Shown piece by piece: positions 1 through 64,000 of a stretch of DNA of 64,000 nt. The translations under genes were made by a program, and so were the position numbers. Origin of the DNA: Paracoccaceae bacterium. GTDB lineage: Bacteria; Pseudomonadota; Alphaproteobacteria; Rhodobacterales; Rhodobacteraceae. The stretch covers positions 124,001 through 188,000 of the forward strand of contig JAGRDY010000029.1 of the NCBI GenBank assembly GCA_020446815.1, in the 5' to 3' direction. The notes below the pieces were generated by a model that saw only the letters and a program-made list of their open reading frames with translations, searched no databases and was not told the DNA's origin. Positions within the stretch are counted from its first letter, which is position 1. Every line of letters begins with the position of its first letter.

Positions 1-64
1 GGGGCGCCGCCCGGCGCCGACGGCGTGGCAGCGTTCCGGCGATTCAGGATTTGCCCGAAGCGCG

Positions 65-976
65 TCATGCCCCGGCCCCGCTGGCCGCCTCTTCCAGCAG
101 CCAGTCGCAAAACACCCGGACCTTGGCGCGGCGCAGATGCCGGTGCGGGCAGACCAGCCAATAGGCCAGATCGGTGGCCAGCGCGAGATCGAAGGGCCGC
201 ACCAGGCGGCCCGCCTGCAAATCGCGCGCCACCGCCGAATGGCTGATCAGGGCGACGCCATCGCCGTTGATCGCCGCCTCGATAGCCATGGTTTCGACGG
301 TAAAACGCGGCCCGTGCTTGAAATTCACGCCGTCGATTCCCGCCGCCCTGATCCACATCGGCCAGTCCGGCGAGCCGACCGTCATATCGCCCCAGTCGAC
401 ATGGACAAGCCGGTGATGGCAAAGATCCTCGGGGCGGCGCAGCGGATGCGCGCCGCGCAAAAGCGCGGGGCTGCATACCGGGCTGACCTCTTCGCCGAAG
501 ACCCGCGCCGTGTAGAGCCCCGGATACTCGCCCAGGCCCAGACGGATGCTGAGATCGATGCCGTCGCGATCGAAATCGCGCAGTTCCAGCGAGGCGTCGA
601 GGCGCACGTCGATGTCGGGATAGCGGCGGGAAAACGCGGGCAGGCGCTGCAACAGCCATTTGGTCGCGAAGGTCGGCACGCTGCTGAGCGTCAGAAGACC
701 GGTTTCCTCGTCCACCGCCAGCTTTTCGACCGCTTCGGCAAGCCGGTCGAAACCCTCGCTGACCAGCGGCAGCACGCTTCTGGCCTCGGCGGTGAGCGCG
801 ACGGCGCGGGTCTTGCGGTAAAAGAGCGCGACGCCGAGGAAGACCTCCAGCTGCTTGATCTGCTGGCTGACGGCGGCCGGGGTCACGCAAAGTTCGTCAG
901 CGGCTTTAGAAAAACTCAACCAACGGGCGGCGGATTCGAAGGCTTGCAACGATTTGAGCGGCGGCAGACGGCGCAT
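65..976 (-). CDS. LysR-family transcriptional regulator, GcvA-like
   Basis: A 303-aa LysR-type regulator. The N-terminal winged helix-turn-helix (about residues 3-62) contains SLQAFESAARWLSFSKAADE and TPAAVSQQIKQLE, the standard LysR DNA-binding motif; the rest is the periplasmic-binding-like effector domain. The opening RRLPPLKSLQAFE and the overall length match the GcvA subgroup. I place the start at the ATG at 976, which has AGGAG six bases upstream; a GTG at 991 would add five residues but lacks such a site. It is divergent from a 39-aa ORF, with a perfect inverted repeat between them, so autoregulation and control of that ORF are likely. The ligand is not predictable from sequence. Confidence 0.9.
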   Translation of the reverse strand: MRRLPPLKSLQAFESAARWLSFSKAADELCVTPAAVSQQIKQLEVFLGVALFYRKTRAVALTAEARSVLPLVSEGFDRLAEAVEKLAVDEETGLLTLSSVPTFATKWLLQRLPAFSRRYPDIDVRLDASLELRDFDRDGIDLSIRLGLGEYPGLYTARVFGEEVSPVCSPALLRGAHPLRRPEDLCHHRLVHVDWGDMTVGSPDWPMWIRAAGIDGVNFKHGPRFTVETMAIEAAINGDGVALISHSAVARDLQAGRLVRPFDLALATDLAYWLVCPHRHLRRAKVRVFCDWLLEEAASGAGA

Positions 977-1005
977 TCCGGCTCCTGGCACATCAACAGT
1001 TAAAT

Positions 1006-1030
1006 ATTTCTAATCCATGAGAATAGAAAT
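1006..1030. promoter_or_regulatory. candidate LysR operator (7-bp inverted repeat)
   Basis: ATTTCTA (1006-1012) and TAGAAAT (1024-1030) form a perfect inverted repeat separated by 11 bases. Dyads of this kind, with a T-N11-A core, are the usual LysR-type binding sites. It lies between the LysR start at 976 and the divergent ORF at 1118, in a locally AT-rich patch within GC-rich DNA. Assignment to this regulator is inferred from position. Confidence 0.5.
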
Positions 1031-1117
1031 CATCGTTTGTCGGCAATGTCCAGCACCGGTTACAAGGGCGCTGAACCTCAACCCCCGTGACCCAAGACCG
1101 AAGGCGGAGATATTTCA

Positions 1118-1237
1118 ATGATCAACCAGTTCCCCACCCCGTCGCGCGACCTTTCGCTGATGATTTCCGAAGCCGTCTACCGCGCGGTCCTCGGCGTAAC
1201 GCACCTGATCGAGAAGCTGCGAAAGCCGCGCCGCTGA
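1118..1237 (+). CDS. small hypothetical protein, 39 aa
   Basis: A 39-aa ORF (MINQFPTPSRDLSLMISEAV... ending KLRKPRR) divergent from the LysR gene. GGCGGA lies 9 bases before the ATG. The predicted peptide is a polar N-terminus, an amphipathic helix (about residues 11-33) and a basic tail, which would suit a small membrane-surface or nucleic-acid-binding protein. I do not recognise the family. The shared control region with a LysR regulator suggests it may be that regulator's target. It could still be a spurious ORF. Confidence 0.5.
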   Translation: MINQFPTPSRDLSLMISEAVYRAVLGVTHLIEKLRKPRR

Positions 1238-1258
1238 TGCGCTGCGCGGCGCGCGGGT

Positions 1259-1438
1259 TCAGATTTCGCGCGCCTCGTCGGCCAGCATCACCGGGATGCC
1301 GTCGCGGATCGGAAAGGCGAGCCGCGCGGATCGGGAGATCAGTTCGCCGGTTTCTGAATCATAGGTCAGCGGCAGATGCGTCAGCGGGCAGACCAGCGCC
1401 TCGAGCATCCGGCGGTCGGGTTTGATGGGGTCGCTCAT
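1259..1438 (-). CDS. Trm112-family small protein
   Basis: A 59-aa protein with the Trm112/YcaR pattern: [14 protein letters not shown] near the N-terminus (residues 11-24), a central acidic turn, and [18 protein letters not shown], where a terminal beta-strand carries the family's YPI.DGIP.ML motif. Members of this family elsewhere bind and stabilise methyltransferases; the bacterial role is unclear. It is the last gene of a leftward operon after the LON-domain protein (10-bp gap) and the thioredoxin-TPR gene. Confidence 0.85.
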
Positions 1439-1448
1439 GGCGCGCCTT

Positions 1449-2087
1449 TCATTGCATCGGATCCTCGCCGCCCGAATGCAGCGCGAATTCCATCAGGGTG
1501 ATCAGTGTTTCGCGGCGGGTTTGCAGGCTCGGCGCTTCGAGCAGCGCCTGTCTGTCTTCGGCCGCGAAGGGGCACAGCATCGACAGCGAATTGATCAGGA
1601 GCTCATCATCCGCGCCTTGCAGGCTTTCCCAGTCGGTGGCGAGGTTGCGGCTTGAAAAATAGCGCTGCAAGAGCGCCATGAATTCTTTGCGGTGAAAGCC
1701 CGCATCCTTTTCCGGCTGCCCCCGGTCGCGTCCGAAACCGTCCCAGCTTACCTCGCCGGAGACATAGGGGGCAAAGCCCGCCACCGCCTCTTTCAGGCGG
1801 AACCGCGAGATGCCGGTGAGCGTGATCCGGTAGCGCCCGTCATCGGTTTCGGAAAACGCCGTGACCCGGCCGGCGCAACCGATGGAGGAGAGTTCTTCCC
1901 TGCCTTCGGGCACCGGGCGCGGCTGGATCATGCCGATCAGCCGGTGCGATGTTTTCAGGCAATCGTCGAGCAGCGCCAGATAGCGCGGTTCGAAAATCTG
2001 CAAGGGCAGCACGGCGCGCGGCAGCAACAGCGCCCCCGGCAACGGGAAGAGCGGGATCTTGTCGGGCAGGTCGCCACGGATCTTCAT
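1449..2087 (-). CDS. LON peptidase substrate-binding domain protein
   Basis: A 212-aa protein made of a Lon N-terminal (PUA-like substrate-binding) domain only. [20 protein letters not shown] and [16 protein letters not shown] (about residues 7-50) are characteristic; no AAA+ or serine-lysine protease domain follows. Stand-alone versions are common in alphaproteobacteria and are thought to bind unfolded polypeptides, but their role is not established. It is the middle gene of the operon with the thioredoxin-TPR protein (27-bp gap) and the Trm112 protein. Confidence 0.9.
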
Positions 2088-2114
2088 TTGCCGACCATAG
2101 CGCGGTTTCGCCGA

Positions 2115-3020
2115 TCAGACAAAGATCATCGACGACAATTTCCGCCGGCCTTTCAACACGATCGGGTCGGTTGGTTTGAGCGCCTCGAAGATGGTGAAGA
2201 GCTGGGCCTTGGCGGCGCCGTCGTTCCAGTCGCGGTCGCGGCGGAACAGGTCGAGCAGGGTGTCGACGGCGGCCTGCACCTGGCCGCTGGCGTGTTGCGC
2301 CCTGGCCAGATCGAAGCGCGCCTGAAGGTCGTCGGGATCGGCCTCGACGCGGGCCTGCAATTCGCCGACCGGCCCGGCACTGGCGGCCTGGCGTAGCAGC
2401 GCGAGCTGGGCGCGGGCGGCCTCCACTTCGGGCGATTCGGCGATTTTCGCAGGGACCGCGGCCAGCATCCCCTCGGCCTGGTCGAGATTGTCGAGCGCCA
2501 GATGGGCGCGCACCATGCCGCCATAGGCCGCGGCGCTTTCGGGATCTTCGCCGAGGATCGCGGCGAAGGTTTCGGCGGCATCGACGGCGGCGCCATCGGT
2601 CAGCATCGCTTCGGCGGCCGCGAGCGCCTCGCCCAGGCCGCCGTCGCCGCCCAGCGCCGCGAGCCTGTCGATGAAGGCCTTGATTTCGGAGCCCTGCACC
2701 GCGCCCTGAAAGCCGTCGACCGGCTTGCCCTGAAAAAACGCATAGACGGTGGGGATCGACTGGATGCGCAGCTGCGCCGCGATATTGGGGTTTTCGTCGA
2801 TATTGACCTTGGCCATGCGGACCTTGCCGCGGGCCGCCGTCACCGCCGCTTCGAGCGCAGGGCCGAGCGACTTGCAGGGGCCGCACCAGGGTGCCCAGAA
2901 ATCGACGATGACCGGCACTTCCTTGCTGGCCTCGATCACATCCTGCATGAAGGTCGCCTCGGCGATATCCTTGATCAGGTCTGCGGTGTTTTCAGGCTTG
3001 GCCTGGCCGAATTCGAGCAT
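2115..3020 (-). CDS. CnoX-like thioredoxin with TPR domain (YbbN family)
   Basis: A 301-aa protein with an N-terminal thioredoxin fold (residues about 20-125; active site WCGPC at 45-49) followed by an alpha-helical TPR-like region to the C-terminus, the architecture of YbbN/CnoX chaperedoxins. These protect client proteins from over-oxidation and pass them to GroEL or DnaK. In E. coli CnoX the second active-site cysteine is lost; here both cysteines are present, so redox activity is possible. The start ATG at 3020 has an AGGGGG Shine-Dalgarno; an open frame continues upstream but lacks such a site. First gene of a three-gene leftward operon. Confidence 0.9.
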   Translation of the reverse strand: MLEFGQAKPENTADLIKDIAEATFMQDVIEASKEVPVIVDFWAPWCGPCKSLGPALEAAVTAARGKVRMAKVNIDENPNIAAQLRIQSIPTVYAFFQGKPVDGFQGAVQGSEIKAFIDRLAALGGDGGLGEALAAAEAMLTDGAAVDAAETFAAILGEDPESAAAYGGMVRAHLALDNLDQAEGMLAAVPAKIAESPEVEAARAQLALLRQAASAGPVGELQARVEADPDDLQARFDLARAQHASGQVQAAVDTLLDLFRRDRDWNDGAAKAQLFTIFEALKPTDPIVLKGRRKLSSMIFV

Positions 3021-3191
3021 CTTTTGCCCCCTCTCGTTGGGTTTGCCCCCTATATGCGCGCCCGGGCCCGAAAGGCCAAGGGGCGGGGGTGACGAAATTG
3101 AGGCTTTGCCGGCGGATCGGGGTGGCGCGGCCCCGGCGGGGCGGACGGCGGTGGCCATGCTCCGGCTGGCGCTGGCCGGTGGCGACGCGGC

Positions 3192-3527
3192 TCAGGTCTT
3201 GTCGAAGAACGGCGTCATCCGGGCCACGATCACCGCGTTTTCGGCAAGCGCCCGGCCCATCAGCGCGCGTTCCTCGGCGTCGATGTCATGGCCCAGCGCC
3301 TCGCGTTCCGCCGCGGTGCCGTAGCCGGTGACATCGAGCGGCGCGAGGTCGGCCTGTTTGAGGATGGCCACGGTTTCGCGCACCGCTTCGGCCTCGTCCA
3401 CGCCCGAGGCATAGCAGATCAGCGCCGCCCCGGTGGCGCCTTCGGGCAGCCCGTCGCCGGTCTTGCGCCCGACCTCGATCACCAACGTATAGACCTGCTG
3501 GGGGCGTCTGGCTTTGTTGTCGGTCAT
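3192..3527 (-). CDS. conserved hypothetical protein, 111 aa
   Basis: A 111-aa soluble protein starting MTDNKARRPQQVYTLVIEV. The N-terminal beta-strand, central EAEAVRETVAILKQADLAP helix and VTGYGTAAERE segment look like a small alpha/beta domain; I cannot name the family. The first 16 residues are polar and likely disordered. The frame stays open upstream to 3776, but that extension reads as a decayed acetyltransferase fragment, so I take the ATG at 3527. It lies 171 bp upstream of the thioredoxin gene on the same strand. Confidence 0.7.
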   Translation of the reverse strand: MTDNKARRPQQVYTLVIEVGRKTGDGLPEGATGAALICYASGVDEAEAVRETVAILKQADLAPLDVTGYGTAAEREALGHDIDAEERALMGRALAENAVIVARMTPFFDKT

Positions 3528-3606
3528 GATTTCGGTTTTCCGGACGCTTCTGATCCCGGCGCGCCTTCGGCCCGATGCATCCCCATGGCGTTTGGCGAAA
3601 CCCCGC

Positions 3607-3776
3607 GTGCGCCCCAAGGATCCATCGCCATCAGCACGCCGGCATCGCTGTTTTCGGTGCCGCGGACGCGGGTCATCGGTAAAGCCCATCTTGCGATAAA
3701 GCGCAAGCGTCTCGTGATGGCGTGGCACCGCGCCAGGGGTCATCCGGCAAAACCCCGTCTGCCGGGGCTGCGACAC
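3607..3776 (-). pseudogene. possible remnant of a GNAT acetyltransferase 3' end
   Basis: The minus-strand frame here encodes RHHETLALYRKMGFTDDPR, which closely resembles the acetyl-CoA-fold motif near the C-terminus of GNAT N-acetyltransferases (typically AxALYxxxGF). No upstream part of such a domain is present and the following residues are arginine-rich and featureless, with a second short frame (starting at 3706) running in parallel. I read this as the tail of a decayed gene. The match is short, so chance is possible. Confidence 0.3.
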
Positions 3777-3796
3777 CAGGGCAGTCGCGTCAGGAA

Positions 3797-3825
3797 TTGA
3801 CAGTGCCGATTGACGCGATCATGTT
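3797..3825 (+). promoter_or_regulatory. candidate sigma-70 promoter
   Basis: A perfect -35 TTGACA (3797-3802) is followed after 17 bases by CATGTT (3820-3825), a weak -10. The next plus-strand gene starts at 3864, giving a leader of about 30 bases. Alphaproteobacterial promoters often have a strong -35 and a poor -10. Confidence 0.35.
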
Positions 3826-3863
3826 CGCCGGGTCCATGTAGCCAAACTGGTGGAGTAGAAGCA

Positions 3864-4166
3864 GTGACGTTAGGTGAAGTTCTGAGCGCCGCGCGCAAAT
3901 CCGGCGATGGGATGAAAGACTGGCTGGCCTCCGCCGAGCCGGAGATCTGGGCCGCTCTGGGTGAAGCCGCCGAGGCAGAGGGGATCGACCATGCCGCCTA
4001 TGCCCGGATAGCGGTCGTCGATTTTTCGAACCGCGCCCCCGAGGAGGACTGGGCAACGCTGATGGGCCGGATTCGCGATGCGCGGGACCCCGGCCAGGCC
4101 TGTCTGCTGTCGATGATCACCTGGCGCCTGGCCAATGCCGACAGGAAATGCGACCACCACCACTAA
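3864..4166 (+). CDS. conserved hypothetical protein, 100 aa, His-rich C-terminus
   Basis: A 100-aa acidic, helical protein starting from GTG at 3864 (VTLGEVLSAARKSGDGMKDW), with a GGTGGAG Shine-Dalgarno-like stretch about 8 bases upstream. Visible segments include EIWAALGEAAEAEGIDHAAY and APEEDWATLMGRIRDARDP; the C-terminus ends DRKCDHHH, a possible metal-binding tail. I do not recognise the family. It runs convergent to dapD. Confidence 0.65.
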   Translation: MTLGEVLSAARKSGDGMKDWLASAEPEIWAALGEAAEAEGIDHAAYARIAVVDFSNRAPEEDWATLMGRIRDARDPGQACLLSMITWRLANADRKCDHHH

Positions 4167-4232
4167 TGCGATTTGGCAAAGCCCTGACGCGCCGGAACCC
4201 TGGCGCGCCATCGGCCTTTCCTCCCCTGCCTT

Positions 4233-4250
4233 TCCTCCCTGAAGGGAGGA
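4233..4250. terminator. hairpin between convergent genes
   Basis: TCCTCCC / GGGAGGA form a perfect 7-bp stem around a TGAA loop between the 3' ends of the 100-aa hypothetical gene and dapD. No T-run follows on either strand, so it is at best a weak terminator or a 3'-end-protecting hairpin. Confidence 0.35.
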
Positions 4251-4268
4251 TGGCACATGCCGGGGGCG

Positions 4269-5096
4269 TCAGTCGCGCAGAAGATCGTTGATCGAGGTCT
4301 TGGAGCGGGTCTGCGCATCCACCCGCTTCACGATCACCGCGCAGTAAAGGTTGATGCCGTTCTTCGATGGCATGGACCCCGCCACCACCACCGAACCCGC
4401 CGGCACCTCGCCGTAGCTCACCTTGCCGGTTTCCCGATCGACGATCTTGGTCGATTGCCCGATGAACACGCCCATCCCCAGCACCGAGCCTTCGCGCACG
4501 ATGCAGCCTTCGACCACTTCGGAGCGCGCGCCGATGAAACAGTTGTCCTCGATGATCGTGGGGCCGGCCTGCATCGGCTCCAGCACGCCGCCGATGCCGA
4601 CGCCGCCCGACAGATGCACGTTCTTGCCGATCTGCGCGCAGGAGCCGACGGTGGCCCAGCCATCGACCATCGTGCCTTCGTCGACATAGGCGCCGATATT
4701 GACGAAGCTGGGCATCAGCACCACGCCCTTGCCGATGAAGGCCGAGCGGCGCACGATGGAGCCGGGGACGGCGCGAAAGCCCGCGGCGCGCCACTGGTTT
4801 TCGCCCCAGCCCTGAAATTTGGACGGCACCTTGTCCCACCAGCTCGACCCGCCGTTGCTGCCGGAAATCTCATGCATGTCGGTCAGGCGGAACGACAGGA
4901 GCACCGCCTTCTTGGCCCATTGGTTGACATGCCAGTGGCCGTCGGCACGGCGTTCGGCGACGCGCAGCGTGCCCTTGTCGAGCGCGGCCAGCGTATCTTC
5001 GATCGCTTCGCGCATTTCACCTCTGGTGGCGGGGGAAATGCTGTCGCGCGCCTCCCAGGCGGTTTCGATGGCGGTTTCCAAGGCGGTGTTTGACAT
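4269..5096 (-). CDS. dapD: 2,3,4,5-tetrahydropyridine-2,6-dicarboxylate N-succinyltransferase
   Basis: A 275-aa protein, the normal DapD length. It transfers succinyl from succinyl-CoA to tetrahydrodipicolinate in the succinylase branch of lysine and meso-diaminopimelate synthesis (cytosol). The N-terminal helical domain is followed by hexapeptide repeats of a left-handed beta-helix from about residue 100: [40 protein letters not shown] and [20 protein letters not shown]. The start [20 protein letters not shown] at 5096 is chosen over an ATG seven codons upstream. Transcribed alone, divergent from the LOG-family gene. Confidence 0.95.
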
Positions 5097-5263
5097 GGCG
5101 TTTCCCCGATCTGGCATGGCGTGTCGCTGCCCCTATAGGCTGTGGTGGGCACTCTGGCAATGCGGCGTGGCCGGTCATAGTTGCGCCATTTTACCCGGCG
5201 ATGCTGGCCCTGTCCGGCCGGAACCGCTAGGCTGGGCCGTTGAGTGAACCGAAGGAACCGCGC

Positions 5264-6085
5264 ATGAAAGACGACCCCCGCAGCCATCCGTTCCGCGACA
5301 GCCATCAGGATGTGGCCGCGGCGGATCGCATCCCCGATACCGCCCAGACCCGCGCACCGGCCTATCGGCTGGCCTTCACCGATGAGGATTTTCTGTGCCG
5401 CGAGGAACTGCGCCCGGTGCGCTTGCAGCTCGAGCTGCTGAAACCGCAGATGGTCATGGATGAACGCGGGATCGAATCAACCGTCGTGCTGTTTGGCGGT
5501 TCGCGCATTCCCCGGCCGGAACACCGGGATCAGGCGCGCACCGGGACACTGGCCGAATTGTCGCGCTATTACGACGAGGCGCGCAAGCTCGCCCGGCGGA
5601 TGACCGAAATCAGCATGGAAAGTTACGGGCGCGAGAATGTCATCGTCACCGGCGGAGGACCGGGGGTGATGGAGGCGGGCAACCGGGGCGCCGATGAGGC
5701 GGGGGGGCAGTCGATCGGGCTGAACATCGTGCTGCCGCATGAACAGGCGCCCAACGAATTCGTCACCCCGGATCTGTGCTTCAACTTCCACTATTTCGCG
5801 ATCCGCAAGATGCATTTCTTGATGCGCGCCAAGGCGATCTGCATCTTTCCTGGCGGGTTCGGCACGCTCGACGAGATGTTCGAGAGCCTGACGCTGATCC
5901 AGACCGGCCGGATGCGGCGGGTGCCGTTTCTGCTGTTCGGGCGAACCTTCTGGGACGGCGTGATCAACTGGCGGAGCCTGGCCGAGGCGGGGACGATTTC
6001 GGAGGGCGATCTCGATCTGTTTCAATATGTCGAGACCGCCGATGAGGCGGTGCGAATCATCACGCAATGGCAAGAGCCGTGCTGA
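5264..6085 (+). CDS. LOG-family protein (TIGR00730-type Rossmann fold)
   Basis: A 273-aa protein with the LOG/lysine-decarboxylase-like fold. GGGPGVMEAGNRGA (about residues 130-143) and FPGGFGTLDEMFESL (195-209) correspond to the GGGxxGLMG and PGGxGTxxE motifs of cytokinin-activating nucleotide-5'-monophosphate phosphoribohydrolases. This longer subtype has a roughly 70-residue N-terminal extension. The substrate in bacteria is uncertain; nucleotide 5'-monophosphate hydrolysis is likely. Start ATG at 5264 with AAGGA upstream; an in-frame TTG at 5240 is less likely. Confidence 0.85.
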   Translation: MKDDPRSHPFRDSHQDVAAADRIPDTAQTRAPAYRLAFTDEDFLCREELRPVRLQLELLKPQMVMDERGIESTVVLFGGSRIPRPEHRDQARTGTLAELSRYYDEARKLARRMTEISMESYGRENVIVTGGGPGVMEAGNRGADEAGGQSIGLNIVLPHEQAPNEFVTPDLCFNFHYFAIRKMHFLMRAKAICIFPGGFGTLDEMFESLTLIQTGRMRRVPFLLFGRTFWDGVINWRSLAEAGTISEGDLDLFQYVETADEAVRIITQWQEPC

Positions 6086-6136
6086 GGGCGGCGCGGCGCA
6101 TCACCGGCGCGGCGCCGCGGCGCGCGCCTTGCGGTG

Positions 6137-6925
6137 TCAGGCGCTGAACCGCAGCGACAGGCAGGACATGCCGCCATCGAGCCTGGCGCATTCGCTGTTG
6201 CCGATCTCGCGGACCTCATAACCCGCCTTGCGCAGGGTTTCGGCAGTTCCGGGGAACCCGGCGGGCATCAGCACGAATTGATTGAAGCGGATGGCGTTGG
6301 CGGCGGCTTCCTCGCCTTCGGCGGTGTGGATGACGCGGTAGCCGCGAAAGCAGCCGGACGCATCGAGCCGCCTTGTCGAAAGCACCGTGTCGCCGTCCAG
6401 CAGCGAACAGTCGGTCTTGAAATGCAGGACGCCGGGCGGAGTTTCCACCTCGCGCAGGGCATGGCCCCAGCTATCGAGGATGGCCTTCAGTTCGGCCACG
6501 CCCGCCGCATCGGTGCGCGCCGAGCGGCCGACCAGCACTTCGCGCGCCGTGGTCAGGATATCGCCGCCCTCGATATGGCCGGGGCCAGTGATTTCGCGGA
6601 TGTTCCCGTAAAAGCGCCGCAGGGCGGGCGCCACATGCGCCACCTCGCCGATCCGCGAAGGCGCGCCGGGGCGCATCAGGATGGCGCCTTCGGGCAGGCA
6701 CAGGGCGGTATCTTCGATGAAGACCGCATCGGGGAAATCTTCGAGCGGGTCAAGTTCGGTCACTTCGGCGCCGGTTTCCTTCAGGGTCGCGACGTAATCG
6801 GCATGATGGGCCAGCATCAGCGCCAGATCGGGGGTGCCGGTGTCTTCGGCGCGCAGGCCGGCGGTGACGCTGCGACCGGGGCGGCGGGTGATGGCGCGGG
6901 TGAATTCAAAGCTGGAATTGGCCAT
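6137..6925 (-). CDS. dimethylargininase (DDAH-like)
   Basis: A 262-aa member of the guanidino-group-modifying superfamily (pentein fold). EFTRAITRRPGRSV opens the protein, DAVFIEDTALCLPEG (66-80) and GHIEGGDILTT (116-126) carry substrate-binding acids, the catalytic histidine is H168 (VLHFKTDCSLLDGD) and the catalytic cysteine C255 (DGGMSCLSLRF). This spacing fits dimethylarginine dimethylaminohydrolase, which splits asymmetric dimethylarginine to citrulline and dimethylamine. Related arginine-acting enzymes cannot be excluded. Last gene of a leftward set with the AruI-like and AruH-like enzymes (18-bp gap). Confidence 0.85.
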   Translation of the reverse strand: MANSSFEFTRAITRRPGRSVTAGLRAEDTGTPDLALMLAHHADYVATLKETGAEVTELDPLEDFPDAVFIEDTALCLPEGAILMRPGAPSRIGEVAHVAPALRRFYGNIREITGPGHIEGGDILTTAREVLVGRSARTDAAGVAELKAILDSWGHALREVETPPGVLHFKTDCSLLDGDTVLSTRRLDASGCFRGYRVIHTAEGEEAAANAIRFNQFVLMPAGFPGTAETLRKAGYEVREIGNSECARLDGGMSCLSLRFSA

Positions 6926-6943
6926 GGGGGTTTTCCAATCCGG

Positions 6944-8530
6944 TCAGAGGCGTGCGTCGATTTCGATCATCACCGGGCCGCCGCTGGGCACGAGGTCGCG
7001 CAGCGCCTCGGCCACTGCCTGCGGCGTCATCGCGGCGTGACGATGGGGGATGGCGCAGGCCCGCGCGATGCCGGCAAAGTCGGGGGGCGTCGGATCGCAG
7101 CCCAGCACCGGCACGCCGCGGGCCTGCATCGAGGTGGCGATTTCCTGATAGCCGGCGTTGTTCCAGATCATGAAGGTGATGGGCAGTCGTTCATCCACCG
7201 CGGTCATCAGTTCGGGCAGGGTGAACTGCGCCCCGCCGTCGCCGGTCAGGCACAGCACCCGCGCTTCGGGGGCGGCCAGCGCGGCACCGATCGAGGCGGG
7301 AATCGCAAAGCCCAGCGCGCCATAGCCGGTGGCCGAATTGAACCAGCCCGCGGGACGGTCGTGATCATGATAAAGATCCCCGCCATAGGTGGCTTGCGTC
7401 GAATCGCCGACCATGATGGCGCCGGGAACCGCGTCGCGCATCGCAGCGAGGATTTCCGACTGGAGCCGCATTTCAGGGCTGAGTTCGGCCCAGGCGGCGG
7501 CGCGGGTGCGGGCGGCGGTTTCGGCGCCGTCGCGGGCCGGATGGCTCTGTTCGGGCAGCGCATCGCGCAGTTGCGCCAGCGTTGCGGCCGCATCGCCGGT
7601 GAGCGCCACGGTGGCGGGCCGGCGCGCCAACTGGTCGGGGCAGATGTCGATGCGCACCAGCGTTTCGGGCCAGGGGAATTCGCCCGTCCCGTACATGTCG
7701 TATTCGGTGGGGCCGAATTCGGTGCCGACGGCCAGCACCACATCGGCGCGGCGGATCAGGTCGCGGACGGCATCCATGCCGGGGCTGGCGGGGATGCCGA
7801 GCGGGTGGGCGAACATCACGCCGCGCGCATTGGTAGTCTGCGCCACCGGGGCGTTCAGGCGTTCGGCGATGGCGATCAGTTCGGCGCCGGCGAATTTCGC
7901 GCCGCCGCCGGCCAGGATGACCGGCGAGCGGGCCTGCGCCAGAAGATCGGCCGCGCGCGAAAGACCGGCGGCATCGGGGCGCGGCGGGGCCGCCCGGCCG
8001 GCAGAAACCAGGCCGTTGGGGCCGGCCAGGTCCATCACGTCGGTGGGGATCTCGATATGCCGGGGGCCGGGGCGCGCGGCGGCAAAACCGTCGAATGCCG
8101 TCTCCAGCGCCGGGATGAGATCACCGGGGCCTTCGATGCGCGCGGCCGAAAGCGAGACCAGGGCGCTGAGCGCCCGCTGGTCGGGCAATTCGTGCAGATG
8201 GCCCAGCCCCTTGCCCAGTGTCGCCAGCGCGTTCACCCCCGACAGGACCAGCATCGGCGACGAATCGGCCCGCGCCTGCGCCATCGGGGTCAGCATGTTG
8301 GTCAGCCCCGGCCCGGTGATCACGAAGGCCACGCCCGGCCTTCCCGAGACCCGCGCATAGCCATCGGCCATGAACCCCGCGCCCTGTTCGTGGCGCGGTG
8401 TCACATGGCGGATGCCGGAGCCGGTCAGCCCGCGGTAGAGTTCGACCGTGTGCACGCCGGGAATGCCGAACACGGTATCGACGCCGAGCGCCTTGAGCTG
8501 GTGGACCAGTGCTTCGCCGATGGTTGTCAT
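6944..8530 (-). CDS. thiamine-diphosphate enzyme, 5-guanidino-2-oxopentanoate decarboxylase-like
   Basis: A 528-aa acetolactate-synthase-family protein. The cofactor-activating glutamate is E48 (RHEQGAGFMADGYAR), the central domain is present, and the ThDP/Mg motif GDGGAQFTLPELMTAV...IWNNAGYQE starts at about 430. Sequence alone would allow acetolactate synthase, but no small subunit is nearby and the gene overlaps an aminotransferase by 4 bp and sits with dimethylargininase and a basic-amino-acid transporter. This is the context of AruI, which decarboxylates 2-ketoarginine to 4-guanidinobutanal in the arginine transaminase pathway. The substrate assignment is inferred. Confidence 0.75.
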   Translation of the reverse strand: MTTIGEALVHQLKALGVDTVFGIPGVHTVELYRGLTGSGIRHVTPRHEQGAGFMADGYARVSGRPGVAFVITGPGLTNMLTPMAQARADSSPMLVLSGVNALATLGKGLGHLHELPDQRALSALVSLSAARIEGPGDLIPALETAFDGFAAARPGPRHIEIPTDVMDLAGPNGLVSAGRAAPPRPDAAGLSRAADLLAQARSPVILAGGGAKFAGAELIAIAERLNAPVAQTTNARGVMFAHPLGIPASPGMDAVRDLIRRADVVLAVGTEFGPTEYDMYGTGEFPWPETLVRIDICPDQLARRPATVALTGDAAATLAQLRDALPEQSHPARDGAETAARTRAAAWAELSPEMRLQSEILAAMRDAVPGAIMVGDSTQATYGGDLYHDHDRPAGWFNSATGYGALGFAIPASIGAALAAPEARVLCLTGDGGAQFTLPELMTAVDERLPITFMIWNNAGYQEIATSMQARGVPVLGCDPTPPDFAGIARACAIPHRHAAMTPQAVAEALRDLVPSGGPVMIEIDARL

Positions 8531-9720
8531 GATGCGATCCCGATTTTCCGAAACGAATTGGCATGGGCCACGATGCGGTTGCAGGCGCGTTCCAGCGTAG
8601 CATCCTCGACGGTCAGCGCGACGCGCAGCCAGCCCGCCAGCGAGGCGCCGAACGAGGTGCCGGGCATGGTGGCGACGCCGTGGCTTTCAAGCAGATCGAG
8701 CGCATAGGCGTGGTCATCGCGGCCGGTCGCGGAAATGTCGATCAGGGCGAACATGCCGGCATCGGGCTTGTGGACCGCAAGGGCCGCGGCGTTGGAGAGC
8801 TTGCGCTCGAGCAGGTCGGCGCGCCGGGCAAAGCGGCGGGCCATGCCCCGGGCCGTGACCGAGGCGCTGGCGACCGCCCTGGCGGTCATGTCGGCGATGA
8901 AGGGCTGGTTGCCGAACAGGAACGTTTCGGAAAGCGGCAAGAGCCGCGAGGCGAATTCGGCGGGACCGACGCACCAGCCGCTGCGAAACCCCGGCGCGGC
9001 GTGGGATTTGGAGATCGACGACATGACCACCACCCGGTCGGCCAGATCGGGATCGGCCAGCGGCGAGGTGAAGGTGACGCCCTCGAAGACCAGTTCCTCA
9101 TAGACCTCATCGACCAGCAGCCAGAAGTCGTGCCGCCTTGCCAGCGCGCCGATTTCGGCAATATCGCGCGCCGTCAGCACCGCGCCGGTCGGATTGTGCG
9201 GCGTGTTGAGCAGCAGGGCGCGGGTCTGCGGGGTGATCCGCGCGGCGATATCGGCGGCGGCGATGCGAAAGCCGTTCTCGGCGCGCAGTGGCACCGGCAC
9301 CAGTCGCGCGCCGCTGGCCGCGACGACGCCTTCGTAGGTGGCATACATCGGATCGCCCACCAGAACCTCGTCGCCGGTTTCGCTCAGCCCGGCGAGCACG
9401 GTGTAAAGGGCGGTCTGGGTGCCGGGCAGGCACAGGAACTGATCGGCGCCGATGGGCCGCCCGACCCGCGCGCTGTAGCGCGCCGACAGCGCCGCGCGCA
9501 GATTGGCTTCGCCGCGCCCGTCGGAATAGGCGGTGCGCCCCGCGCGCATGGCCGCCGCCGCGGTGTCGATCAGATCGGGGGAGGTCGGGGTGTCGGGGTT
9601 GCCGATGGTCAGGTCGATGATGTCACGGCCTTGCGCCGCCAGGTCGCCGGCGCGGCTGTGCAATTCCCATTTTGCCCCGCCCAGACCGGCCAGCCGGTCG
9701 AGAATGCTCGCGTATTTCAT
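8527..9720 (-). CDS. PLP-dependent class I/II aminotransferase, AruH-like
   Basis: A 397-aa fold-type I aminotransferase. NTPHNPTGA (172-180), VDEVYEEL (203-210) and the Schiff-base lysine K238 in SSISKSHAAPGFRSGW are all present. Coupled by 4-bp overlaps to the AruI-like gene downstream and the TetR gene upstream. In Pseudomonas the AruH-AruI pair converts arginine plus pyruvate to 2-ketoarginine and then 4-guanidinobutanal; the same chemistry is the best reading here. Class I aminotransferases are hard to assign by sequence, so the amino donor is inferred from context. Confidence 0.8.
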   Translation of the reverse strand: MKYASILDRLAGLGGAKWELHSRAGDLAAQGRDIIDLTIGNPDTPTSPDLIDTAAAAMRAGRTAYSDGRGEANLRAALSARYSARVGRPIGADQFLCLPGTQTALYTVLAGLSETGDEVLVGDPMYATYEGVVAASGARLVPVPLRAENGFRIAAADIAARITPQTRALLLNTPHNPTGAVLTARDIAEIGALARRHDFWLLVDEVYEELVFEGVTFTSPLADPDLADRVVVMSSISKSHAAPGFRSGWCVGPAEFASRLLPLSETFLFGNQPFIADMTARAVASASVTARGMARRFARRADLLERKLSNAAALAVHKPDAGMFALIDISATGRDDHAYALDLLESHGVATMPGTSFGASLAGWLRVALTVEDATLERACNRIVAHANSFRKIGIAS

Positions 9721-10361
9721 GGCGCACCTTTTCTTTCGTGAAATTCCAGCCCGGTGATCGCGGCGACCGATGTCAGGCCAATTTCGGCCAGTTCGCTGTC
9801 AGCGAACGCCTCGGGCAGAGCGCCGCCTTCCAGCCACAGCCCGTCGATGACCGCATTGCAGGCAATGGCGTGGCGGCGGTTCGTGGCCGGCGTCGCGGCG
9901 CACCCGGCCTCGCGCCGGGCGGCGGCGATCAGCACCTCGAGCCGGTCGCGAAAATGGTAATATGTGCGCTCGTGGGTGTCCTGCATGGCCTGATCGCGCC
10001 GCACCATGTGGATGAACCCGGCCCAGAGCGCCATTGCCCGCGCGTCGACCACCGGCGGCGTCAGCGATGCGACGATGAAGTTTCGCAACCGGTCTTCGGC
10101 GCTTCCGGCCTGGCTTGCCTGCGCCTCGGTCGCCTCGGTCAGGGCGTGCATGTGCCGCTCGTAGGCGGCGACGATCAGGTCTTCCTTGGATGAGAAGTAA
10201 TGACGGATCATGCCTTGCGACATTCCCGCCGTTTCGGCGATGGCGCGCACCGTCGCGCCGGCCGGCCCGGTCTCGGCCATCAGCTTCAACGTCGCTTCGA
10301 TCAGCGCCTCCTTGCGCTGTTCGGGCTGTTCCCGCGAAAAGGATCGGCGCGACGACGGCAT
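9717..10361 (-). CDS. TetR-family regulator, BetI-like
   Basis: A 214-aa TetR/AcrR regulator. The N-terminal helix-turn-helix spans about residues 15-60 (KEALIEATLKLMAETGPAGA, then TAGMSQGMIRHYFSSKEDL); the remainder is a helical ligand-binding domain resembling BetI. It is the first gene of the leftward operon, overlapping the aminotransferase by 4 bp, and faces the ABC importer across an 85-bp region with a perfect inverted repeat. It probably represses both transcripts until an arginine-related ligand binds. Confidence 0.88.
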   Translation of the reverse strand: MPSSRRSFSREQPEQRKEALIEATLKLMAETGPAGATVRAIAETAGMSQGMIRHYFSSKEDLIVAAYERHMHALTEATEAQASQAGSAEDRLRNFIVASLTPPVVDARAMALWAGFIHMVRRDQAMQDTHERTYYHFRDRLEVLIAAARREAGCAATPATNRRHAIACNAVIDGLWLEGGALPEAFADSELAEIGLTSVAAITGLEFHERKGAP

Positions 10362-10382
10362 GGCAAAGAATCCGGCCCCTGA

Positions 10383-10402
10383 AATTATACGCTTGCATAA
10401 TT
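10383..10402. promoter_or_regulatory. candidate TetR operator
   Basis: AATTAT (10383-10388) and ATAATT (10397-10402) are a perfect 6-bp inverted repeat with an 8-bp spacer, in the short AT-rich gap between the TetR gene and the divergent importer genes. Its position could block both promoters. No other dyad of this quality lies in the gap. Confidence 0.55.
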
Positions 10403-10446
10403 ACGCAGTTTGAGGGTTACTACAACCAGATTATCGGAGACCCCAG

Positions 10447-11247
10447 ATGGCGACAGACGCGACGGCCCCTACCCCGGCACATGATCCTGCCGAGCGGGTC
10501 GAGGCGATCCGCGTGGAGGATCTGCACAAGTCGTTCGGCCCGCTAGAGGTGCTCAAGGGCATTTCGCTGACGGCCCACAAGGGCGAGGTCGTGGCGATCA
10601 TCGGCGGATCGGGATCGGGCAAATCGACCTGTCTGCGCTGCATCAATTTCCTTGAAACGCCGACATCGGGCAGGATCGTCATCGGCGGCGAGGAAATCGC
10701 CATGCGGGCCGACGGATCGCCGGCCAGCCGCAAGCAGATCGAAAGGATCCGCACCCGGCTGGGCATGGTGTTTCAGGCTTTCAATCTCTGGACGCACCGG
10801 ACGCTTCTGGAAAACATCATCGAAGTGCCGGTGCATGTGCTGGGCGTGCCCAGGGCCGAAGCGACCGAAAAGGCCATGGTGTTGCTCGATCGCGTCGGGC
10901 TGGCCGAAAAGGCCGACACCTATCCCTCGTTCCTGTCGGGCGGCCAGCAGCAGCGCGCCGCCATCGCGCGGGCGCTGGCGATCGACCCCAGCGTCATGCT
11001 GTTCGACGAACCGACCAGCGCGCTCGACCCGGAACTGGTGGGCGAAGTGCTGACGGTGATCCGCGATCTTGCCGCCGAAGGGCGCACCATGATTCTGGTG
11101 ACCCACGAGATGAAATTCGCGCGCGAAGTATCCAGCCATGTGATTTACCTTTATGAAGGCAAGATCGAGGAACAGGGCCCGCCGGAGCAGATATTCGGCG
11201 CGCCCGCATCCGAACGATTGCAACAGTTTCTGAAATCCGTCCATTAA
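10447..11247 (+). CDS. amino-acid ABC transporter ATP-binding protein
   Basis: A 266-aa ATPase of the polar amino-acid (HisP/AotP/GlnQ) class. Walker A GGSGSGKST (53-61), Q-loop in MVFQAFNLW, signature LSGGQQQRAAIARAL, Walker B VMLFDEPTSALDPEL and the switch histidine in LVTHEMKFA are intact. The first about 20 residues are an extra polar tail. First gene of an importer operon with a binding protein and two permeases. GGAG precedes the ATG. Confidence 0.93.
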   Translation: MATDATAPTPAHDPAERVEAIRVEDLHKSFGPLEVLKGISLTAHKGEVVAIIGGSGSGKSTCLRCINFLETPTSGRIVIGGEEIAMRADGSPASRKQIERIRTRLGMVFQAFNLWTHRTLLENIIEVPVHVLGVPRAEATEKAMVLLDRVGLAEKADTYPSFLSGGQQQRAAIARALAIDPSVMLFDEPTSALDPELVGEVLTVIRDLAAEGRTMILVTHEMKFAREVSSHVIYLYEGKIEEQGPPEQIFGAPASERLQQFLKSVH

Positions 11248-11275
11248 GGGCGGAAAAACCAACCGGGAGAAGACC

Positions 11276-12049
11276 ATGAACTTCAAGACCACCATCGCCG
11301 CGGCCATCGCCGCACTGACCGTGACCGCCGGGATCGCCATGGCGGAACCCGTCAAGGTCGGCGTCGCCGCCGAACCTTATCCGCCGTTTTCCTCGCTGGA
11401 TGCCTCGGGCAAATGGGTCGGTTGGGAAATCGACATCATGAACGCGATCTGCGCCGCCGAAAGCATGGACTGCGTGCTGACGCCGGTCGCCTGGGACGGC
11501 ATCATCCCATCGCTGACCGGCAAGCAGATCGACGCCATCATGTCGTCGATGTCGATCACCGAAGAGCGGTCGAAAACCATCGATTTCAGCGACAAGTACT
11601 ATAACACGCCGGCCGATATCGTCGCCGCCAAATCGTCGGACATCACGCCGTCGCCGGAAGGCCTGAAAGGCAAGATCATCGGGGTTCAGGCCTCGACGAT
11701 CCATCAGGCCTATGCACAGAAGTATTTCACCGATGCCGCGGAAATCCGCGTGTACCAGACGCAGGACGAGATCAACCAGGATCTGGCCGCGGGGCGCATC
11801 GACGCCACCCTGGCCGACAGCATCGCCCTGAGCGACTTCGTGGCATCCGATGCCGGGGCCTGCTGTGAGGACAAGGGCCCGGTCATGGACGATCCGACGA
11901 TTCTGGGCATGGGCGTCGGTGTCGGCGTGCGCAAGGGCGACGATGCGCTGCGCGAAAAGTTCAACGCAGGAATCAAGGCGATTCGCGAAAACGGTGAATA
12001 CGACGCGATCACCAAGAAATACTTCAAATCCGACATCTACGGCAGCTAA
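11276..12049 (+). CDS. periplasmic basic amino-acid-binding protein
   Basis: A 257-aa solute-binding protein of the lysine/arginine/ornithine class (family 3). A signal peptide ends near residue 22 (...GIAMA|EPVKVG). The mature part begins VGVAAEPYPPFSSLDASGKW and has GWEIDIMNAICAAE, SITEERSKTIDFSDKYY and VQASTIHQAYAQKY, all typical. Expected to deliver arginine-like ligands to the two permeases. Gene order and the neighbouring dimethylargininase suggest arginine, methylarginine or related guanidino compounds. Confidence 0.92.
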   Translation: MNFKTTIAAAIAALTVTAGIAMAEPVKVGVAAEPYPPFSSLDASGKWVGWEIDIMNAICAAESMDCVLTPVAWDGIIPSLTGKQIDAIMSSMSITEERSKTIDFSDKYYNTPADIVAAKSSDITPSPEGLKGKIIGVQASTIHQAYAQKYFTDAAEIRVYQTQDEINQDLAAGRIDATLADSIALSDFVASDAGACCEDKGPVMDDPTILGMGVGVGVRKGDDALREKFNAGIKAIRENGEYDAITKKYFKSDIYGS

Positions 12050-12058
12050 GCCAGTCTT

Positions 12059-12784
12059 TTGGAACAGGCACTGGACCTTCTCGCCCTTTCCCCCCCCGGC
12101 TGGGGGGGGAACCTGTTGCGGGGGCTCAACCATTCGCTTCAGATCGCCTTCGGGGCCTTCGGCTTCGGCCTGCTGATCGGGCTTCTGGGGGCCTATGGGA
12201 AGCTTTATGGCGGCCCGGTCACCCGTGATCTTCTGGCCGTCTACACGACGGTCGTGCGGGCCGTGCCGGAACTCGTGCTCATCCTCATCCTCTATTATGT
12301 CGGCTCCGACCTGATCAATCAGGCGTCCGAGGCGCTGGGCGGCGGCCGGGTCGAGATCAGCGGCGTCGCCGCGGGCATCTGGGTACTGGGCGTGGTGCAG
12401 GGGGCCTATGCCACCGAAATCCTGCGCGGCGCGATCAAGGCCGTGCCATCCGGGCAGATCGAGGCCGCCCGTGCCTATGGCATGTCGCCGGTGCTGATGA
12501 TGCGGCGCGTGACGATCCCGGCGATGATGTCCTTCGCGATTCCGGGCCTGGCCAATCTGTGGCTGATCGCCACCAAGGATACCGCCCTTCTGGCGGTCGT
12601 GGGCTTCAACGAACTGACCCAGGAAACCCGCCAGGCGGCCAGTTCCACCCGCGCCTATTTCACCTTTTTCCTGGCCGCGGGGGTGCTTTATCTGATGGTC
12701 AGCCTGGCGTCGGGGCGTATCTTCGGACGGATCGAGAAATGGGCGCGCAAAGGCCAGCCCTCGCTCAGAAAGGCCGGCGCATGA
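12059..12784 (+). CDS. amino-acid ABC transporter permease (HisQ-like)
   Basis: A 241-aa inner-membrane permease with about five transmembrane segments and the coupling (EAA) motif in GQIEAARAYGMSPVLMMRRV. It starts from TTG at 12059, only 9 bp after the binding-protein stop; no ATG is available before the first membrane segment. The last bases overlap the second permease as ATGA. Forms a heterodimer with the downstream protein. Confidence 0.9.
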   Translation: MEQALDLLALSPPGWGGNLLRGLNHSLQIAFGAFGFGLLIGLLGAYGKLYGGPVTRDLLAVYTTVVRAVPELVLILILYYVGSDLINQASEALGGGRVEISGVAAGIWVLGVVQGAYATEILRGAIKAVPSGQIEAARAYGMSPVLMMRRVTIPAMMSFAIPGLANLWLIATKDTALLAVVGFNELTQETRQAASSTRAYFTFFLAAGVLYLMVSLASGRIFGRIEKWARKGQPSLRKAGA

Positions 12785-13560
12785 GCGGCCTGCGCGATTG
12801 GCTCAAGCCGCACCGGATCGTGATGATCGCGCTGTTCGTCGCATTGGTGGTGTGGTGCGCCTTCACCCTGCGCTGGGACTGGATCCCGAAATACACACCG
12901 CTGGCGCTGCAAGGCATCTGGCGCACCCTGTGGATACTGGCCGTGACCTCGGTGCTCGGATTCGTGCTGGCCATCCCTCTCGGCCTTGCCCAGGCGATCG
13001 GCCCCTGGTATCTGGCCTACCCGGCCCGAGTGTTCTGCACGGTGATCCGGGGCACCCCTCTGCTGTTGCAGCTGTGGCTGCTCTATTACGGGCTCGGCTC
13101 GCTTTTCCCGCAATACCCGTGGATCCGCGAAAGCGACCTCTGGCCCTATCTGCGCCAGGCCTGGCCCTATGCGGTGCTCGGCCTGACCCTCTCCTATGCC
13201 GGCTATGAGGGCGAGGTCATGCGCGGCGCCTTCGCCGGGGTGGGCAAGGGCCAGCTCGAGGCCGCCAATGCCTTCGGCATGCCGCGCTTCACCGTGTTTC
13301 GCCGCATCTGGCTGCCACAGGCGATCCAGAGCGCGCTGCCAACGCTCGGCGGCGAAACGATCCTGCAGCTGAAGGCCACACCGCTGGTCGCCACCATCGC
13401 CATCGTCGATATCTATGCCGTCGCCGCGCGGGTGCGCCAGGATACCTTCATCGTCTACGAACCGCTGATCCTGCTGGCGGCGGTCTATCTGGCGATCGCC
13501 GGCATCCTCGCCTTCGCGTTCAAGAAACTCGAGGAACGCGTACCCGTCAAGACCGGCTGA
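12781..13560 (+). CDS. amino-acid ABC transporter permease (HisM-like)
   Basis: A 259-aa permease with an N-terminal segment VMIALFVALVVWCAF, a periplasmic loop, and four or more further membrane helices; the coupling motif is GQLEAANAFGMPRFTVFRRI. The start ATG at 12781 overlaps the previous stop (ATGA), indicating translational coupling. Completes the importer. Confidence 0.92.
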   Translation: MSGLRDWLKPHRIVMIALFVALVVWCAFTLRWDWIPKYTPLALQGIWRTLWILAVTSVLGFVLAIPLGLAQAIGPWYLAYPARVFCTVIRGTPLLLQLWLLYYGLGSLFPQYPWIRESDLWPYLRQAWPYAVLGLTLSYAGYEGEVMRGAFAGVGKGQLEAANAFGMPRFTVFRRIWLPQAIQSALPTLGGETILQLKATPLVATIAIVDIYAVAARVRQDTFIVYEPLILLAAVYLAIAGILAFAFKKLEERVPVKTG

Positions 13561-13578
13561 CGCCGCCGCCCAGGCGGC

Positions 13579-13599
13579 CGTGGCCGACTGGCGGCCACG
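13579..13599. terminator. hairpin after the importer operon
   Basis: CGTGGCCG / CGGCCACG form a perfect 8-bp stem with a 5-base loop, 19 bases after the permease stop. No T-run follows, so termination may need Rho or further signals. Confidence 0.4.
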
Positions 13600-13663
13600 C
13601 CGATGCGCCATCGGCGAACCGTGCCCCTGCGCCAAGATCCGCGGGTCTCGTCTCGCGGCGGCG

Positions 13664-13697
13664 GCTTCTTCTTTGCCCAAATACTCCCGCCGGAGGC
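13664..13697. repeat. possible dispersed Rhodobacterales intergenic element
   Basis: The stretch GGCTTCTTCTTTGCCCAAAT followed by ACTCCCGCCGGAG lies between the convergent importer and pncB genes. From memory, TTTGCCCAAATACTCC-type strings recur downstream of genes in Rhodobacteraceae. Only one copy is in this window, so the repeat status cannot be checked here. Confidence 0.3.
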
Positions 13698-13766
13698 ACT
13701 CCGCATCGCCCGCGGCCGGGCAGCGCGATGCCGTAAGCCCTTTTGCGAAAATCCGGCCCGGCGCCG

Positions 13767-15059
13767 CTATACGACCACCTCGATCTCGGCCTGCCGGCCC
13801 ACGCCAAACACCCGCTTGTAACGGGCGATCTCGTCTGCCGGCCCCATCGCCTTGAGCGGGTTGTCCGACAGCTTGACGGTCGCCCGCCCCTGCGCCGACA
13901 CCGCCTTGCAGACCAGCGAAAAGGGTGCCAGCGCCTCGTCGCGCACCAGGCCGCGAAAATCATTGGTCAGCAGCGTGCCCCAGCCGAAGGAAACACGCAC
14001 CCGGCCGACAAAACGCCGATGCAGATCCTCGATCTTGTCGACGTCGAGCCCGTCGGAAAAGATCACCAGCTTTTGCCGCGGGTCCTCGCCGCGCGACCGC
14101 CACCAGGCGATGGCGGTTTCCGCCCATTTGACCGGATCGCCGCTGTCGATGCGGATCCCGGTCCAGCCCGCCAGCCAGTCCGGCGCGTTGCGCAAGAATC
14201 CTTCGGTGCCGTAGGTATCGGGCAGGATGATCCTGAGATTGCCGTCATGTTCCTCATGCCAGTCGGCCAGCACCCGGTAGGGGGCCTGGCGCAATTCGTC
14301 GTCGCTGTCTGCCAGCGCGGCGAGGACCATCGGCAATTCATGGGCATTGGTGCCGATCGCCTCGATTTCGCGCCGCATGGCGATGCGGCAGTTCGAGGTG
14401 CCGACAAAGGCGTCGCCCAGCCCTTCGGCCATGGCCTGCACGCACCAGTCCTGCCAGAGATAGCTGTGCCGCCGCCGGGTGCCGAAATCGGCGATGCGCA
14501 GCCCCTCGACCTTGCGCAGACGTTCGATCTTTTCCCAGAGCCGCGCCATGGCGCGGGCGTAAAGCACCTCCAGTTCGAACTTGCCCATGGTGGCCAGCAC
14601 CGCGCGGCTGCGCAGTTCCATCAGCACCGCCAGCGCCGGGATTTCCCACAACATCACCTCGGGCCATTTGCCTTCGAATGTCAGCTCGTACTGATCGCCC
14701 TTGCGTTCCAGATGATAGGGCGGCAGGCGCATCGTCTCGAACCATTCCATGAAGGCGGGCGAAAACATCTGCCGCTTGCCATAGAACGTGTTGCCGCGCA
14801 GCCAGGTGCTTTCGCCGCGCGACAGCGACAGTGACTGCACATGGTCGAGCTGTTCGCGCAACTCTCCCTCATCGACCAGATCGGCCAGCGGGATATGGGT
14901 CGATCGGTTGATGAGGCTGAAGGTGACAGTCGTATCGGGCCGGTTGCGCAGCACCGACTGGCACATCAGCAATTTGTAAAAATCGGTATCGGTGAGCGAC
15001 CGGACGATCGGGTCGATCTTCCAGTTGTGATTGTAGACGCGGGTGGCGATATCGACCAT
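13767..15059 (-). CDS. pncB: nicotinate phosphoribosyltransferase
   Basis: A 430-aa enzyme that makes nicotinate mononucleotide from nicotinate and PRPP in the Preiss-Handler NAD salvage pathway. The N-terminal [20 protein letters not shown], the [13 protein letters not shown] helix, [29 protein letters not shown] and [13 protein letters not shown] are signature blocks; the histidine in RRHSY corresponds to the autophosphorylated residue region. It begins immediately after the pncA stop with no gap, so the two are co-transcribed and convert nicotinamide to the mononucleotide. Confidence 0.95.
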
Positions 15060-15668
15060 TCACTGCTCCACAGTCACGGCGGCTGCGCGCATCTTTTCGC
15101 GCGCTGCGGCGAGCGATCCGTCAAGGTCGATGGCGCGGCAAAGATCCTCGCGCACCGTCACGGCAAAACCAAGCGCCGCGGCGTCGATCGCCGAATAGGC
15201 CACGCAGAAATCGGTGGCGAGCCCGACCAGTGTCAGATGGGTGACGCCACGCGTGCGCAGATAGCCTTCAAGGCCGGTCGGGGTTTCGTGATCGTTCTCG
15301 AAAAACGCCGAATAGCTGTCGATCCCGGCGCGAAACCCCTTGCGGATCACCAGATCGGCGGCGTCGGTGGCCAGATCGCGGTGAAAGGCGGCCCCGGTAC
15401 TGCCCTGTACGCAATGGGCGGGCCAAAGCACCTGCGGCCCGTAGGGCATGTCGATCATACCGAAACATGCCGCGCCGGCATGGTTGACGGCGAATGAGGA
15501 ATGATCGGCCGGGTGCCAGTCCTGTGTCAACACCCGCACGGGGAATTCGCCGATCAGCGCGTTGATGCCGGCAATGATCGCGTCGCCATCGGTGACGGCC
15601 AGGGCGCCGCCGGGGCAGAAATCATTCTGCACGTCAATGACGATCAGGGCATGGGTCGCGGGGCGCAT
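15060..15668 (-). CDS. pncA: nicotinamidase / isochorismatase-family hydrolase
   Basis: A 202-aa nicotinamidase: nicotinamide to nicotinate and ammonia. The catalytic aspartate is D12 in IVIDVQNDFCPGG, the metal-binding region is QDWHPADHSSFAV, and the nucleophilic cysteine is in LVGLATDFCVAYSAIDA. The start has a near-consensus AAGGAGG Shine-Dalgarno. Directly followed by pncB, which uses its product. Confidence 0.95.
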   Translation of the reverse strand: MRPATHALIVIDVQNDFCPGGALAVTDGDAIIAGINALIGEFPVRVLTQDWHPADHSSFAVNHAGAACFGMIDMPYGPQVLWPAHCVQGSTGAAFHRDLATDAADLVIRKGFRAGIDSYSAFFENDHETPTGLEGYLRTRGVTHLTLVGLATDFCVAYSAIDAAALGFAVTVREDLCRAIDLDGSLAAAREKMRAAAVTVEQ

Positions 15669-15845
15669 CGTGTCCTCCTTCGGCTTTGCCTATGGGTAAG
15701 GAGCGTATCGGCAAGGGTCAATGACCTGCGCCAAGGATTGTTGTCTCCGGCGGTGCGCCCCGAACGCCGCACGGGGCTCGCGCACCCGCAACGGGCGCCC
15801 CCCCCGAGCGCTTGCCAGAATGTGCCGGGCAGGGTATCCGGGGGC

Positions 15846-16748
15846 ATGTACGTTGTTGCCGCGCTTTATAAGTTCACCCCATTCGCCGCCCCGGAGAATC
15901 TGCGCGGCACGCTGCTGGCGGTTTGTGGCGAAGCAGAGGTGAGAGGCACGCTGTTGCTGGCGCGCGAGGGCATCAACGGAACGATTGCCGGCAGCCGCGA
16001 AGGCATCGACGCGGTGCTGGCGCATATCCACACCCTGCCCGGCTGCGCGGATATGGACTGGAAGGAAAGCCCTTCCCGCGAGATGCCGTTCCACCGCATG
16101 AAGGTGCGCGTGAAGCGAGAGATCGTCACCATGGGCCGGCCCGATGTCGATCCGGCCAGGGGGACGGGGCATTATGTCGCGCCTGCCGACTGGAACGATC
16201 TGATCGGCGCGCCTGATGTTGTGGTGATCGACACCCGCAACAGCTATGAAACCGCCATCGGAACGTTCGAGGGGGCGATCGACCCCGGCACCGCCAGTTT
16301 CCGGGATTTCCCCCGCTGGTGGCGGCAATACGCCACCTGGTTCGGCCACAGGCGGGTGGCGATGTTCTGCACCGGCGGAATCCGTTGCGAGAAATCCACC
16401 AGCTACCTGCGCCAGCAGGGGGTGAAAGATGTGTATCACCTGAAGGGCGGTATCCTCAGATACCTGGAGGAAATTCCGGCATCCGACAGCAAATGGCGCG
16501 GCAAGTGCTTCGTCTTCGACCGGCGGGTCAGTGTCGGGCACGGGCTGGTCGAAGGCGAACACCGCCTCTGCCATGCCTGCCGGCACCCGCTGGCCCCCGG
16601 CGATCTGCTGTTGCCCGCATATGAGGAAGGCGTGTGCTGTCATCACTGCGCGGGCGTCCATTCCGACGATCAGCGCCAGCGGTTCCGCAACCGGCAGCGC
16701 CAGATCGAGCGGGCGGCGCAACTGGGCCTGCGGCATCTGGGGCAATAG
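15846..16748 (+). CDS. trhO: tRNA U34 5-hydroxylating rhodanese-family protein
   Basis: A 300-aa rhodanese-fold protein of the TrhO (YceA) type, which hydroxylates uridine 34 of certain tRNAs using O2. The N-terminal acylphosphatase-like part includes LLLAREGINGTIAGSREGID (37-56); the rhodanese domain has VIDTRNSYETAIGTFEGAID and the active loop FCTGGIRCEKS with C175. A cysteine-rich C-terminal segment (CHACRHPLAPGD, CCHHCAG) looks like a zinc-binding finger, as in other family members. Start ATG at 15846; a longer open frame upstream overlaps pncA and is not used. Confidence 0.92.
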   Translation: MYVVAALYKFTPFAAPENLRGTLLAVCGEAEVRGTLLLAREGINGTIAGSREGIDAVLAHIHTLPGCADMDWKESPSREMPFHRMKVRVKREIVTMGRPDVDPARGTGHYVAPADWNDLIGAPDVVVIDTRNSYETAIGTFEGAIDPGTASFRDFPRWWRQYATWFGHRRVAMFCTGGIRCEKSTSYLRQQGVKDVYHLKGGILRYLEEIPASDSKWRGKCFVFDRRVSVGHGLVEGEHRLCHACRHPLAPGDLLLPAYEEGVCCHHCAGVHSDDQRQRFRNRQRQIERAAQLGLRHLGQ

Positions 16749-16766
16749 CCGGCGTCCGGGCGCGGC

Positions 16767-17930
16767 TCAGCGGCGCGCCCCCGGCGCGGCGGCGGTCGTG
16801 CCGGCCACGGTCCGCCGGGCCAGATGTTCATCGACAAGCGCAAAGCGGCGGGGGCCGACGATTGCCCAGTCAAATTCCCGCGCCGCCTGGCGGGCAAGCG
16901 CCCCGCGGTGCCGGCGCAGTTCTTCGCAGGCCGCATAGGCACCGATCCTGTCAAGCATCCGGGCCTTGTCGGCCGGATCGAGGATGTCGATGATTCCGGC
17001 CTGTTCGCCCAGCCGCCCCGCCCCCGCCGGCGAGGCGAGAACCGGCAGCCCGTGGGCCGCCGATTCATATGTGGCGATCGGATCGCCTTCTTCCAGCGAC
17101 GGCAGGATCGCGACATCGGCCCTGTGAAACTCGGTCTCCACATCGCGGGTGTAACCGGCATAGGACACATTGGCGCCGTTCAGAATATCGCCGAAAAGCC
17201 TTTCGATGGCCGGCTCCATCGGCCCGACGATCCGCAGTTCGACGCCGGGCGGCGCATCGCGCCAGGCATCGAGCAGCAGGTGAACACCCTTGCGAACGCA
17301 GACCGTGCCCAGAAACAGGAACCGCACCGGCGCATGAGGGGGCCGGGCCGGGCGGTCGGGCAGCCTTGCGGGCACCCATGTGCCGAAACTCGCACCGATC
17401 GTCCTGGCCGCCATCGCCGTTGCGGCCATCGCGGCTTCGGTGATGCGATTGGGCACGAAAACCGCGTCGCACAGCGCAAAACGGCGTTCCTGATCGAGAA
17501 TCCGCGCCTCGGTTATCGCATGGGCGGGGGCCAGACCCAGCCCCTCATAGGCGGCATCCAGAATGGGCTTGGCCACCGACATCAGCGTGTTGACCGCTTC
17601 GGCCACCACCGGGATATTGCGTTCGGCAAGCTTTTCGTAGACCGGCAGCGGCACCGAAGGCCAGAGATAGGCGATATCGCCTTCGTTCAGCGCCGACAGA
17701 AAGCGCCGGTGCGTCACCGCGTCGATGATGGGGCCAAACCCACGGTAAGGCACGCGGCCCAGAAGCCCGGGCAGCGTCTGGTGCGTCAGATACGGCTCGC
17801 CACCCGGCCTTTGCACGCGCGATGAAAACAGATCGGGGCGATAGCCCGCCATCGTGGCTGCACGCAAGATCGAACGGCAGGTCGCGCCGACGCCGGCATC
17901 GACGCAGGGGATGGTATAAAGGGTGCGCAT
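16767..17930 (-). CDS. glycosyltransferase family 4 protein
   Basis: A 387-aa GT-B-fold glycosyltransferase. The C-terminal half has the nucleotide-sugar-binding signature: FLFLGTVCVRKGVHLLLDAW, RIVGPMEPAIERLF and ADVAILPSLEEGDPIATYE with the conserved Glu residues, then AHGLPVLASP. Predicted to be a cytoplasmic retaining transferase adding a sugar to the lipid-linked polysaccharide. I start at ATG 17930 (MRTLYTIPCVDAGVGATCRS); the longer frame is arginine-rich and atypical. It lies at the left edge of the polysaccharide island. Confidence 0.85.
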   Translation of the reverse strand: MRTLYTIPCVDAGVGATCRSILRAATMAGYRPDLFSSRVQRPGGEPYLTHQTLPGLLGRVPYRGFGPIIDAVTHRRFLSALNEGDIAYLWPSVPLPVYEKLAERNIPVVAEAVNTLMSVAKPILDAAYEGLGLAPAHAITEARILDQERRFALCDAVFVPNRITEAAMAATAMAARTIGASFGTWVPARLPDRPARPPHAPVRFLFLGTVCVRKGVHLLLDAWRDAPPGVELRIVGPMEPAIERLFGDILNGANVSYAGYTRDVETEFHRADVAILPSLEEGDPIATYESAAHGLPVLASPAGAGRLGEQAGIIDILDPADKARMLDRIGAYAACEELRRHRGALARQAAREFDWAIVGPRRFALVDEHLARRTVAGTTAAAPGARR

Positions 17931-18153
17931 GCCCACACCGGTCAACCGAGCACCAGCGTGCAGCTGGTTGGTGCGGTGGCGCGCAATGCGGCCCGTCGCC
18001 GCCCGGACCCGGCAGGCGCGCCAAGGCGGCGGCAGGCATGGCACGGCCAGCTATTGATCCGTTCTGGCGCCACATCGGCCCGGATGAGAATGAATGGCAT
18101 TGTTCCGATTTCTCAGTCCGGTTTGGGCAATGTCTTGATACTGGGCGGAGTCG

Positions 18154-19599
18154 TCACGTTTCGGGATCCTTCGGAAATCGGGTGAAAGGCAGCGCCCCGG
18201 GTGCCTGCCCGGGCGCGGATTCAGGACGGTCGGGGGGGCCAGCGGGTGAATGCGTGCGCGCGAAGGCGCGATCGGGCGTGGCCGATCGGCGGTTGGGTTG
18301 CGGCGCGGCGCGGCTGTGCTCGGGGCCGCTCTGGCGTGAAAGGACCGGGCCGGAGGGCGTGGCCGCAGGGGCTTTCTCGCTGTCGTCCGAAATCGCGCTC
18401 GCAAACCACAGGCCCGATCCGAGCATGAAGAACACGAAAGAATAGACCGATGTCCAGATGTGCACCGTGACCAGCGTGAAGCTGAGACCGACGAAAGTGA
18501 ACATCCACGCCAGCCGCATGTCCGACAGCGTTGTGCCTAATGTCATCTTTTGCCGCCCGACCCGCCAGATGGCGTCGGCATAGCCCGCCGCGATGAGCAG
18601 GAAACCGGGGATGCCATAGCGCATCGCCATCACCAGCCAGAAGTTGTCAACCGTTCCCGAATGCATGAACGAGGGGCGAATCCAGTCGCGAAAACCCAAG
18701 CCCAGCAACGGGTTGTTCATGACGTTGATCAACCCCCATTCAAAGATGATGCTGCGATAATAGGCCGTATGAGCCGAAAAGGTCGCGTAGCTCATCAGGA
18801 CCCTGATCGGGGTGCGATTGGACAGAAGATCGACCACGACATAGGCCAGCACGAACAGTCCCAGAAGCAGCAGCCAGCGGCGTTTGACGTTTCGCAGCAT
18901 GTAGTTCCATGTGATCAGGGCGAATTGCAGCAAAAGCGCCAGCAAGGCGCCGCTCGACAAGGACAGGAAGACACCCAGCGTGATCACCATGCCGCCCGCG
19001 ACCCGTTTGCCGAGGCTCATGATATTGCGCATCCCGACAAAGATCAGCGACATCGCGACCGAGCAGAACAATCCGTAATGAATCGGATGGGAAAAATAAC
19101 CCTGTACCCGATGCAGCCCAAGGCGTTTTTCGATCGTGACCTGCACGACGGAGGTCAGCCCCGGCACCTTCTCGATCAATGCCGGAAGCACCGCCGTGCC
19201 GGTTCGCGCCTCGACGACGGCCAGCGGCAGGGACAGCACCACCAGAAGCAGAATGGCGCGGATCAACGCGGCGAAGGCTTCGGGGGTACGGATGAGGCCA
19301 CGCGCCAACACATAGCCGCCCAGAAACTCGATCGCTGTCGAGCCGACATTTTGCAGCGCCCCCGCCGGGTTGTTTGCGATCAGGGCAAAGGACATCCAGA
19401 CGATATGCAGAAAGAACAGATAATCGACCGGGTAAACCTTGCCGTACTTGCCGGAAAACAGCGAGATCGACATCGGAACGATGGTGAAAAGCAGCAAGAG
19501 CCGCAGACCGGTCATCGCCACCGAGCCGAGATCGAACCCGACCGGGATCACCACCGCGATCAGATAGAGCCAGACCAGCGGGTGCAGGCCCGTTTTCAT
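18154..19599 (-). CDS. O-antigen ligase/polymerase-like membrane protein
   Basis: A 481-aa integral membrane protein with about ten to twelve hydrophobic segments and the long periplasmic loop typical of WaaL/Wzy-type proteins (around VQGYFSHPIHYGLFCSVAMS and NPLLGLGFRDWIRPSFMHSG, which resemble Wzy_C motifs). It likely polymerises or ligates the exopolysaccharide. The C-terminal about 75 residues form a proline-, serine- and arginine-rich hydrophilic tail. A GTG at 19728 would add 43 residues, but those use CTA, TCT, TTT and AGA codons that are rare here, so I use the ATG at 19599. Confidence 0.8.
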   Translation of the reverse strand: MKTGLHPLVWLYLIAVVIPVGFDLGSVAMTGLRLLLLFTIVPMSISLFSGKYGKVYPVDYLFFLHIVWMSFALIANNPAGALQNVGSTAIEFLGGYVLARGLIRTPEAFAALIRAILLLVVLSLPLAVVEARTGTAVLPALIEKVPGLTSVVQVTIEKRLGLHRVQGYFSHPIHYGLFCSVAMSLIFVGMRNIMSLGKRVAGGMVITLGVFLSLSSGALLALLLQFALITWNYMLRNVKRRWLLLLGLFVLAYVVVDLLSNRTPIRVLMSYATFSAHTAYYRSIIFEWGLINVMNNPLLGLGFRDWIRPSFMHSGTVDNFWLVMAMRYGIPGFLLIAAGYADAIWRVGRQKMTLGTTLSDMRLAWMFTFVGLSFTLVTVHIWTSVYSFVFFMLGSGLWFASAISDDSEKAPAATPSGPVLSRQSGPEHSRAAPQPNRRSATPDRAFARTHSPAGPPDRPESAPGQAPGALPFTRFPKDPET

Positions 19600-20004
19600 G
19601 GAAGCCAGCCCACCGGCCGCGCCCGACGCCCCAACGGTCGGTCTGATGGAGGTATCTTGGGCGGTGACAGACACTCTGGGCCGGAGCTCCGATGCAAAAA
19701 AGCCCCCCCGATATAGGGTATCGCCCACGCGCTGGCGAGTGCGAAGTGCCTGGCGGCGCGCCTGGTGCGGCCAAGACCGGCAACCGACCGACCCCGGCGG
19801 CGGGTTTGTTGCCGTTTTCAGTGCAATGCCGATTCGGCGCCGGCCATCTTTTCGCCGATCCGCGCCGCAACACCGCTCCGCGCCGGTGTCCGGCTTGATT
19901 GTCGCGCTGGCTCGGGGTTATTGAAAAAGGCGGATGCGGACGACGTTCCGCCAAACCCGCCCGGGCAATGCGCGGGCTGACAGGGCGAAAGTGACAGGAC
20001 GGCA
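19600..20004. other. 405-bp divergent intergenic region
   Basis: Lies between the ligase-like gene (minus) and the acyltransferase (plus). It contains a possible plus-strand promoter at 19895-19923. No ORF with normal codon use and no strong hairpin was found. Confidence 0.6.
19895..19923 (+). promoter_or_regulatory. candidate promoter for the acyltransferase gene
   Basis: TTGATT (19895-19900), 17 bases, then TTATTG (19918-19923). The downstream gene starts at 20005. Both boxes deviate from consensus, so this is a weak call. Confidence 0.3.
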
Positions 20005-20523
20005 ATGACAACGGGCTCTCACAGTTCCGGCAACCCGCCGCTGGCCAAGGCCAAAAAGCGCGGGCTGAACCGGTTGAGCGGATTGCGCAACATCCTGGTG
20101 GATGCCAAGCGCGCCTGGTACCGGCGCGTCTGGGGGATGGACATCCACCCGACGGCGCAATTCTCGCTTTCGGCCAAGTTCGACCGGACCTTCCCGATTG
20201 GTGTCCATGTCGGCAAACATAGCTATATCGCGTTCGACGTGCGGATCCTGACCCATGATCGCACCCGCGGGCTCTACCTGCATACGCGGGTCGGCGACAA
20301 TTGCTTTGTCGGCGGGTGCAGCCTGGTCCTGCCCGGTGTGGAAATCGGCGACAACTGCGTCGTCGGCGCCGGATCGGTCGTCACCAAATCGGTGCCGGCC
20401 CGGTCGATCGTCGCGGGCAATCCGGCCAAGGTGATCCGTTCGGACATAGAGGTCGGGGAATATGGCCGGTTCCGGCAAGCCGATGAAACCGAAAGCGCCC
20501 TGGCCGCCCAGGGGCTGACCTGA
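20005..20523 (+). CDS. left-handed beta-helix acyltransferase (WcaF/LpxA-like)
   Basis: A 172-aa hexapeptide-repeat transferase. Repeats include VGKHSYIAFDVRILTH, VGDNCFVGGCSLVLPGVEIG and DNCVVGAGSVVTKSVPARSI, followed by the usual VAGNPAKVIR end motif. The N-terminal about 45 residues are basic and helical. Likely an acetyl- or succinyltransferase decorating the polysaccharide repeat unit; the acyl group and sugar are unknown. AGGACGG precedes the ATG. Confidence 0.88.
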   Translation: MTTGSHSSGNPPLAKAKKRGLNRLSGLRNILVDAKRAWYRRVWGMDIHPTAQFSLSAKFDRTFPIGVHVGKHSYIAFDVRILTHDRTRGLYLHTRVGDNCFVGGCSLVLPGVEIGDNCVVGAGSVVTKSVPARSIVAGNPAKVIRSDIEVGEYGRFRQADETESALAAQGLT

Positions 20524-20784
20524 CACCCTGACGGGGCGGGCGGCCCGATTTCTTGCCAAAAGATTCAGCCGGCGCACGGCCCGGGGCCGATCCGGGCAAC
20601 GTCTGCGGCGGCGATGCTATTGCTGCACGCATACATCGTCAGAACGGGTGCAATGGGCCTTGCCGAAAAGGCGGCGGGCATCTTGCGGCTTGCTGACCCA
20701 TGCCATCAGGACGCGCGCCGACGCAAAGGCCCCGGGCGGATCGCCGGCGCCCGCGGTGCCCGTCCCGCCAGACGGGAAAACGTC

Positions 20785-23025
20785 ATGCTGTCACTATCTG
20801 CCCTCTCCATCAACCGTCGCCCGGCCGGGCCCGGCACGCCGGCCGCTGTGCCCGGAACGATCGCACTGGCGGCCTTCACCCGCGACCGGGTGATCTTCGA
20901 CAGCGGCGCAGCCTTCGGTCTGGCCGAAACCATCGTTCCGCTGTCCGGCAGCGGCACGCCCGCCCAGATCATTCAGGCCCGCGCCGTCAGCCTTGACGAC
21001 GGGGGCGCGACCACGACGCCTTGGGCCGATGTCGCGACAAGCGACGCCAACGGGATCTGGAGCGGCGGGCTGAGCGTGCCGCGCGGGCCGTCCTGGTACC
21101 GCCCGGAAGTGCGGCTGAAGGCGCAACCGGGCACATCGGCACAGGGCGCGATGCGCTTTGGCGTCGGCCATGTGCTGGCCTTCTGGGGGCAGTCCGAACT
21201 CGACCGGATCGTTTCGACCTATTATGACAACACGACACCTCCGACGATCGGCGACCCTGAAGCCGTGCAGATATTTCACGGGGCCGCCACCACCCCACAG
21301 GTCCGTTACCTGAGCGACGCCGCCCCCCTGACAGCCGCCGCCGCCGCCATGGCGGCAACGCTGATCGATGCGCGGCCCGGCGAGAAATTCGCGGTGGTGC
21401 TGCATGCCGTACCCGGCACCGACCCGCGCGAACTCGTTGACGATGGCAATCCTGCCCGCCAATGGTCAGCCGACAAGGCCCTGCACGATTTCGCCACCGC
21501 AGACGGCCAGCATGTCGGGCTGGCGGCGATGTCCTGGTTTGCCGCGCCCGGCAGCCTTGGCGGCAGCTATGGCGAAGCGATGTTCCCGCTGTTTTCCGGC
21601 AGGCTGCTCGATGGCACGCCGGTCGCCTTTCCCGCGACAATCAACTGGGGGGCGGCCAACAGCTTTCACGCCGATCACTGGTTCGGCGAACTTTACGACT
21701 ATGCCAAAACCAGATGGGCGCCCTATGGGCCGCACCGTTTCGACATCGACGGCGACATGCAGGACGCCACCCACTATCTGGGCGGCGCCCAGCAGTTCGG
21801 CCTGACCAACAAGCAGGCCGCGCGCGAAAGCTGGCGGGCGATGCTGGCCGTTCCGGCGGCGACGATGTTCCTGCCGCTGGGGCTGGAACCGGTCAATTAC
21901 GTCAACGGGGTCGACGACGGCGCAGGCGGCTGGACCGATCTGGCCCATCCCGCCGGGGATACACCGGACGGCGCGCAGGCCTGGGCGCGGCTGAACGCCC
22001 TGTCGGTCTTGCAATCGGCCGGGCTGACCGCCTGGCAGGCGCCCGCCTTCGATCAATGCCTGTGGGAGCCGACGGGCGCCTGGGTCGAGATATGGTCATC
22101 GGCAGGCCCGGTCACCACGACACGCCTGCACCGCGGCGAGCCCGCCCTGCCTGCGAACCATCCCCACTGGAGCGAGGTCGCGGGCTTTCAGATCGACGGC
22201 CAGCCCGCGCAGAATGCCCGGATCGTGGCCGGCCGGGTGCGCATCTTTCCCGACAGCGGAAGTTTCACCGCCGGTGATCACATCCAGTTCGGCGAAGGCG
22301 GTGCCACCGGTGCGCTGAAATTCCCCGAAGACATGGCCGCCGGGCTGTGGAAGAACCTGCCGGTTCTCGACATTGGCGCCGACGGGCTGAGCGGCGTGCC
22401 CCTGCGCCCCCTGCCGGACGCCGCGGTACTGGCCAACACGCTGCCGCCGGGCGCGCCAAGTTTCACGACATCGGCCAGCGGGCCATATTTCAACGACCCG
22501 GCCGATCTCGGAACCGGGGTCAGCGCCATCACCTTTGCCGCGCGGCTGAAGGTGGCGGCGCTGCCGGGGGCGACATCGATCCTGTTTTCGCAGTCCAATA
22601 TCGGCTTCGACATCGAGCTGATGAACAGCGGCGACCTTCGCGCCAACATCAAGGACGGCGCGGGTGTCAAGGTGCTCGGCCCCACAGTGATCGCCGCCGG
22701 GATGACCCCGGGCGTCTGGTACGATGTGATCTGTGCGGCGGACCAGACAGCCGAGGTTTTGCGCGTGACGATCAACGGCAGCCTGGTGGCCACATTGCCC
22801 TTCGCGATTTCCGGCAATGGCCAGTTCCAGGGCAACCGGTTCGTCGGGTTTCTGGCCAGAGGGGCCGGAAATCTCCAGCTTGCCGGGCAGGTAGAGTACC
22901 TCAAGATGTGGCGCAGCGCGACTGCCGATGGATCTGCACCGGCAACCGCACCCGACAAGACGGTTTCCGGTGCGGCGGCGGCGGTCAATGCCGATGGGTG
23001 GAAACTGGGGGCCGACGCCACCTGA
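20785..23025 (+). CDS. SGNH-hydrolase-like protein with C-terminal LamG domain; candidate spike fiber protein
   Basis: A 746-aa protein without a signal peptide. After an N-terminal beta-rich region, HVLAFWGQSELDRIV carries a GQS serine (S137) like block I of sialate O-acetylesterase-type SGNH hydrolases, and WTDLAHPAGDTPDG (about 383-396) gives the matching Asp-x-x-His (D385, H388). Residues about 560-725 resemble a concanavalin/LamG jelly roll (SILFSQSNIGFDIELMNSG, VWYDVICAADQ, LRVTINGSLVATLPF). It faces, across a shared terminator, a gene of the gene-transfer-agent spike-base family, so a particle fiber that binds or deacetylates capsule is plausible. The hydrolase reading is by motif only; start by MLSLSALSINRRPAG. 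Confidence 0.6.
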   Translation: MLSLSALSINRRPAGPGTPAAVPGTIALAAFTRDRVIFDSGAAFGLAETIVPLSGSGTPAQIIQARAVSLDDGGATTTPWADVATSDANGIWSGGLSVPRGPSWYRPEVRLKAQPGTSAQGAMRFGVGHVLAFWGQSELDRIVSTYYDNTTPPTIGDPEAVQIFHGAATTPQVRYLSDAAPLTAAAAAMAATLIDARPGEKFAVVLHAVPGTDPRELVDDGNPARQWSADKALHDFATADGQHVGLAAMSWFAAPGSLGGSYGEAMFPLFSGRLLDGTPVAFPATINWGAANSFHADHWFGELYDYAKTRWAPYGPHRFDIDGDMQDATHYLGGAQQFGLTNKQAARESWRAMLAVPAATMFLPLGLEPVNYVNGVDDGAGGWTDLAHPAGDTPDGAQAWARLNALSVLQSAGLTAWQAPAFDQCLWEPTGAWVEIWSSAGPVTTTRLHRGEPALPANHPHWSEVAGFQIDGQPAQNARIVAGRVRIFPDSGSFTAGDHIQFGEGGATGALKFPEDMAAGLWKNLPVLDIGADGLSGVPLRPLPDAAVLANTLPPGAPSFTTSASGPYFNDPADLGTGVSAITFAARLKVAALPGATSILFSQSNIGFDIELMNSGDLRANIKDGAGVKVLGPTVIAAGMTPGVWYDVICAADQTAEVLRVTINGSLVATLPFAISGNGQFQGNRFVGFLARGAGNLQLAGQVEYLKMWRSATADGSAPATAPDKTVSGAAAAVNADGWKLGADAT

Positions 23026-23042
23026 CACGGTGGTGCGGCATG

Positions 23043-23080
23043 AAAAAGGGCACCCGGAACAAGATGCCGGGTGCCCTTTT
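23043..23080. terminator. bidirectional intrinsic terminator
   Basis: GGGCACCCGG (23048-23057) and CCGGGTGCCC (23067-23076) form a perfect 10-bp stem with a 9-base loop, preceded by AAAAA and followed by TTTT. It can therefore stop transcription from both the 746-aa gene (plus) and the spike-base-like gene (minus), which converge on it. Confidence 0.9.
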
Positions 23081-23105
23081 CATTGCATCTTGGCCGCATG
23101 GCCCG

Positions 23106-23366
23106 CTACCAGAGCGCGACAATCCCCGTTGCCGTCGTCCCGGTGGCATTGATCCCCACCGCCCGGGCGGGCAGCAGGGAGCCGCCCTGCACATTCTCGA
23201 ACACGACCGATTGCCCGCCCGCCAGCCGGGCCGAGACATCGCCGGTCTGGCCGATATAGATGGCGCGCGGCAGAACCGGCAGATCGGTCGCATCGTCGGG
23301 GGTGACCGCGGCCGCGTCGCGCGCGGGCGCGGTGAGGCTGGTGGGGTAGTCGGAAAACTTGTCCAT
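23106..23366 (-). CDS. spike base protein, RCAP_Rcc01079 (GhsA) family
   Basis: An 86-aa protein: N-terminal MDKFSDYPTSLTAPARDAAA, then VTPDDATDLPVLPRAIYIG, a central LAGGQSVVFENVQGGSLLP and the C-terminal ATGTTATGIVALW. This pattern (VTP.DATDL..., RA(I/L)YIG, GTLLP-like, ATGTTATGIV.L[WY]) matches, from memory, the family of R. capsulatus Rcc01079, the base of the head spike of the gene transfer agent, which attaches particles to capsule. GGAAGAG lies just before the ATG. No other GTA structural gene is in the window; in R. capsulatus the spike genes are also apart from the main GTA cluster and next to capsule genes. Confidence 0.75.
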   Translation of the reverse strand: MDKFSDYPTSLTAPARDAAAVTPDDATDLPVLPRAIYIGQTGDVSARLAGGQSVVFENVQGGSLLPARAVGINATGTTATGIVALW

Positions 23367-23733
23367 GGATCTCTTCCTGATTGCTCCAGGCCGATTCAGC
23401 GGCGCGCCCCTTTCGGGCTTCGCGCGCCAGGCCGGCCGGGTGATAGGGGCAGTGAACGGCCGAAGATCGACCGCGCCGTTGCCGGGGCGGACATTTTCCG
23501 GTCATCCTGGCTAACACGCGTTTAACTTACCGTACGTCACCTGATTTCGCCCCAAAGGCGCGTTTTTCCGCCTATTCGGCAGGATCACGCCCAGCTCAGT
23601 GACGCTGTGCATAAACAAAGGGTATAATTCGCCGATGCGAACACATGCCAACTGCATTCTTGCCCCATTTTCGCCACGTTCAGACGCATTGTGCACTACG
23701 GGGATACACTCACCGAGTGAAGGAAAATTGTAG
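23367..23733. other. 367-bp divergent intergenic region, partly AT-rich
   Basis: Separates the spike-base-like gene from the beta-helix gene. From about 23510 the base composition drops well below the surrounding GC level. It holds a good plus-strand promoter candidate (23599-23628). No small ORF with a credible ribosome-binding site was found. Confidence 0.6.
23599..23628 (+). promoter_or_regulatory. sigma-70-type promoter of the beta-helix gene
   Basis: GTGACG (23599-23604), an 18-base spacer and a perfect TATAAT (23623-23628), rare in such GC-rich DNA. It points at the gene starting at 23734, giving a leader of roughly 100 bases. Confidence 0.5.
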
Positions 23734-25326
23734 ATGAAACTGATCCGCTCGCTTTTAGTCGTTGGCATGACTGCCGCTTTTTCAGGCTCCGGGGCAAATG
23801 CCACGGACTATTACGTTCAGGCCATCACGCCCGGGCCGGTTCAGGGTACGGCACTGTCGCCCGTGTCGCTTCAGGCGCGAACCGACGCCCGTGCGGCCCC
23901 GAGAGCCAGGACACGGGCCTGGTACAAGGCCAGATGGCTGAGGCGGCAAGCGCGGCACAATGGCGGCGGCACATCGGAACCGACACCAACTCCGGCTCCG
24001 ACTCCGGCGCCCACTCCGACACCAACACCGACACCAACACCGGCACCAACACCGGCACCAACACCGACGCCGACACCGGCACCAACACCAACACCGACGC
24101 CAACGCCAACGCCAACACCCGGGCCAACGCCCACGCCGGGGCCTGGCCAGACATTCAAGAGCATCAGCGCATTGATCAATTCCGGCAAGCTTTCCGGCGG
24201 CGACCGCGTGTTCCTGATGGACGGCTATCACGGCCCGCTGAAGCTGACCGGGCAGAATTTCTCGTCGCCGGTGCTGTTTACGCCGGTACCGGGGCAGACG
24301 GCGCATGTCGATCTGATCAATCTGACCAAATCCAGCAACCTGGTCTTCAACGGCCTCAAGGTCTGGCCGACATCCTCGGCGCCGGGCAAATCGCCTCTGG
24401 TGCGCACCTACATGGGAACCAGCAACATCGCCTTCACCAATCTCGACGTGCGCGGCGAGGCCACAGCCGGAAACTACATGAGCTGGCCGGTTTCCATGTG
24501 GCGCGCCAACAAACGCGCCGGATTCCAGGTAGACGGCGACCAGATTTCCATCGTCGGCAACCGGTTGACAGGCGTGCAGATGGGTATCCTGACGCTGGGC
24601 ACAAACGCCCTGGTCGAAAAGAACATCATCGACGGCTTTTCCGGCGACGGGATGCGGGCGCTCGGCGACAACTCGATCGTGCGCGGCAACAAGGTGCAGA
24701 ACTGCGTCAAGATCGACGCCAACCATGACGACGGATTCCAGTCATTCTCGCGCTCCGCTTCCGGCAAATCGGGCCAGGGCGTCGTCAAGAACCTGACGCT
24801 GGAGGACAACAAGATCTTTGAATGGGCGTCCTCGACGAACAATCCGCTGCGCTGCAAGTTGCAGGGGATCGGCATGTTCGACGGCATGTATGACGGGGTC
24901 ACCATCCGCAACAACGTGATTTCCGTCTCGGCCTACCACGGCATCTCGATCGCAGGCGCCTTGAACACGGTGATCACCAACAACACCGTGATCAATGCCC
25001 GCAGCAACGCGGCCAACTACCCGTGGATCAAGATCAATGCCCACAAGAACGGCACGCCACCCAAGAACGTGCTGGTCGCCAACAACCTCGTGACCTCGAT
25101 GAAGGTGTTCAACAACGCCAACAACAACGTGGTCGAGGTAAGCAACATGGTGGTCAAGAACCCCTCGGCCGAATTCACGTCGCCGGCCACGCTGGATTTC
25201 ACGTTGAAACCGACAGCCAAGGCCGCCAACAGCGCAAATCCCAAATACGCGCCGCCCTTCGACATCATGGGGGTGGCACGGCCAAGGGGCAACGCTCCGG
25301 ACATGGGCGCCTACGAAAGCCAGTAG
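23734..25326 (+). CDS. secreted right-handed parallel beta-helix protein with Pro-Thr linker
   Basis: A 530-aa protein with a signal peptide ([20 protein letters not shown], cleavage near ANA23), a basic stretch (about 50-77), a proline-threonine linker (about 83-139) and a C-terminal beta-helix of pectate-lyase-like repeats: [46 protein letters not shown] and [11 protein letters not shown]. Such folds belong to polysaccharide lyases, epimerases or binding proteins; catalytic residues cannot be assigned. Its place in the island suggests it acts on the exported polysaccharide. AAGGA lies before the ATG. Confidence 0.8.
23980..24150 (+). repeat. coding low-complexity (Pro-Thr/Ala) repeat
   Basis: About 170 bp of degenerate CCGACACCAACA-type hexamers coding for alternating PT and PA (residues about 83-139 of the beta-helix protein). 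It forms an extended linker between the N-terminal basic part and the beta-helix. Such tracts change length easily by slippage in units that keep the frame. Confidence 0.9.
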
Positions 25327-25352
25327 CGCCCGCTGCTCGACGCACGAAAAAC

Positions 25353-25390
25353 AAGGACCCCGCCGCGATACATCCCGGCGGGGTTCTTGT
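25353..25390. terminator. intrinsic terminator after the beta-helix gene
   Basis: AAGGACCCCGCCG (25353-25365) pairs with CGGCGGGGTTCTT (25376-25388), a 13-bp stem with one G-T pair and a 10-base loop, 27 bases after the stop codon. The arms carry A-rich and T-rich ends, and a GAAAAAC run precedes it, so it may work for the convergent glycosyltransferase as well. Confidence 0.8.
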
Positions 25391-25474
25391 TGGCGGAGCC
25401 GGTACAGCGCATCCTGATCCGGCGCTGCCCGAACGCGAATACACGCCCGCCCTTCCAGAGTTTCGCCCTTCGTG

Positions 25475-26347
25475 TCAGACAGGCTGTCCCAGAGACTGGC
25501 GGATCATCCACCAGCTGCGCAGCACACGCAGCCGCGCGAGCGTGGCGACCCCTTTCATCCTTTCGGCCGCCCCGTTCAGCCTCGGGCTGAACAGAAGCCT
25601 GGGCACATGCACCGGAATGCTGGCCACCATCGCCAGCGCCCTCACGAACCAGGCCGCATTGCCCGCGCGCCCGCCATGCCCGGCCCGGTGCAGCTGGTAC
25701 ATCTCTCGGGCGATCCGCCGCCACTTGCGTTTCAGCGCCGGCCAGTCCGACCGCGTCGGATGGCCAACGCGCATGGTTTCGTCAAGCGCCAGCACAAAGC
25801 CCATGGCCGTCGCCCTCTGGCACCATTCGGCATCTTCCGACACGCCGTCGACAAACCCGCCGACGGTGGTGAACACCCCGCGCGTCGTCACCAGGTTGGC
25901 GGTAACGGAAAAACCCTTTCTCTCTATGTAGTCCTTGTAATCGAAGGCAAAAACCGTCTCGAAAGCCTGTGCGCCGCTGCGTGGCGGCGGCGTTTCGTCA
26001 AAGACGTCAATGGCACCGCCGACAATATCGCCCTTGCCCGCGGCGCGTCTGGCGGCGGCAAGCCAGCCCGGCGCGGGCAGACAATCGGCATCAAGGAAAA
26101 CGATCGTCTCGGCAGTGGTTTCACACACGCCCCGATTGCGCGCCAGCGCCGCCCCCTTGTTGGGTTCATCGACAAAAACCGCTTTGGGGAATTCTTCGCG
26201 CAGCGCATCCAGCGGCTGGCTCGACCCATTGTCGACAACCACGATCTCGGCGCCTTCCGTCTCCTCGCCAAACAGCGCGCTCAGGCAGCGGCCCAGACGC
26301 TCGACATCGTTGAAATGGGGGATGATCACGGCATGGGTGGGCGGCAT
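25475..26347 (-). CDS. glycosyltransferase family 2 protein
   Basis: A 290-aa GT-A-fold transferase. HAVIIPHFNDVERLGRCLSA opens the domain, VVDNGSSQPLDAL and VFLDADCLPAPGWL give the nucleotide-binding and DxD-like (DAD) motifs, and EDAEWCQRATAMGF carries the acceptor-site acidic residues. A C-terminal basic segment may sit on the membrane. Start ATG at 26347 has AAGGAA about 10 bases upstream. Divergent from the VPLPA-CTERM gene. Confidence 0.88.
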   Translation of the reverse strand: MPPTHAVIIPHFNDVERLGRCLSALFGEETEGAEIVVVDNGSSQPLDALREEFPKAVFVDEPNKGAALARNRGVCETTAETIVFLDADCLPAPGWLAAARRAAGKGDIVGGAIDVFDETPPPRSGAQAFETVFAFDYKDYIERKGFSVTANLVTTRGVFTTVGGFVDGVSEDAEWCQRATAMGFVLALDETMRVGHPTRSDWPALKRKWRRIAREMYQLHRAGHGGRAGNAAWFVRALAMVASIPVHVPRLLFSPRLNGAAERMKGVATLARLRVLRSWWMIRQSLGQPV

Positions 26348-26454
26348 GGCCAGAGGGTTCCTTGCACGAGGCGCTTGTGTCGACGGTGGCGGCACGCCCA
26401 ACCCATAGAAGGCTTTGCGAAAAAAATACACCGCCGCAACCGGATCTCAAAATG

Positions 26455-26469
26455 GAAACAAACTGTTTC
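26455..26469. promoter_or_regulatory. perfect inverted repeat, candidate operator
   Basis: GAAACA (26455-26460) and TGTTTC (26464-26469) are a perfect dyad with a 3-base spacer in the AT-rich gap between the divergent glycosyltransferase and VPLPA-CTERM genes. It is 234 bp before the VPLPA-CTERM start and 108 bp before the glycosyltransferase start. The binding protein is unknown. Confidence 0.4.
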
Positions 26470-26702
26470 TGATTGGGCGTGAATGCCGACTCACCACCGC
26501 CTGCCCGGCCATTTCTGGCGCCAATCAGACCAATTTTGCCTGACAGTTACGCATCGCGAAACATGAAATGCAACCCAAGGTGGTATTCACTGTGCTCTTT
26601 CGGCAAAACCGCAAAATAATGGCATCAATGTGTTCCTTTCTCGTCCAGATGTGGTACAAAGGACCAGTGGGAAAATATTATGACTTCGTGGAGGGGTCAG
26701 TT

Positions 26703-27359
26703 ATGATTAAGAATTGGGGCAAAGGCGTTCTTGCTGCCGCGGCGATCGCGGCCGCTTCCGCCGCAAATGCCTATGTAATAGACTTTACGCGGGGCTCCAC
26801 CGGCACCTCGGGCAGCCTGTTCCAGGGTGCCGTGAACTGGACCCTGACGTCGAGCGGTGTGCTCAACAACAGCCAGCTTTTCGACGGCAACGCCACCCCC
26901 AGCGGAACGGGGCTGGCGTTTGAGCGTGACGGAATCGGCGTTGGCGCGAATGACGACGAAATCACCACGACCCCCCGTACGCAGGAGTGGATCGACATCA
27001 CGTTCGACACACCCGTGCTGATCAATGCGATCTACTTCCTCGATCTGTTCGTGGATCGCGGCGGCCAGGATCTTGAAATCGGCCAGGCTTCCGTTAACGG
27101 CGGCTCACCGCTGATCACGCTGGCGGCAAACGATCTTGCCAGGTCCGGTGCGGCCGGGTTCGTCGGCGCGATGTTCGAACCGGTCTATGCCACGGTGATC
27201 CGCTTCACGGTTCTCAGCGGCAATGACGGTCTTGGCTTCGCGGATGGCGCGCTGGCAGGTATCGGCATCGCCCCGATCCCGGTTCCGGCGGCTGGTCTGA
27301 TGCTGCTTGGCGGCCTTGGCGGACTCGCCGCCCTGCGCCGGCGCCGCAGGAAAGCGTGA
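26703..27359 (+). CDS. VPLPA-CTERM sorting domain protein
   Basis: A 218-aa secreted protein. The signal peptide MIKNWGKGVLAAAAIAAASA ends near residue 23; the mature beta-rich domain follows. The C-terminus is the tripartite sorting signal: IPVPAAG at about 192, the hydrophobic LMLLGGLGGLAAL, then RRRRRKA. This is the VPLPA-CTERM variant of PEP-CTERM, processed by an XrtD exosortase; one is encoded 9.5 kb downstream. GGAGGGG precedes the ATG. Its role is unknown; such proteins are often anchored or released with exopolysaccharide. Confidence 0.88.
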   Translation: MIKNWGKGVLAAAAIAAASAANAYVIDFTRGSTGTSGSLFQGAVNWTLTSSGVLNNSQLFDGNATPSGTGLAFERDGIGVGANDDEITTTPRTQEWIDITFDTPVLINAIYFLDLFVDRGGQDLEIGQASVNGGSPLITLAANDLARSGAAGFVGAMFEPVYATVIRFTVLSGNDGLGFADGALAGIGIAPIPVPAAGLMLLGGLGGLAALRRRRRKA

Positions 27360-27381
27360 TCCGATCTCCACGGATGAAATC

Positions 27382-27415
27382 AAGGCCGGGCAGTCGCCCG
27401 GCCTTTTCATTTTTC
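27382..27415 (+). terminator. intrinsic terminator of the VPLPA-CTERM gene
   Basis: AAGGCCGGGC (27382-27391) pairs perfectly with GCCCGGCCTT (27396-27405) around AGTC, followed by TTCATTTTT. It lies 23 bases after the stop codon. Confidence 0.88.
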
Positions 27416-27476
27416 AATCCGCTTCGCTCTCGGCCCGATTCAGATTGAAGGCAAACCACCCTGACGGCGTATCGCC

Positions 27477-28307
27477 TCAGCCATAAGTGCCATAGGCATA
27501 GTCATAGCCAACCGAATTGTCCGAATAGCGGCATTTGTTGAGAGCGATGCCAAGCACATTGGTCAGCCCCGCCAGTTCCTTTTCGCAGACATCGATATTC
27601 GGCAGGGTCGTGCTTTCGGCCGCGGCAATCAGCAGCGCGCAATCGACATTGCCCAGAAAGCCGACATTATCATCGCTCGCCAGCATCGGCGACATGTCGA
27701 AAATCATGATATCGGGCTGCCAGGCGGCCTCGATCCGGTCAAGCGCCTCGCGTGTCGCGACCGATTGCAAAAGCTCCGACGGGTGCCGCGAGGCGGAATT
27801 GTTGGTTGCGACAATCAGGTTGTCGCCGATCCGTACCGCCTGATCCTCGAACCGGGCCTTGCCTTCAAGAACTTCGTGAAACGAATGTTTCGGCTGGTAG
27901 TTCAGCTGCTTGTTGATTGACGGGCGCCGTACGTCCAGATCAATCAGCATCACTTTCAGATCTTTCTGCCGCGACAGGCTGAGCGCGAGATTGATCGAGA
28001 TCGTCGTCTTTCCACAGGCCGCGCCCGGCGACGTGATCGCCAGCCGCCGCCAGCCCTTATCCTTCATCTGCCGGATGGTCCGCGACCGGAGCATGTCATA
28101 GGGCGTGGCATCCACCCCACCGAGCAACGCCGAGATGCGGTTGCGCCGGGCGCGTTCCGGTGCAATCTCGATCTCCGGCAGATCAGACCAATCGACAGGG
28201 GCCGCGACCCCCGCGCTCTGCTTTTCGCGCGGCGTGCCGGGGGTGCTGCCCAGCGCCGTCTTGCGCAATTCGCGGGCCTTGGCCAGCGCGGCTTCAAGCT
28301 TTTCCAT
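27477..28307 (-). CDS. polysaccharide tyrosine autokinase (CpsD/BY-kinase type)
   Basis: A 276-aa cytoplasmic ATPase. Walker A is SPGAACGKTT (93-102), Walker A' is MLIDLDVRRPS and Walker B is IMIFDMSPML; the C-terminus is a tyrosine cluster (CRYSDNSVGYDYAYGTYG) for autophosphorylation. It resembles the tyrosine autokinases found with PEP-CTERM/exosortase polysaccharide loci. It acts with the membrane chain-length protein encoded just upstream (42-bp gap), cycling phosphorylation to control polymer length and export. Confidence 0.9.
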   Translation of the reverse strand: MEKLEAALAKARELRKTALGSTPGTPREKQSAGVAAPVDWSDLPEIEIAPERARRNRISALLGGVDATPYDMLRSRTIRQMKDKGWRRLAITSPGAACGKTTISINLALSLSRQKDLKVMLIDLDVRRPSINKQLNYQPKHSFHEVLEGKARFEDQAVRIGDNLIVATNNSASRHPSELLQSVATREALDRIEAAWQPDIMIFDMSPMLASDDNVGFLGNVDCALLIAAAESTTLPNIDVCEKELAGLTNVLGIALNKCRYSDNSVGYDYAYGTYG

Positions 28308-28349
28308 GGCTCCACTACCTCTGAAACTCTTTGTGCAACCCGACCGGCC

Positions 28350-29885
28350 TCACAGATGGATGCCCAGTTTGGCCGCGACACGCGCCACGATGATATCAAG
28401 CGGCAGATAATATACATGTACGGCGTAAATGAGGCCCGGAATTCCCACCACGGCCAATAGCAGCAATGCCGCGAACACCGCCCGCCGGGTCAGAACCTCG
28501 GACGGGGTGCGCAGATAGGGAATGGTCGCGATCGGCGTGATCCCGAAGGACTTGATCAAATCGCTGGGCCGCCGCACGGAGCGGTTCAACAGCTCAAGCA
28601 ACACGATGAAGGCCAGGCCAAGCCCGATCCCCGCGGCCGTCCCGCCCCCCGCGATCAGCATCCGTTTGGGGCTGATCGGCGCGTTGGGAACGGTGGCGGC
28701 ATCGACCACGGTGATCCGTTCGCCCTTCGACAGGGTTTCGACCTTTTCCGTCGTCGCCGCCGCTGCCTGGCGCGCGACAGCGTTGTTATATTGCTGCTGG
28801 ATATTGTTGTAATCGCGGTTGAGCGCGTTCAACGCCACCTGATTGGCCGGTGTCCGCTCTATCGTGTCGTTGAGCACCGCAAGCTGTTCGGTCAGCGTCT
28901 TGCGCTGAAGCTCGGCCTGGGCGATGCGCGTATCAAGCGCCGCGACCTGCGAATCCAGCACCGCCTTGGCGGGGTTCGCCTGTGCGCCCGCCGCCGGATC
29001 CGCCGCCGACTGGGCCGCCACCACCGCTTCCATCTGGGCGATCTGCGCCTTGAGAAGCGCGATCTTGGGGTTCGTGGGCGACAGGACCGCCAGCAGCGAA
29101 TTCAGTTGCGTGCGCATCTGTTCGAGCTGCTTCGCCTCGGGCGTCATGTTCGCCTGCGTGGCGCTGACCTGCCCGGTCGAATTGAACAGCGCGATCATGC
29201 TTTCCTTTTGATCCGTAAGTTGCGCGATGTTCGCCTCCGCCGCGGCCAGCTGATTGCTCAGCTGGGTCTGCTGGCCCAGCCTGAAATTCAGCGTGCTCGG
29301 CAGCGCATCGGCATTCTTGTTCTGGAAATCGAGGATCTTGGCCGACATCTGATCCAGTTCCGCGCTCAGCGCCTCGACCTGCTGGTCGAAGAAATCCAGC
29401 GTGTTTTCCGCGCCCGTGGTGCGCAGCTTGACATCCTCCGACAGGATCAGCGTCACATATTCGTTGACCACACCCGCCACGACAGGCCCGCTTTCACCAT
29501 TGTAGGTGATCGTCATGATCGTTGCCTGACCGCGCCCGGCGCTCTTGTTGATTCTGGTATTGTCGCGCATCGCCGCGACAATCTCATCGGGCGTCATCTT
29601 GTTCAGATCCTTGAAAGCCCTGAGCTTTTGCGCGATCTCAAGCAGGTTGGCGCGCGTCATCAGCCGGTTCTCGATGGTCTGCAACTTCTCGAGCGCCTGC
29701 GACTGGATCGTGTTCACCCCGGGGATCTGCGACGATTCAACCAGCAAAACGGCGCGCGTCTGATAGACGGCCGGCAACAGGTAGGCCGCCGCGACCGACG
29801 CCGCCGTCACCAGCGCGAAAATGATCACGAAATAATGCAGCCGTCGCAGGAATACCGCGAAATAAAAGGAAAAATCCAAATTCAT
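28350..29885 (-). CDS. Wzz/GumC-type chain-length determinant
   Basis: A 511-aa inner-membrane protein: first transmembrane helix about 13-35, a large periplasmic coiled-coil region (roughly 80-400, including AALDTRIAQAELQRKTLTEQ), a second helix near 430 and an extra C-terminal hydrophobic stretch (VFAALLLLAVVGIPGLIYAV). This matches chain-length proteins of exosortase-linked polysaccharide systems. Its partner kinase is separate, as in Gram-positive-type pairs. Overlaps the ATPase gene upstream by 4 bp (ATGA). Confidence 0.9.
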   Translation of the reverse strand: MNLDFSFYFAVFLRRLHYFVIIFALVTAASVAAAYLLPAVYQTRAVLLVESSQIPGVNTIQSQALEKLQTIENRLMTRANLLEIAQKLRAFKDLNKMTPDEIVAAMRDNTRINKSAGRGQATIMTITYNGESGPVVAGVVNEYVTLILSEDVKLRTTGAENTLDFFDQQVEALSAELDQMSAKILDFQNKNADALPSTLNFRLGQQTQLSNQLAAAEANIAQLTDQKESMIALFNSTGQVSATQANMTPEAKQLEQMRTQLNSLLAVLSPTNPKIALLKAQIAQMEAVVAAQSAADPAAGAQANPAKAVLDSQVAALDTRIAQAELQRKTLTEQLAVLNDTIERTPANQVALNALNRDYNNIQQQYNNAVARQAAAATTEKVETLSKGERITVVDAATVPNAPISPKRMLIAGGGTAAGIGLGLAFIVLLELLNRSVRRPSDLIKSFGITPIATIPYLRTPSEVLTRRAVFAALLLLAVVGIPGLIYAVHVYYLPLDIIVARVAAKLGIHL

Positions 29886-30772
29886 TTGACCTTAGCTTCC
29901 TCTTCCGCGATCTGGGCCGCGAAAAACACGCCGTCATCCAGCACCGATTGCACGACATGCCGGTCGACGTGGTGATGATCCATGCTCCACGCATAGAGCA
30001 ATGCCATGTCGCACAGTTGATTGACAAGCCGCGGCACACCATGCGTGACGCGGTAAACCATCTTGGCGGCGGATTCGGTAACTTCCTCGCCGCTGCCGCC
30101 CGCCGCTTTCAGCCGGTGGGCAATCAGTTCCAGCACCGCGGCTTCATCGAGCGGCCGCAGATGGAAACTCGCGGCGATGCGTTGCGCAAGCTGGCGCAGC
30201 GCCGGGTCCAGGATCATGTCGCGCAACTCGGGCTGGCCGACCAGGACCAGTTGAATCACCTCATCCTTGCCGGAATTGATGTTGGTCAGCATCCGCAGTT
30301 CCTCGAGGCTTTCCGAGGACAGGTTCTGGGCCTCGTCGAAGATCAGCACAACCCGGCGCCCCGAGGCGTATTCCTCAATGAGAAAATCCTGCAACATCTG
30401 GAAAAGCTGGACATAGCTGGTCGTGACCTGAAACGGCACACCCAGCGAATTGAGCACCCATTGAATCAGTTCGCCGCGCCCGCCCTGGGCGTTGGAGATA
30501 AGCCCGACGGTGATCTTCGATCCGAACTGGCGCAGCAGTTCGCGCAAGAGCGTCGTCTTGCCACAGCCGACACCGCCGGTCACGAGAGTGATCGGCGCCC
30601 GCGACAGGATCCCGAACTCCAGCACCGAATAGGCGCGCCGGTGCTGGGCCGACCAGAAAAGGAAATCCGGGTCGGGCACGAGCGTGAAGGGCCGTTCGCG
30701 GAATCCGAAGAAATCCATGTAGAACCCGACGTTGCCCGTTTCGTCTGCGCTGGTCTCCACGACCTTGTTCAT
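29882..30772 (-). CDS. ExeA-like AAA ATPase of exosortase/polysaccharide loci
   Basis: A 296-aa AAA+ ATPase. FYMDFFGFRERPFTLVPDPD is the typical N-terminus; Walker A is GGVGCGKTTLL (66-76), Walker B VLIFDEAQNLS, and NINSGKDEVIQLVLVGQPEL is the sensor region. No transmembrane segment is seen. Homologous ATPases sit in PEP-CTERM/XrtA polysaccharide clusters, where their role is not established; related ExeA energises secretin assembly. First gene of a leftward three-gene unit with the chain-length protein and kinase. Confidence 0.87.
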   Translation of the reverse strand: MNKVVETSADETGNVGFYMDFFGFRERPFTLVPDPDFLFWSAQHRRAYSVLEFGILSRAPITLVTGGVGCGKTTLLRELLRQFGSKITVGLISNAQGGRGELIQWVLNSLGVPFQVTTSYVQLFQMLQDFLIEEYASGRRVVLIFDEAQNLSSESLEELRMLTNINSGKDEVIQLVLVGQPELRDMILDPALRQLAQRIAASFHLRPLDEAAVLELIAHRLKAAGGSGEEVTESAAKMVYRVTHGVPRLVNQLCDMALLYAWSMDHHHVDRHVVQSVLDDGVFFAAQIAEEEAKVK

Positions 30773-31256
30773 TCAACTTTCCATCTCAAACAGCCGGGCG
30801 TTGCGGCGGCCAGGGCACCATCGACCTTGTAGCTTCCAAAACCCCGGATTTCACGGGTTAAATGGTAACACGACTCTGGCGGCCCGATGGCATCAAACCG
30901 ATCAGGCCCCGTCAGTCCCGAAATACGCCGCTTCGAATTTGGTCTCCAGCAATTCATCTCCGTCCGGGTCATATTGGGTACAATGGAAAAAGAAAAACCC
31001 ATTGTCGGCCTGGCAGAAACAGAAAAACAGCCCGAAAGACGCCCGTCCGGCCCAATATGGGGGCGGATGGCGGCAAATGACAGGCGCATCGCGGCGGATT
31101 CCGCGAATATGTCAGATAGTTGTTTTGTCAACACCGCTTAACCTGATAGTAAGGTTTCGGTGTGCTGCCGCATCCGGCAGATTCGGTTGAAGAGTGCGCG
31201 GGCGCCCCGCAAAAAGGGCGCCGTTTGGTATAGGTGATCCGATTGGGGCGTGATGT
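30773..31256. other. 484-bp divergent control region in the polysaccharide island
   Basis: Lies between the ATPase operon (minus) and the sugar-transferase gene (plus). Its right half is comparatively AT-rich and has back-to-back promoter-like sequences at 31104-31152. No convincing ORF with normal codon use was found. Confidence 0.6.
31104..31152. promoter_or_regulatory. candidate overlapping divergent promoters
   Basis: On the minus strand TTGACA (31126-31131) is followed after 16 bases by TATTCG (31104-31109). On the plus strand TTGTCA (31125-31130) is followed after 16 bases by TAGTAA (31147-31152). The two -35 boxes overlap, so the export operon and the initiating transferase could be transcribed in a mutually exclusive or jointly controlled way. 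Confidence 0.35.
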
Positions 31257-31946
31257 ATGAGTTTGCACGCAAATGATCTTTCAGACGAGCTGGGCGCGCA
31301 CGGCCCTTCGGCGGGTCTTGTGCAAATAAGTTCCCGCGCAGGCATGTACAGAAGATTTTTCAAACGCATCCTGGATGTCCTGGCAGTTCTGACAGCGGCA
31401 CTCATCGTGTTGCCGCTGATCGCGGTCCTGGCGCTGATCGTTGCCAGCGACGGATCGAACCCGTTTTACTGGAGCGAGCGCGTCGGCCTTCGCGGCCGCA
31501 ATTTCGGGATGCTGAAGCTGCGTACCATGGTGCCGGATGCGGATCAGCTTCTCGAAAGATATCTGGCCAGGACGCCCACCGCCCGGCTGGAATGGGACAG
31601 CACGCAAAAGCTCAAGATGGATCCGCGGATCACCCGGATCGGGCGTTTCCTGCGCAAGACGTCGCTTGATGAGCTGCCGCAGTTGTGGAATGTCCTGATC
31701 GGCGAAATGTCCCTTGTCGGCCCGCGCCCGATGATGCCGAGCCAACGGGTGCTGTATACCGGCCTGGCCTATTATTCGCTGCGCCCGGGCATCACCGGCC
31801 CCTGGCAGGTATCCGACCGCAACGAGGTCGAGTTTTCCAGACGCGCCGATTTCGACCGCGAATATGACCGGACGCTTTGCCTGGCAACCGATATTAAATT
31901 GCTTTTTGCAACGCTGCGCGTCGTCATGAAGGGCACGGGCTATTGA
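31257..31946 (+). CDS. undecaprenyl-phosphate sugar phosphotransferase (ExoY-like)
   Basis: A 229-aa member of the bacterial sugar transferase family that starts polysaccharide synthesis by moving a sugar-1-phosphate to undecaprenyl phosphate at the inner membrane. One membrane helix (about 37-60), then WSERVGLRGRNFGMLKLRTM, RIGRFLRKTSLDELPQLWNV and MSLVGPRPMMPSQ, which are signature motifs, and the ITGPWQVSDR block. The short form without the extra N-terminal membrane domain is like ExoY. The 28-residue N-terminus before the helix is hydrophilic. Confidence 0.92.
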   Translation: MSLHANDLSDELGAHGPSAGLVQISSRAGMYRRFFKRILDVLAVLTAALIVLPLIAVLALIVASDGSNPFYWSERVGLRGRNFGMLKLRTMVPDADQLLERYLARTPTARLEWDSTQKLKMDPRITRIGRFLRKTSLDELPQLWNVLIGEMSLVGPRPMMPSQRVLYTGLAYYSLRPGITGPWQVSDRNEVEFSRRADFDREYDRTLCLATDIKLLFATLRVVMKGTGY

Positions 31947-32060
31947 TTTGAGCGGCGGTTCGGCTATTTCGGACACAGGACTGTTCCGAAAACCGGTGCC
32001 GGTTGCGCATTCACGACCATTCCGGCATGACACTTTCAGGAATGTGCTCGAGGACCACGC

Positions 32061-34511
32061 ATGACCCTTCGCCGAACCCTGTCCGCCATTTCCCTGGCGC
32101 TTGCCCTGACGGTTCTGGCGGCCTGCGATTCATCCGAGGAACGCGCCGAAAAATACTATCAGTCCGGCCTCGAATACCTTCAGGCAGGCGATGTCAGCCG
32201 CGCCCTGATCGAATTCCGCAATGTCTTCAAGCTGAACGGAAAACACAAGGAGGCGCGCCGCACCTATGCCAAGGTGGAGCGCGATCGCGGCAATATCCGC
32301 GAAGCGTTCTCGCAGTATCTGCGGCTGGTCGAACAATTCCCCGATGACCTGGACGGCCTGCGCGCCCTTTCGGAAATCGCCGCGCAGAACAACGATTGGC
32401 AATCGGCTACCCGCTATGTCACCCGGGCGCTGGCGATCAGCCCCGGCGATCAGGGTCTTCAGGCGATCAAGGCCGTGGCGGATTATGGCCTGGCGATTGA
32501 CGCCAACAGTCCCGGCGATCAGGTCAAGGCCGTGCAGGAAGTCCGCGAACTGCGCGCCGTCCTGCCCGATGACCTGCTCTTGCGCCGGGTGATCATCAGC
32601 GATCTCATCCGCGCCCAGAAAAACACCGAAGCGCTGCAAGAAATCGAATCCGCCCTGCTGATCGCCCCGCTCGATCGCGGGCTTTATGCCCAGCGCCTGT
32701 CGCTCTACGCCGCTCTGGGCGACGATCAGGCGGTCGAGTCGGGCTTGCGCGACATGGTCACACGGTTTCCCGACGCGCCGGAAATGAAAGCCGCGCTGAT
32801 CCGCTGGTATGTGTCGCGCAAGGAATTTGACAAGGCCGAGGCCCATCTGCGCGCCCAGATCACCGATGACACCGGCAATGATGACGCGATTCTGGAGCTG
32901 GTCCGGTTTCTTGCAACCTACCGCGGCACCGATGCCGCCGTGGCCGAGCTGGGAAAGCACATCACAGCGCAGGATCCCAACCCGATATTCCGCTCGACTC
33001 GCGCCAGTTTCCTGTTCGATCTGGGCCAGCGCGACGAATCGATCGCCGAAATGCGCGACATCCTGAAAACCGCGCAGCCCTCGGCCGAAACGCGGCGGAT
33101 CAAGATCGGCCTGGCGCAGATGCTCAACATCACCGGCAATGTCGTTGGCGCGCGCGCCCTCGTCGAAGAAGTGCTGGCCGAAGATTCGGGTGACGCCGAA
33201 GCGCTGAAGCTCAAGGCGGGCTGGCTGATTCTCGGCGATCAGGCTGGCGAGGCGATCACCATCCTGCGCAATGCGCTCGATCAGAACCCCCGCGATCCGA
33301 CGATCATGACCCTGATGGCCCAGGCTTACGAACGCGACGGCAATCGCGATCTGCTGCGCGAAATGCTGTCTCTTGCGGTCGAGGCCTCCAACCGCGCCCC
33401 CGAAGAATCGCTGCGCTACGCCCAGTTGCTGGCCTCCGAGGGCAAGTTCATCCCCGCCGAGGGGGTTCTCATCGACGCCCTCAGGATCGCGCCGGGCAAT
33501 CCGTCGCTTCTGGTGCCGCTGGGGCAGATCTACCTGCATGTCAAGGACTGGCCGCGCGCCACGACCGTGGCGGACGCCCTGGAAAAGATCGGCTCGAACG
33601 CCACCAGGGCCGATGTCATCAACATGCGCGCCGCCATTCTGGCCGGCCAGAAACAGACGGATGAGGCAATCGGCTATCTCGAAGGCCTCACCGACGACGG
33701 CTCTGGCGATCTGTCCACGAAAATCGCCATCATCAGGGCGCATCTGGCCAATGGCGACGATGCCAGGGCCCTGGCCTATTCATCGAAACTTCTCGCCCAG
33801 TATCCCGATGATCCCACAGTGCGCTTCACCGATGCCGCGGTGCGCGCGCTGACGGGCGATTCCGCGACCGCCGAAACCGAGTACCGCGCGCTGATCGACG
33901 AAGACCCGAAACGCCTGCCCGCCTGGATGGCGCTTTTCCGGCTGGTCGCGGCGGATCCGGCGCGCGCCGGCGAACTCCCCGCGCTTGTCGACACCGCGCT
34001 GGCGGCGCTGCCGGGGTCGGGTGAACTGCTTTGGGCCAAGGCCGGCATTCTTGAACGCCAGGGCGACATTGACGGCGCGATCGCCATCTACGAAGACCTG
34101 TACCGCGAAAACAGCGCCAACCCGATCGTCGCCAACAACCTCGCCAGCCTCCTGTCCAATCACCACCCCGATGCCGACAGTATCGCCCGCGCCGAAATCG
34201 TGGCGCGCCGGTTGCGCGGCAGCGGCAATCCGCCCTATCAGGACACCTTTGGCTGGATCGCCTTTCTGCGCGGCAACTATCAGGACGCGCTGGCCGAGCT
34301 GGAACCCGCCGCCGCCGGCCTGCCCGAAGACGCCAGCGTCCAGTATCACCTGGCCATGACCTATGCGGCCCTCGGGCGGTTGCCCGAGGCGCTGGCGCGG
34401 CTGCGTCTGGCAAGCCAACATCTTGCGCCCGACGACAGCAGCGACATGGCCAAGGCGATCAGAAACGAGATTTCCCGACTCGAATCGACAGGCGTGAACG
34501 CGGCCAATTGA
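32061..34511 (+). CDS. TPR-repeat lipoprotein, PrsT-like
   Basis: An 816-aa lipoprotein: signal peptide with lipobox LAAC (cysteine 22), then tetratricopeptide repeats nearly to the end, beginning AEKYYQSGLEYLQAGDVSRA and including QYHLAMTYAALGRLPEALAR. It matches the layout of PrsT-type TPR proteins (usually about 900 aa) found in PEP-CTERM polysaccharide clusters. Likely a periplasmic or outer-membrane scaffold for export or polymerisation. CGAGGA precedes the ATG. Confidence 0.87.
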   Translation: MTLRRTLSAISLALALTVLAACDSSEERAEKYYQSGLEYLQAGDVSRALIEFRNVFKLNGKHKEARRTYAKVERDRGNIREAFSQYLRLVEQFPDDLDGLRALSEIAAQNNDWQSATRYVTRALAISPGDQGLQAIKAVADYGLAIDANSPGDQVKAVQEVRELRAVLPDDLLLRRVIISDLIRAQKNTEALQEIESALLIAPLDRGLYAQRLSLYAALGDDQAVESGLRDMVTRFPDAPEMKAALIRWYVSRKEFDKAEAHLRAQITDDTGNDDAILELVRFLATYRGTDAAVAELGKHITAQDPNPIFRSTRASFLFDLGQRDESIAEMRDILKTAQPSAETRRIKIGLAQMLNITGNVVGARALVEEVLAEDSGDAEALKLKAGWLILGDQAGEAITILRNALDQNPRDPTIMTLMAQAYERDGNRDLLREMLSLAVEASNRAPEESLRYAQLLASEGKFIPAEGVLIDALRIAPGNPSLLVPLGQIYLHVKDWPRATTVADALEKIGSNATRADVINMRAAILAGQKQTDEAIGYLEGLTDDGSGDLSTKIAIIRAHLANGDDARALAYSSKLLAQYPDDPTVRFTDAAVRALTGDSATAETEYRALIDEDPKRLPAWMALFRLVAADPARAGELPALVDTALAALPGSGELLWAKAGILERQGDIDGAIAIYEDLYRENSANPIVANNLASLLSNHHPDADSIARAEIVARRLRGSGNPPYQDTFGWIAFLRGNYQDALAELEPAAAGLPEDASVQYHLAMTYAALGRLPEALARLRLASQHLAPDDSSDMAKAIRNEISRLESTGVNAAN

Positions 34512-34655
34512 TGCCAATCGGGCGCATTGTGTTGCTGCCTGGATACTTTCACCTGCGTTACATATGGGAAACACCTGACCGATTTTTGTTAGGAATTTGA
34601 TTTCACAACCGTCTGTCGTATCGTAAGGACGATTCTTATTTGATTGGATGTCACA

Positions 34656-35285
34656 ATGTTCAGAACCTTGCTTGGCCTCGCACTGGCTCTTCTTCTCGTT
34701 CCGTCTGCCTGGGCGCAAAGTTCCTACCGGATTCAGCCCGGCGATTCGCTCCAGATGGAAGTGCTCGAGGATCCGAGCCTCAATCGCAGCCTGCTGGTTC
34801 TGCCCGACGGCAGCGTCAGCCTGCCGCTGGTCGGATCGATCAAGGCATCGGGCAAGAGCCTCAACGCCTTGCGCAGCGCAATCACCTCGGCGCTGGCCTC
34901 CAATTTCGCCTCGCCGCCCACCGTGTACCTGTCGGTCGGTCAATTGAACGCCATCACCTCGGCGGTCAACAACGCCGCCGCCCAGGCCGCGGCGGCCCGG
35001 TATTCCGGCTCGATGTCGGTTTTTGCGCTGGGCGAGGTAAACAATCAGGGCAAGATCGCCGTCGAACCGGGCGTGACCTTGCTGCAATTTCTCGCGGAAT
35101 CCGGCGGGCTGACCAAATTCGCCGCGACCAAGCGCATCCTGCTGCGCCGGCACGACCACAAGACCGGCAAGGAAATCGTTTACAAATATAACTACAAGGC
35201 CGTTCAGTCTGGCGCGGATGCACCGATGATCGTGCTTCAGGATGGCGATGTCATCGTCGTGCCAGAGCGTAAATTATTCGAATAA
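34656..35285 (+). CDS. polysaccharide export protein (Wza-like, SLBB domain)
   Basis: A 209-aa secreted export protein. Signal peptide MFRTLLGLALALLLVPSAWA, then the poly_export domain (YRIQPGDSLQMEVLEDPSLN; VLPDGSVSLPLVGSIKASGK) and an SLBB-like part (GEVNNQGKIAVEPGVTLLQF). No lipobox cysteine is seen, unlike Wza. It forms the periplasmic/outer-membrane conduit together with the next gene product. Start ATG at 34656; an in-frame TTG lies four codons upstream. Confidence 0.9.
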   Translation: MFRTLLGLALALLLVPSAWAQSSYRIQPGDSLQMEVLEDPSLNRSLLVLPDGSVSLPLVGSIKASGKSLNALRSAITSALASNFASPPTVYLSVGQLNAITSAVNNAAAQAAAARYSGSMSVFALGEVNNQGKIAVEPGVTLLQFLAESGGLTKFAATKRILLRRHDHKTGKEIVYKYNYKAVQSGADAPMIVLQDGDVIVVPERKLFE

Positions 35286-35298
35286 AGGCGGATTAGGT

Positions 35299-36711
35299 GT
35301 GGGGACGAGCAGAAACAAGATCGCGATAATCGCGACGCTGACGACAACTTTCTGGCCAACTTACGCCCTCCCTCAACAGGGGGGCGCAGGCGGGTTGCAG
35401 TTCGATTTCGGCATCAGTTCGACCATGAAGGTCGACGACAATTTCACCCTGGCGCCCACCAGCCCCGGAACGACCTTCATTTTCGACAACAAGCTGGATT
35501 TCAATCTCAGCAGCGTCACGCCGATTCACGACCTGAATCTTCACGTCTCGACGGTGCTGCGCTATGCCGAATTTCCCGGCCGGACCACCTCGGGAATCGA
35601 AGACCCGACCCTGCGTCTGAATTACACGACCGGCAATTCCAACAGCAATCTGGCCCTCGATGCCCGCTACCGCCGCGCCGACCGCGAATTTCTCAACCCC
35701 TTCGCCGTGGAACAGGACGAAACGGATCCCACCGTCGATCTTCTGGGCGGCGGCGGCACCGTGACGACGCGCCGCGCCGGGCTAACCTTCCAGACCGGCA
35801 TCAACGATCCCCTGGGCTTCACGCTGGCGCTGCGCCATGACGACAAATCCTATTCCGGAATCAGCATCCTGCCCCCGGCGACGCAGGCGCGGCTGTTCGA
35901 CACCGAAACCGACCGTATCAACGCGACCGTGACCATGCGCACATCGCCGGTCACCCAGTTCCGGCTGAACGCCGGACTGACCGAGTATGACGCCGAGGAT
36001 TCGGTTCTGACCGACCGCACCACGCAGGATTATGCCATCGGCATCGTCCAGGATATCAACCCGGTTCTGGTCCTTGACGCGCAGATCGGCCGCACCCGCG
36101 TCGAAACCACCACCACCGGCGGCACCGCCGAACGCTCCAGCACCACCGCCGCGGTGACGCTGACCCAGACCCTGGTCAACGGCACGGTCTTCGGATCGGC
36201 CAATTCGACGCTCAACCAGAACGGCACCCGCGCGACGCTTCGCTTCGGGCGCGCCCTGCAACTGGCCTCCGGCACGTTTTCCGGCTCGCTCGGGGCGACC
36301 CGCGGCCCCGGCGGCGACAATCAGATCGTCGCCACGCTCAGCTACGATCACCAGATCAACAGCTCCAGCGACATCCAGGTCACGCTCGACCGCAGCGCCT
36401 CGACCAACAACGCCAGCGAAGACGTTCTCGATACCCGCCTGTCGGTCAATTACGGCTATGCCATCGACAATCTGTCGCGCATCGACCTGACGATGAATGT
36501 GGCCCGGTCGGAAAACATCGACAACAGCACCGCGCCGACCATCGACCGCCAGTCGTTCCGCGCAAGCTATACGCGCGCGCTGACCCCCGATTGGAACCTG
36601 ACCGGCGGGTTTCAGCTTCGCTACAAGAAGGATTCGACCGTGCCCGCCGGCAGCGCCCGGTCGAATTCGATTTTCGTGACGCTGGACCGCAGTTTCAGTT
36701 TCCGCCCCTGA
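35299..36711 (+). CDS. outer-membrane beta-barrel protein of the polysaccharide export system
   Basis: A 470-aa protein starting from GTG at 35299, preceded by AAGGCGGA and only 13 bp after the export-protein stop. A signal peptide (to about ALPQQ) is followed by regularly spaced amphipathic strands with alternating polar residues, for example NLALDARYRRADREF and QFRLNAGLTEYDAED, and it ends in an aromatic strand (VTLDRSFSFRP). This fits the barrel proteins (TIGR03016-like) that accompany PEP-CTERM polysaccharide loci. Probably the outer-membrane exit channel. Confidence 0.8.
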   Translation: MGTSRNKIAIIATLTTTFWPTYALPQQGGAGGLQFDFGISSTMKVDDNFTLAPTSPGTTFIFDNKLDFNLSSVTPIHDLNLHVSTVLRYAEFPGRTTSGIEDPTLRLNYTTGNSNSNLALDARYRRADREFLNPFAVEQDETDPTVDLLGGGGTVTTRRAGLTFQTGINDPLGFTLALRHDDKSYSGISILPPATQARLFDTETDRINATVTMRTSPVTQFRLNAGLTEYDAEDSVLTDRTTQDYAIGIVQDINPVLVLDAQIGRTRVETTTTGGTAERSSTTAAVTLTQTLVNGTVFGSANSTLNQNGTRATLRFGRALQLASGTFSGSLGATRGPGGDNQIVATLSYDHQINSSSDIQVTLDRSASTNNASEDVLDTRLSVNYGYAIDNLSRIDLTMNVARSENIDNSTAPTIDRQSFRASYTRALTPDWNLTGGFQLRYKKDSTVPAGSARSNSIFVTLDRSFSFRP

Positions 36712-36872
36712 AACGATCCCGGATGAAGCGCCGGAAATTCGCAATTCGGGGCGACAATGCGCGGGGCGGTTCCGGTTTCGCGGCGGGCAGTTCGAAGAAA
36801 TTCAATCGCTTGCCGCGTTGAAATCACCTAAGATCGTTCCTGCGAGAAAACCACCAAAGGCCCAGCCGACCG

Positions 36873-38477
36873 ATGTCACAACCCGCCAGCCAGGGCCATT
36901 CCGACCGCACCACCGCATGGCCCGCGGTCAACCCGGCGGGGCTGGGGGTCTTCGCGCTGCTGCTGGCCGGATCGCTGCCGGTCTTCTGGATCGGCTTCGT
37001 TTCGCTGGCCCAGGCCTGGTCGACGCCCGAATACAGCCAGGGGCCGCTCATCCCGCTGATCTCGCTTTACCTTTTCCTGCGCGAATTGCGCCGCAAGCCA
37101 AGGCCCGCGGCCCATGTTTCGGACCGCTGGCCGGGGCTTCTGGTGATCGCGCTGGCGCTGGCGGTCGCCATCCTTGGCAATCTCATGCGTGTCGCCGATA
37201 TCGTGACCTATGCCTTCATCCTCTGGGTAGGCGGCATCATGCTGACGGTGTTCGGCTGGCGGCGCGGCAAGACCCACCAGCTGCCGGTGGTGCATCTGGT
37301 CTTCATGCTGCCCCTGCCGCAGATACTCTACTGGAAGATGACGATCTTTTTGCAATGGGTATCGTCGGCCATCGGCGTCTGGTTCGTCAGCCTCGCCGGT
37401 GTCGCCGTCTATCTCGAAGGCAATGTGATCGACCTTGGCGTCTACAAGCTTCAGGTCGCCGAGGCCTGTTCCGGCCTGCGCTATCTTTTCCCGATCCTGA
37501 GCTTTTCCTATCTTTTCGCGATCCTCTATCGCGGCCCGTTCTGGCACCGGGTGGTGTTGCTGCTTTCCGCCGCCCCGCTCACCGTGCTGATGAACTCGGT
37601 GCGCATCGGCGTCATCGGCATTCTGGTCAACTTCTACGGCATCGAACAGGCCGAGGGCTTTTTGCATTTCTTCGAAGGCTGGGTGATCTTCCTGATCTGC
37701 GTTCTCATCCTTTTCGGCATGGCGATCCTGTTGCAGAAAACCGCGCCCAACCCGCTTACCCTGTCCGAAGCGATCGATCTGGATTTCGAGGGCTTCGGCG
37801 GCATCCTGGCGCGCATCCTCGCGATTCGTCCGGCCCCGGCACTGGCCCTGGCGGCGGCGCTGAGCACGGCGGTATCGCTGGCCTGGGTCACGCTGCCCGC
37901 GGCACAGATCGCCGCGCCGGCGCGCGATCCGCTGGCGCTTTTTGCGCGCCAGATCGGCGATTGGTCAAGCTTCACGCTAAAGCTCGACCCCGATATCGAG
38001 CGTGTCCTCGGCGCCGATGACTATCTGAACGCCTTTTACCAGTCGCCGGGCGAAAACGATGTCGTCAGCTTCTTTGTCGCCTATTACGACAAGCAGACCG
38101 AAGGCCAGGGCATCCATTCGCCCGAGGTCTGCCTGCCGGCCGGCGGCTGGGAGGTGTTCAGCCTGGTCGAAACGCCGCTCGATCTGACGGCCGAAGGCTA
38201 CGGCAGGTTCGCGGCCAACCGCGCGGTCATCCAGAAGGGCCTGCAAAAGCAGCTCGTCTACTACTGGTTCGAAGGGCGCGGCAAACGCGAGGCGAACGAT
38301 CTGCGCGCCAAGCTCAGCGTCTTGTGGGACAGCGTGACCACCGGGCGCAGCGATGGCGCCCTGATCCGCTATGTAACGCCGATCGCGGCGGACGAAACCG
38401 AGGCCGATGCCGAAGCCCGGCTGATGCGCTTCATGGCGCTCAGCCTCAAACCGCTGCCCCGGTTCGTGCCATTCTGA
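36873..38477 (+). CDS. xrtD: VPLPA-CTERM-specific exosortase XrtD with EpsI domain
   Basis: A 534-aa membrane transpeptidase-like enzyme. The exosortase part (about 20-290) has eight or more membrane helices and the catalytic triad C199 ([13 protein letters not shown]), R244 ([10 protein letters not shown]) and H265 (GFLHFFEGW). Residues about 325-534 form a fused EpsI/DUF3485 domain ([16 protein letters not shown]). This long two-domain form with a VPLPA-type substrate nearby fits exosortase D. It cleaves the sorting tail of VPLPA-CTERM proteins at the inner membrane. Confidence 0.92.
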
Positions 38478-38523
38478 TCCGGTTCGACACGATGCCCCGA
38501 CCACTTCCGACAGGATTGCGGCC

Positions 38524-39186
38524 ATGACCGACGCGCGGCGCACCCAATTCCGGTCAACCGGCGGCCTGCGCCAGGTCCCGATGGTGGTCTGGGCGCTCCT
38601 GGTCTTGTGCCTGCTGTCCGAATTGGTGCTGTCGGGGGCGGATCTGGGGCTGTGGGGCGACCGGAACTGGCGGTTGCTCGCCTATCAGTACGGCGGCTTC
38701 TGGGCCGGGCTTCTGGGCGACTGGCGGCCGAATTACCCGGCCCAGCCGATTGTCATGTTCGCCAGCTACGGCTTTCTTCATGCCGGTTTGCTGCATCTGC
38801 TGGTCAACATGATCACGCTTTTGGGGCTCGGCCCGCCGCTTGCCCGCGGGATCGGCGCAGGGCGTTTCTTGATGCTCTATGCGGTTTCGCTGATCGGGGG
38901 CGCGGCGGGTTTTGCGGCACTTTCCCACGCGGCGGCGCCGATGATCGGCGCCTCGGGGGCCCTGTTCGGGCTGGCCGGCGCCTATCTGGCGCGGGACTAT
39001 GCGCGCCGCGCCGCCCGCGCCCTGCCGGTCTGGCCGGTGTTGCGCGCGATGGCCTGGCTCGGGGTGCTCAACCTGCTCTTGTGGTGGGCGATGCACGGCC
39101 AGCTGGCCTGGCAGACCCATCTGGGCGGCTTTGTCGCGGGCTGGGGCTTCATGGCGTTGAATGACCGCAGGCCCCGCAGGCCCTGA
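38524..39186 (+). CDS. rhomboid-family intramembrane serine protease
   Basis: A 220-aa six-helix membrane protein. FLHAGLLHLLVNMITLLGLG holds the conserved HxxxN, GASGALFGLAGAYLARDYA the catalytic serine in GASG, and HLGGFVAGWG the catalytic histidine. It cuts transmembrane segments of membrane proteins. Located 46 bp after xrtD with its own CAGGA site, so probably co-transcribed; whether it helps process sorting-tail proteins is unknown. Confidence 0.9.
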   Translation: MTDARRTQFRSTGGLRQVPMVVWALLVLCLLSELVLSGADLGLWGDRNWRLLAYQYGGFWAGLLGDWRPNYPAQPIVMFASYGFLHAGLLHLLVNMITLLGLGPPLARGIGAGRFLMLYAVSLIGGAAGFAALSHAAAPMIGASGALFGLAGAYLARDYARRAARALPVWPVLRAMAWLGVLNLLLWWAMHGQLAWQTHLGGFVAGWGFMALNDRRPRRP

Positions 39187-39221
39187 CCCGCGCCCGAAAC
39201 TGCGCGAAACCGGGCGGCCGC

Positions 39222-40430
39222 TCAGCGCCCCGCACGGGCGAAGACCCGGTCATAGGCGGCCAGAAGATGGGGCACCGAATGCGCCCAGCTCAGCCGCTCC
39301 AGCACCCGCGCGCGCCCCGCCTTGCCCATGCGCGCCGCCTGATCGGGCGCATCCATCAGCGCGGCGATCCTCGCGGCGAAATCCACCGGATCATTGGCCA
39401 CCGCATAAAGCGAAGCCTCGCCCGCCGAGGCCCGCCCCTCTTTCAGGTCGAACTGCACCACCGGCTTTTCCAGCGTCATGTATTCCATGACCTTGTTCAT
39501 CGTCGATATGTCGTTCATCGCGTTCCTGGGGTCCGGGCTGACCCCGATATCGCAACTGTTGAGCGCGACCAGCAGATCTTCGCCGTAAAGCGGCCCGGTG
39601 AAGGTGAAATGCGCCTCAAGCCCCCGTGCCGCCACATCGGCCTCGACAGCCGGCAATTCCGGGCCGAAACCGACGATGATGAAATGCACATCCTCCCGGC
39701 CCATGACGCGGATCAGATGGTCGGCGGCGGCGACCAGCAGGTCCATGCCCTCCTGCTGGCCGATCACGCCGACATAGCCCAGCACCGTGCCCGCCCCCTT
39801 GCGCATCGCCGGATCGGCGGGGCGAATCTCGAACTTCTCGATTTTCGGGGCCGAGCGGACGACAAACACGTCCTCGGGGTTCATCCTGCCGCGGCGGATG
39901 GCGATCTCGCGGAAACTCTCGTTGGTGGCGATGGAAACCGAGGCACAGGCAAAGGTCATCCGCTCCCAGATCAGCATGATCCGGTAAAGCAAACCCTTCC
40001 TCGCGAACTTCGCCTCGAACAGCTCGGGGCAGACATCGTGATGATCGAAAAGATACCGCACCCCGCGCCAGCGATACCAAAGCGCCAGCAGGAAAACCAG
40101 ATCGGGCGGGTTGCAGCCGTGGATCACGTCGAAACCGCGCTCGCGCCGCACCTTGCGCGCCAGCCGGAACCAGTGCCAGAGCGACAGCAGGTATTCCACC
40201 GCATAGGCCCTGGCCCCCGAATGGGCTTCGGGCGGCGCCGGGTAACGATAGATGTGGATGCCGTCGATCGCCTCGAAAGGCTTGTCCCAGCCGCGCCCGG
40301 TCGGGCAGATCACCGATACCTGATAGCCTTCGCCCCGCAGCGTGGTCGCCTCGAGCCAGACCCGGCGATCAAGCGGCACCGGCAGGTTTTCCACCACGAT
40401 CAAGACGCGCCTGTCGCCTATGTCGGTCAC
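39222..40430 (-). CDS. glycosyltransferase family 4 protein
   Basis: A 402-aa GT-B glycosyltransferase. VLIVVENLPVPLDRRVWLEA opens the acceptor domain; the C-terminal domain has VLGYVGVIGQQEGMDLLVAA, FIIVGFGPELPAV and CDIGVSPDPRNAMNDISTMN, then VMEYMTLEKPVV. I use the GTG at 40430 with a GGAGAAG site seven bases upstream; the longer frame upstream lacks one. Expected to extend the lipid-linked oligosaccharide in the cytoplasm. Confidence 0.87.
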   Translation of the reverse strand: MTDIGDRRVLIVVENLPVPLDRRVWLEATTLRGEGYQVSVICPTGRGWDKPFEAIDGIHIYRYPAPPEAHSGARAYAVEYLLSLWHWFRLARKVRRERGFDVIHGCNPPDLVFLLALWYRWRGVRYLFDHHDVCPELFEAKFARKGLLYRIMLIWERMTFACASVSIATNESFREIAIRRGRMNPEDVFVVRSAPKIEKFEIRPADPAMRKGAGTVLGYVGVIGQQEGMDLLVAAADHLIRVMGREDVHFIIVGFGPELPAVEADVAARGLEAHFTFTGPLYGEDLLVALNSCDIGVSPDPRNAMNDISTMNKVMEYMTLEKPVVQFDLKEGRASAGEASLYAVANDPVDFAARIAALMDAPDQAARMGKAGRARVLERLSWAHSVPHLLAAYDRVFARAGR

Positions 40431-40494
40431 TGTCTTCTCCTGCCCCGCGCTTTCGCCCTTGTTAGCCTGCCAGGCGCCATATGGCAAAGCCCGC

Positions 40495-41430
40495 TCATTC
40501 CTTCAGCGCAAATTCCACGACCGTTGTTTCCTGAAGGGGCAGGAAATTGTCGTCGGAAACGAGACTGACCACCACCTGCCCCGCGGCGTCGGTCCACAGG
40601 CTGATCGCCTCCATGTTGCCCAATGCGCCGGGCGCGCTGGTCATCAGGGTCTGCGCCGCGCCAAAGGCGCCCTGCGCATAGTCGAACCGGCGGATACGCG
40701 TGGAAAACCGCGCCAGAAGATTGACCCGCCGCTCCAGAAGATAGAACCTGCCGTCCGGGCCGAAATCCGCCCCCACGGCGGCAAAACCGCCGCCTGCCGG
40801 CAGCACCGGCCCGGCTTGCCAGCGTCCGTCCCTGCCCAGAAAGGTCTGGTAGCCCGGCGGCTTCCCCGTCGCGCGTTCAAGCACCGCCACAAGCTGCCCC
40901 TCCGGGGTGATCGCCAGCGCCTCGAACCCCTCGTTGCCCCAGAACCGCTTGAACCTGTCCCAGCGGTTTTGGGGCTCGGGCATCATGTCGGGCGGGCGAA
41001 AACCGGCAATCCGGGCATAGCTTTCAAAGGCGACAAAGACGGTCCCGTCCGCCCCGGCGGCAAGCGCCTCGGCATCGGCGGTGAAGCCTTCGACGGGTTT
41101 GCCGAAATTATCCAGAAACCGCCCCGTCCAGGTTGTCTCGATCCGCCGGATCCGCCCTTCGGCATCCCGCGACAGCCTAGCGCGAAACAGATCGCCCGCA
41201 TCGCTGGCGGCGATCAGCGACAAGCCGTCCCCGGCCATCACCAGCCCGGAAAACCCGCCAAATCCGGGCAATGGCTCATCCCAGCGATAGACCCCGCGCG
41301 CGACCAGCTCGGCCGCGGCAAGCGGCTGCGCAAAGGCCACGACGCCGACCAGGGTCGCCGCCGCCAACGCCGCCGCCGCCACGCGCCGCACGCCCACCGC
41401 CCCGCGGCGGCTATCGCGAACCACGGCCAA
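40495..41430 (-). CDS. secreted esterase-like-activity-of-phytase family protein
   Basis: A 311-aa protein with an N-terminal signal (hydrophobic AAAALAAATLVGVVAFAQPL, cleavage near residue 40) and a beta-propeller-like body: GFSGLVMAGDGLSLIAASDA, DAEALAAGADGTVFVAFESY, GFEALAITPEGQLVAVLERA, VGADFGPDGRFYLLERR and LVSDDNFLPLQETTVVEFAL. This pattern fits the PF13449 phytase-like esterase family. A second member lies at 46535. Its gene overlaps the next glycosyltransferase by 20 bp. The substrate is unknown. Confidence 0.8.
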   Translation of the reverse strand: MAVVRDSRRGAVGVRRVAAAALAAATLVGVVAFAQPLAAAELVARGVYRWDEPLPGFGGFSGLVMAGDGLSLIAASDAGDLFRARLSRDAEGRIRRIETTWTGRFLDNFGKPVEGFTADAEALAAGADGTVFVAFESYARIAGFRPPDMMPEPQNRWDRFKRFWGNEGFEALAITPEGQLVAVLERATGKPPGYQTFLGRDGRWQAGPVLPAGGGFAAVGADFGPDGRFYLLERRVNLLARFSTRIRRFDYAQGAFGAAQTLMTSAPGALGNMEAISLWTDAAGQVVVSLVSDDNFLPLQETTVVEFALKE

Positions 41431-42430
41431 AGGCGATACGGGCGGCTTCCGGCGACAGGCGCGCGCGCACCGATCCCGGCGGCCCCAGCCCCCAGACCGC
41501 CCGCAGCAACGCCCCCGCCTGCGCGGTCGCCCCCTTCAGGATCAGCTGCGCCGCCTTGGCGGTGGCATAGGCCATCGCCACCGGCAGCCCCGCCGGGTTG
41601 AACCGGCGCACGAACAGCATCCGGCTGTGATATTTGAACCAGAACGAAAACGGCGAGGCGAGCCGGTCCAGCGTCGGCGATCCGATCGCGGTTCCGGCGT
41701 GGTGATAGACGACAAACCCCGGCGCCACCGCCAGCGGCATGTCGCCGCGCCGCAGCGCCCAGTCCGCCTCTTCGTAATAAAGAAAATAATCCTCGCGCAT
41801 CGGCCCGACCCGTTCGTAAAACCCGCGCGACGCCACCATGTTGGCCCCGGTGATGAAATCGAGCCGCCCGGCCGGGGGCAAGGCCGTCGTGCCGGCATCG
41901 CGGCCAAGGTTGAAATTGCCCGAAACCCCGGTCCATAGATTGACCCGCCCGCCATCTATCTGAATGCGCGTCGGCGGATCGGCATAGCACACCCGCCCGC
42001 CCATCAGCGCATAGCCCGGCTGCCGCGCCGCTTCGTCCAGAATCGCCCTGACCGCACCCGGATCGGCAAAGGCATCGGGGTTGAGCACCCAGAAATGGCC
42101 GATCTGCGGCATCGCGGCCAAAAGCGCCAGCCCGCGGTTGACCCCGCCCGCAAAGCCGCCGTTCACCCCCGCATGGACAAGCGTCACATCGCCCGCCGCC
42201 GCCGCATCCGGGCGATCCTCGGGCCCGAATTCGCACAGGCTCACATCCGCCCGCCCCGCCGCCCAGCCGCGCAGAACCGCCACCGTGTCATCGGTCGAGG
42301 CATTGTCGACGACGATGATCCGGGGCCGCCCGCCGTGCTGCGCCAGCAGGCTTTCGACACAGCCGAGGATCACGTCATGGGCGTTGAAGGCGACGATGAC
42401 GGCGCCGACGGAACAGTCGCTTTCGGGCAT
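41411..42430 (-). CDS. glycosyltransferase family 2 protein (rhamnosyltransferase-like)
   Basis: A 339-aa GT-A transferase. VGAVIVAFNAHDVILGCVES, IIVVDNASTDDTVAVLRGWA and FWVLNPDAFADPGAVRAILD supply the nucleotide-sugar pocket and a DxD-like motif; FLYYEEADWALRRGDM is the ED-containing acceptor motif seen in rhamnosyltransferases. The start is uncertain among ATGs at 42430, 42451 and 42526; 42430 has AGGAG 13 bases upstream. Part of a leftward pair with the phytase-like gene. Confidence 0.85.
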   Translation of the reverse strand: MPESDCSVGAVIVAFNAHDVILGCVESLLAQHGGRPRIIVVDNASTDDTVAVLRGWAAGRADVSLCEFGPEDRPDAAAAGDVTLVHAGVNGGFAGGVNRGLALLAAMPQIGHFWVLNPDAFADPGAVRAILDEAARQPGYALMGGRVCYADPPTRIQIDGGRVNLWTGVSGNFNLGRDAGTTALPPAGRLDFITGANMVASRGFYERVGPMREDYFLYYEEADWALRRGDMPLAVAPGFVVYHHAGTAIGSPTLDRLASPFSFWFKYHSRMLFVRRFNPAGLPVAMAYATAKAAQLILKGATAQAGALLRAVWGLGPPGSVRARLSPEAARIAFGRGSR

Positions 42431-42596
42431 GGGCTCTGGCAGGCTCCTCATGATGTCGATGGCGGGCGAAACAGCCTGCCAAAGTGTTAGCAACTGGGCG
42501 CCGCCCCGGCCAGAAACATTTGCCAAACATTTGCCAGCGCGATTGCAAGACCCGGCGAAGCGGCTATTGTCGCGCCACAGTCAAGGAGGCTCCGAC

Positions 42597-43139
42597 ATGG
42601 CCGTAGCCCGGCGTTCCATCCTGTCACGTGTGGCGCGGGCGCTGAAATCCGCTCTCGATCCCGGCGTGCTTTTGCATCCGCTGCGCCTCATGCACTATTA
42701 TGGCTATACCCATGTCGCCCAGCGCCGCTTGCTGCACCTGGGCAAGGACGTGCGGCTGGCCCCCAATGTGTCCTTCGCCAACGGCGAACGCATAGCACTT
42801 GGCGATCAGGTGCAGGTGGGCGCGCGCTGTTCGCTCTGGGCCGGCAAGACGACAAGCTGGATCCGTGTCGGCGACCGCACCACCTTCGGCCCCGAGGTGT
42901 TTGTCACCGCCGCCGATTACGGCCTGGCCGCCGGAACGCGCATCACCGATCAGGCCATGATCGAACGCGACATCACCATCGGCACGGATTGCTGGATCGG
43001 CAGCCGCGCCATCCTGACGGCGGGCATCAGCATCGGCGACGGCGCGGTGATCGGGGCGGGGTCGGTCGTCACCCGCGACGTTCCCGCCGGCGCCATCGCC
43101 GTCGGGGTTCCCGCCAGGGTGGTCAGGATGCGCGGCTGA
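42597..43139 (+). CDS. left-handed beta-helix acyltransferase (WbbJ-like)
   Basis: A 180-aa hexapeptide-repeat acyltransferase with a strong AAGGAGG Shine-Dalgarno. Repeats include LGKDVRLAPNVSFANGERIA, IRVGDRTTFGPEVFVTAADY, RDITIGTDCWIGSRAILTAG and GDGAVIGAGSVVTRDVPAGA, ending VGVPARVVRMRG. The N-terminal 35 residues are basic. Predicted O-acetyltransferase acting on the polysaccharide precursor. Confidence 0.88.
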   Translation: MAVARRSILSRVARALKSALDPGVLLHPLRLMHYYGYTHVAQRRLLHLGKDVRLAPNVSFANGERIALGDQVQVGARCSLWAGKTTSWIRVGDRTTFGPEVFVTAADYGLAAGTRITDQAMIERDITIGTDCWIGSRAILTAGISIGDGAVIGAGSVVTRDVPAGAIAVGVPARVVRMRG

Positions 43140-43201
43140 TCCGGGCGGCCGCTTCGCCGCCGCCCGGTCGCGCCGCCCGGTCGCACCGCCCGGTCGCGCG
43201 C

Positions 43202-44617
43202 TCAACGCGGCCTGCGCCAGAACCGCCGGACCAGATAGCCGCGCAACCCCGACATCGCCAGAAGGGCGGCGACCGAGGTCAGCACCACCGCCCATTGCGC
43301 GATATGGATCTGATCCATCAGATGCCGCTTGGGGGCATAGACCTGCGCATCCACCAATGCCGTCGCAAAGGCCAGCGCGGTCAGCACCGCCGGCGCCAGC
43401 AGCGGCGTCAGCCGCAGCCCCGTCCGGCGCGACGCCAGCAGCACCGACATCAGATAGCCCAGCACCTCCGCCGCCGTCGCGATCCAGATGATCACAAGCA
43501 CATCGCCGGTTCTGATCACCGCCCACCACGAAACCGGCAACGACAGCACCCGGAAAAGATTGGCCGCCATCGCATTGCCCGATTGTCCCCTGGCCAGCGC
43601 CACCACGGCGCCGCCGGTCTTGGCCACCCGCACCGCCTGCAACACCGTGATCGGCACCAGAATCGGGATCATCGTGGCGTATTTCTGACCCAGCAGCAGA
43701 TCGACCACCGGCGCCCCCACCAGCGACACGCCCAGCACCAGCAACACCCCGATCACCAGGCTCGATTCCATCGTCGCGATGCCCAGCCACTGAAACGCCT
43801 CCGGCCGTTCGCGCGCCGCGCTGAGCTGCGGCAGAAAGAATGTCTGGCACGATCCCGCCAGCACCAGCGTCGGCGTCAGCGTCAGCGTCAAGGCCATCGA
43901 AAAATGCCCCAGTTGCAGCATCCCCAGTTCCCGCCCGACAATCAGCCTTTCGCCGTTGAACACCCCGAAAAGCAGGATGCCATTGACCAGCAGCGGCCAG
44001 CCGAACCCGGTCGCCGCGCGCATCTGCCCGAGGTCGAGCCTGACCCGATAGGGCCGTTCGGCCGTCAGATGCGACAGCACCACCATCGCGCCCGCCTGCA
44101 CGAACAAGGCCGCCAGCATGATACGGTAATCGTCATAGATCAGCGCCAGCGGCCAGAGCGCCAGAACCGAGACCAGCGGCGGCACCGAAAGCGACAGGAT
44201 CGACGGGGTGAATTTCAGGTGCCGTTTCAGCCGGTGAACATCGAAATGCTGCAACCCGTTGACCAGCGGAATGAAGGCGATCACCTGATATGCCCAGGCC
44301 AGATCGGCAATACCCAGAAACCGCGCATAGGCACCGGAAATGGCCCACAACAGCAGGCTCGACGTCAGCCCGCGCAGAACCTGAAACCCCTGCAACCCCG
44401 ATTGCACGCGCGGATCGTCGCCATCCTTGTCGACGACGATCATCTGGTTCAGCCCGAAATTCGACAGCATCTCGACGATCGACATGCTGATCGCGAAGGT
44501 CGAGGCGATCCCGTAATCTTCCGGGCTGATCAGCCGCGCCACGATCAGATTGCGCGCCAACAGCAGCGCCGAGCCGAATGCATTGCCCGAAACGAGCATG
44601 AAGGCTTTCTTGAGCAT
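43202..44617 (-). CDS. Wzx-like oligosaccharide flippase
   Basis: A 471-aa polytopic membrane protein with about 12 to 14 helices of the MATE/oligosaccharidyl-lipid flippase superfamily. The N-terminus LLARNLIVARLISPEDYGIA is a hallmark of Wzx/RfbX transporters. It would move the undecaprenyl-linked repeat unit to the periplasmic face. Encoded at the right edge of the island, with a promoter-like sequence about 170 bp upstream. Confidence 0.87.
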   Translation of the reverse strand: MLKKAFMLVSGNAFGSALLLARNLIVARLISPEDYGIASTFAISMSIVEMLSNFGLNQMIVVDKDGDDPRVQSGLQGFQVLRGLTSSLLLWAISGAYARFLGIADLAWAYQVIAFIPLVNGLQHFDVHRLKRHLKFTPSILSLSVPPLVSVLALWPLALIYDDYRIMLAALFVQAGAMVVLSHLTAERPYRVRLDLGQMRAATGFGWPLLVNGILLFGVFNGERLIVGRELGMLQLGHFSMALTLTLTPTLVLAGSCQTFFLPQLSAARERPEAFQWLGIATMESSLVIGVLLVLGVSLVGAPVVDLLLGQKYATMIPILVPITVLQAVRVAKTGGAVVALARGQSGNAMAANLFRVLSLPVSWWAVIRTGDVLVIIWIATAAEVLGYLMSVLLASRRTGLRLTPLLAPAVLTALAFATALVDAQVYAPKRHLMDQIHIAQWAVVLTSVAALLAMSGLRGYLVRRFWRRPR

Positions 44618-44788
44618 GGTCCTCGCCTAGCGCCTGTCCGCCGGACAGCGGCGTTCGTGAAATGCACTGGAAAGCACCGCTGCCGCAAGCCTTGTTTTGG
44701 CTGCGCCGGCGATCCTTGCCGGGGCGTTGCCGATTTATTGGGCCGCGCCCGGCGCGGCGGCACGGGGGCTTTTTCGCGCATGGGGCGG

Positions 44789-44818
44789 TGTAGCCATTCG
44801 CGAAACAATCATTGTCAA
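44789..44818 (-). promoter_or_regulatory. candidate promoter of the flippase gene
   Basis: On the minus strand TTGACA (44813-44818), 18 bases, then GCTACA (44789-44794). It points at the flippase start at 44617. ACAAT-C-ATTGT, a perfect dyad, overlaps the -35 box. Confidence 0.35.
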
Positions 44819-44890
44819 AGTCCTGAATTGTTGCCAACTGGCGCCATACCGTCCGGGTGCCGGGGCGTTTCGGGCAAACCCTGAATCGCC

Positions 44891-45310
44891 CTATTCGTCC
44901 TCGACCTTGCTGCGCCGCGCCTTGAGCGCCCCGCGGGCCGTCTTGGCGGCCAGGCGGCGGCGCTTGCTGGCCAGCGTCGGGCGGGTGGCGATGCGCCGCT
45001 TGGGCGCCACCAGCGCCCTGCGGATCAGCTCGGCCAGCCGCTCCCGGGCCATCTCGCGGTTGCGCGCCTGGCTGCGGGTTTCCTCGGCGCGGATCACGAT
45101 CACCCCGTCATCGCTCCAGCGCCGCCCGGCCAGCCGCTTCAGCCGGGCCTTGACCGGCGCGGGCAGGTTCGGACTGCTGGCGGCGGCAAAGCGCAACTCC
45201 ACCGCCGTCTCGACCTTGTTCACATTCTGCCCGCCCGGCCCCGACGACCGGCTGAAGCTTTCGCTGATTTCCCAATCGGCAAGGCTGATGTCATCGTCGA
45301 TCCACAGCAT
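44891..45310 (-). CDS. arfB: alternative ribosome-rescue peptidyl-tRNA hydrolase ArfB
   Basis: A 139-aa release-factor-like protein, the usual ArfB (YaeJ) length. The catalytic GGQ is at 26-28 within RSSGPGGQNVNKVETAVELR; the basic C-terminal tail (KRRRLAAKTARGALKARRSK) enters the empty mRNA channel of ribosomes stalled at a message end, letting GGQ hydrolyse the peptidyl-tRNA. I start at ATG 45310; an ATG 14 codons upstream is less typical. The region upstream holds an unusual structured element that may affect its expression. Confidence 0.93.
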   Translation of the reverse strand: MLWIDDDISLADWEISESFSRSSGPGGQNVNKVETAVELRFAAASSPNLPAPVKARLKRLAGRRWSDDGVIVIRAEETRSQARNREMARERLAELIRRALVAPKRRIATRPTLASKRRRLAAKTARGALKARRSKVEDE

Positions 45311-45482
45311 GGCCCCGGTCTTAGCGCGTTTCTCGGCCGCGGTGAATCGCAATTCACAGCGGCCGCGAAAGCGCCGTTGTCAGAAAGCCGCGTTCCACTG
45401 TTCGGCATCGAACCGGCCCTGGCTCATCACATGGCGGGCCGGTTCGGTGCCGCCGCCGGCTGGGCAGGGCGGTCCGGCCGCT

Positions 45483-45546
45483 GTCCCGACAACTGTCGGG
45501 ACGGATGCCCGACGCATACCCGACGCGCGCGGGACGGATGCCAGAC
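45483..45546. repeat. inverted repeat plus 33-bp direct repeat
   Basis: GTCCCGAC (45483-45490) and GTCGGGAC (45495-45502) are a perfect 8-bp dyad with a 4-base loop. GGGACGGATGCC occurs at 45498-45509 and again at 45531-45542, a 33-bp period continued by C/A-GACG. The function is unknown; it resembles a partly decayed extragenic repeat. Confidence 0.6.
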
Positions 45547-45590
45547 GTGGTTTTCGCGTCATCCGGAAACACAAAGGGGAAAACACAAAG

Positions 45591-45613
45591 GGCCACCCTT
45601 GATCAGGGCGGCC
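45591..45613 (-). terminator. intrinsic terminator of the small transcription unit
   Basis: Read on the minus strand, GGCCGCCCT pairs with AGGGTGGCC around a GATCA loop (one G-T pair, no bulge) and is followed by CTTTGTGTTTTCCCC, a T-rich tail. It lies about 85 bases after the stop of the 18-codon ORF and about 280 bases before arfB. Confidence 0.6.
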
Positions 45614-45643
45614 CTCCGAGATCTACGGAGATGGGCCAGTTAG

Positions 45644-45729
45644 GGTGTCGAAGATCGACAAGGCCCAGTCAGGGTTGCAAACCCTCGGGTTTGCCCTCAG
45701 ATCGCGGCCCCCCTGACTGTCCCGACACC
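45644..45729 (-). ncRNA. candidate structured RNA: three nested perfect stems
   Basis: On the minus strand: P1 GGTGTCG (45723-45729) with CGACACC (45644-45650); P2 CAGTCAGGG (45711-45719) with CCCTGACTG (45666-45674); P3 GCAAACC (45688-45694) with GGTTTGC (45677-45683) closed by CGAG. P1 and P2 use the coding bases of codons 9-15 of the 18-codon ORF, so ribosomes on that ORF would open them. A further 5-bp hairpin (CTCCG/CGGAG) follows. This arrangement is like a translation-controlled attenuator, but no known RNA family is recognised. Confidence 0.5.
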
Positions 45730-45753
45730 TCTCTCCAATATCACTCTCGACAC
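45697..45753 (-). CDS. candidate 18-aa leader peptide with full anti-16S Shine-Dalgarno
   Basis: A GTG-initiated ORF (MSRVILERGVGTVRGAAI). Its ribosome-binding site GAAAGGAGGTGATCCAG (45753-45769) is complementary over 17 bases to the 3' tail of 16S rRNA, the maximal Shine-Dalgarno, with AGGAGG seven bases from GTG. Codons include AGA twice, AGG, ATA and TTG, all rare in this GC-rich genome. The stop lies just before the P3 hairpin. Translation is strongly suggested by the site; function is inferred. Confidence 0.5.
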   Translation of the reverse strand: MSRVILERGVGTVRGAAI

Positions 45754-45769
45754 TGGATCACCTCCTTTC
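45753..45769 (-). promoter_or_regulatory. 17-nt perfect complement of the 16S rRNA 3' end
   Basis: The plus strand reads CTGGATCACCTCCTTTC, the conserved 3' tail of 16S rRNA; the minus-strand RNA is therefore its exact complement. Ordinary Shine-Dalgarno sites pair over 4 to 8 bases. The rRNA sequence is quoted from general knowledge of the conserved 16S tail. Confidence 0.7.
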
Positions 45770-45788
45770 GCTACGTTTCCGTTAAGCG

Positions 45789-45817
45789 AAGGCTGACATG
45801 GATTTTGCGTTTGTCAA
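45789..45817 (-). promoter_or_regulatory. candidate promoter of the small transcription unit
   Basis: A perfect minus-strand TTGACA (45812-45817) just beyond the transporter stop codon; the box 17 bases downstream (AGCCTT, 45789-45794) is a poor -10. A transcript from here would start about 15 bases before the extended Shine-Dalgarno. Confidence 0.3.
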
Positions 45818-45823
45818 AAGGTT

Positions 45824-46447
45824 TTACGCAATCCGTGCCGTCATTTTTCCGATAATGACGCGGAATGGCACCAATGCCACGATCGCCAGCGACAGTTTCA
45901 CCAGCCAGTCGGCCGTGGCCAGCGACACCCAGTGCGGCAAGGCCGGCCCCATGCCCAGCAGGGGTTTGACCTCGCCCGCCCAGGACAGGTCGTTGCCCGG
46001 CTCCAGAAAGGCCAGCGCCCCCGAAAAGGCCACCGTAAAGAAGATCGCGGTATCCAGCGACGCCCCGATCAGGGTCGACACCAGCGGCGCCCGCCACCAG
46101 TTTCCTTCCCTTAATTTGTTGAAAACAAACACATCCATCAACTGTGCCGTCAGAAAAGCCAGCCCCGAACCAAGGGCGATCCGCACTGTGACCAGCGGGC
46201 CGAACTCACCGATGATCTGCGTCCCGATCAGCGAACAGATGACGCCCACGACAAAACCCGCCGCCACCACACGGCGCGCCGCAGCCGCCCCTTGAAAGCG
46301 GTTGGTCAGGTCCGTCACCAGAAAGGCGAAAGGATAGGTAAAGGCCCCCCAGGTCAGCCATTCGCCGTAAAGAAACTGCACAAGGATATTTGAGGCCACC
46401 ACAATGGCAGCCATGGCAAGGACGCCTGGAAGAAGCGCGCGGGTCAT
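45824..46447 (-). CDS. queuosine precursor transporter (YhhQ/VUT family)
   Basis: A 207-aa inner-membrane protein with about six helices. VASNILVQFLYGEWLTWGAF, YPFAFLVTDLTNRFQGAAAA, the RIALGSGLAFLTAQLMDVFV block and STLIGASLDTAIFF are typical of the VUT/ECF-like family that imports preQ0 or preQ1 for tRNA queuosine. The substrate is inferred from the family. It is separated from the gene upstream (46535) by 87 bp, where I found no recognisable preQ1 riboswitch. Confidence 0.87.
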   Translation of the reverse strand: MTRALLPGVLAMAAIVVASNILVQFLYGEWLTWGAFTYPFAFLVTDLTNRFQGAAAARRVVAAGFVVGVICSLIGTQIIGEFGPLVTVRIALGSGLAFLTAQLMDVFVFNKLREGNWWRAPLVSTLIGASLDTAIFFTVAFSGALAFLEPGNDLSWAGEVKPLLGMGPALPHWVSLATADWLVKLSLAIVALVPFRVIIGKMTARIA

Positions 46448-46534
46448 GTATGTTCCGTTTTTTTCAAGGTTGCGGAGACTTGGCCCCAGTATCGGGACAG
46501 GCGTCCTCTACGCTCCGGCGGGGGGCCGGTCAAG

Positions 46535-47425
46535 TCATTCCTCGACCCGGTAATCGACGATTTCGGTGCGTTGGGTAGGCAGAAAATTGTCGTCCGAAAT
46601 CATCGTCAGCCGCGTCTTTCCGGCGCCGTCCCGCCAGACCGCCAGGCCTTCCAGATTGTCATGGATCCCGGCGCCGGTTTCCAGCAACAGCTCATCGGCC
46701 ACGATGCTGTCACCCGCCAGCGTCAGCCGCCGCACCCTGCTCATGAAACCGATCAGCCCCCAGTAATCCCGCTCAAGGACATAAAGCCGCCCGTCCTGCC
46801 CGAAATCGGCCCCGACCGGGCGCCAGTTACCCTTGCGGACCAGCGCGAATGGCTGGTCCCAGACCGCGTTGCGGTATCGGTAGATGGGAAAATCGCCTCC
46901 GGCCGTCAACGGTTTCTCAGGCATGGTGTAAAGCGTACCTTCCGCGTCTGCGGCAAGCGCCTCGGCCCCGTAATTCGGCTCGAAATGTTTCAAGGCGTCC
47001 GCCCAGAGCTCTGTCACATAGGTGCGGCCAGCCTTGCCGTAAATGCCGATCCGGTCCTGGGTTTCATAGGAAATGGCCAATCCGCCACCGGGCAGCAACG
47101 CAATTCCCTCGGCATCGTCCATCGGCGGCCTGATGGGTGTGCCGTGATGCGACAACGGCACGAACGGGGCGCCGGCCTCGACACCTGTCACCGCGCCCTG
47201 CGCATTTCGGGAAAAGCGGCCGGCAAAGATGGCGGCGCTGTCAGACACCGTCACGAAAGCCTCTCCGTCCTCACCCAGATCAAGCGCCGACAAGCCGCCA
47301 AACAGCGGGCTGTCTTCGTGCCAGACATATGTTCCGACATAGACGGCATGGGGGGCGGCGATGACCGGCGAGGCGAAGCCCAGCCCTGCCACCAGGCCTA
47401 TTGCGAAGACAGAACCAGCGCGCAT
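46535..47425 (-). CDS. secreted esterase-like-activity-of-phytase family protein, second copy
   Basis: A 296-aa secreted protein (signal peptide to about VIAAPHA, residue 26). The body parallels the protein at 40495: LFGGLSALDLGEDGEAFVTV, DDAEGIALLPGGGLAISYET, GAEALAADAEGTLYTMPEKP, VGADFGQDGRLYVLERDYW and MISDDNFLPTQRTEIVDYRV. The two are clearly related and differ mainly in the loops. It overlaps mepA by 28 bp, so the two are probably co-transcribed. Confidence 0.8.
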   Translation of the reverse strand: MRAGSVFAIGLVAGLGFASPVIAAPHAVYVGTYVWHEDSPLFGGLSALDLGEDGEAFVTVSDSAAIFAGRFSRNAQGAVTGVEAGAPFVPLSHHGTPIRPPMDDAEGIALLPGGGLAISYETQDRIGIYGKAGRTYVTELWADALKHFEPNYGAEALAADAEGTLYTMPEKPLTAGGDFPIYRYRNAVWDQPFALVRKGNWRPVGADFGQDGRLYVLERDYWGLIGFMSRVRRLTLAGDSIVADELLLETGAGIHDNLEGLAVWRDGAGKTRLTMISDDNFLPTQRTEIVDYRVEE

Positions 47426-48303
47426 TGTTTGGGCAGATCCGCCATGGTGAATTCCCGTGCGGTCTTCTTGCGCGGTTTCTTCGGTTTGGTTTTCCGGGCC
47501 GATTTTTTCGCCGGTTTCTTAGGCGGTTCCAGATAGGTCGTCACCCACCAGTCGAGGGTTTCGTCACACCCGTCACCACCTTTCGACAGCGTCGAAACCG
47601 TCGGCGATTGAGGCTGGCAAAAGCGCGATCCCGCCGGGCATTTCAGCCGCACGTGGAAATGCGTGTTATGCCCGTAAAGCGGGCGAATTTTCTGCAACCA
47701 GGCCTTGTCGGCCCGCTTCGCGGTCTTGCACATTTCGATCTTCACCGCCGCGGCCACGAATATCCGGTCTACCCGCGGATCGGAGGCGGCCAGCTGCAAC
47801 AGCCGCCGATGCGCCGGGGTCCAGTTGCCGTTGACGTGGCGCTGATCGTCGGTGCGCACCGAAACGGAGCTGATCTTCTCACGCTCGCTCCGGCTCAGGT
47901 TGACGCGGGCGGGCGGCAGCATCCAGACATCGGCATCCAGCCCGATCTGATGGCTGGCATGACCCGAGGTCATCGGCCCGCCACGCGGCTGGCTCATGTC
48001 GCCGATGTAAAGCCCGGCCCAGCCCAGCGCCTTGGCCGCCGCCGAAAGATCGACAAGATACTGCACCAGTTCCGGCTGTCCCCAGTTGCGGTTGCGCGAC
48101 AGGCGCATCGCCTGCCAGGTGGGCCCGGTTTCGGGCAGTTGCACCATTCCGGCCCCGCATCCTCTGGCATATGACCCTATGGCCGCGGGTTTTTGCGCCG
48201 AGGCAACCGGCTTGGCGCCAAAAAGCCGGTTGGCCAGGGTTTCGCCGCAGGCCGGGTGCGCCAGCATCGCCGCCAAAACAAACATGCCTGCAAATCGCTG
48301 CAT
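47398..48303 (-). CDS. mepA: penicillin-insensitive murein endopeptidase
   Basis: A 301-aa LAS-type zinc peptidase. Signal peptide MQRFAGMFVLAAMLAHPACG, then the metal ligands in MTSGHASHQIGLDADVWML (HxxxxxxxD pattern) and GHNTHFHVRLKCP (HxH). It cleaves D-alanyl-meso-diaminopimelyl crosslinks of peptidoglycan in the periplasm. The tail is lysine-rich (PPKKPAKKSARKTKPKKPRK), unusual for the family. The start overlaps the MFS gene stop by one base (TGATG). Confidence 0.92.
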   Translation of the reverse strand: MQRFAGMFVLAAMLAHPACGETLANRLFGAKPVASAQKPAAIGSYARGCGAGMVQLPETGPTWQAMRLSRNRNWGQPELVQYLVDLSAAAKALGWAGLYIGDMSQPRGGPMTSGHASHQIGLDADVWMLPPARVNLSRSEREKISSVSVRTDDQRHVNGNWTPAHRRLLQLAASDPRVDRIFVAAAVKIEMCKTAKRADKAWLQKIRPLYGHNTHFHVRLKCPAGSRFCQPQSPTVSTLSKGGDGCDETLDWWVTTYLEPPKKPAKKSARKTKPKKPRKKTAREFTMADLPKQCALVLSSQ

Positions 48304-49643
48304 CAAACCTGCCTTTCCCCGTCCGCCTTGACCCAGACTAGCAAAACCAGACCGATCAGGAAAAGCACCAGAAGCGGGGCAATTCCCAGTTGCTGGCTTC
48401 CTGTCAGATCGGTCACCACGCCAATCGAGAGCGGCGCGATGAAGGATGTGGCCTTGCCGGTCAGCGCATAGAGCCCGAATGCCTCGGTCATGCGCCGCGG
48501 ATCGGCCTGACGCACCATCATTGTCCGGCTGGCCGATTGCAGCGCCCCGCCTGCCGCCCCGATCACGATACCCAACCCGTAAAAAGCGATATCGGGCAGC
48601 GCGCTTTGCGGTCCTACAGAAATACCGAAGACCGAACTGCGCGACACGAAGATCACGCCCAGCGCCACAAGCGTAAGCACCGTCACATTGACGGCGATGA
48701 CCGGTTTTGGCCCGAAACGGCCGTCGGCCTTGCCGCCAAGCCAGGCGAAAAGAGCGCCGCTGAGAACCGCAAGCAGGCCGAATTTCCCGACATCCTCCAC
48801 CTGCCAGCCCAGAACCCCGGCCGCATAGATACCGCCAAAAACGTAAATGCCGTTCAATGCGTCGCGATAAAACATCGACGACAGAAGATAGGCGCCCAGA
48901 CTGCGTTTCGTGGCCAGCCCCGCAAGCGTCCTGCGCAATTGCGGAAAGGCGTCGCGCGCGGCAACGGCAATGGGTTGCATCCCGGTTTGGCGCGGTTCGC
49001 GCACCCACAAAAAAAACGGGATCATGAAAACCGCGTACCAAAGCGCGGTCAACGGCCCGACGATGCGCGTGCCTTCGCGCGCCGCGACATCGAGCCCGAA
49101 AAGCGGCGGCACGCCGATCATAGTCCTGCCCGTCGCCTGATTGATCTGAAAGACCCCCAGCATGAGGATCAGCGCCAATAGCCCGCCAACATAGCCAAAA
49201 GCCCAGCCCGAACCGGAAATGCGGCCGATCTCTTCGCGGGTGCCCAGATCGGGCAACATCGAATTGGTGAAGATGGTGGCAAATTCCATGCCGACAAGGC
49301 CGATGGCAAAGGACAGCATGATCAGGAAAAGATTGAAATCCCCCGGTGCGGCATACCAAAGCCCCCATGAGCCCAGAAAATACATTGCCGAAAAAAGCCA
49401 GATGAAGCGCCTCCGCCCCCCGGCCTTGTCCGCAACCGCCCCGAGCAGCGGCGCAAGAACCGCGATCACCAATCCGGCCGCCCCGATGCCGTATCCCCAG
49501 GCCGCCTGCGCCTTGGTTCCCGCGCCCAGCAATTCCTTGACATAGGGGCCAAAGATGAAGGTCAGCAGCAACGTGTTGAAAGGCTGGCTGGCCCAGTCGA
49601 AAAAGAACCAGCCCCAAATTCGCCTGCGTGCCGAAACCGCCAT
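48303..49643 (-). CDS. MFS transporter, UMF1/Atg22-like
   Basis: A 446-aa twelve-helix transporter. FFFDWASQPFNTLLLTFIFG, LGAVADKAGGRRRFIWLFSA, LVGMEFATIFTNSMLPDLGT and ISGSGWAFGYVGGLLAL are the UMF1 hallmarks. Members resemble the yeast vacuolar amino-acid effluxer Atg22; the bacterial substrate is unknown. First gene of a leftward set with mepA and the phytase-like esterase. Confidence 0.9.
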   Translation of the reverse strand: MAVSARRRIWGWFFFDWASQPFNTLLLTFIFGPYVKELLGAGTKAQAAWGYGIGAAGLVIAVLAPLLGAVADKAGGRRRFIWLFSAMYFLGSWGLWYAAPGDFNLFLIMLSFAIGLVGMEFATIFTNSMLPDLGTREEIGRISGSGWAFGYVGGLLALILMLGVFQINQATGRTMIGVPPLFGLDVAAREGTRIVGPLTALWYAVFMIPFFLWVREPRQTGMQPIAVAARDAFPQLRRTLAGLATKRSLGAYLLSSMFYRDALNGIYVFGGIYAAGVLGWQVEDVGKFGLLAVLSGALFAWLGGKADGRFGPKPVIAVNVTVLTLVALGVIFVSRSSVFGISVGPQSALPDIAFYGLGIVIGAAGGALQSASRTMMVRQADPRRMTEAFGLYALTGKATSFIAPLSIGVVTDLTGSQQLGIAPLLVLFLIGLVLLVWVKADGERQV

Positions 49644-49833
49644 TCCCTGCGCCCCGCTGTTTTACCGCGATCAAGCCCTAAAAAACGGCGCGGCGCAAGC
49701 AAGGCTTGTCAGGCGGCCCGATCGGGGCCGGCCCGCACCGGCGCCAACTATTTGCCGGAAGGTCTCGTGTTAGACGGTTGCGCACAGGGTCCGCGCGCCT
49801 TACGTCTATGCCCTGAAGAAAAGGGAGTTGTCG

Positions 49834-50127
49834 ATGGCCACGCTTTATGACGCAATGAGCATTGTCCTGACCGTCGTCTGGTATGTCATTCTTGCGCATA
49901 TCATCATGTCGTGGCTGATCGGTTTTCAGGTATTGAACCTGCGCCAGCCGATCGTTTCGCAGATATGGTACGGATTGCAGAACCTTCTGGAACCGATCTA
50001 CGGGCGCATACGCCGCTTTCTGCCGGCGACGGCGGGGCTCGATCTTGCGCCTTTGGTGGCGATCATCGCGGTGATCATCCTGCAACGCGCGCTCATTCAC
50101 AACGTAGGGTTCTTTTACGGCTACTGA
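49834..50127 (+). CDS. YggT-family membrane protein
   Basis: A 97-aa protein with two membrane helices: LYDAMSIVLTVVWYVILAHI and APLVAIIAVIILQRALIHNV, around the YggT motif PIYGRIRRFLP. Family members are linked to membrane or osmotic functions and to cell-division loci in some bacteria, but no reaction is known. AAAGGGAG six bases before the ATG; an upstream in-frame TTG is not used. Only 69 bp before recQ. Confidence 0.9.
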   Translation: MATLYDAMSIVLTVVWYVILAHIIMSWLIGFQVLNLRQPIVSQIWYGLQNLLEPIYGRIRRFLPATAGLDLAPLVAIIAVIILQRALIHNVGFFYGY

Positions 50128-50196
50128 TGCTTGTCCCCGCCGCGCCCTTGTGAAATTGTGGAACGGTCGAGCAATCAACAACCCCCAAAGGGGACC

Positions 50197-52239
50197 ATGC
50201 AGCGCGCCGGGGAACTTCTTGCCTCCGTCTTCGGATTTTCCGGGTTTCGCCCCGGTCAGGCCGATATCGTCGCCGCTGTGACCAGAGGCGAAAATGTGCT
50301 GGCGATCATGCCGACGGGCGGCGGCAAGTCGCTTTGCTTTCAGCTTCCGGCCTTGTTGCAGGATGGTGTGACGGTGGTCATTTCGCCGCTGATCGCGTTG
50401 ATGCGCGACCAGGTGCGGGCGTTGACAGAGGCCGGGGTCGCGGCGGGGGCGCTGACCTCGGGAAATACCGAAGCCGAAACCACGGAAGTGTTCGCCGCGC
50501 TTGATGAAGGGCGCCTGAAGCTGCTTTACATGGCCCCCGAACGGCTTGCCTCGGGGGGCACGCGGAACCTGCTGCGCCGTGCCGGTGTCACGGCCATCGC
50601 GGTGGACGAAGCGCATTGCGTTTCGCAATGGGGCCACGATTTCCGCCCCGATTATCTGCGCATCGGCGATCTGCGCCGGGCGCTCGATGTGCCGCTGGCG
50701 GCCTTTACCGCGACGGCCGATGCCGAAACCCGCGACGAGATCGTCGCCCGGCTTTTCGGCGGTGTCGCGCCGTCGACATTCCTGCGCGGCTTCGACCGGC
50801 CCAATATCCACCTGGCCTTCACCATCAAGGATCAGCCGCGCCGCCAGATCCTTGATTTTGCCGCCGCAAGGCGCGGGCTTTCCGGCATCGTCTATTGCGC
50901 CACCCGCGCCAAGAGCGAAACGCTGGCGGCGGCCCTGCGCGAGACAGGCCATGTGGCGTGCCATTACCACGGCGGGATGCAGGCCGATGACCGGCGCGAG
51001 GTGGAGGCGCGTTTTCAGCGCGAAGACGGGTTGATCGTCGCCGCCACTGTGGCCTTTGGCATGGGAATCGACAAACCCGATATCCGCTGGGTCGCCCATG
51101 CCGACCTGCCGAAATCGATCGAGGCATATTATCAGGAAATCGGCCGCGCCGGCCGCGACGGCGCACCGGCCGAAACCCTGACGCTTTTTGGCCCCGACGA
51201 CATCCGCCTGCGCCGCACTCAGATCGACGAAGGCCTTGCCCCGCCCGACCGCAAATCCGCCGATCATGCGCGCCTGAACGCGCTTTTGGGGCTGGCAGAG
51301 GCCACGGGCTGCCGCCGCCAGCTGCTTCTGTCCTATTTCGGAGAAGCGTCAGACCCCTGCAATGCCTGCGATCTGTGTGATACCGCACCCGAGGTCTTCG
51401 ACGCAACGCAGGCGGTTCGCAAGGCGCTGTCGGCGATATTGCGCACCGGCGAAAGCTTTGGTGCGGGCCACCTGATCGATATTCTGCTGGGCGCCAAAAC
51501 CGAAAAGGTTACCCGGCGCGGGCATCAATCCTTGCCGACGTTCGGGGTCGGAAAGGATATGACCCGCCCGCAATGGCAGGCCGTCTTCCGGCAGATGATG
51601 GGCCATGATCTGATTCGTCCCGACGCCGAGCGCCACGGCGCGTTGCGCATGACCGAAGCGGCGCGCCCGGTCCTGCGCGATGAAGTCGGAATCACGCTGC
51701 GCCGCGACACCATCCGCAACGCGACCAGCAAGCCCGCCGTGCGCGGCCTGGTTCGCGAAGAAGACGCGCCGCTCCTGTCGGCGCTCAAGGCCATACGGCG
51801 CGCGCTGGCCGAGGCGGCGCGCGTGCCCGCCTATGTGATCTTTCCCGACCGGACACTGATCGAGATGGCCGAAAAACGGCCCGGTTCGCTGGACGAGATG
51901 ATGGGGATCGGCGGCGTCGGGACCAAGAAGCTGGAAAAATACGGATCGCCGTTCCTGGCGGTGATCACCGGCTGCGATGAGCGGGTGCATCCGGCGCGGC
52001 GCAAGTTGGCGGGCCAGCCGACCGGCGCGATCTTCGACAGGCTTCTGGCGGCACAGACGGAACTGGCGCGCGGCGCAGACGGAACCGGAAAACACCTGAC
52101 CTGTTCGCATTCGACATTGCGCAAACTTGCCGAGACCCGCCCCCGCAACCTAACGGACCTGGGGCGGATCGGCGGCCTGGGCGACACCAAGATCGAACGT
52201 TTTGGCCAGGCATTTCTCGCCATCCTTGGCGATGGCTGA
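50197..52239 (+). CDS. recQ: ATP-dependent DNA helicase RecQ with two HRDC domains
   Basis: A 680-aa 3'-5' helicase. Walker A MPTGGGKSLCFQL (38-50), AVDEAHCVSQWGHDFRPDY, the RecQ C-terminal zinc cluster with four cysteines (CRRQLLLSYFGEASDPCNAC and DLC), the RQC domain, then two HRDC domains: one near VPAYVIFPDRTLIEMAEKRP and one near STLRKLAETRPRNLTDLGRI. E. coli RecQ (609 aa) has one HRDC; two or more occur in some lineages and alter substrate preference. Start ATG at 50197; the upstream frame is not used. Confidence 0.94.
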   Translation: MQRAGELLASVFGFSGFRPGQADIVAAVTRGENVLAIMPTGGGKSLCFQLPALLQDGVTVVISPLIALMRDQVRALTEAGVAAGALTSGNTEAETTEVFAALDEGRLKLLYMAPERLASGGTRNLLRRAGVTAIAVDEAHCVSQWGHDFRPDYLRIGDLRRALDVPLAAFTATADAETRDEIVARLFGGVAPSTFLRGFDRPNIHLAFTIKDQPRRQILDFAAARRGLSGIVYCATRAKSETLAAALRETGHVACHYHGGMQADDRREVEARFQREDGLIVAATVAFGMGIDKPDIRWVAHADLPKSIEAYYQEIGRAGRDGAPAETLTLFGPDDIRLRRTQIDEGLAPPDRKSADHARLNALLGLAEATGCRRQLLLSYFGEASDPCNACDLCDTAPEVFDATQAVRKALSAILRTGESFGAGHLIDILLGAKTEKVTRRGHQSLPTFGVGKDMTRPQWQAVFRQMMGHDLIRPDAERHGALRMTEAARPVLRDEVGITLRRDTIRNATSKPAVRGLVREEDAPLLSALKAIRRALAEAARVPAYVIFPDRTLIEMAEKRPGSLDEMMGIGGVGTKKLEKYGSPFLAVITGCDERVHPARRKLAGQPTGAIFDRLLAAQTELARGADGTGKHLTCSHSTLRKLAETRPRNLTDLGRIGGLGDTKIERFGQAFLAILGDG

Positions 52240-52279
52240 ACAGGGCGGCGGGCTTGGCGCACGGATGAAGGGTGGCCTT

Positions 52280-54511
52280 TCACACCCCTTCGCGACCGGT
52301 CGGACCCGACCGGATCGGGTAGGCCTCCTTAGGGCGGAATTCTTCTATCTTGGCCAGGATTTCAATTTTTTTCAACGGCTTGGTCAGATAGAAATCAAGA
52401 CCGGCGGCCAAAATGGAATTGCTGTCACCCCCCATGGCATGAGCGGTCAGCGCAACGATCGGCACATGCGGCAGGCTGAATTCCTGTTCCAGGGTACGGA
52501 TGGCCTGTGTCGCCTCGCACCCATCCATTTCAGGCATTGAAATATCCATGAAGATCATGTCTGGCTTGAAGCTCTGCCAGAGTTCCACTGCTTCACGGCC
52601 ATTGCCGGCAAAGCGCAATTCTATGGCCAGGCCCTGAACCATTCTGGAAAAGACCAGTTGATTGGTTCGGTTGTCCTCGGCGGCCAACAACCGCATGGGG
52701 CGGCTTTCGGCCACCGGGCCGGGCTGTGGCGCGGCACCGGAGGCCCGGGCCTCTGTCTCGTCGGCCGGAGCGAACAGATCCTGCAAGGTGCGGTAAAGAT
52801 CCCGGCGCAGGATCGGTTTTTGCAAAACGGCGAGCAGCGGATCGTCGATATCCGGCCGGCTATCGGGGTCGGATGAAAGCAGGATCACCGGCGCCGCGAT
52901 CCCCGCCGTTCTGACCTGTTCGACAAGGGATTTCCCTTCGGACTCGGGCAATTCATCATCGACCAGGATCAGATCGAAAGGTTCGTGCGCCCCGAGAGCC
53001 GCCAGTGCCTCAGCCTCCGACCGGCAGATGCAGACCGACAATCCGAAGGTCTGGAGCTGGCGTTCCAGGATCACCCGGTTGATCTGAACCGCATCGACGA
53101 CCAGCGCCCGTTCGAGCGTCGCCGGAAGATCGGGCATGTCGGGGGGGCCTTGCGGTTCGGCCTCCGCCAGCGCCAGGCGCAAGCCAAAGCATGAACCCTG
53201 CCCCGGTTCACTGTCGACCCAGACAGCGCCGCCCATGAGTTCGACCAGTTGCCGGGTGATGGCCAACCCCAGGCCGGTGCCTTCGAACTTGCGGTTTGCC
53301 TGATCCTCGACCTGATTGAATTCGCCAAAGACGTGATCGACATGGTCCGGCGCGATGCCGATGCCGGTATCTTCGATGGTGATATGCAGCTCGTATTGCC
53401 CATCCGCCAGTTCGATGCCCACGACCCGCGCCATGACATGGCCGGTTTCGGTGAACTTGACCGCATTGCCCAGAAGGTTGGTGAGGATCTGCCGCATCCG
53501 GCCCGGATCGGCGACAAAGCGGGTGGGCAGGAACAGATCGAAATCCACCAGCAGCTTGATGCCCTTCTTGCGCGCCAGAGGCTGCAAAAGCAGGACAATT
53601 TCGTGCAGGCAACGCTCAAGGTCAAAGGGCTCGGGATAAAGCCGGAGCTTTTCCGCCTCGATCTTGGAAAAGTCGAGCACATCATTGATGATCGTCAAGA
53701 GAGCTTCACCCGATGATTTGATCGTCTCGGCAAACAGACGCTGTTCCTCATCCAGATCGGTGCCGCACAACAGATCGGCCATGCCGACGACGCCATTCAT
53801 CGGTGTACGGATTTCATGGCTCATGTTGGCCAGAAACGCCGATTTCGCACGATTGGCGGCTTCGGCCCTTTCGCGCGCCTCCTTCAGTTCTTCTTCGCGC
53901 CGGATCGTGTCGGTAATATCGACGGCGAGCGAGACGAGATCACCCATTTCACCGCGCCGGTCCACCAGTTTGATGCGCCTTCCGTCGGTCAGGCGGATGA
54001 CCTTGGCCTCGATGGTCTGCCGGCCTGTCCGCGCCAGCATGTCACGGCACCAGTCACCGCTGTCGGCATCGCCGATATCGACGATTTCATCCTGTATCAT
54101 TGTCGCGACAATCGTTTCATAGGCGACGCCCAGGTCGATGCCGCTACCGGGTTCGAACAGCGACAGGTAGGCACGGTTGGCAACCGACAGGCGCAGTTCG
54201 CCATCGAAAACCGCGAACCCGTCCTCGATGGTTTCGAAGGCTTCCCAAAGGCGTCGCTGCGCTATCCTGGCGGCATTGGTGGCGCGCTCCAAATCGGACA
54301 GAACCATGGTGTTCTGGCCCTTCAGCACCTCGGTTTCATGGCGCGCGGTCGCCAGCCCCTGGCGCTGTTCGACGATCTGGTCGGAAAGCGTTCGCGCATG
54401 TTGCGACAACTGGGCGTTCGCCGCCGAAAGTTCGCGCTTCTTCTGCTCCAGCAGGCGCTCGGCGGCCAGCCGCAACCGACGTTCCCTTGCCAGTTTTTCC
54501 GAGATGTTCAA
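52280..54511 (-). CDS. hybrid sensor histidine kinase with two receiver domains
   Basis: A 743-aa soluble sensor kinase starting from TTG at 54511 with GGAG seven bases upstream. Order: N-terminal coiled coil (10-85), PAS-like domain (about 88-200), HisKA with H232 (NMSHEIRTPMNG), HATPase (N, G1 and G2 boxes; GTGLGLAITRQL), receiver 1 (about 500-610) and receiver 2 (about 625-740). Receiver 2 is canonical (AEDNRTN, FMDISMPEMDG, T, K). In receiver 1 the usual paired acids read VVDAVQ, so only one is kept, while the phosphoacceptor (LVDDELPESEG) and lysine remain. No transmembrane segment; the signal is probably cytoplasmic. No partner regulator is adjacent. Confidence 0.88.
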   Translation of the reverse strand: MNISEKLARERRLRLAAERLLEQKKRELSAANAQLSQHARTLSDQIVEQRQGLATARHETEVLKGQNTMVLSDLERATNAARIAQRRLWEAFETIEDGFAVFDGELRLSVANRAYLSLFEPGSGIDLGVAYETIVATMIQDEIVDIGDADSGDWCRDMLARTGRQTIEAKVIRLTDGRRIKLVDRRGEMGDLVSLAVDITDTIRREEELKEARERAEAANRAKSAFLANMSHEIRTPMNGVVGMADLLCGTDLDEEQRLFAETIKSSGEALLTIINDVLDFSKIEAEKLRLYPEPFDLERCLHEIVLLLQPLARKKGIKLLVDFDLFLPTRFVADPGRMRQILTNLLGNAVKFTETGHVMARVVGIELADGQYELHITIEDTGIGIAPDHVDHVFGEFNQVEDQANRKFEGTGLGLAITRQLVELMGGAVWVDSEPGQGSCFGLRLALAEAEPQGPPDMPDLPATLERALVVDAVQINRVILERQLQTFGLSVCICRSEAEALAALGAHEPFDLILVDDELPESEGKSLVEQVRTAGIAAPVILLSSDPDSRPDIDDPLLAVLQKPILRRDLYRTLQDLFAPADETEARASGAAPQPGPVAESRPMRLLAAEDNRTNQLVFSRMVQGLAIELRFAGNGREAVELWQSFKPDMIFMDISMPEMDGCEATQAIRTLEQEFSLPHVPIVALTAHAMGGDSNSILAAGLDFYLTKPLKKIEILAKIEEFRPKEAYPIRSGPTGREGV

Positions 54512-54686
54512 AACCCGTCTCCGGCCTGCTTGGCGCTGGTGCAATGCCCAATGCGTGCAAGAATGGCCAAGCCTGATGAACGAAGCCTTAAATCCACCTG
54601 ATTGCCCGCAAAGGCCCCTCACCTTGCTTGCTTTTTGGCCCGTGGGCGTGCCAGCATCGTATCATTGTCTGGTACAGGAGATTTCG

Positions 54687-57600
54687 ATGCGGCTGCTGAT
54701 TTTCACCCTGTTTGCGGCAATTCTTGCCAGCGGCGCACCGGCAAGTGCCCAGGATCGGGTTCTCATCCCCGAGCGCCGCGCGGTTCTGACCGAAAACACC
54801 GACCTGCCAGGGGCCGATATCCGGCAGATTTTTGACACCACGCTGGAAGCCTGCGAACAGGCCTGTCTTTCCGACGCCGACTGCAAGGCCTTCACCTTCA
54901 ACACGCGGTCGAATGCATGTTTTCCCAAATCCGCAGTCAGCGAACAGGCTTTTTATCAAGGTGCCTATTCCGGCTGGATCCGGCAGGCGGCCCCTGGCGC
55001 CGCGGCGCGCGCCAAGATCCGCGCAGCTGAACTGACTTTTCTTTCGGCCGCAGATTTTTCAGCGGCGCTGAGCCAGGCACGCGGGCTCGTCAATCAGCAT
55101 GTAACCGGCGACCAGAGCGCCGAAGCCTTGCTGAGCGCCAGTGCGCAGGCCCGTGCCAACGGCGACTATCAGGCCGCGATGCGGTTGCAGGGCGCGGCGC
55201 TCAACCTGACCGACAAGGCCGATCAGTGGCTGGAATATGCCCGGCTGCTGCTGGAGATTGACAGCGACGACATCGACGTCAGGCGCGACCTCGCCACCCG
55301 CGCGCTAACCGGTTCGCTCAATGCCTATCTGCGGGCCGAAAACGCCGGTCTGCGGGCCACGGCACTGGCAACGATTGCACAGGCGATGGAGCGCGTCGAC
55401 AGGGGGCGCGACATGATCCCCGCCCTGCGGCTGGCGCAAAGCCTGCAACCGCGCGACGACACCGGCGCGATGTTGCAGGATGCGATCGGCAAATACGGGT
55501 TTCGGATCACCGAGCACGAAGTACAAAGCGATACCGCCCGGCCCCGCGTCTGCGCGGTGTTCAGCGAAGATCTGGTGCGTGCCGGTACCGATTACGCGCC
55601 ATTCGTCAAACTGGCCGATACCGGCCTTTCGGTCGAAGCGTCGGGACGTCAACTGTGCGTCTCGGGGGTGGAGCACGGCCGCCGCTACACCATCACCTTC
55701 CGCGCCGGGCTTCCGGCGGAAAACGGCGAAACGCTGGCCAAGGATGTGACGCTGAACCTCTATGTACGCGACCGGACGGCGGCGGTTCGGTTCCCCGGCC
55801 GGGCCTATATTCTTCCGCGTGCGGCCAAGGCGGGCATTCCCGTGGAAACCGTCAATACCGACTCGCTTGAGCTGACCCTGCTGCGCGTTTCCGACCGCAA
55901 TCTCATCCGCGCCATTCAAAGCGATTATTTCGGCCGCCCGCTGGACTACTGGTCGGGGCAGGGGTTTCGCTCGGAGGTTGCCGAAGAAGTATGGAAGGGC
56001 AAGGCGGACGTCTCGATGCAGATCAACCGCGACATGCTGACGCGGCTGCCGCTTGACGATGTTATGGGCGATCTCGGTCCGGGGATATACGCCCTTCAGG
56101 CCAGTGTGCCGGGGCTCGATCCTTACGACAATCCGCCCGCAACCCAGTGGTTCGTGATCTCCGACATCGGTCTGACGACCTTGTCGGGCGTTGATGGATT
56201 GCATGTGTTCACCCGATCCCTTGCCGATGTTTCGGCAAGCGCGGGCAGCACGGTGACGCTGATATCGCGGGCCAATGCGATCATCGGCGAGACCGTTACC
56301 GATGCAGAGGGTTACGCCCGTTTCACCGCCGCCCAGACCGCCGGAACAGGTGGGGCGGCACCGGCTCTCGTGACCGTCGCCAAGGGGGATGACTTTACCT
56401 TCCTGTCGCTGACGGAAGCGGAATTCGATCTTTCGGACCGCGGCGTCGCCGGCCACGAACCGGCGCCGCCCATCGACATTTTCCTGGCCACCGACCGGGG
56501 CGCCTACCGCGCGGGTGAAACGGTCAACGCGACCATTCTCGCCCGTGATGCGCGCGTGCAGGGCATCGAAGGCCTGCCCCTGACCGCGCGGTTGATCCGC
56601 CCCGACGGGGTTGAATATGCGCGCGCGCTTTTGCAGGAGGCCGGTGCCGGTGGTCATACCGTGTCGCTGCCTCTGGCCGGCTCGGCGCCGCGCGGCACCT
56701 GGCGCATCGACGTCTTTGCCGAAGAAAGCCGAACGCTCGCCTCGCAATCCTTCCTGGTCGAGGATTTCCTGCCCGAGCGGATCGACTTCACGCTTGCCTT
56801 GCCCGAGGGCCCCATCCGCCTTTCCGATACGCCCAGCCTTGCCGTGGAGGCGCGCTATCTTTTCGGTGTGCCGGGGGCCGATCTGGCCATCGAAGGCGAT
56901 TACAGGATCGCGGCGACCGACGGGCTGGAGGCGTTCCCCGGTTACCGTTTCGGCCGTTATGACGAACCGTTTTCACCCCATGCGGAAAGCCTTGCCGGCG
57001 CCGGAAGAACCGATGCCGATGGCAAGGCGCTGATCCCGCTTGTCTTTCCCGATCTGGGCGACGCCGCCAACCGGCCGCTGAGAGCCACTTTCACGCTGCG
57101 CCTGAAAGAAGGTTCGGGCCGCCCGGTCGAACGGCAGATCGCCCGGCAGATCCTGCCCGCCACGCCGGTGATCGGGCTGAAACCGGGCTTTGACGGCGGG
57201 GTTGTGCCCGAAGGCGATGCGGCATCGTTCGATATCATTGCGGTCGGGCCGGATCTTTCCCCGGCCGCGATGCAGGTGCACTGGACCGTCAACCGTGTTG
57301 AGAAACGCTATCAGTGGTATGCGCTCTATGGCCAGTGGAACTGGGATGTCACCACCACCCGCACCCGTATCGCCGAGGGTGATCTGGCCCTGACGGGCGA
57401 CGGCCCGCAGCGGCTGACCGCGCCGGTTGAATCGGGAAATTACGAACTGGTGGTCGAATCCCGGCAAGGCGCCTACAGCGCGTCCTCGATGGCGTTCGAC
57501 GCGGGCTGGTACGCGCCCGCCAATGCGGTGGACACCCCCGACACACTTGATGTGTCGCTTGACAAACCCGCCTACCGTCCCGGCGATACCGCGGTCCTGC

Positions 57601-60146
57601 GACTCGTGCCACGGGCGGCGGGGGTGGCGCTCGTCACCGTCATGTCCAACCGGTTGATCGACATGAAGGCGGTTGCGGTGAGCGAAGGCGATAACCGCAT
57701 CCCGCTGAAAGTGACCGACGATTGGGGGGCGGGGGCCTATGTCGCCGCATCGGTTCTTCGCCCGATGGACGTGGCGGCGGGCCGCACCCCGGAACGCGCC
57801 CTTGGCCTGTCCTACGCGCCGGTCGATCCCGGCGCGCGTCGCCTGAACGTCAGTTTCGACATGCCCAGCGCGGCCGATCCGCGCGGCCCCCTGCCCGTGA
57901 CGCTGAAGGTGGACGGTGTGGCGGCGGGCGAAACCGCCTATGCCACCATAGCCGCGGTCGATGTCGGCATCCTCAACCTGACCGGCTACAAGGCGCCCGA
58001 CCCCGCCGACCATTATTTCGGCCAGCGCAAGCTTGGCGTGGCGATCCGCGACATCTATGGGCGGTTGATCGATGGCCAGAATGGCGCGATGGGCAAAATA
58101 CGTTCGGGCGGCGACGCCGCATCGGGGTTGAAGATGCAATCCCCACCGCCGACCGAAGAGCTTGTGGCCTATTTCTCCGGGCCGGTAAAGGTTGGCCAGG
58201 ATGGCTTTGCCCGCACCGAATTTTCGCTGCCTTCATTCAACGGCACCGTGCGGCTGATGGCTGTGGCCTGGTCGCAATCCGGCATTGGTCAGGGCGACAC
58301 CGATGTGCTGGTGCGCGATCCCGTCGCCGTCACCGCGTCGCTGCCGCGCTTCCTGTCGCCCGGCGACGAAAGCCGTCTGCTGCTGGAATTCGTCCACACC
58401 AGCGGCCCGTCGGGGCGCATGGGGCTTGATGTCACCGGCAAGGGCGTCACGCTTGGGCTATCGCCGTCGGGCATCGACCTTTCCGCGCAGGGCAAGGTGA
58501 CGCTTTCGGTGCCGGTTACCGCCGGCCTGTCGGACGAAGCCGCCGAACTGCGCGTCGCCCTGACGACGCCGGATGGCCATCAATTGGTCAAGACCCTGAT
58601 CCTGCCGATCGAGGCGAATGACCCCGGAATCGCCAGGCAGAGCCGCTTCGAGCTTGCCGCAGGGCAAAGCTTCACGCTTGACGCCAATGCCTTTGCCGGG
58701 CTGAATCCGGGTTCCGGCAAGGCGATCCTTTCAGTCGGCCCAATCGCCCGGTTCAACGCACCGGGGCTGATCGCCGCTCTTGACCGCTATCCCTATGGCT
58801 GCACCGAACAGCTTACCTCCAAGGCACTGCCGCTGCTATATTTCGACGAGGTGGCCAGGGCCCTGGGTGGCGACGATGCGAAAGATGTTGGCACGCGGGT
58901 GGATCAGTCGATCGCGAAGATCCTGCTCAATCAATCCGCCAACGGGGCCTTCGGGCTATGGGACGCGGATTCCGGCGATCTGTGGCTTGACGCCTATGTC
59001 AGCGATTTCCTCAGCCGCGCCAGGGCAAGGGGTCATGCCGTCCCCGATACGGCCTTTCGCAACGCCATGGACAACCTGCGCAACCAGTTGAACTATGCGG
59101 CCGATTTCGACAGGGACGGCGGCCCGGTGGCCTATGCGCTTATGGTACTGGCCCGCGAGGGTGCGGCGGCCATCGGCGATCTGCGCTATTATGCGGATGT
59201 CAAGGCGGATGCCTTCGATACCCCCATCGCGGCCGCCCAACTCGGGGCGGCGCTGGCATCCTATGGCGATCAGACGCGGGCGGATGCGATGTTTACCCAG
59301 GCCGCGCGGCTTGTCGCCGCCAATGCGCTGAGTCGCGAAAACCGTCTTTGGCGCGCCGACTATGGCACCAACCTGCGCGATGCGACCGCGCTTTTGGCAT
59401 TGGCCTCCGAGGCCGGGTCGAGCGTCATCAATGCCGAAACGCTCGGCGACGCAATCGCCGCCGGAATGGCCGGGCACACCCTGTCAACCCAAGAGGCCAC
59501 TTGGGCGCTTCTGGCCACAAACGCGCTGATCGACCGACCCGGCTCTGCTGGGTTTACCGTCAATGGTCAGCCTGTCACCGGCCCGCTGATCCGGGTGCTC
59601 GAGGATCAGACCGCGGGCGGTTCGGCGCAGATCATCACCAACGGATCGGCCAAACCGGCGACCGTGACCCTGACAACTTTCGGCGTGCCCACCAACCCCG
59701 AGCCCGCCGGCGGCAACGGATATGCGATCACCCGAAGCTGGTACACGTTGCAAGGCGAAGCGGTTGATCCGGCAAACATCAAGCAGGGCAGCCGTCTTGT
59801 CACCGTGATCGAAGTCACCCCCAACGGCGGCGGCGAAGCGCGGCTGATGATCAATGACCCGCTTCCCGCCGGGTTCGAGATCGACAATCCCAACCTGCTG
59901 CGTGGTGGCGATATAGCCGCGCTCGGCTGGCTCGACACCGAAGACAACACCCGCATGACGGAATTCCGCCAGGATCGCTTTCTGGCGGCGCTGGACTGGA
60001 CTTCGGACAATCCCTTTCGCCTTGCCTATATCGTAAGGGCCGTGTCGCCGGGCAGCTTCCACCTGCCCGCGGCCAGCGTCGAGGATATGTACCGCCCCGA
60101 TTTTCGCGCCCGGTCGGATAGCGGGCGCGTGACCGTGGCCGAATGA
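54687..60146 (+). CDS. alpha-2-macroglobulin family protein with PAN/Apple domain and thioester
   Basis: An 1819-aa periplasmic protein. Signal peptide MRLLIFTLFAAILASGAPAS, then an N-terminal PAN/Apple-like cysteine domain (about 35-90: CEQACLSDADCKAFTFNTRS), macroglobulin-like repeats, a bait-region zone and the thioester motif PYGCTEQL with C1372, followed by the complement-like helical domain. It traps proteases by covalent linkage and is paired with pbpC one base downstream, as in E. coli (yfhM-pbpC). It lacks a lipobox, so it may be soluble rather than membrane-anchored. AGGAG precedes the ATG at 54687. Confidence 0.92.
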   Translation: MRLLIFTLFAAILASGAPASAQDRVLIPERRAVLTENTDLPGADIRQIFDTTLEACEQACLSDADCKAFTFNTRSNACFPKSAVSEQAFYQGAYSGWIRQAAPGAAARAKIRAAELTFLSAADFSAALSQARGLVNQHVTGDQSAEALLSASAQARANGDYQAAMRLQGAALNLTDKADQWLEYARLLLEIDSDDIDVRRDLATRALTGSLNAYLRAENAGLRATALATIAQAMERVDRGRDMIPALRLAQSLQPRDDTGAMLQDAIGKYGFRITEHEVQSDTARPRVCAVFSEDLVRAGTDYAPFVKLADTGLSVEASGRQLCVSGVEHGRRYTITFRAGLPAENGETLAKDVTLNLYVRDRTAAVRFPGRAYILPRAAKAGIPVETVNTDSLELTLLRVSDRNLIRAIQSDYFGRPLDYWSGQGFRSEVAEEVWKGKADVSMQINRDMLTRLPLDDVMGDLGPGIYALQASVPGLDPYDNPPATQWFVISDIGLTTLSGVDGLHVFTRSLADVSASAGSTVTLISRANAIIGETVTDAEGYARFTAAQTAGTGGAAPALVTVAKGDDFTFLSLTEAEFDLSDRGVAGHEPAPPIDIFLATDRGAYRAGETVNATILARDARVQGIEGLPLTARLIRPDGVEYARALLQEAGAGGHTVSLPLAGSAPRGTWRIDVFAEESRTLASQSFLVEDFLPERIDFTLALPEGPIRLSDTPSLAVEARYLFGVPGADLAIEGDYRIAATDGLEAFPGYRFGRYDEPFSPHAESLAGAGRTDADGKALIPLVFPDLGDAANRPLRATFTLRLKEGSGRPVERQIARQILPATPVIGLKPGFDGGVVPEGDAASFDIIAVGPDLSPAAMQVHWTVNRVEKRYQWYALYGQWNWDVTTTRTRIAEGDLALTGDGPQRLTAPVESGNYELVVESRQGAYSASSMAFDAGWYAPANAVDTPDTLDVSLDKPAYRPGDTAVLRLVPRAAGVALVTVMSNRLIDMKAVAVSEGDNRIPLKVTDDWGAGAYVAASVLRPMDVAAGRTPERALGLSYAPVDPGARRLNVSFDMPSAADPRGPLPVTLKVDGVAAGETAYATIAAVDVGILNLTGYKAPDPADHYFGQRKLGVAIRDIYGRLIDGQNGAMGKIRSGGDAASGLKMQSPPPTEELVAYFSGPVKVGQDGFARTEFSLPSFNGTVRLMAVAWSQSGIGQGDTDVLVRDPVAVTASLPRFLSPGDESRLLLEFVHTSGPSGRMGLDVTGKGVTLGLSPSGIDLSAQGKVTLSVPVTAGLSDEAAELRVALTTPDGHQLVKTLILPIEANDPGIARQSRFELAAGQSFTLDANAFAGLNPGSGKAILSVGPIARFNAPGLIAALDRYPYGCTEQLTSKALPLLYFDEVARALGGDDAKDVGTRVDQSIAKILLNQSANGAFGLWDADSGDLWLDAYVSDFLSRARARGHAVPDTAFRNAMDNLRNQLNYAADFDRDGGPVAYALMVLAREGAAAIGDLRYYADVKADAFDTPIAAAQLGAALASYGDQTRADAMFTQAARLVAANALSRENRLWRADYGTNLRDATALLALASEAGSSVINAETLGDAIAAGMAGHTLSTQEATWALLATNALIDRPGSAGFTVNGQPVTGPLIRVLEDQTAGGSAQIITNGSAKPATVTLTTFGVPTNPEPAGGNGYAITRSWYTLQGEAVDPANIKQGSRLVTVIEVTPNGGGEARLMINDPLPAGFEIDNPNLLRGGDIAALGWLDTEDNTRMTEFRQDRFLAALDWTSDNPFRLAYIVRAVSPGSFHLPAASVEDMYRPDFRARSDSGRVTVAE

Positions 60147-60147
60147 C

Positions 60148-62199
60148 ATGGCCGGGCAGCCCGGAAAAAGGCTTGGCCCGGCGCTTCTGGCGCTGGTCGC
60201 GGTTCTTTTGCTGGGGGCCGGGGCGCGTGACGCTTTCGACGACTGGGTGGCGCGTACCGACTTGCCGCCACTAGCCATCGACACCTCGGTCGAGGTTCTG
60301 GCCCGCGACGGGAGCCTGCTGCGCGCCTTCACCGTCGCCGACGGGCGCTGGCGGATGACCCCCGGCGCGGTCGACCCGCTCTTTGTCAGGATGCTTGTCG
60401 CTTATGAGGACAAGCGGTTCTACCAGCATTCCGGCGTCGATCCCCTTGCGATGATCCGCGCCGCCCTGCAATCGGCCTGGCAGGGGCGGATCACCTCGGG
60501 CGGATCGACGCTGACCATGCAGGTGGCGCGGCTTCTCGAGAACAGCGGCACCGGCCGTCTTGCCGGCAAGTTGCGTCAAATACGGGTGGCACTGGCGCTG
60601 GAGCGGCGCCTGACAAAATCCGCAATCCTCGACCTCTATCTGCGCATCGCTCCCTATGGCGGCAATGTCGAAGGGGTGCGCGCCGCCACGCTGAGCTGGT
60701 TCGGCAAGGAGCCCCGCCGCCTGACCCCCGCGCAATCGGCGCTTCTTGTCGCCCTGCCCCAGTCGCCAGAGATCCGCAGACCCGACCGCTTTGCCGCCGC
60801 GGCACAAGCCGCGCGCGACCGGGTTCTTGAGCGGATGGTGAGCACTGGCGTCCTTGACAGCGACCGCGCCCGTGCCGCCGCTTCCGAACCGGTGCCGGTG
60901 CTGCGGCGGGAATTTCCGGCGCTGGCGCCGCATCTCGCCGAGCGGTTGCGCAGCGCCGACCCGTTGCAAAAAGTCCACCGCACGACCATCGACGCACCGC
61001 TTCAGCGCAGTCTCGAACGTCTTGCCGCGCGGTCGGTCGCCGGCGCGGGCGACTCGCTGTCGCTTGCCGTCGTGGTGGCCGACCACCAGAGCGGCGCGAT
61101 CATCGCCTCGGTCGGATCGCCCGACTGGACCGACGACCGCCGCGCCGGTTTCATCGACATGACCCGCGCCATCCGGTCGCCAGGATCAACGCTCAAGCCC
61201 TTTGTCTACGGGCTGGCATTCGACGAAGGCCTTGCGCATCCCGAAACGCTGATCGAAGACCGGCTGACGGCCTTTGGCACCTATGTGCCGCAGAACTTCG
61301 ACAAGACCTTTCGCGGCACGATTCCGGTGCGCGAGGCATTGCAACTGTCGCTCAACATCCCTGTGGTCAGCCTGACCGAAGCGCTAGGCCCCTCGCGTCT
61401 CATCGCCACCCTGGAACGCGCCGGCGTCCGCGCGCAGTTTCCCGGCACGCAACCCGGCCTGGCGATCGCGCTCGGCGGTGTCGGTGTCAGCCTTCAGGAC
61501 CTCGTTCAGGCCTATGCGGCGCTGGCGCGGCTGGGCGCGCCGGTACGGCTCTCGGCGATACCCGGCGCGGCGGAACCCTTGCCGCAGCCGGTCTTCGGGC
61601 GCGAAGCCGCCTGGATGGTCGGCGATGTTCTGGCTGGATTGCCGCCGCCCGCCAACGCGCCACGCAACCGGCTGGCCTACAAGACCGGCACCAGCTATGG
61701 GCACCGCGATGCCTGGGCCATCGGTTTTGACGGCAAGCATGTGGCGGGTGTCTGGATGGGGCGGGCTGACGGCGCGCCGGTTCCGGGGGCTTTCGGCGGC
61801 GAGCTTGCGGCGCCGGTTCTGTTCGACGTTTTCGGGCGGCTGAAACCCGCGCTCGAGCCATTGCCGCCACCGCCGCCCGCAACGCTGATCCTGCCCAACG
61901 CGCGCCTGCCACAGCCGCTTCGGCATTTCCGGCCCCGTGGTGCCGTATTTGCCGCCACCGACGGGCCGGAAGTTGCCTTTCCGCCAAGCGGCGCCGAGAT
62001 CCTTGCCGATGGCCCGCTGGCGGTCAAGGTCCGGGGTGGCACACCGCCATTCACCTGGCTTGCCAACGGTGCACCGGTCATTCTGGCCAGCCGCGCCCGC
62101 GAATCCAGCCTGCCTGAACCGGAGCCGGGATATTTGAACCTGTCGGTCATTGACGCCAAGGGGCAGAGCGCCACCGCGACAGTCATGCTCAGCCGTTGA
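60148..62199 (+). CDS. pbpC: penicillin-binding protein 1C
   Basis: A 683-aa bifunctional membrane enzyme. N-terminal helix (8-28), transglycosylase domain (YEDKRFYQHSGVDPLAMIRA; ITSGGSTLTMQVARLL), transpeptidase domain with the SxxK serine in RSPGSTLKPFVYGLAFDEG, SLNIPV and KTGTSYGHRDA, and a C-terminal BiPBP_C beta domain. PBP1C repairs or builds peptidoglycan and works with the alpha-2-macroglobulin. The start is one base after the previous stop (TGACATG). Confidence 0.94.
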   Translation: MAGQPGKRLGPALLALVAVLLLGAGARDAFDDWVARTDLPPLAIDTSVEVLARDGSLLRAFTVADGRWRMTPGAVDPLFVRMLVAYEDKRFYQHSGVDPLAMIRAALQSAWQGRITSGGSTLTMQVARLLENSGTGRLAGKLRQIRVALALERRLTKSAILDLYLRIAPYGGNVEGVRAATLSWFGKEPRRLTPAQSALLVALPQSPEIRRPDRFAAAAQAARDRVLERMVSTGVLDSDRARAAASEPVPVLRREFPALAPHLAERLRSADPLQKVHRTTIDAPLQRSLERLAARSVAGAGDSLSLAVVVADHQSGAIIASVGSPDWTDDRRAGFIDMTRAIRSPGSTLKPFVYGLAFDEGLAHPETLIEDRLTAFGTYVPQNFDKTFRGTIPVREALQLSLNIPVVSLTEALGPSRLIATLERAGVRAQFPGTQPGLAIALGGVGVSLQDLVQAYAALARLGAPVRLSAIPGAAEPLPQPVFGREAAWMVGDVLAGLPPPANAPRNRLAYKTGTSYGHRDAWAIGFDGKHVAGVWMGRADGAPVPGAFGGELAAPVLFDVFGRLKPALEPLPPPPPATLILPNARLPQPLRHFRPRGAVFAATDGPEVAFPPSGAEILADGPLAVKVRGGTPPFTWLANGAPVILASRARESSLPEPEPGYLNLSVIDAKGQSATATVMLSR

Positions 62200-62262
62200 G
62201 CGCACCTCGGCAAGGATACCTCTGCCAAAGGTCCATCATCCGAGCCGGCTTTGCAGAAAGGA

Positions 62263-63441
62263 TCAGAGGCTTTCGATGGCCAGTGCGATCCCCTGTCCGC
62301 CGCCGATGCACATGGTGATCAGTGCCCGCCTGCCGCCAATGCGCTCCAATTCGTAAAGTGCCTTGACGGTAATGATCGCCCCTGTCGCGCCGACCGGATG
62401 GCCAAGCGCGATGGCGCCGCCATTGGGGTTCACCCTGGCAGCATCGAAGCCGAGAACCTTCGACACCGCGAGCGCCTGTGCGGCGAAGGCCTCGTTCGAT
62501 TCAATGACATCGAAATCCCCGACCGACAGCCCCGTGCGCGCCAGCAGCGCTTCGACCGCCGGAACCGGACCGATACCCATTACCTCGGGGCGCACCCCGG
62601 CATGCGCATAGCCGATCACCTTTGCACGCGGTGTCAGGCCCGCCTTGGCCGCCGCATCGGCGCGTGCCAGCACCAGCGCGCCGGCCCCGTCATTGATACC
62701 GCTGGCATTGCCCGCCGTGACCGTGCCATCCTTCTGAAACACGGCTTTCAAACCGCTCAGAGCTTCGAGGCTCGTGGCTTTGGGATGTTCGTCCGTATCG
62801 AACACCACCGTTCCCTTGCGCGTCGTTATGTCAACCGGCGCGATCTGTTCGCGGAAACGGCCTTCCGCAATGGCATGGGCCGCCCGTTTCTGGCTTTCCA
62901 GCGCGAAGGCATCCTGTTCGGCGCGGCCGATCTCGTGTTCGCAGGCCACGTTTTCCGCCGTAACGCCCATATGGCCGGTGCCGAACGGGCAGGTCAGCGC
63001 ACCGGTCATCATGTCGAGCGCCCTGGTGTCGCCCATCTTCTGACCCCAGCGCGCCGCCTGCAGCACATAGGGCGATCTGCTCATGTTTTCCGCCCCCCCG
63101 GCAAGGGCGAAGTCCGCGTCTTGCAACAGCAGGGACTGAACACAGGACACGATCGCCTGCACCCCTGATCCGCACAAGCGGTTCACGTTCATTGCGGGGG
63201 TTGTCTCGGGGATGCCGGCCTGCATCGCCGCTACCCGGCTCAGGTACATGTCGCGCGGTTCGGTATTGATCACATGGCCGAAGGCTACATGGCCGATCCG
63301 CTCGGGCGCAACACCGGCGCGCGTCAGTGCCGCTTTGGCCGCCACGGTCGCGATGTCGATCGGCGCCATGGCGGCAAGACTGCCGCCAAAGGTACCGATG
63401 GCGGTGCGCGCACCGGACAGAATTACGATATCGTCGGGCAT
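62263..63441 (-). CDS. acetyl-CoA C-acetyltransferase (thiolase)
   Basis: A 392-aa thiolase that condenses two acetyl-CoA or cleaves 3-ketoacyl-CoA. The nucleophilic cysteine is C90 (NVNRLCGSGVQAI), followed by NEAFAAQALA, the His block GGAIALGHPVGATGA and the second cysteine in MCIGGGQGIAL. The length and biosynthetic-type motifs fit PhaA/AtoB-like enzymes; the neighbour of polyhydroxybutyrate genes, phaB, is not in the window, so the role (polyester, ketone body or fatty-acid metabolism) is open. Confidence 0.92.
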   Translation of the reverse strand: MPDDIVILSGARTAIGTFGGSLAAMAPIDIATVAAKAALTRAGVAPERIGHVAFGHVINTEPRDMYLSRVAAMQAGIPETTPAMNVNRLCGSGVQAIVSCVQSLLLQDADFALAGGAENMSRSPYVLQAARWGQKMGDTRALDMMTGALTCPFGTGHMGVTAENVACEHEIGRAEQDAFALESQKRAAHAIAEGRFREQIAPVDITTRKGTVVFDTDEHPKATSLEALSGLKAVFQKDGTVTAGNASGINDGAGALVLARADAAAKAGLTPRAKVIGYAHAGVRPEVMGIGPVPAVEALLARTGLSVGDFDVIESNEAFAAQALAVSKVLGFDAARVNPNGGAIALGHPVGATGAIITVKALYELERIGGRRALITMCIGGGQGIALAIESL

Positions 63442-63471
63442 GTCGATCCTCCCTGCACGGCTTGCCCGAGC

Positions 63472-64000
63472 TTAAGAGCCGCGCTCCAGCTTGACCAGCG
63501 TGATTTCCGGCGGCTGCATGAAACGTAACGGCAGCCCCGAATAGCCGATCCCGCCCGACACGATCAGATGTCGGCCGCCTTCGCGGACATGCCCCCAGGC
63601 ATAGCGCCCGCCATGGGCCGAGGGCGTCATCGGCCGCCAGCCCGCCAGATTGGCCTGGCCGCCATGGGTATGCCCGCTGATTTGCAGGAAGGCCCGCGCG
63701 TCGGCGCAGGCAAAGTAATCCGGCTCATGCGCGAGCAGGATCGCGGGCGCCCCGTCGGGTACTTCGGCAAAGGCCGCGTCAGCATCGTGAAAGCCGGGCT
63801 GGCGGATGCGCTTGCGGGCCTGCTGGCTGTCGATTCCGGCCAGCCAGAATTCCTGCCCGCCATGGCCGATCCTTACCGCCGCGTTGGTCAGCAGCGTTAT
63901 CGCGCTATTGCCCAAAGCTTCGGCAACGGAATTTCGCGCGAAGGCCGTTGACCGGGACAGGCGGCAATCCCACCAGTCATGATTGCCCAGCACCGCCGCG
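63472..64000 (-). CDS. metallophosphoesterase, 5' part outside the window
   Basis: The C-terminal about 175 residues of a calcineurin-like phosphoesterase. GNHDWWDCRLSRS (the GNHD metal block) is at the visible N-terminus, ILLAHEPDYF follows, and the GHTHGGQ metal block is in LQISGHTHGGQANL. The frame is open to the window edge, so the first metal motif and start lie beyond 64000. The short C-terminus resembles YkuE/UDP-2,3-diacylglucosamine-type small metallophosphoesterases. Confidence 0.85.
   Translation of the reverse strand, partial: AAVLGNHDWWDCRLSRSTAFARNSVAEALGNSAITLLTNAAVRIGHGGQEFWLAGIDSQQARKRIRQPGFHDADAAFAEVPDGAPAILLAHEPDYFACADARAFLQISGHTHGGQANLAGWRPMTPSAHGGRYAWGHVREGGRHLIVSGGIGYSGLPLRFMQPPEITLVKLERGS

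Follow-up and report, generated by a model that had tools for sequence, protein, structure and literature searches.

The described system closest to the element studied here is CC2171, a small RNA of Caulobacter held in Rfam as RF01867. Its likely source is Landt et al. 2008. At least one relative is transcribed: the Mesorhizobium huakuii RNA MH_s33, annotated as CC2171, is listed with a 215-nt RNA-seq product in a table of PMC5596092. We found no description of an ORF in CC2171 RNA in the literature searched, which comprised titles and abstract openings from a limited collection under a limited set of terms. Leader-peptide attenuators of the trp type are a second point of comparison. A third is given by the Rhizobiales anti-Shine-Dalgarno sRNAs SmelA075 and SmelA099, which carry CCUCCUCCC loops (PMC3927594).

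An Rfam scan of the window (the whole stretch of 64,000 nt that was analysed) returned no match at the family cut-offs. The only significant match is to RF01867, over its full length, at 39.5 bits (E 3.7e-7; cut-off 75), and other families match at chance level only. When the Shine-Dalgarno (SD) block is left out (positions 45575-45750) the match drops to 13.9 bits (E 0.41). The element is the sole RF01867 match in the window genome. Of eight loci from outside the family, one scores 61.7 bits and the other seven, at 76.3-89.8 bits, pass the cut-off; two Rhodobacterales loci scored alongside them have 44.7 and 46 bits. At E <= 0.01, RF01867 matches 53 of 230 class genomes, 7 of them over the cut-off, and 53 of 61 sampled family genomes, none of them over the cut-off.

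The element is probably an autonomous, mRNA-like small RNA that is translated and whose fold varies with ribosome loading, and the Rhodobacterales form of units that occur across the Alphaproteobacteria. CC2171 is, on our best reading, the recorded representative of these units. Comparative sequence evidence supports the promoter box, the start and stop codons, the ORF length, the fold, the terminator and the independence of any one neighbour; a function of the RNA in trans is inferred. An Rfam-listed sRNA that is non-coding on record, and to which the literature passages at hand assign no function, appears to be designed for translation: its start codon, stop codon and short ORF persist across lineages in which the peptide differs. 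This design offers a natural test case for RNAs that act via ribosome loading. The unit would also add an annotation to Rhodobacterales genomes, where it stays below the Rfam cut-off.

The element in the window and among its relatives

The features that a sequence-only reading of the window had listed (boxes, SD, ORF, stems and terminator) are all present in the window sequence where it placed them (Table 1). A consensus scan for promoters found no sigma-70-type site at the element. Folded in isolation, the terminator has a z of -5.25.

Table 1. Features of the element and genes next to it in the window
Feature	Positions	Strand	Remarks
Phytase-like gene (PF13449)		minus	first in order, then Vut_1, element, arfB
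Vut_1 gene, yhhQ-like (PF02592)	46447-45824	minus	5' of the element
-35 box TTGACA	45817-45812	minus	the unit's own promoter-like signal; kept in Rhodobacterales loci
Likely -10 box CAGCCT, spacer 16 nt	45795-45790	minus	placed from the conserved block TTGACa.acacaaaAtctgTG.cA.ccT
GAAAGGAGGTGATCCAG, 17-nt complement of the 16S rRNA 3' tail	45769-45753	minus	
SD AGGAGG	45766-45761	minus	seven bases 5' of GTG
Start-codon hairpin P0, UCCAGUGU with AUAUUGGA	45757-45750 with 45741-45734	minus	
ORF MSRVILERGVGTVRGAAI*	45753-45697	minus	18 codons and TGA, GTG start
Outer stem GGTGTCG/CGACACC, 7 bp	45729-45723 with 45650-45644	minus	
P1, UCGG with CUGG	45725-45722 with 45639-45636	minus	codons 10-11
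P2, the 9-bp stem CAGTCAGGG/CCCTGACTG	45719-45711 with 45674-45666	minus	RNA CAGUCAGGG/CCCUGACUG; codons 12-15
Small hairpin GGG-CAAA-CCC	45696-45687	minus	directly 3' of the stop codon
Inner stem GCAAACC/GGTTTGC, 7 bp	45694-45688 with 45683-45677	minus	
Conserved 3' segment CUAACUGGCCCAUCUCC	45643-45627	minus	its final 7 bases, 45633-45627, can pair with the element's own SD
Intrinsic terminator	45618-45586	minus	hairpin and T-rich tail
arfB, RF-1-domain gene with SGPGGQ (PF00472)	45352-44891	minus	3' of the element

The exact 16S tail is absent from the assembly of the window genome, where the sole match to the pattern is the element itself. The 17-nt complement was therefore checked on 16S genes of other contigs, and it is exact against those of one Phaeobacter and two Salipiger contigs. 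The element is not a fragment or artefact of 16S: the 16S complement continues with CAGCC, the element with CAGTG. Among the matches listed (116 in 115 loci), 93 adjoin a 16S signature; the remaining 23 were read singly, nine of them with GTG.

A DNA search with 221 bases recovers the element from the window genome, from every one of the 21 same-genus genomes and from two further genera, at 82-91% identity along some 210 nt, with shorter matches (E < 2e-4) in seven further family genomes. The 18-mer AAAGGAGGTGATCCAGTG departs from the 16S complement in the two final letters. An exact search finds it as a single copy in each of 85 of 198 family genomes and also in 11 of 240 class genomes; its reverse is absent from both sets.

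For the family-wide comparison 111 Rhodobacterales loci, gathered from genome matches and named contigs, were read. The names Rhodobacterales and Rhizobiales rest on named contigs (for example Loktanella, Alloyangia, Bosea and Roseiarcus), whose placement in these orders we take as given. Two pairs of loci are identical over 150 nt, and the counts below compare relatives, which are non-independent samples, without a tree. From these loci 92 sequences were selected, omitting most same-genus copies, and 80 of the 92 were aligned; the other 12 have long insertions or uncertain 3' trimming (L151, L155, L163, L164, L166, L172, L190, L192, L193, L194, L195 and L208). The SD block and GTG served as the search pattern and are invariant in this alignment by construction. 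Hence their invariance in Rhodobacterales proves nothing, and it is the class-wide test that bears on them.

L156, whose genome (G238) also belongs to the family, has a different peptide and was excluded from the 111 loci: there AAAGGAGGTGATCCAGTG opens a 26-codon ORF (MSSE..VEQPLPLA), with neither Vut_1 nor arfB in the fetched stretch, and the peptide resembles the MSS..EQP group of the class (L289, L291 and L297). The extended SD also stands before other kinds of ORF, one for a 57-residue protein with a signal-like start in L180, one of 39 codons in L178, and one of 12 codons in L125, a Phycisphaerales contig.

Reading frame and RNA fold

In 107 of the 111 loci codon 19 is the stop (TGA in 43, TAG in 42, TAA in 22); the four exceptions have 20 or 24 codons. 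Codons 2-18 are gap-free in every sequence of the 80-sequence alignment. When alignment columns were shuffled, peptide similarity in the true frame was matched by 28 of 500 shuffles (360 and 209 of 500 for the other two frames). Start, stop and length are thus kept more clearly than the peptide.

The ORF could still be the point of the element. It would then be a gene for a functional 18-residue peptide, and the RNA fold would merely tune its synthesis. The motif MSRxxLE[RK]GVGT recurs in Rhodobacterales, codon 2 varies among TCG, TCT and TCA yet encodes Ser in 74 of 79 distinct sequences, and the frame-0 score lies above the shuffle mean. However, that score is only borderline, codons 6, 7, 10 and 12 hardly vary even at the wobble base, and outside the family the peptide bodies diverge widely except for Met-Ser and a few lineage motifs. 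Several conserved codons of the ORF are also paired in the RNA. We consider a peptide gene of this kind unlikely.

The 206-nt RNA folds at a z of -3.5, and none of 200 shuffles folds as well. RNAalifold and a direct count of pairs in the 80-sequence alignment support four helices in the family: P0, P1, P2 and the hairpin behind the stop codon. Overall 95.5% of the cells are paired. Two-sided changes occur in 134 cells, compared to 40 in shuffles (none of 500 reaches the true value) and at most 21 in slid controls. Most of the covariation signal comes from P2, where six pairs were counted in the 80 sequences, with up to six pair types per position and two-sided changes in up to 41 sequences. 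P1 is paired in 97.2% of cells, and three of its four pairs show a two-sided change, each in one sequence. The post-stop hairpin is paired in all cells, with two-sided changes in two of three pairs. In P0 96.6% of cells are paired and four of eight pairs never vary; this helix counts as weak evidence because its 5' arm belonged to the search pattern.

The three nested stems of the sequence-only reading fare unevenly. Among the 24 nearest relatives (22 of the window's genus, the window among them, and two others) they jointly barely exceed shuffles: the covariation score is reached by 25 of 500 and the number of pair types by 440 of 500. The 9-bp stem, which is P2, covaries, and the outer 7-bp stem pairs in 94.8% of cells of these relatives with no two-sided change; the inner 7-bp stem, paired in 55.2% of cells, is not conserved. 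Both covariation and conservation are found among relatives, and comparison supports the small, structured transcription unit of that reading, with an ORF under selection.

The end of the conserved 3' segment has two possible partners. All seven of its pairs with GGAGGUG can form in 71 of the 80 sequences, which were trimmed to end at CTCC where it was found. The predicted minimum-free-energy fold of the window RNA uses the pairing of the 3' CAUCUCC with the SD; when the folded stretch excludes the SD, codons 6-8 become the partner of this segment. We scored SD complementarity downstream of the SD against dinucleotide shuffles, which it exceeds on average in both sets of loci. Over 135 nt the mean z is -1.55 for 92 Rhodobacterales loci (20 of the 92 below -2; reversed SD +0.18) and -0.47 for the window itself. 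Over 110 nt the 30 scorable loci of 31 from the class give a mean of -0.82 (4 of 30 below -2; reversed +0.19); this shorter span misses the 3' segment of many Rhodobacterales loci, whose mean is then -0.46, and the window scores +2.0. The signal is modest.

It is plausible that ribosomes on the ORF select between RNA folds, because codons 10-15 supply the 5' arms of P1 and P2 and because CAUCUCC can pair with either the SD or codons 6-8. The SD-closed fold and the codon-paired fold may then be alternative functional states. The unit would be transcribed from its own promoter, with a short leader of about 30 nt before the start codon, as a discrete RNA of about 190-210 nt whose 5' end would lie some 10-20 nt before AAAGGAGG. 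The extended SD, complementary to the whole 16S tail, would bind 30S subunits strongly. Binding and translation of the ORF would open the 5' half and melt the helices formed by its codons. Without a ribosome the 3' anti-SD-like segment would close on the SD. The RNA would thus exist in a ribosome-loaded and a closed form. An effect in trans could come from the exposed 3' segment (CUAACYGRCCC..CUCC) or from RNA stability, and the peptide is also a candidate.

A more far-reaching version would make the whole class of units a sensor of free ribosomes. The 16S tail and an internal mimic of it (a CUGGAUC..CCUCC-like sequence in or after the ORF) would compete for one SD strand, and the ratio of open, translated RNA to closed RNA would be a readout of initiation capacity. 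Once freed, the 3' anti-SD segment would repress or spare target mRNAs. We hold this to be distinctly unlikely.

Neighbouring genes and transcription signals

Next to the element the genome is strongly conserved. In 109 of the 111 loci a Vut_1 gene of the same strand precedes the element. An arfB of this strand stands within 420 nt, and so counts as adjacent, in 87 loci; in 7 it lies farther off, also on this strand, and in 17 the fetched stretch has none. A purely trans role would not require such a neighbourhood, which counts against it.

The sequence-only reading had proposed a stalling-sensitive leader feeding back on arfB. In a leader-peptide attenuator of this gene, ribosome progress on the 18-codon ORF would decide on termination before arfB. 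The position of arfB in the 87 loci suits this, and the ORF codons do form the 5' arms of helices. The gap between the terminator hairpin and the inferred arfB ATG, measured in 91 of 94 loci with an arfB match, is at most 40 nt in 34 of the 91, with a minimum of 6 nt (about 276 nt in the window). Read-through could express arfB across so short a gap, which leaves little room for another promoter.

However, no downstream gene is kept throughout. In 16 of the 24 loci that lack an adjacent arfB, the next gene-like ORF is convergent, as judged with a crude GC3 rule; 8 of these 16 belong to the window's genus and are related, and those of L011 and L147 rest on weak ORFs. Pfam domains were found in four of six tested proteins of convergent ORFs. 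Likewise, 13 loci outside the family have no arfB in the fetched stretches. Some arfB genes also carry signals of their own: in 17 of 93 loci TAnnnT precedes the arfB ATG by 12-13 nt, compared to 4 and 7 loci at control offsets, and an SD-like 4-mer precedes the start in only 9 of 93. The placement of this -10-like box and the scarcity of SD-like 4-mers suggest that some of the genomes have a leaderless arfB mRNA. On neighbour orientation, arfB upstream signals and the contexts outside the family, we reject arfB attenuation as the conserved function and consider an attenuator explanation of the element quite improbable. Single lineages may use it, and the short gap in the 34 loci speaks for read-through there. 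The independent small RNA, which the sequence-only reading had offered as its alternative, fits better than the feedback leader.

By eye, pairing of the 3' segment with the terminator arm as an antiterminator was inconsistent, and among the sequences inspected in this way no partner of the terminator arm was shared by all.

The TAnnnT box peaks exactly 12 nt before the arfB ATG (14 of 93 loci). Between terminator and arfB the window (45440-45590) also carries short iterated motifs, GGCATCCGTCCC/GCGTCGGG, and iterated motifs stand before arfB in L206, L210, L216, L221, L223, L224, L170, L028 and L191. L206 repeats GCGTATGG at a spacing of about 12 nt, L224 iterates GTATGG, L221 and L223 TTTGTACA, and L216 GTGCACC/GTACAC. 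The motif is genome-specific and the iteration itself recurrent; these are possibly operator-like sites 5' of arfB.

The element itself has signals at both ends. All six letters of TTGACA are found in 42 of 92 Rhodobacterales loci, compared to 2 of 273 windows inside the upstream gene; five or six letters are found in 70 of 92, compared to 57 of 273. In 50 of those 70 loci the box lies 48-50 nt before AAAGG. By a loose rule, a hairpin with a T-rich tail is present in 109 of the 111 loci. That the element is the 3' untranslated part of Vut_1, which mostly ends 55-115 nt before the SD in the 109 loci, is very improbable given its own -35 box, two loci with the element and no Vut_1 in the fetched stretch (L153 and L165), and 13 loci outside the family with no Vut_1 beside them.

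Units across the class and comparison with known systems

The pattern AAAGGAGGTGATCNNNNNTC, with five bases left free, has 39 matches in 38 of 230 class genomes, and the reversed pattern has none. A start codon stands at one fixed place in all 39 matches (ATG 23, GTG 15, TTG 1). One class genome, G048, holds two copies, both with ATG. Of 30 fetched class loci 28 were read, the window and a locus from a same-family genome (L294) being set aside: in 27 the ORF closes at a length of 20-35 codons, and in one the contig ends after 16 codons. A terminator is present in 23 of the 28, compared to 18 of 140 random positions. CC2171-like loci have the SD, the start codon and a short ORF in 29 of 30 cases, one of the 29 being the window; the one missed, L261, comes from a genome (G262) that does show the pattern with ATG. 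Met-Ser begins 28 of the peptides, which otherwise diverge. Neighbours vary among the 13 loci outside the family.

The element and CC2171 share the 5' block GAAAGGAGGUGAUCCAGUGUC with SD and start codon and align over the full length. Both end in a terminator, mostly occur once per genome, and pair codons of the ORF with a segment immediately 5' of the terminator. They differ in that the CC2171 helix CAUUGUC/GACAAUG does not form in the element (gaps and non-pairs at those positions), that the element has 18 codons and the over-cut-off members read have 22-26, and that the neighbour genes are not the same. Since both the score, far lower still without the SD block, and the characteristic helix fail, we do not claim membership in CC2171 in the strict sense. 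A common origin is plausible because block, layout and copy number agree, and because of L155, which lies between the same neighbours as the element and whose ORF starts with MSH like those of CC2171.

Attenuators of the trp type resemble the element in a short ORF with a strong SD, nested helices that include its codons, and a terminator. In contrast to them, the listed peptides of the element have no run of one regulatory codon, no downstream gene is kept in all relatives, and some arfB genes have promoter-like signals of their own. SmelA075 and SmelA099 have an anti-SD-like segment, as the element does. The element differs from them in that its segment can pair with its own SD and that it contains a conserved ORF.
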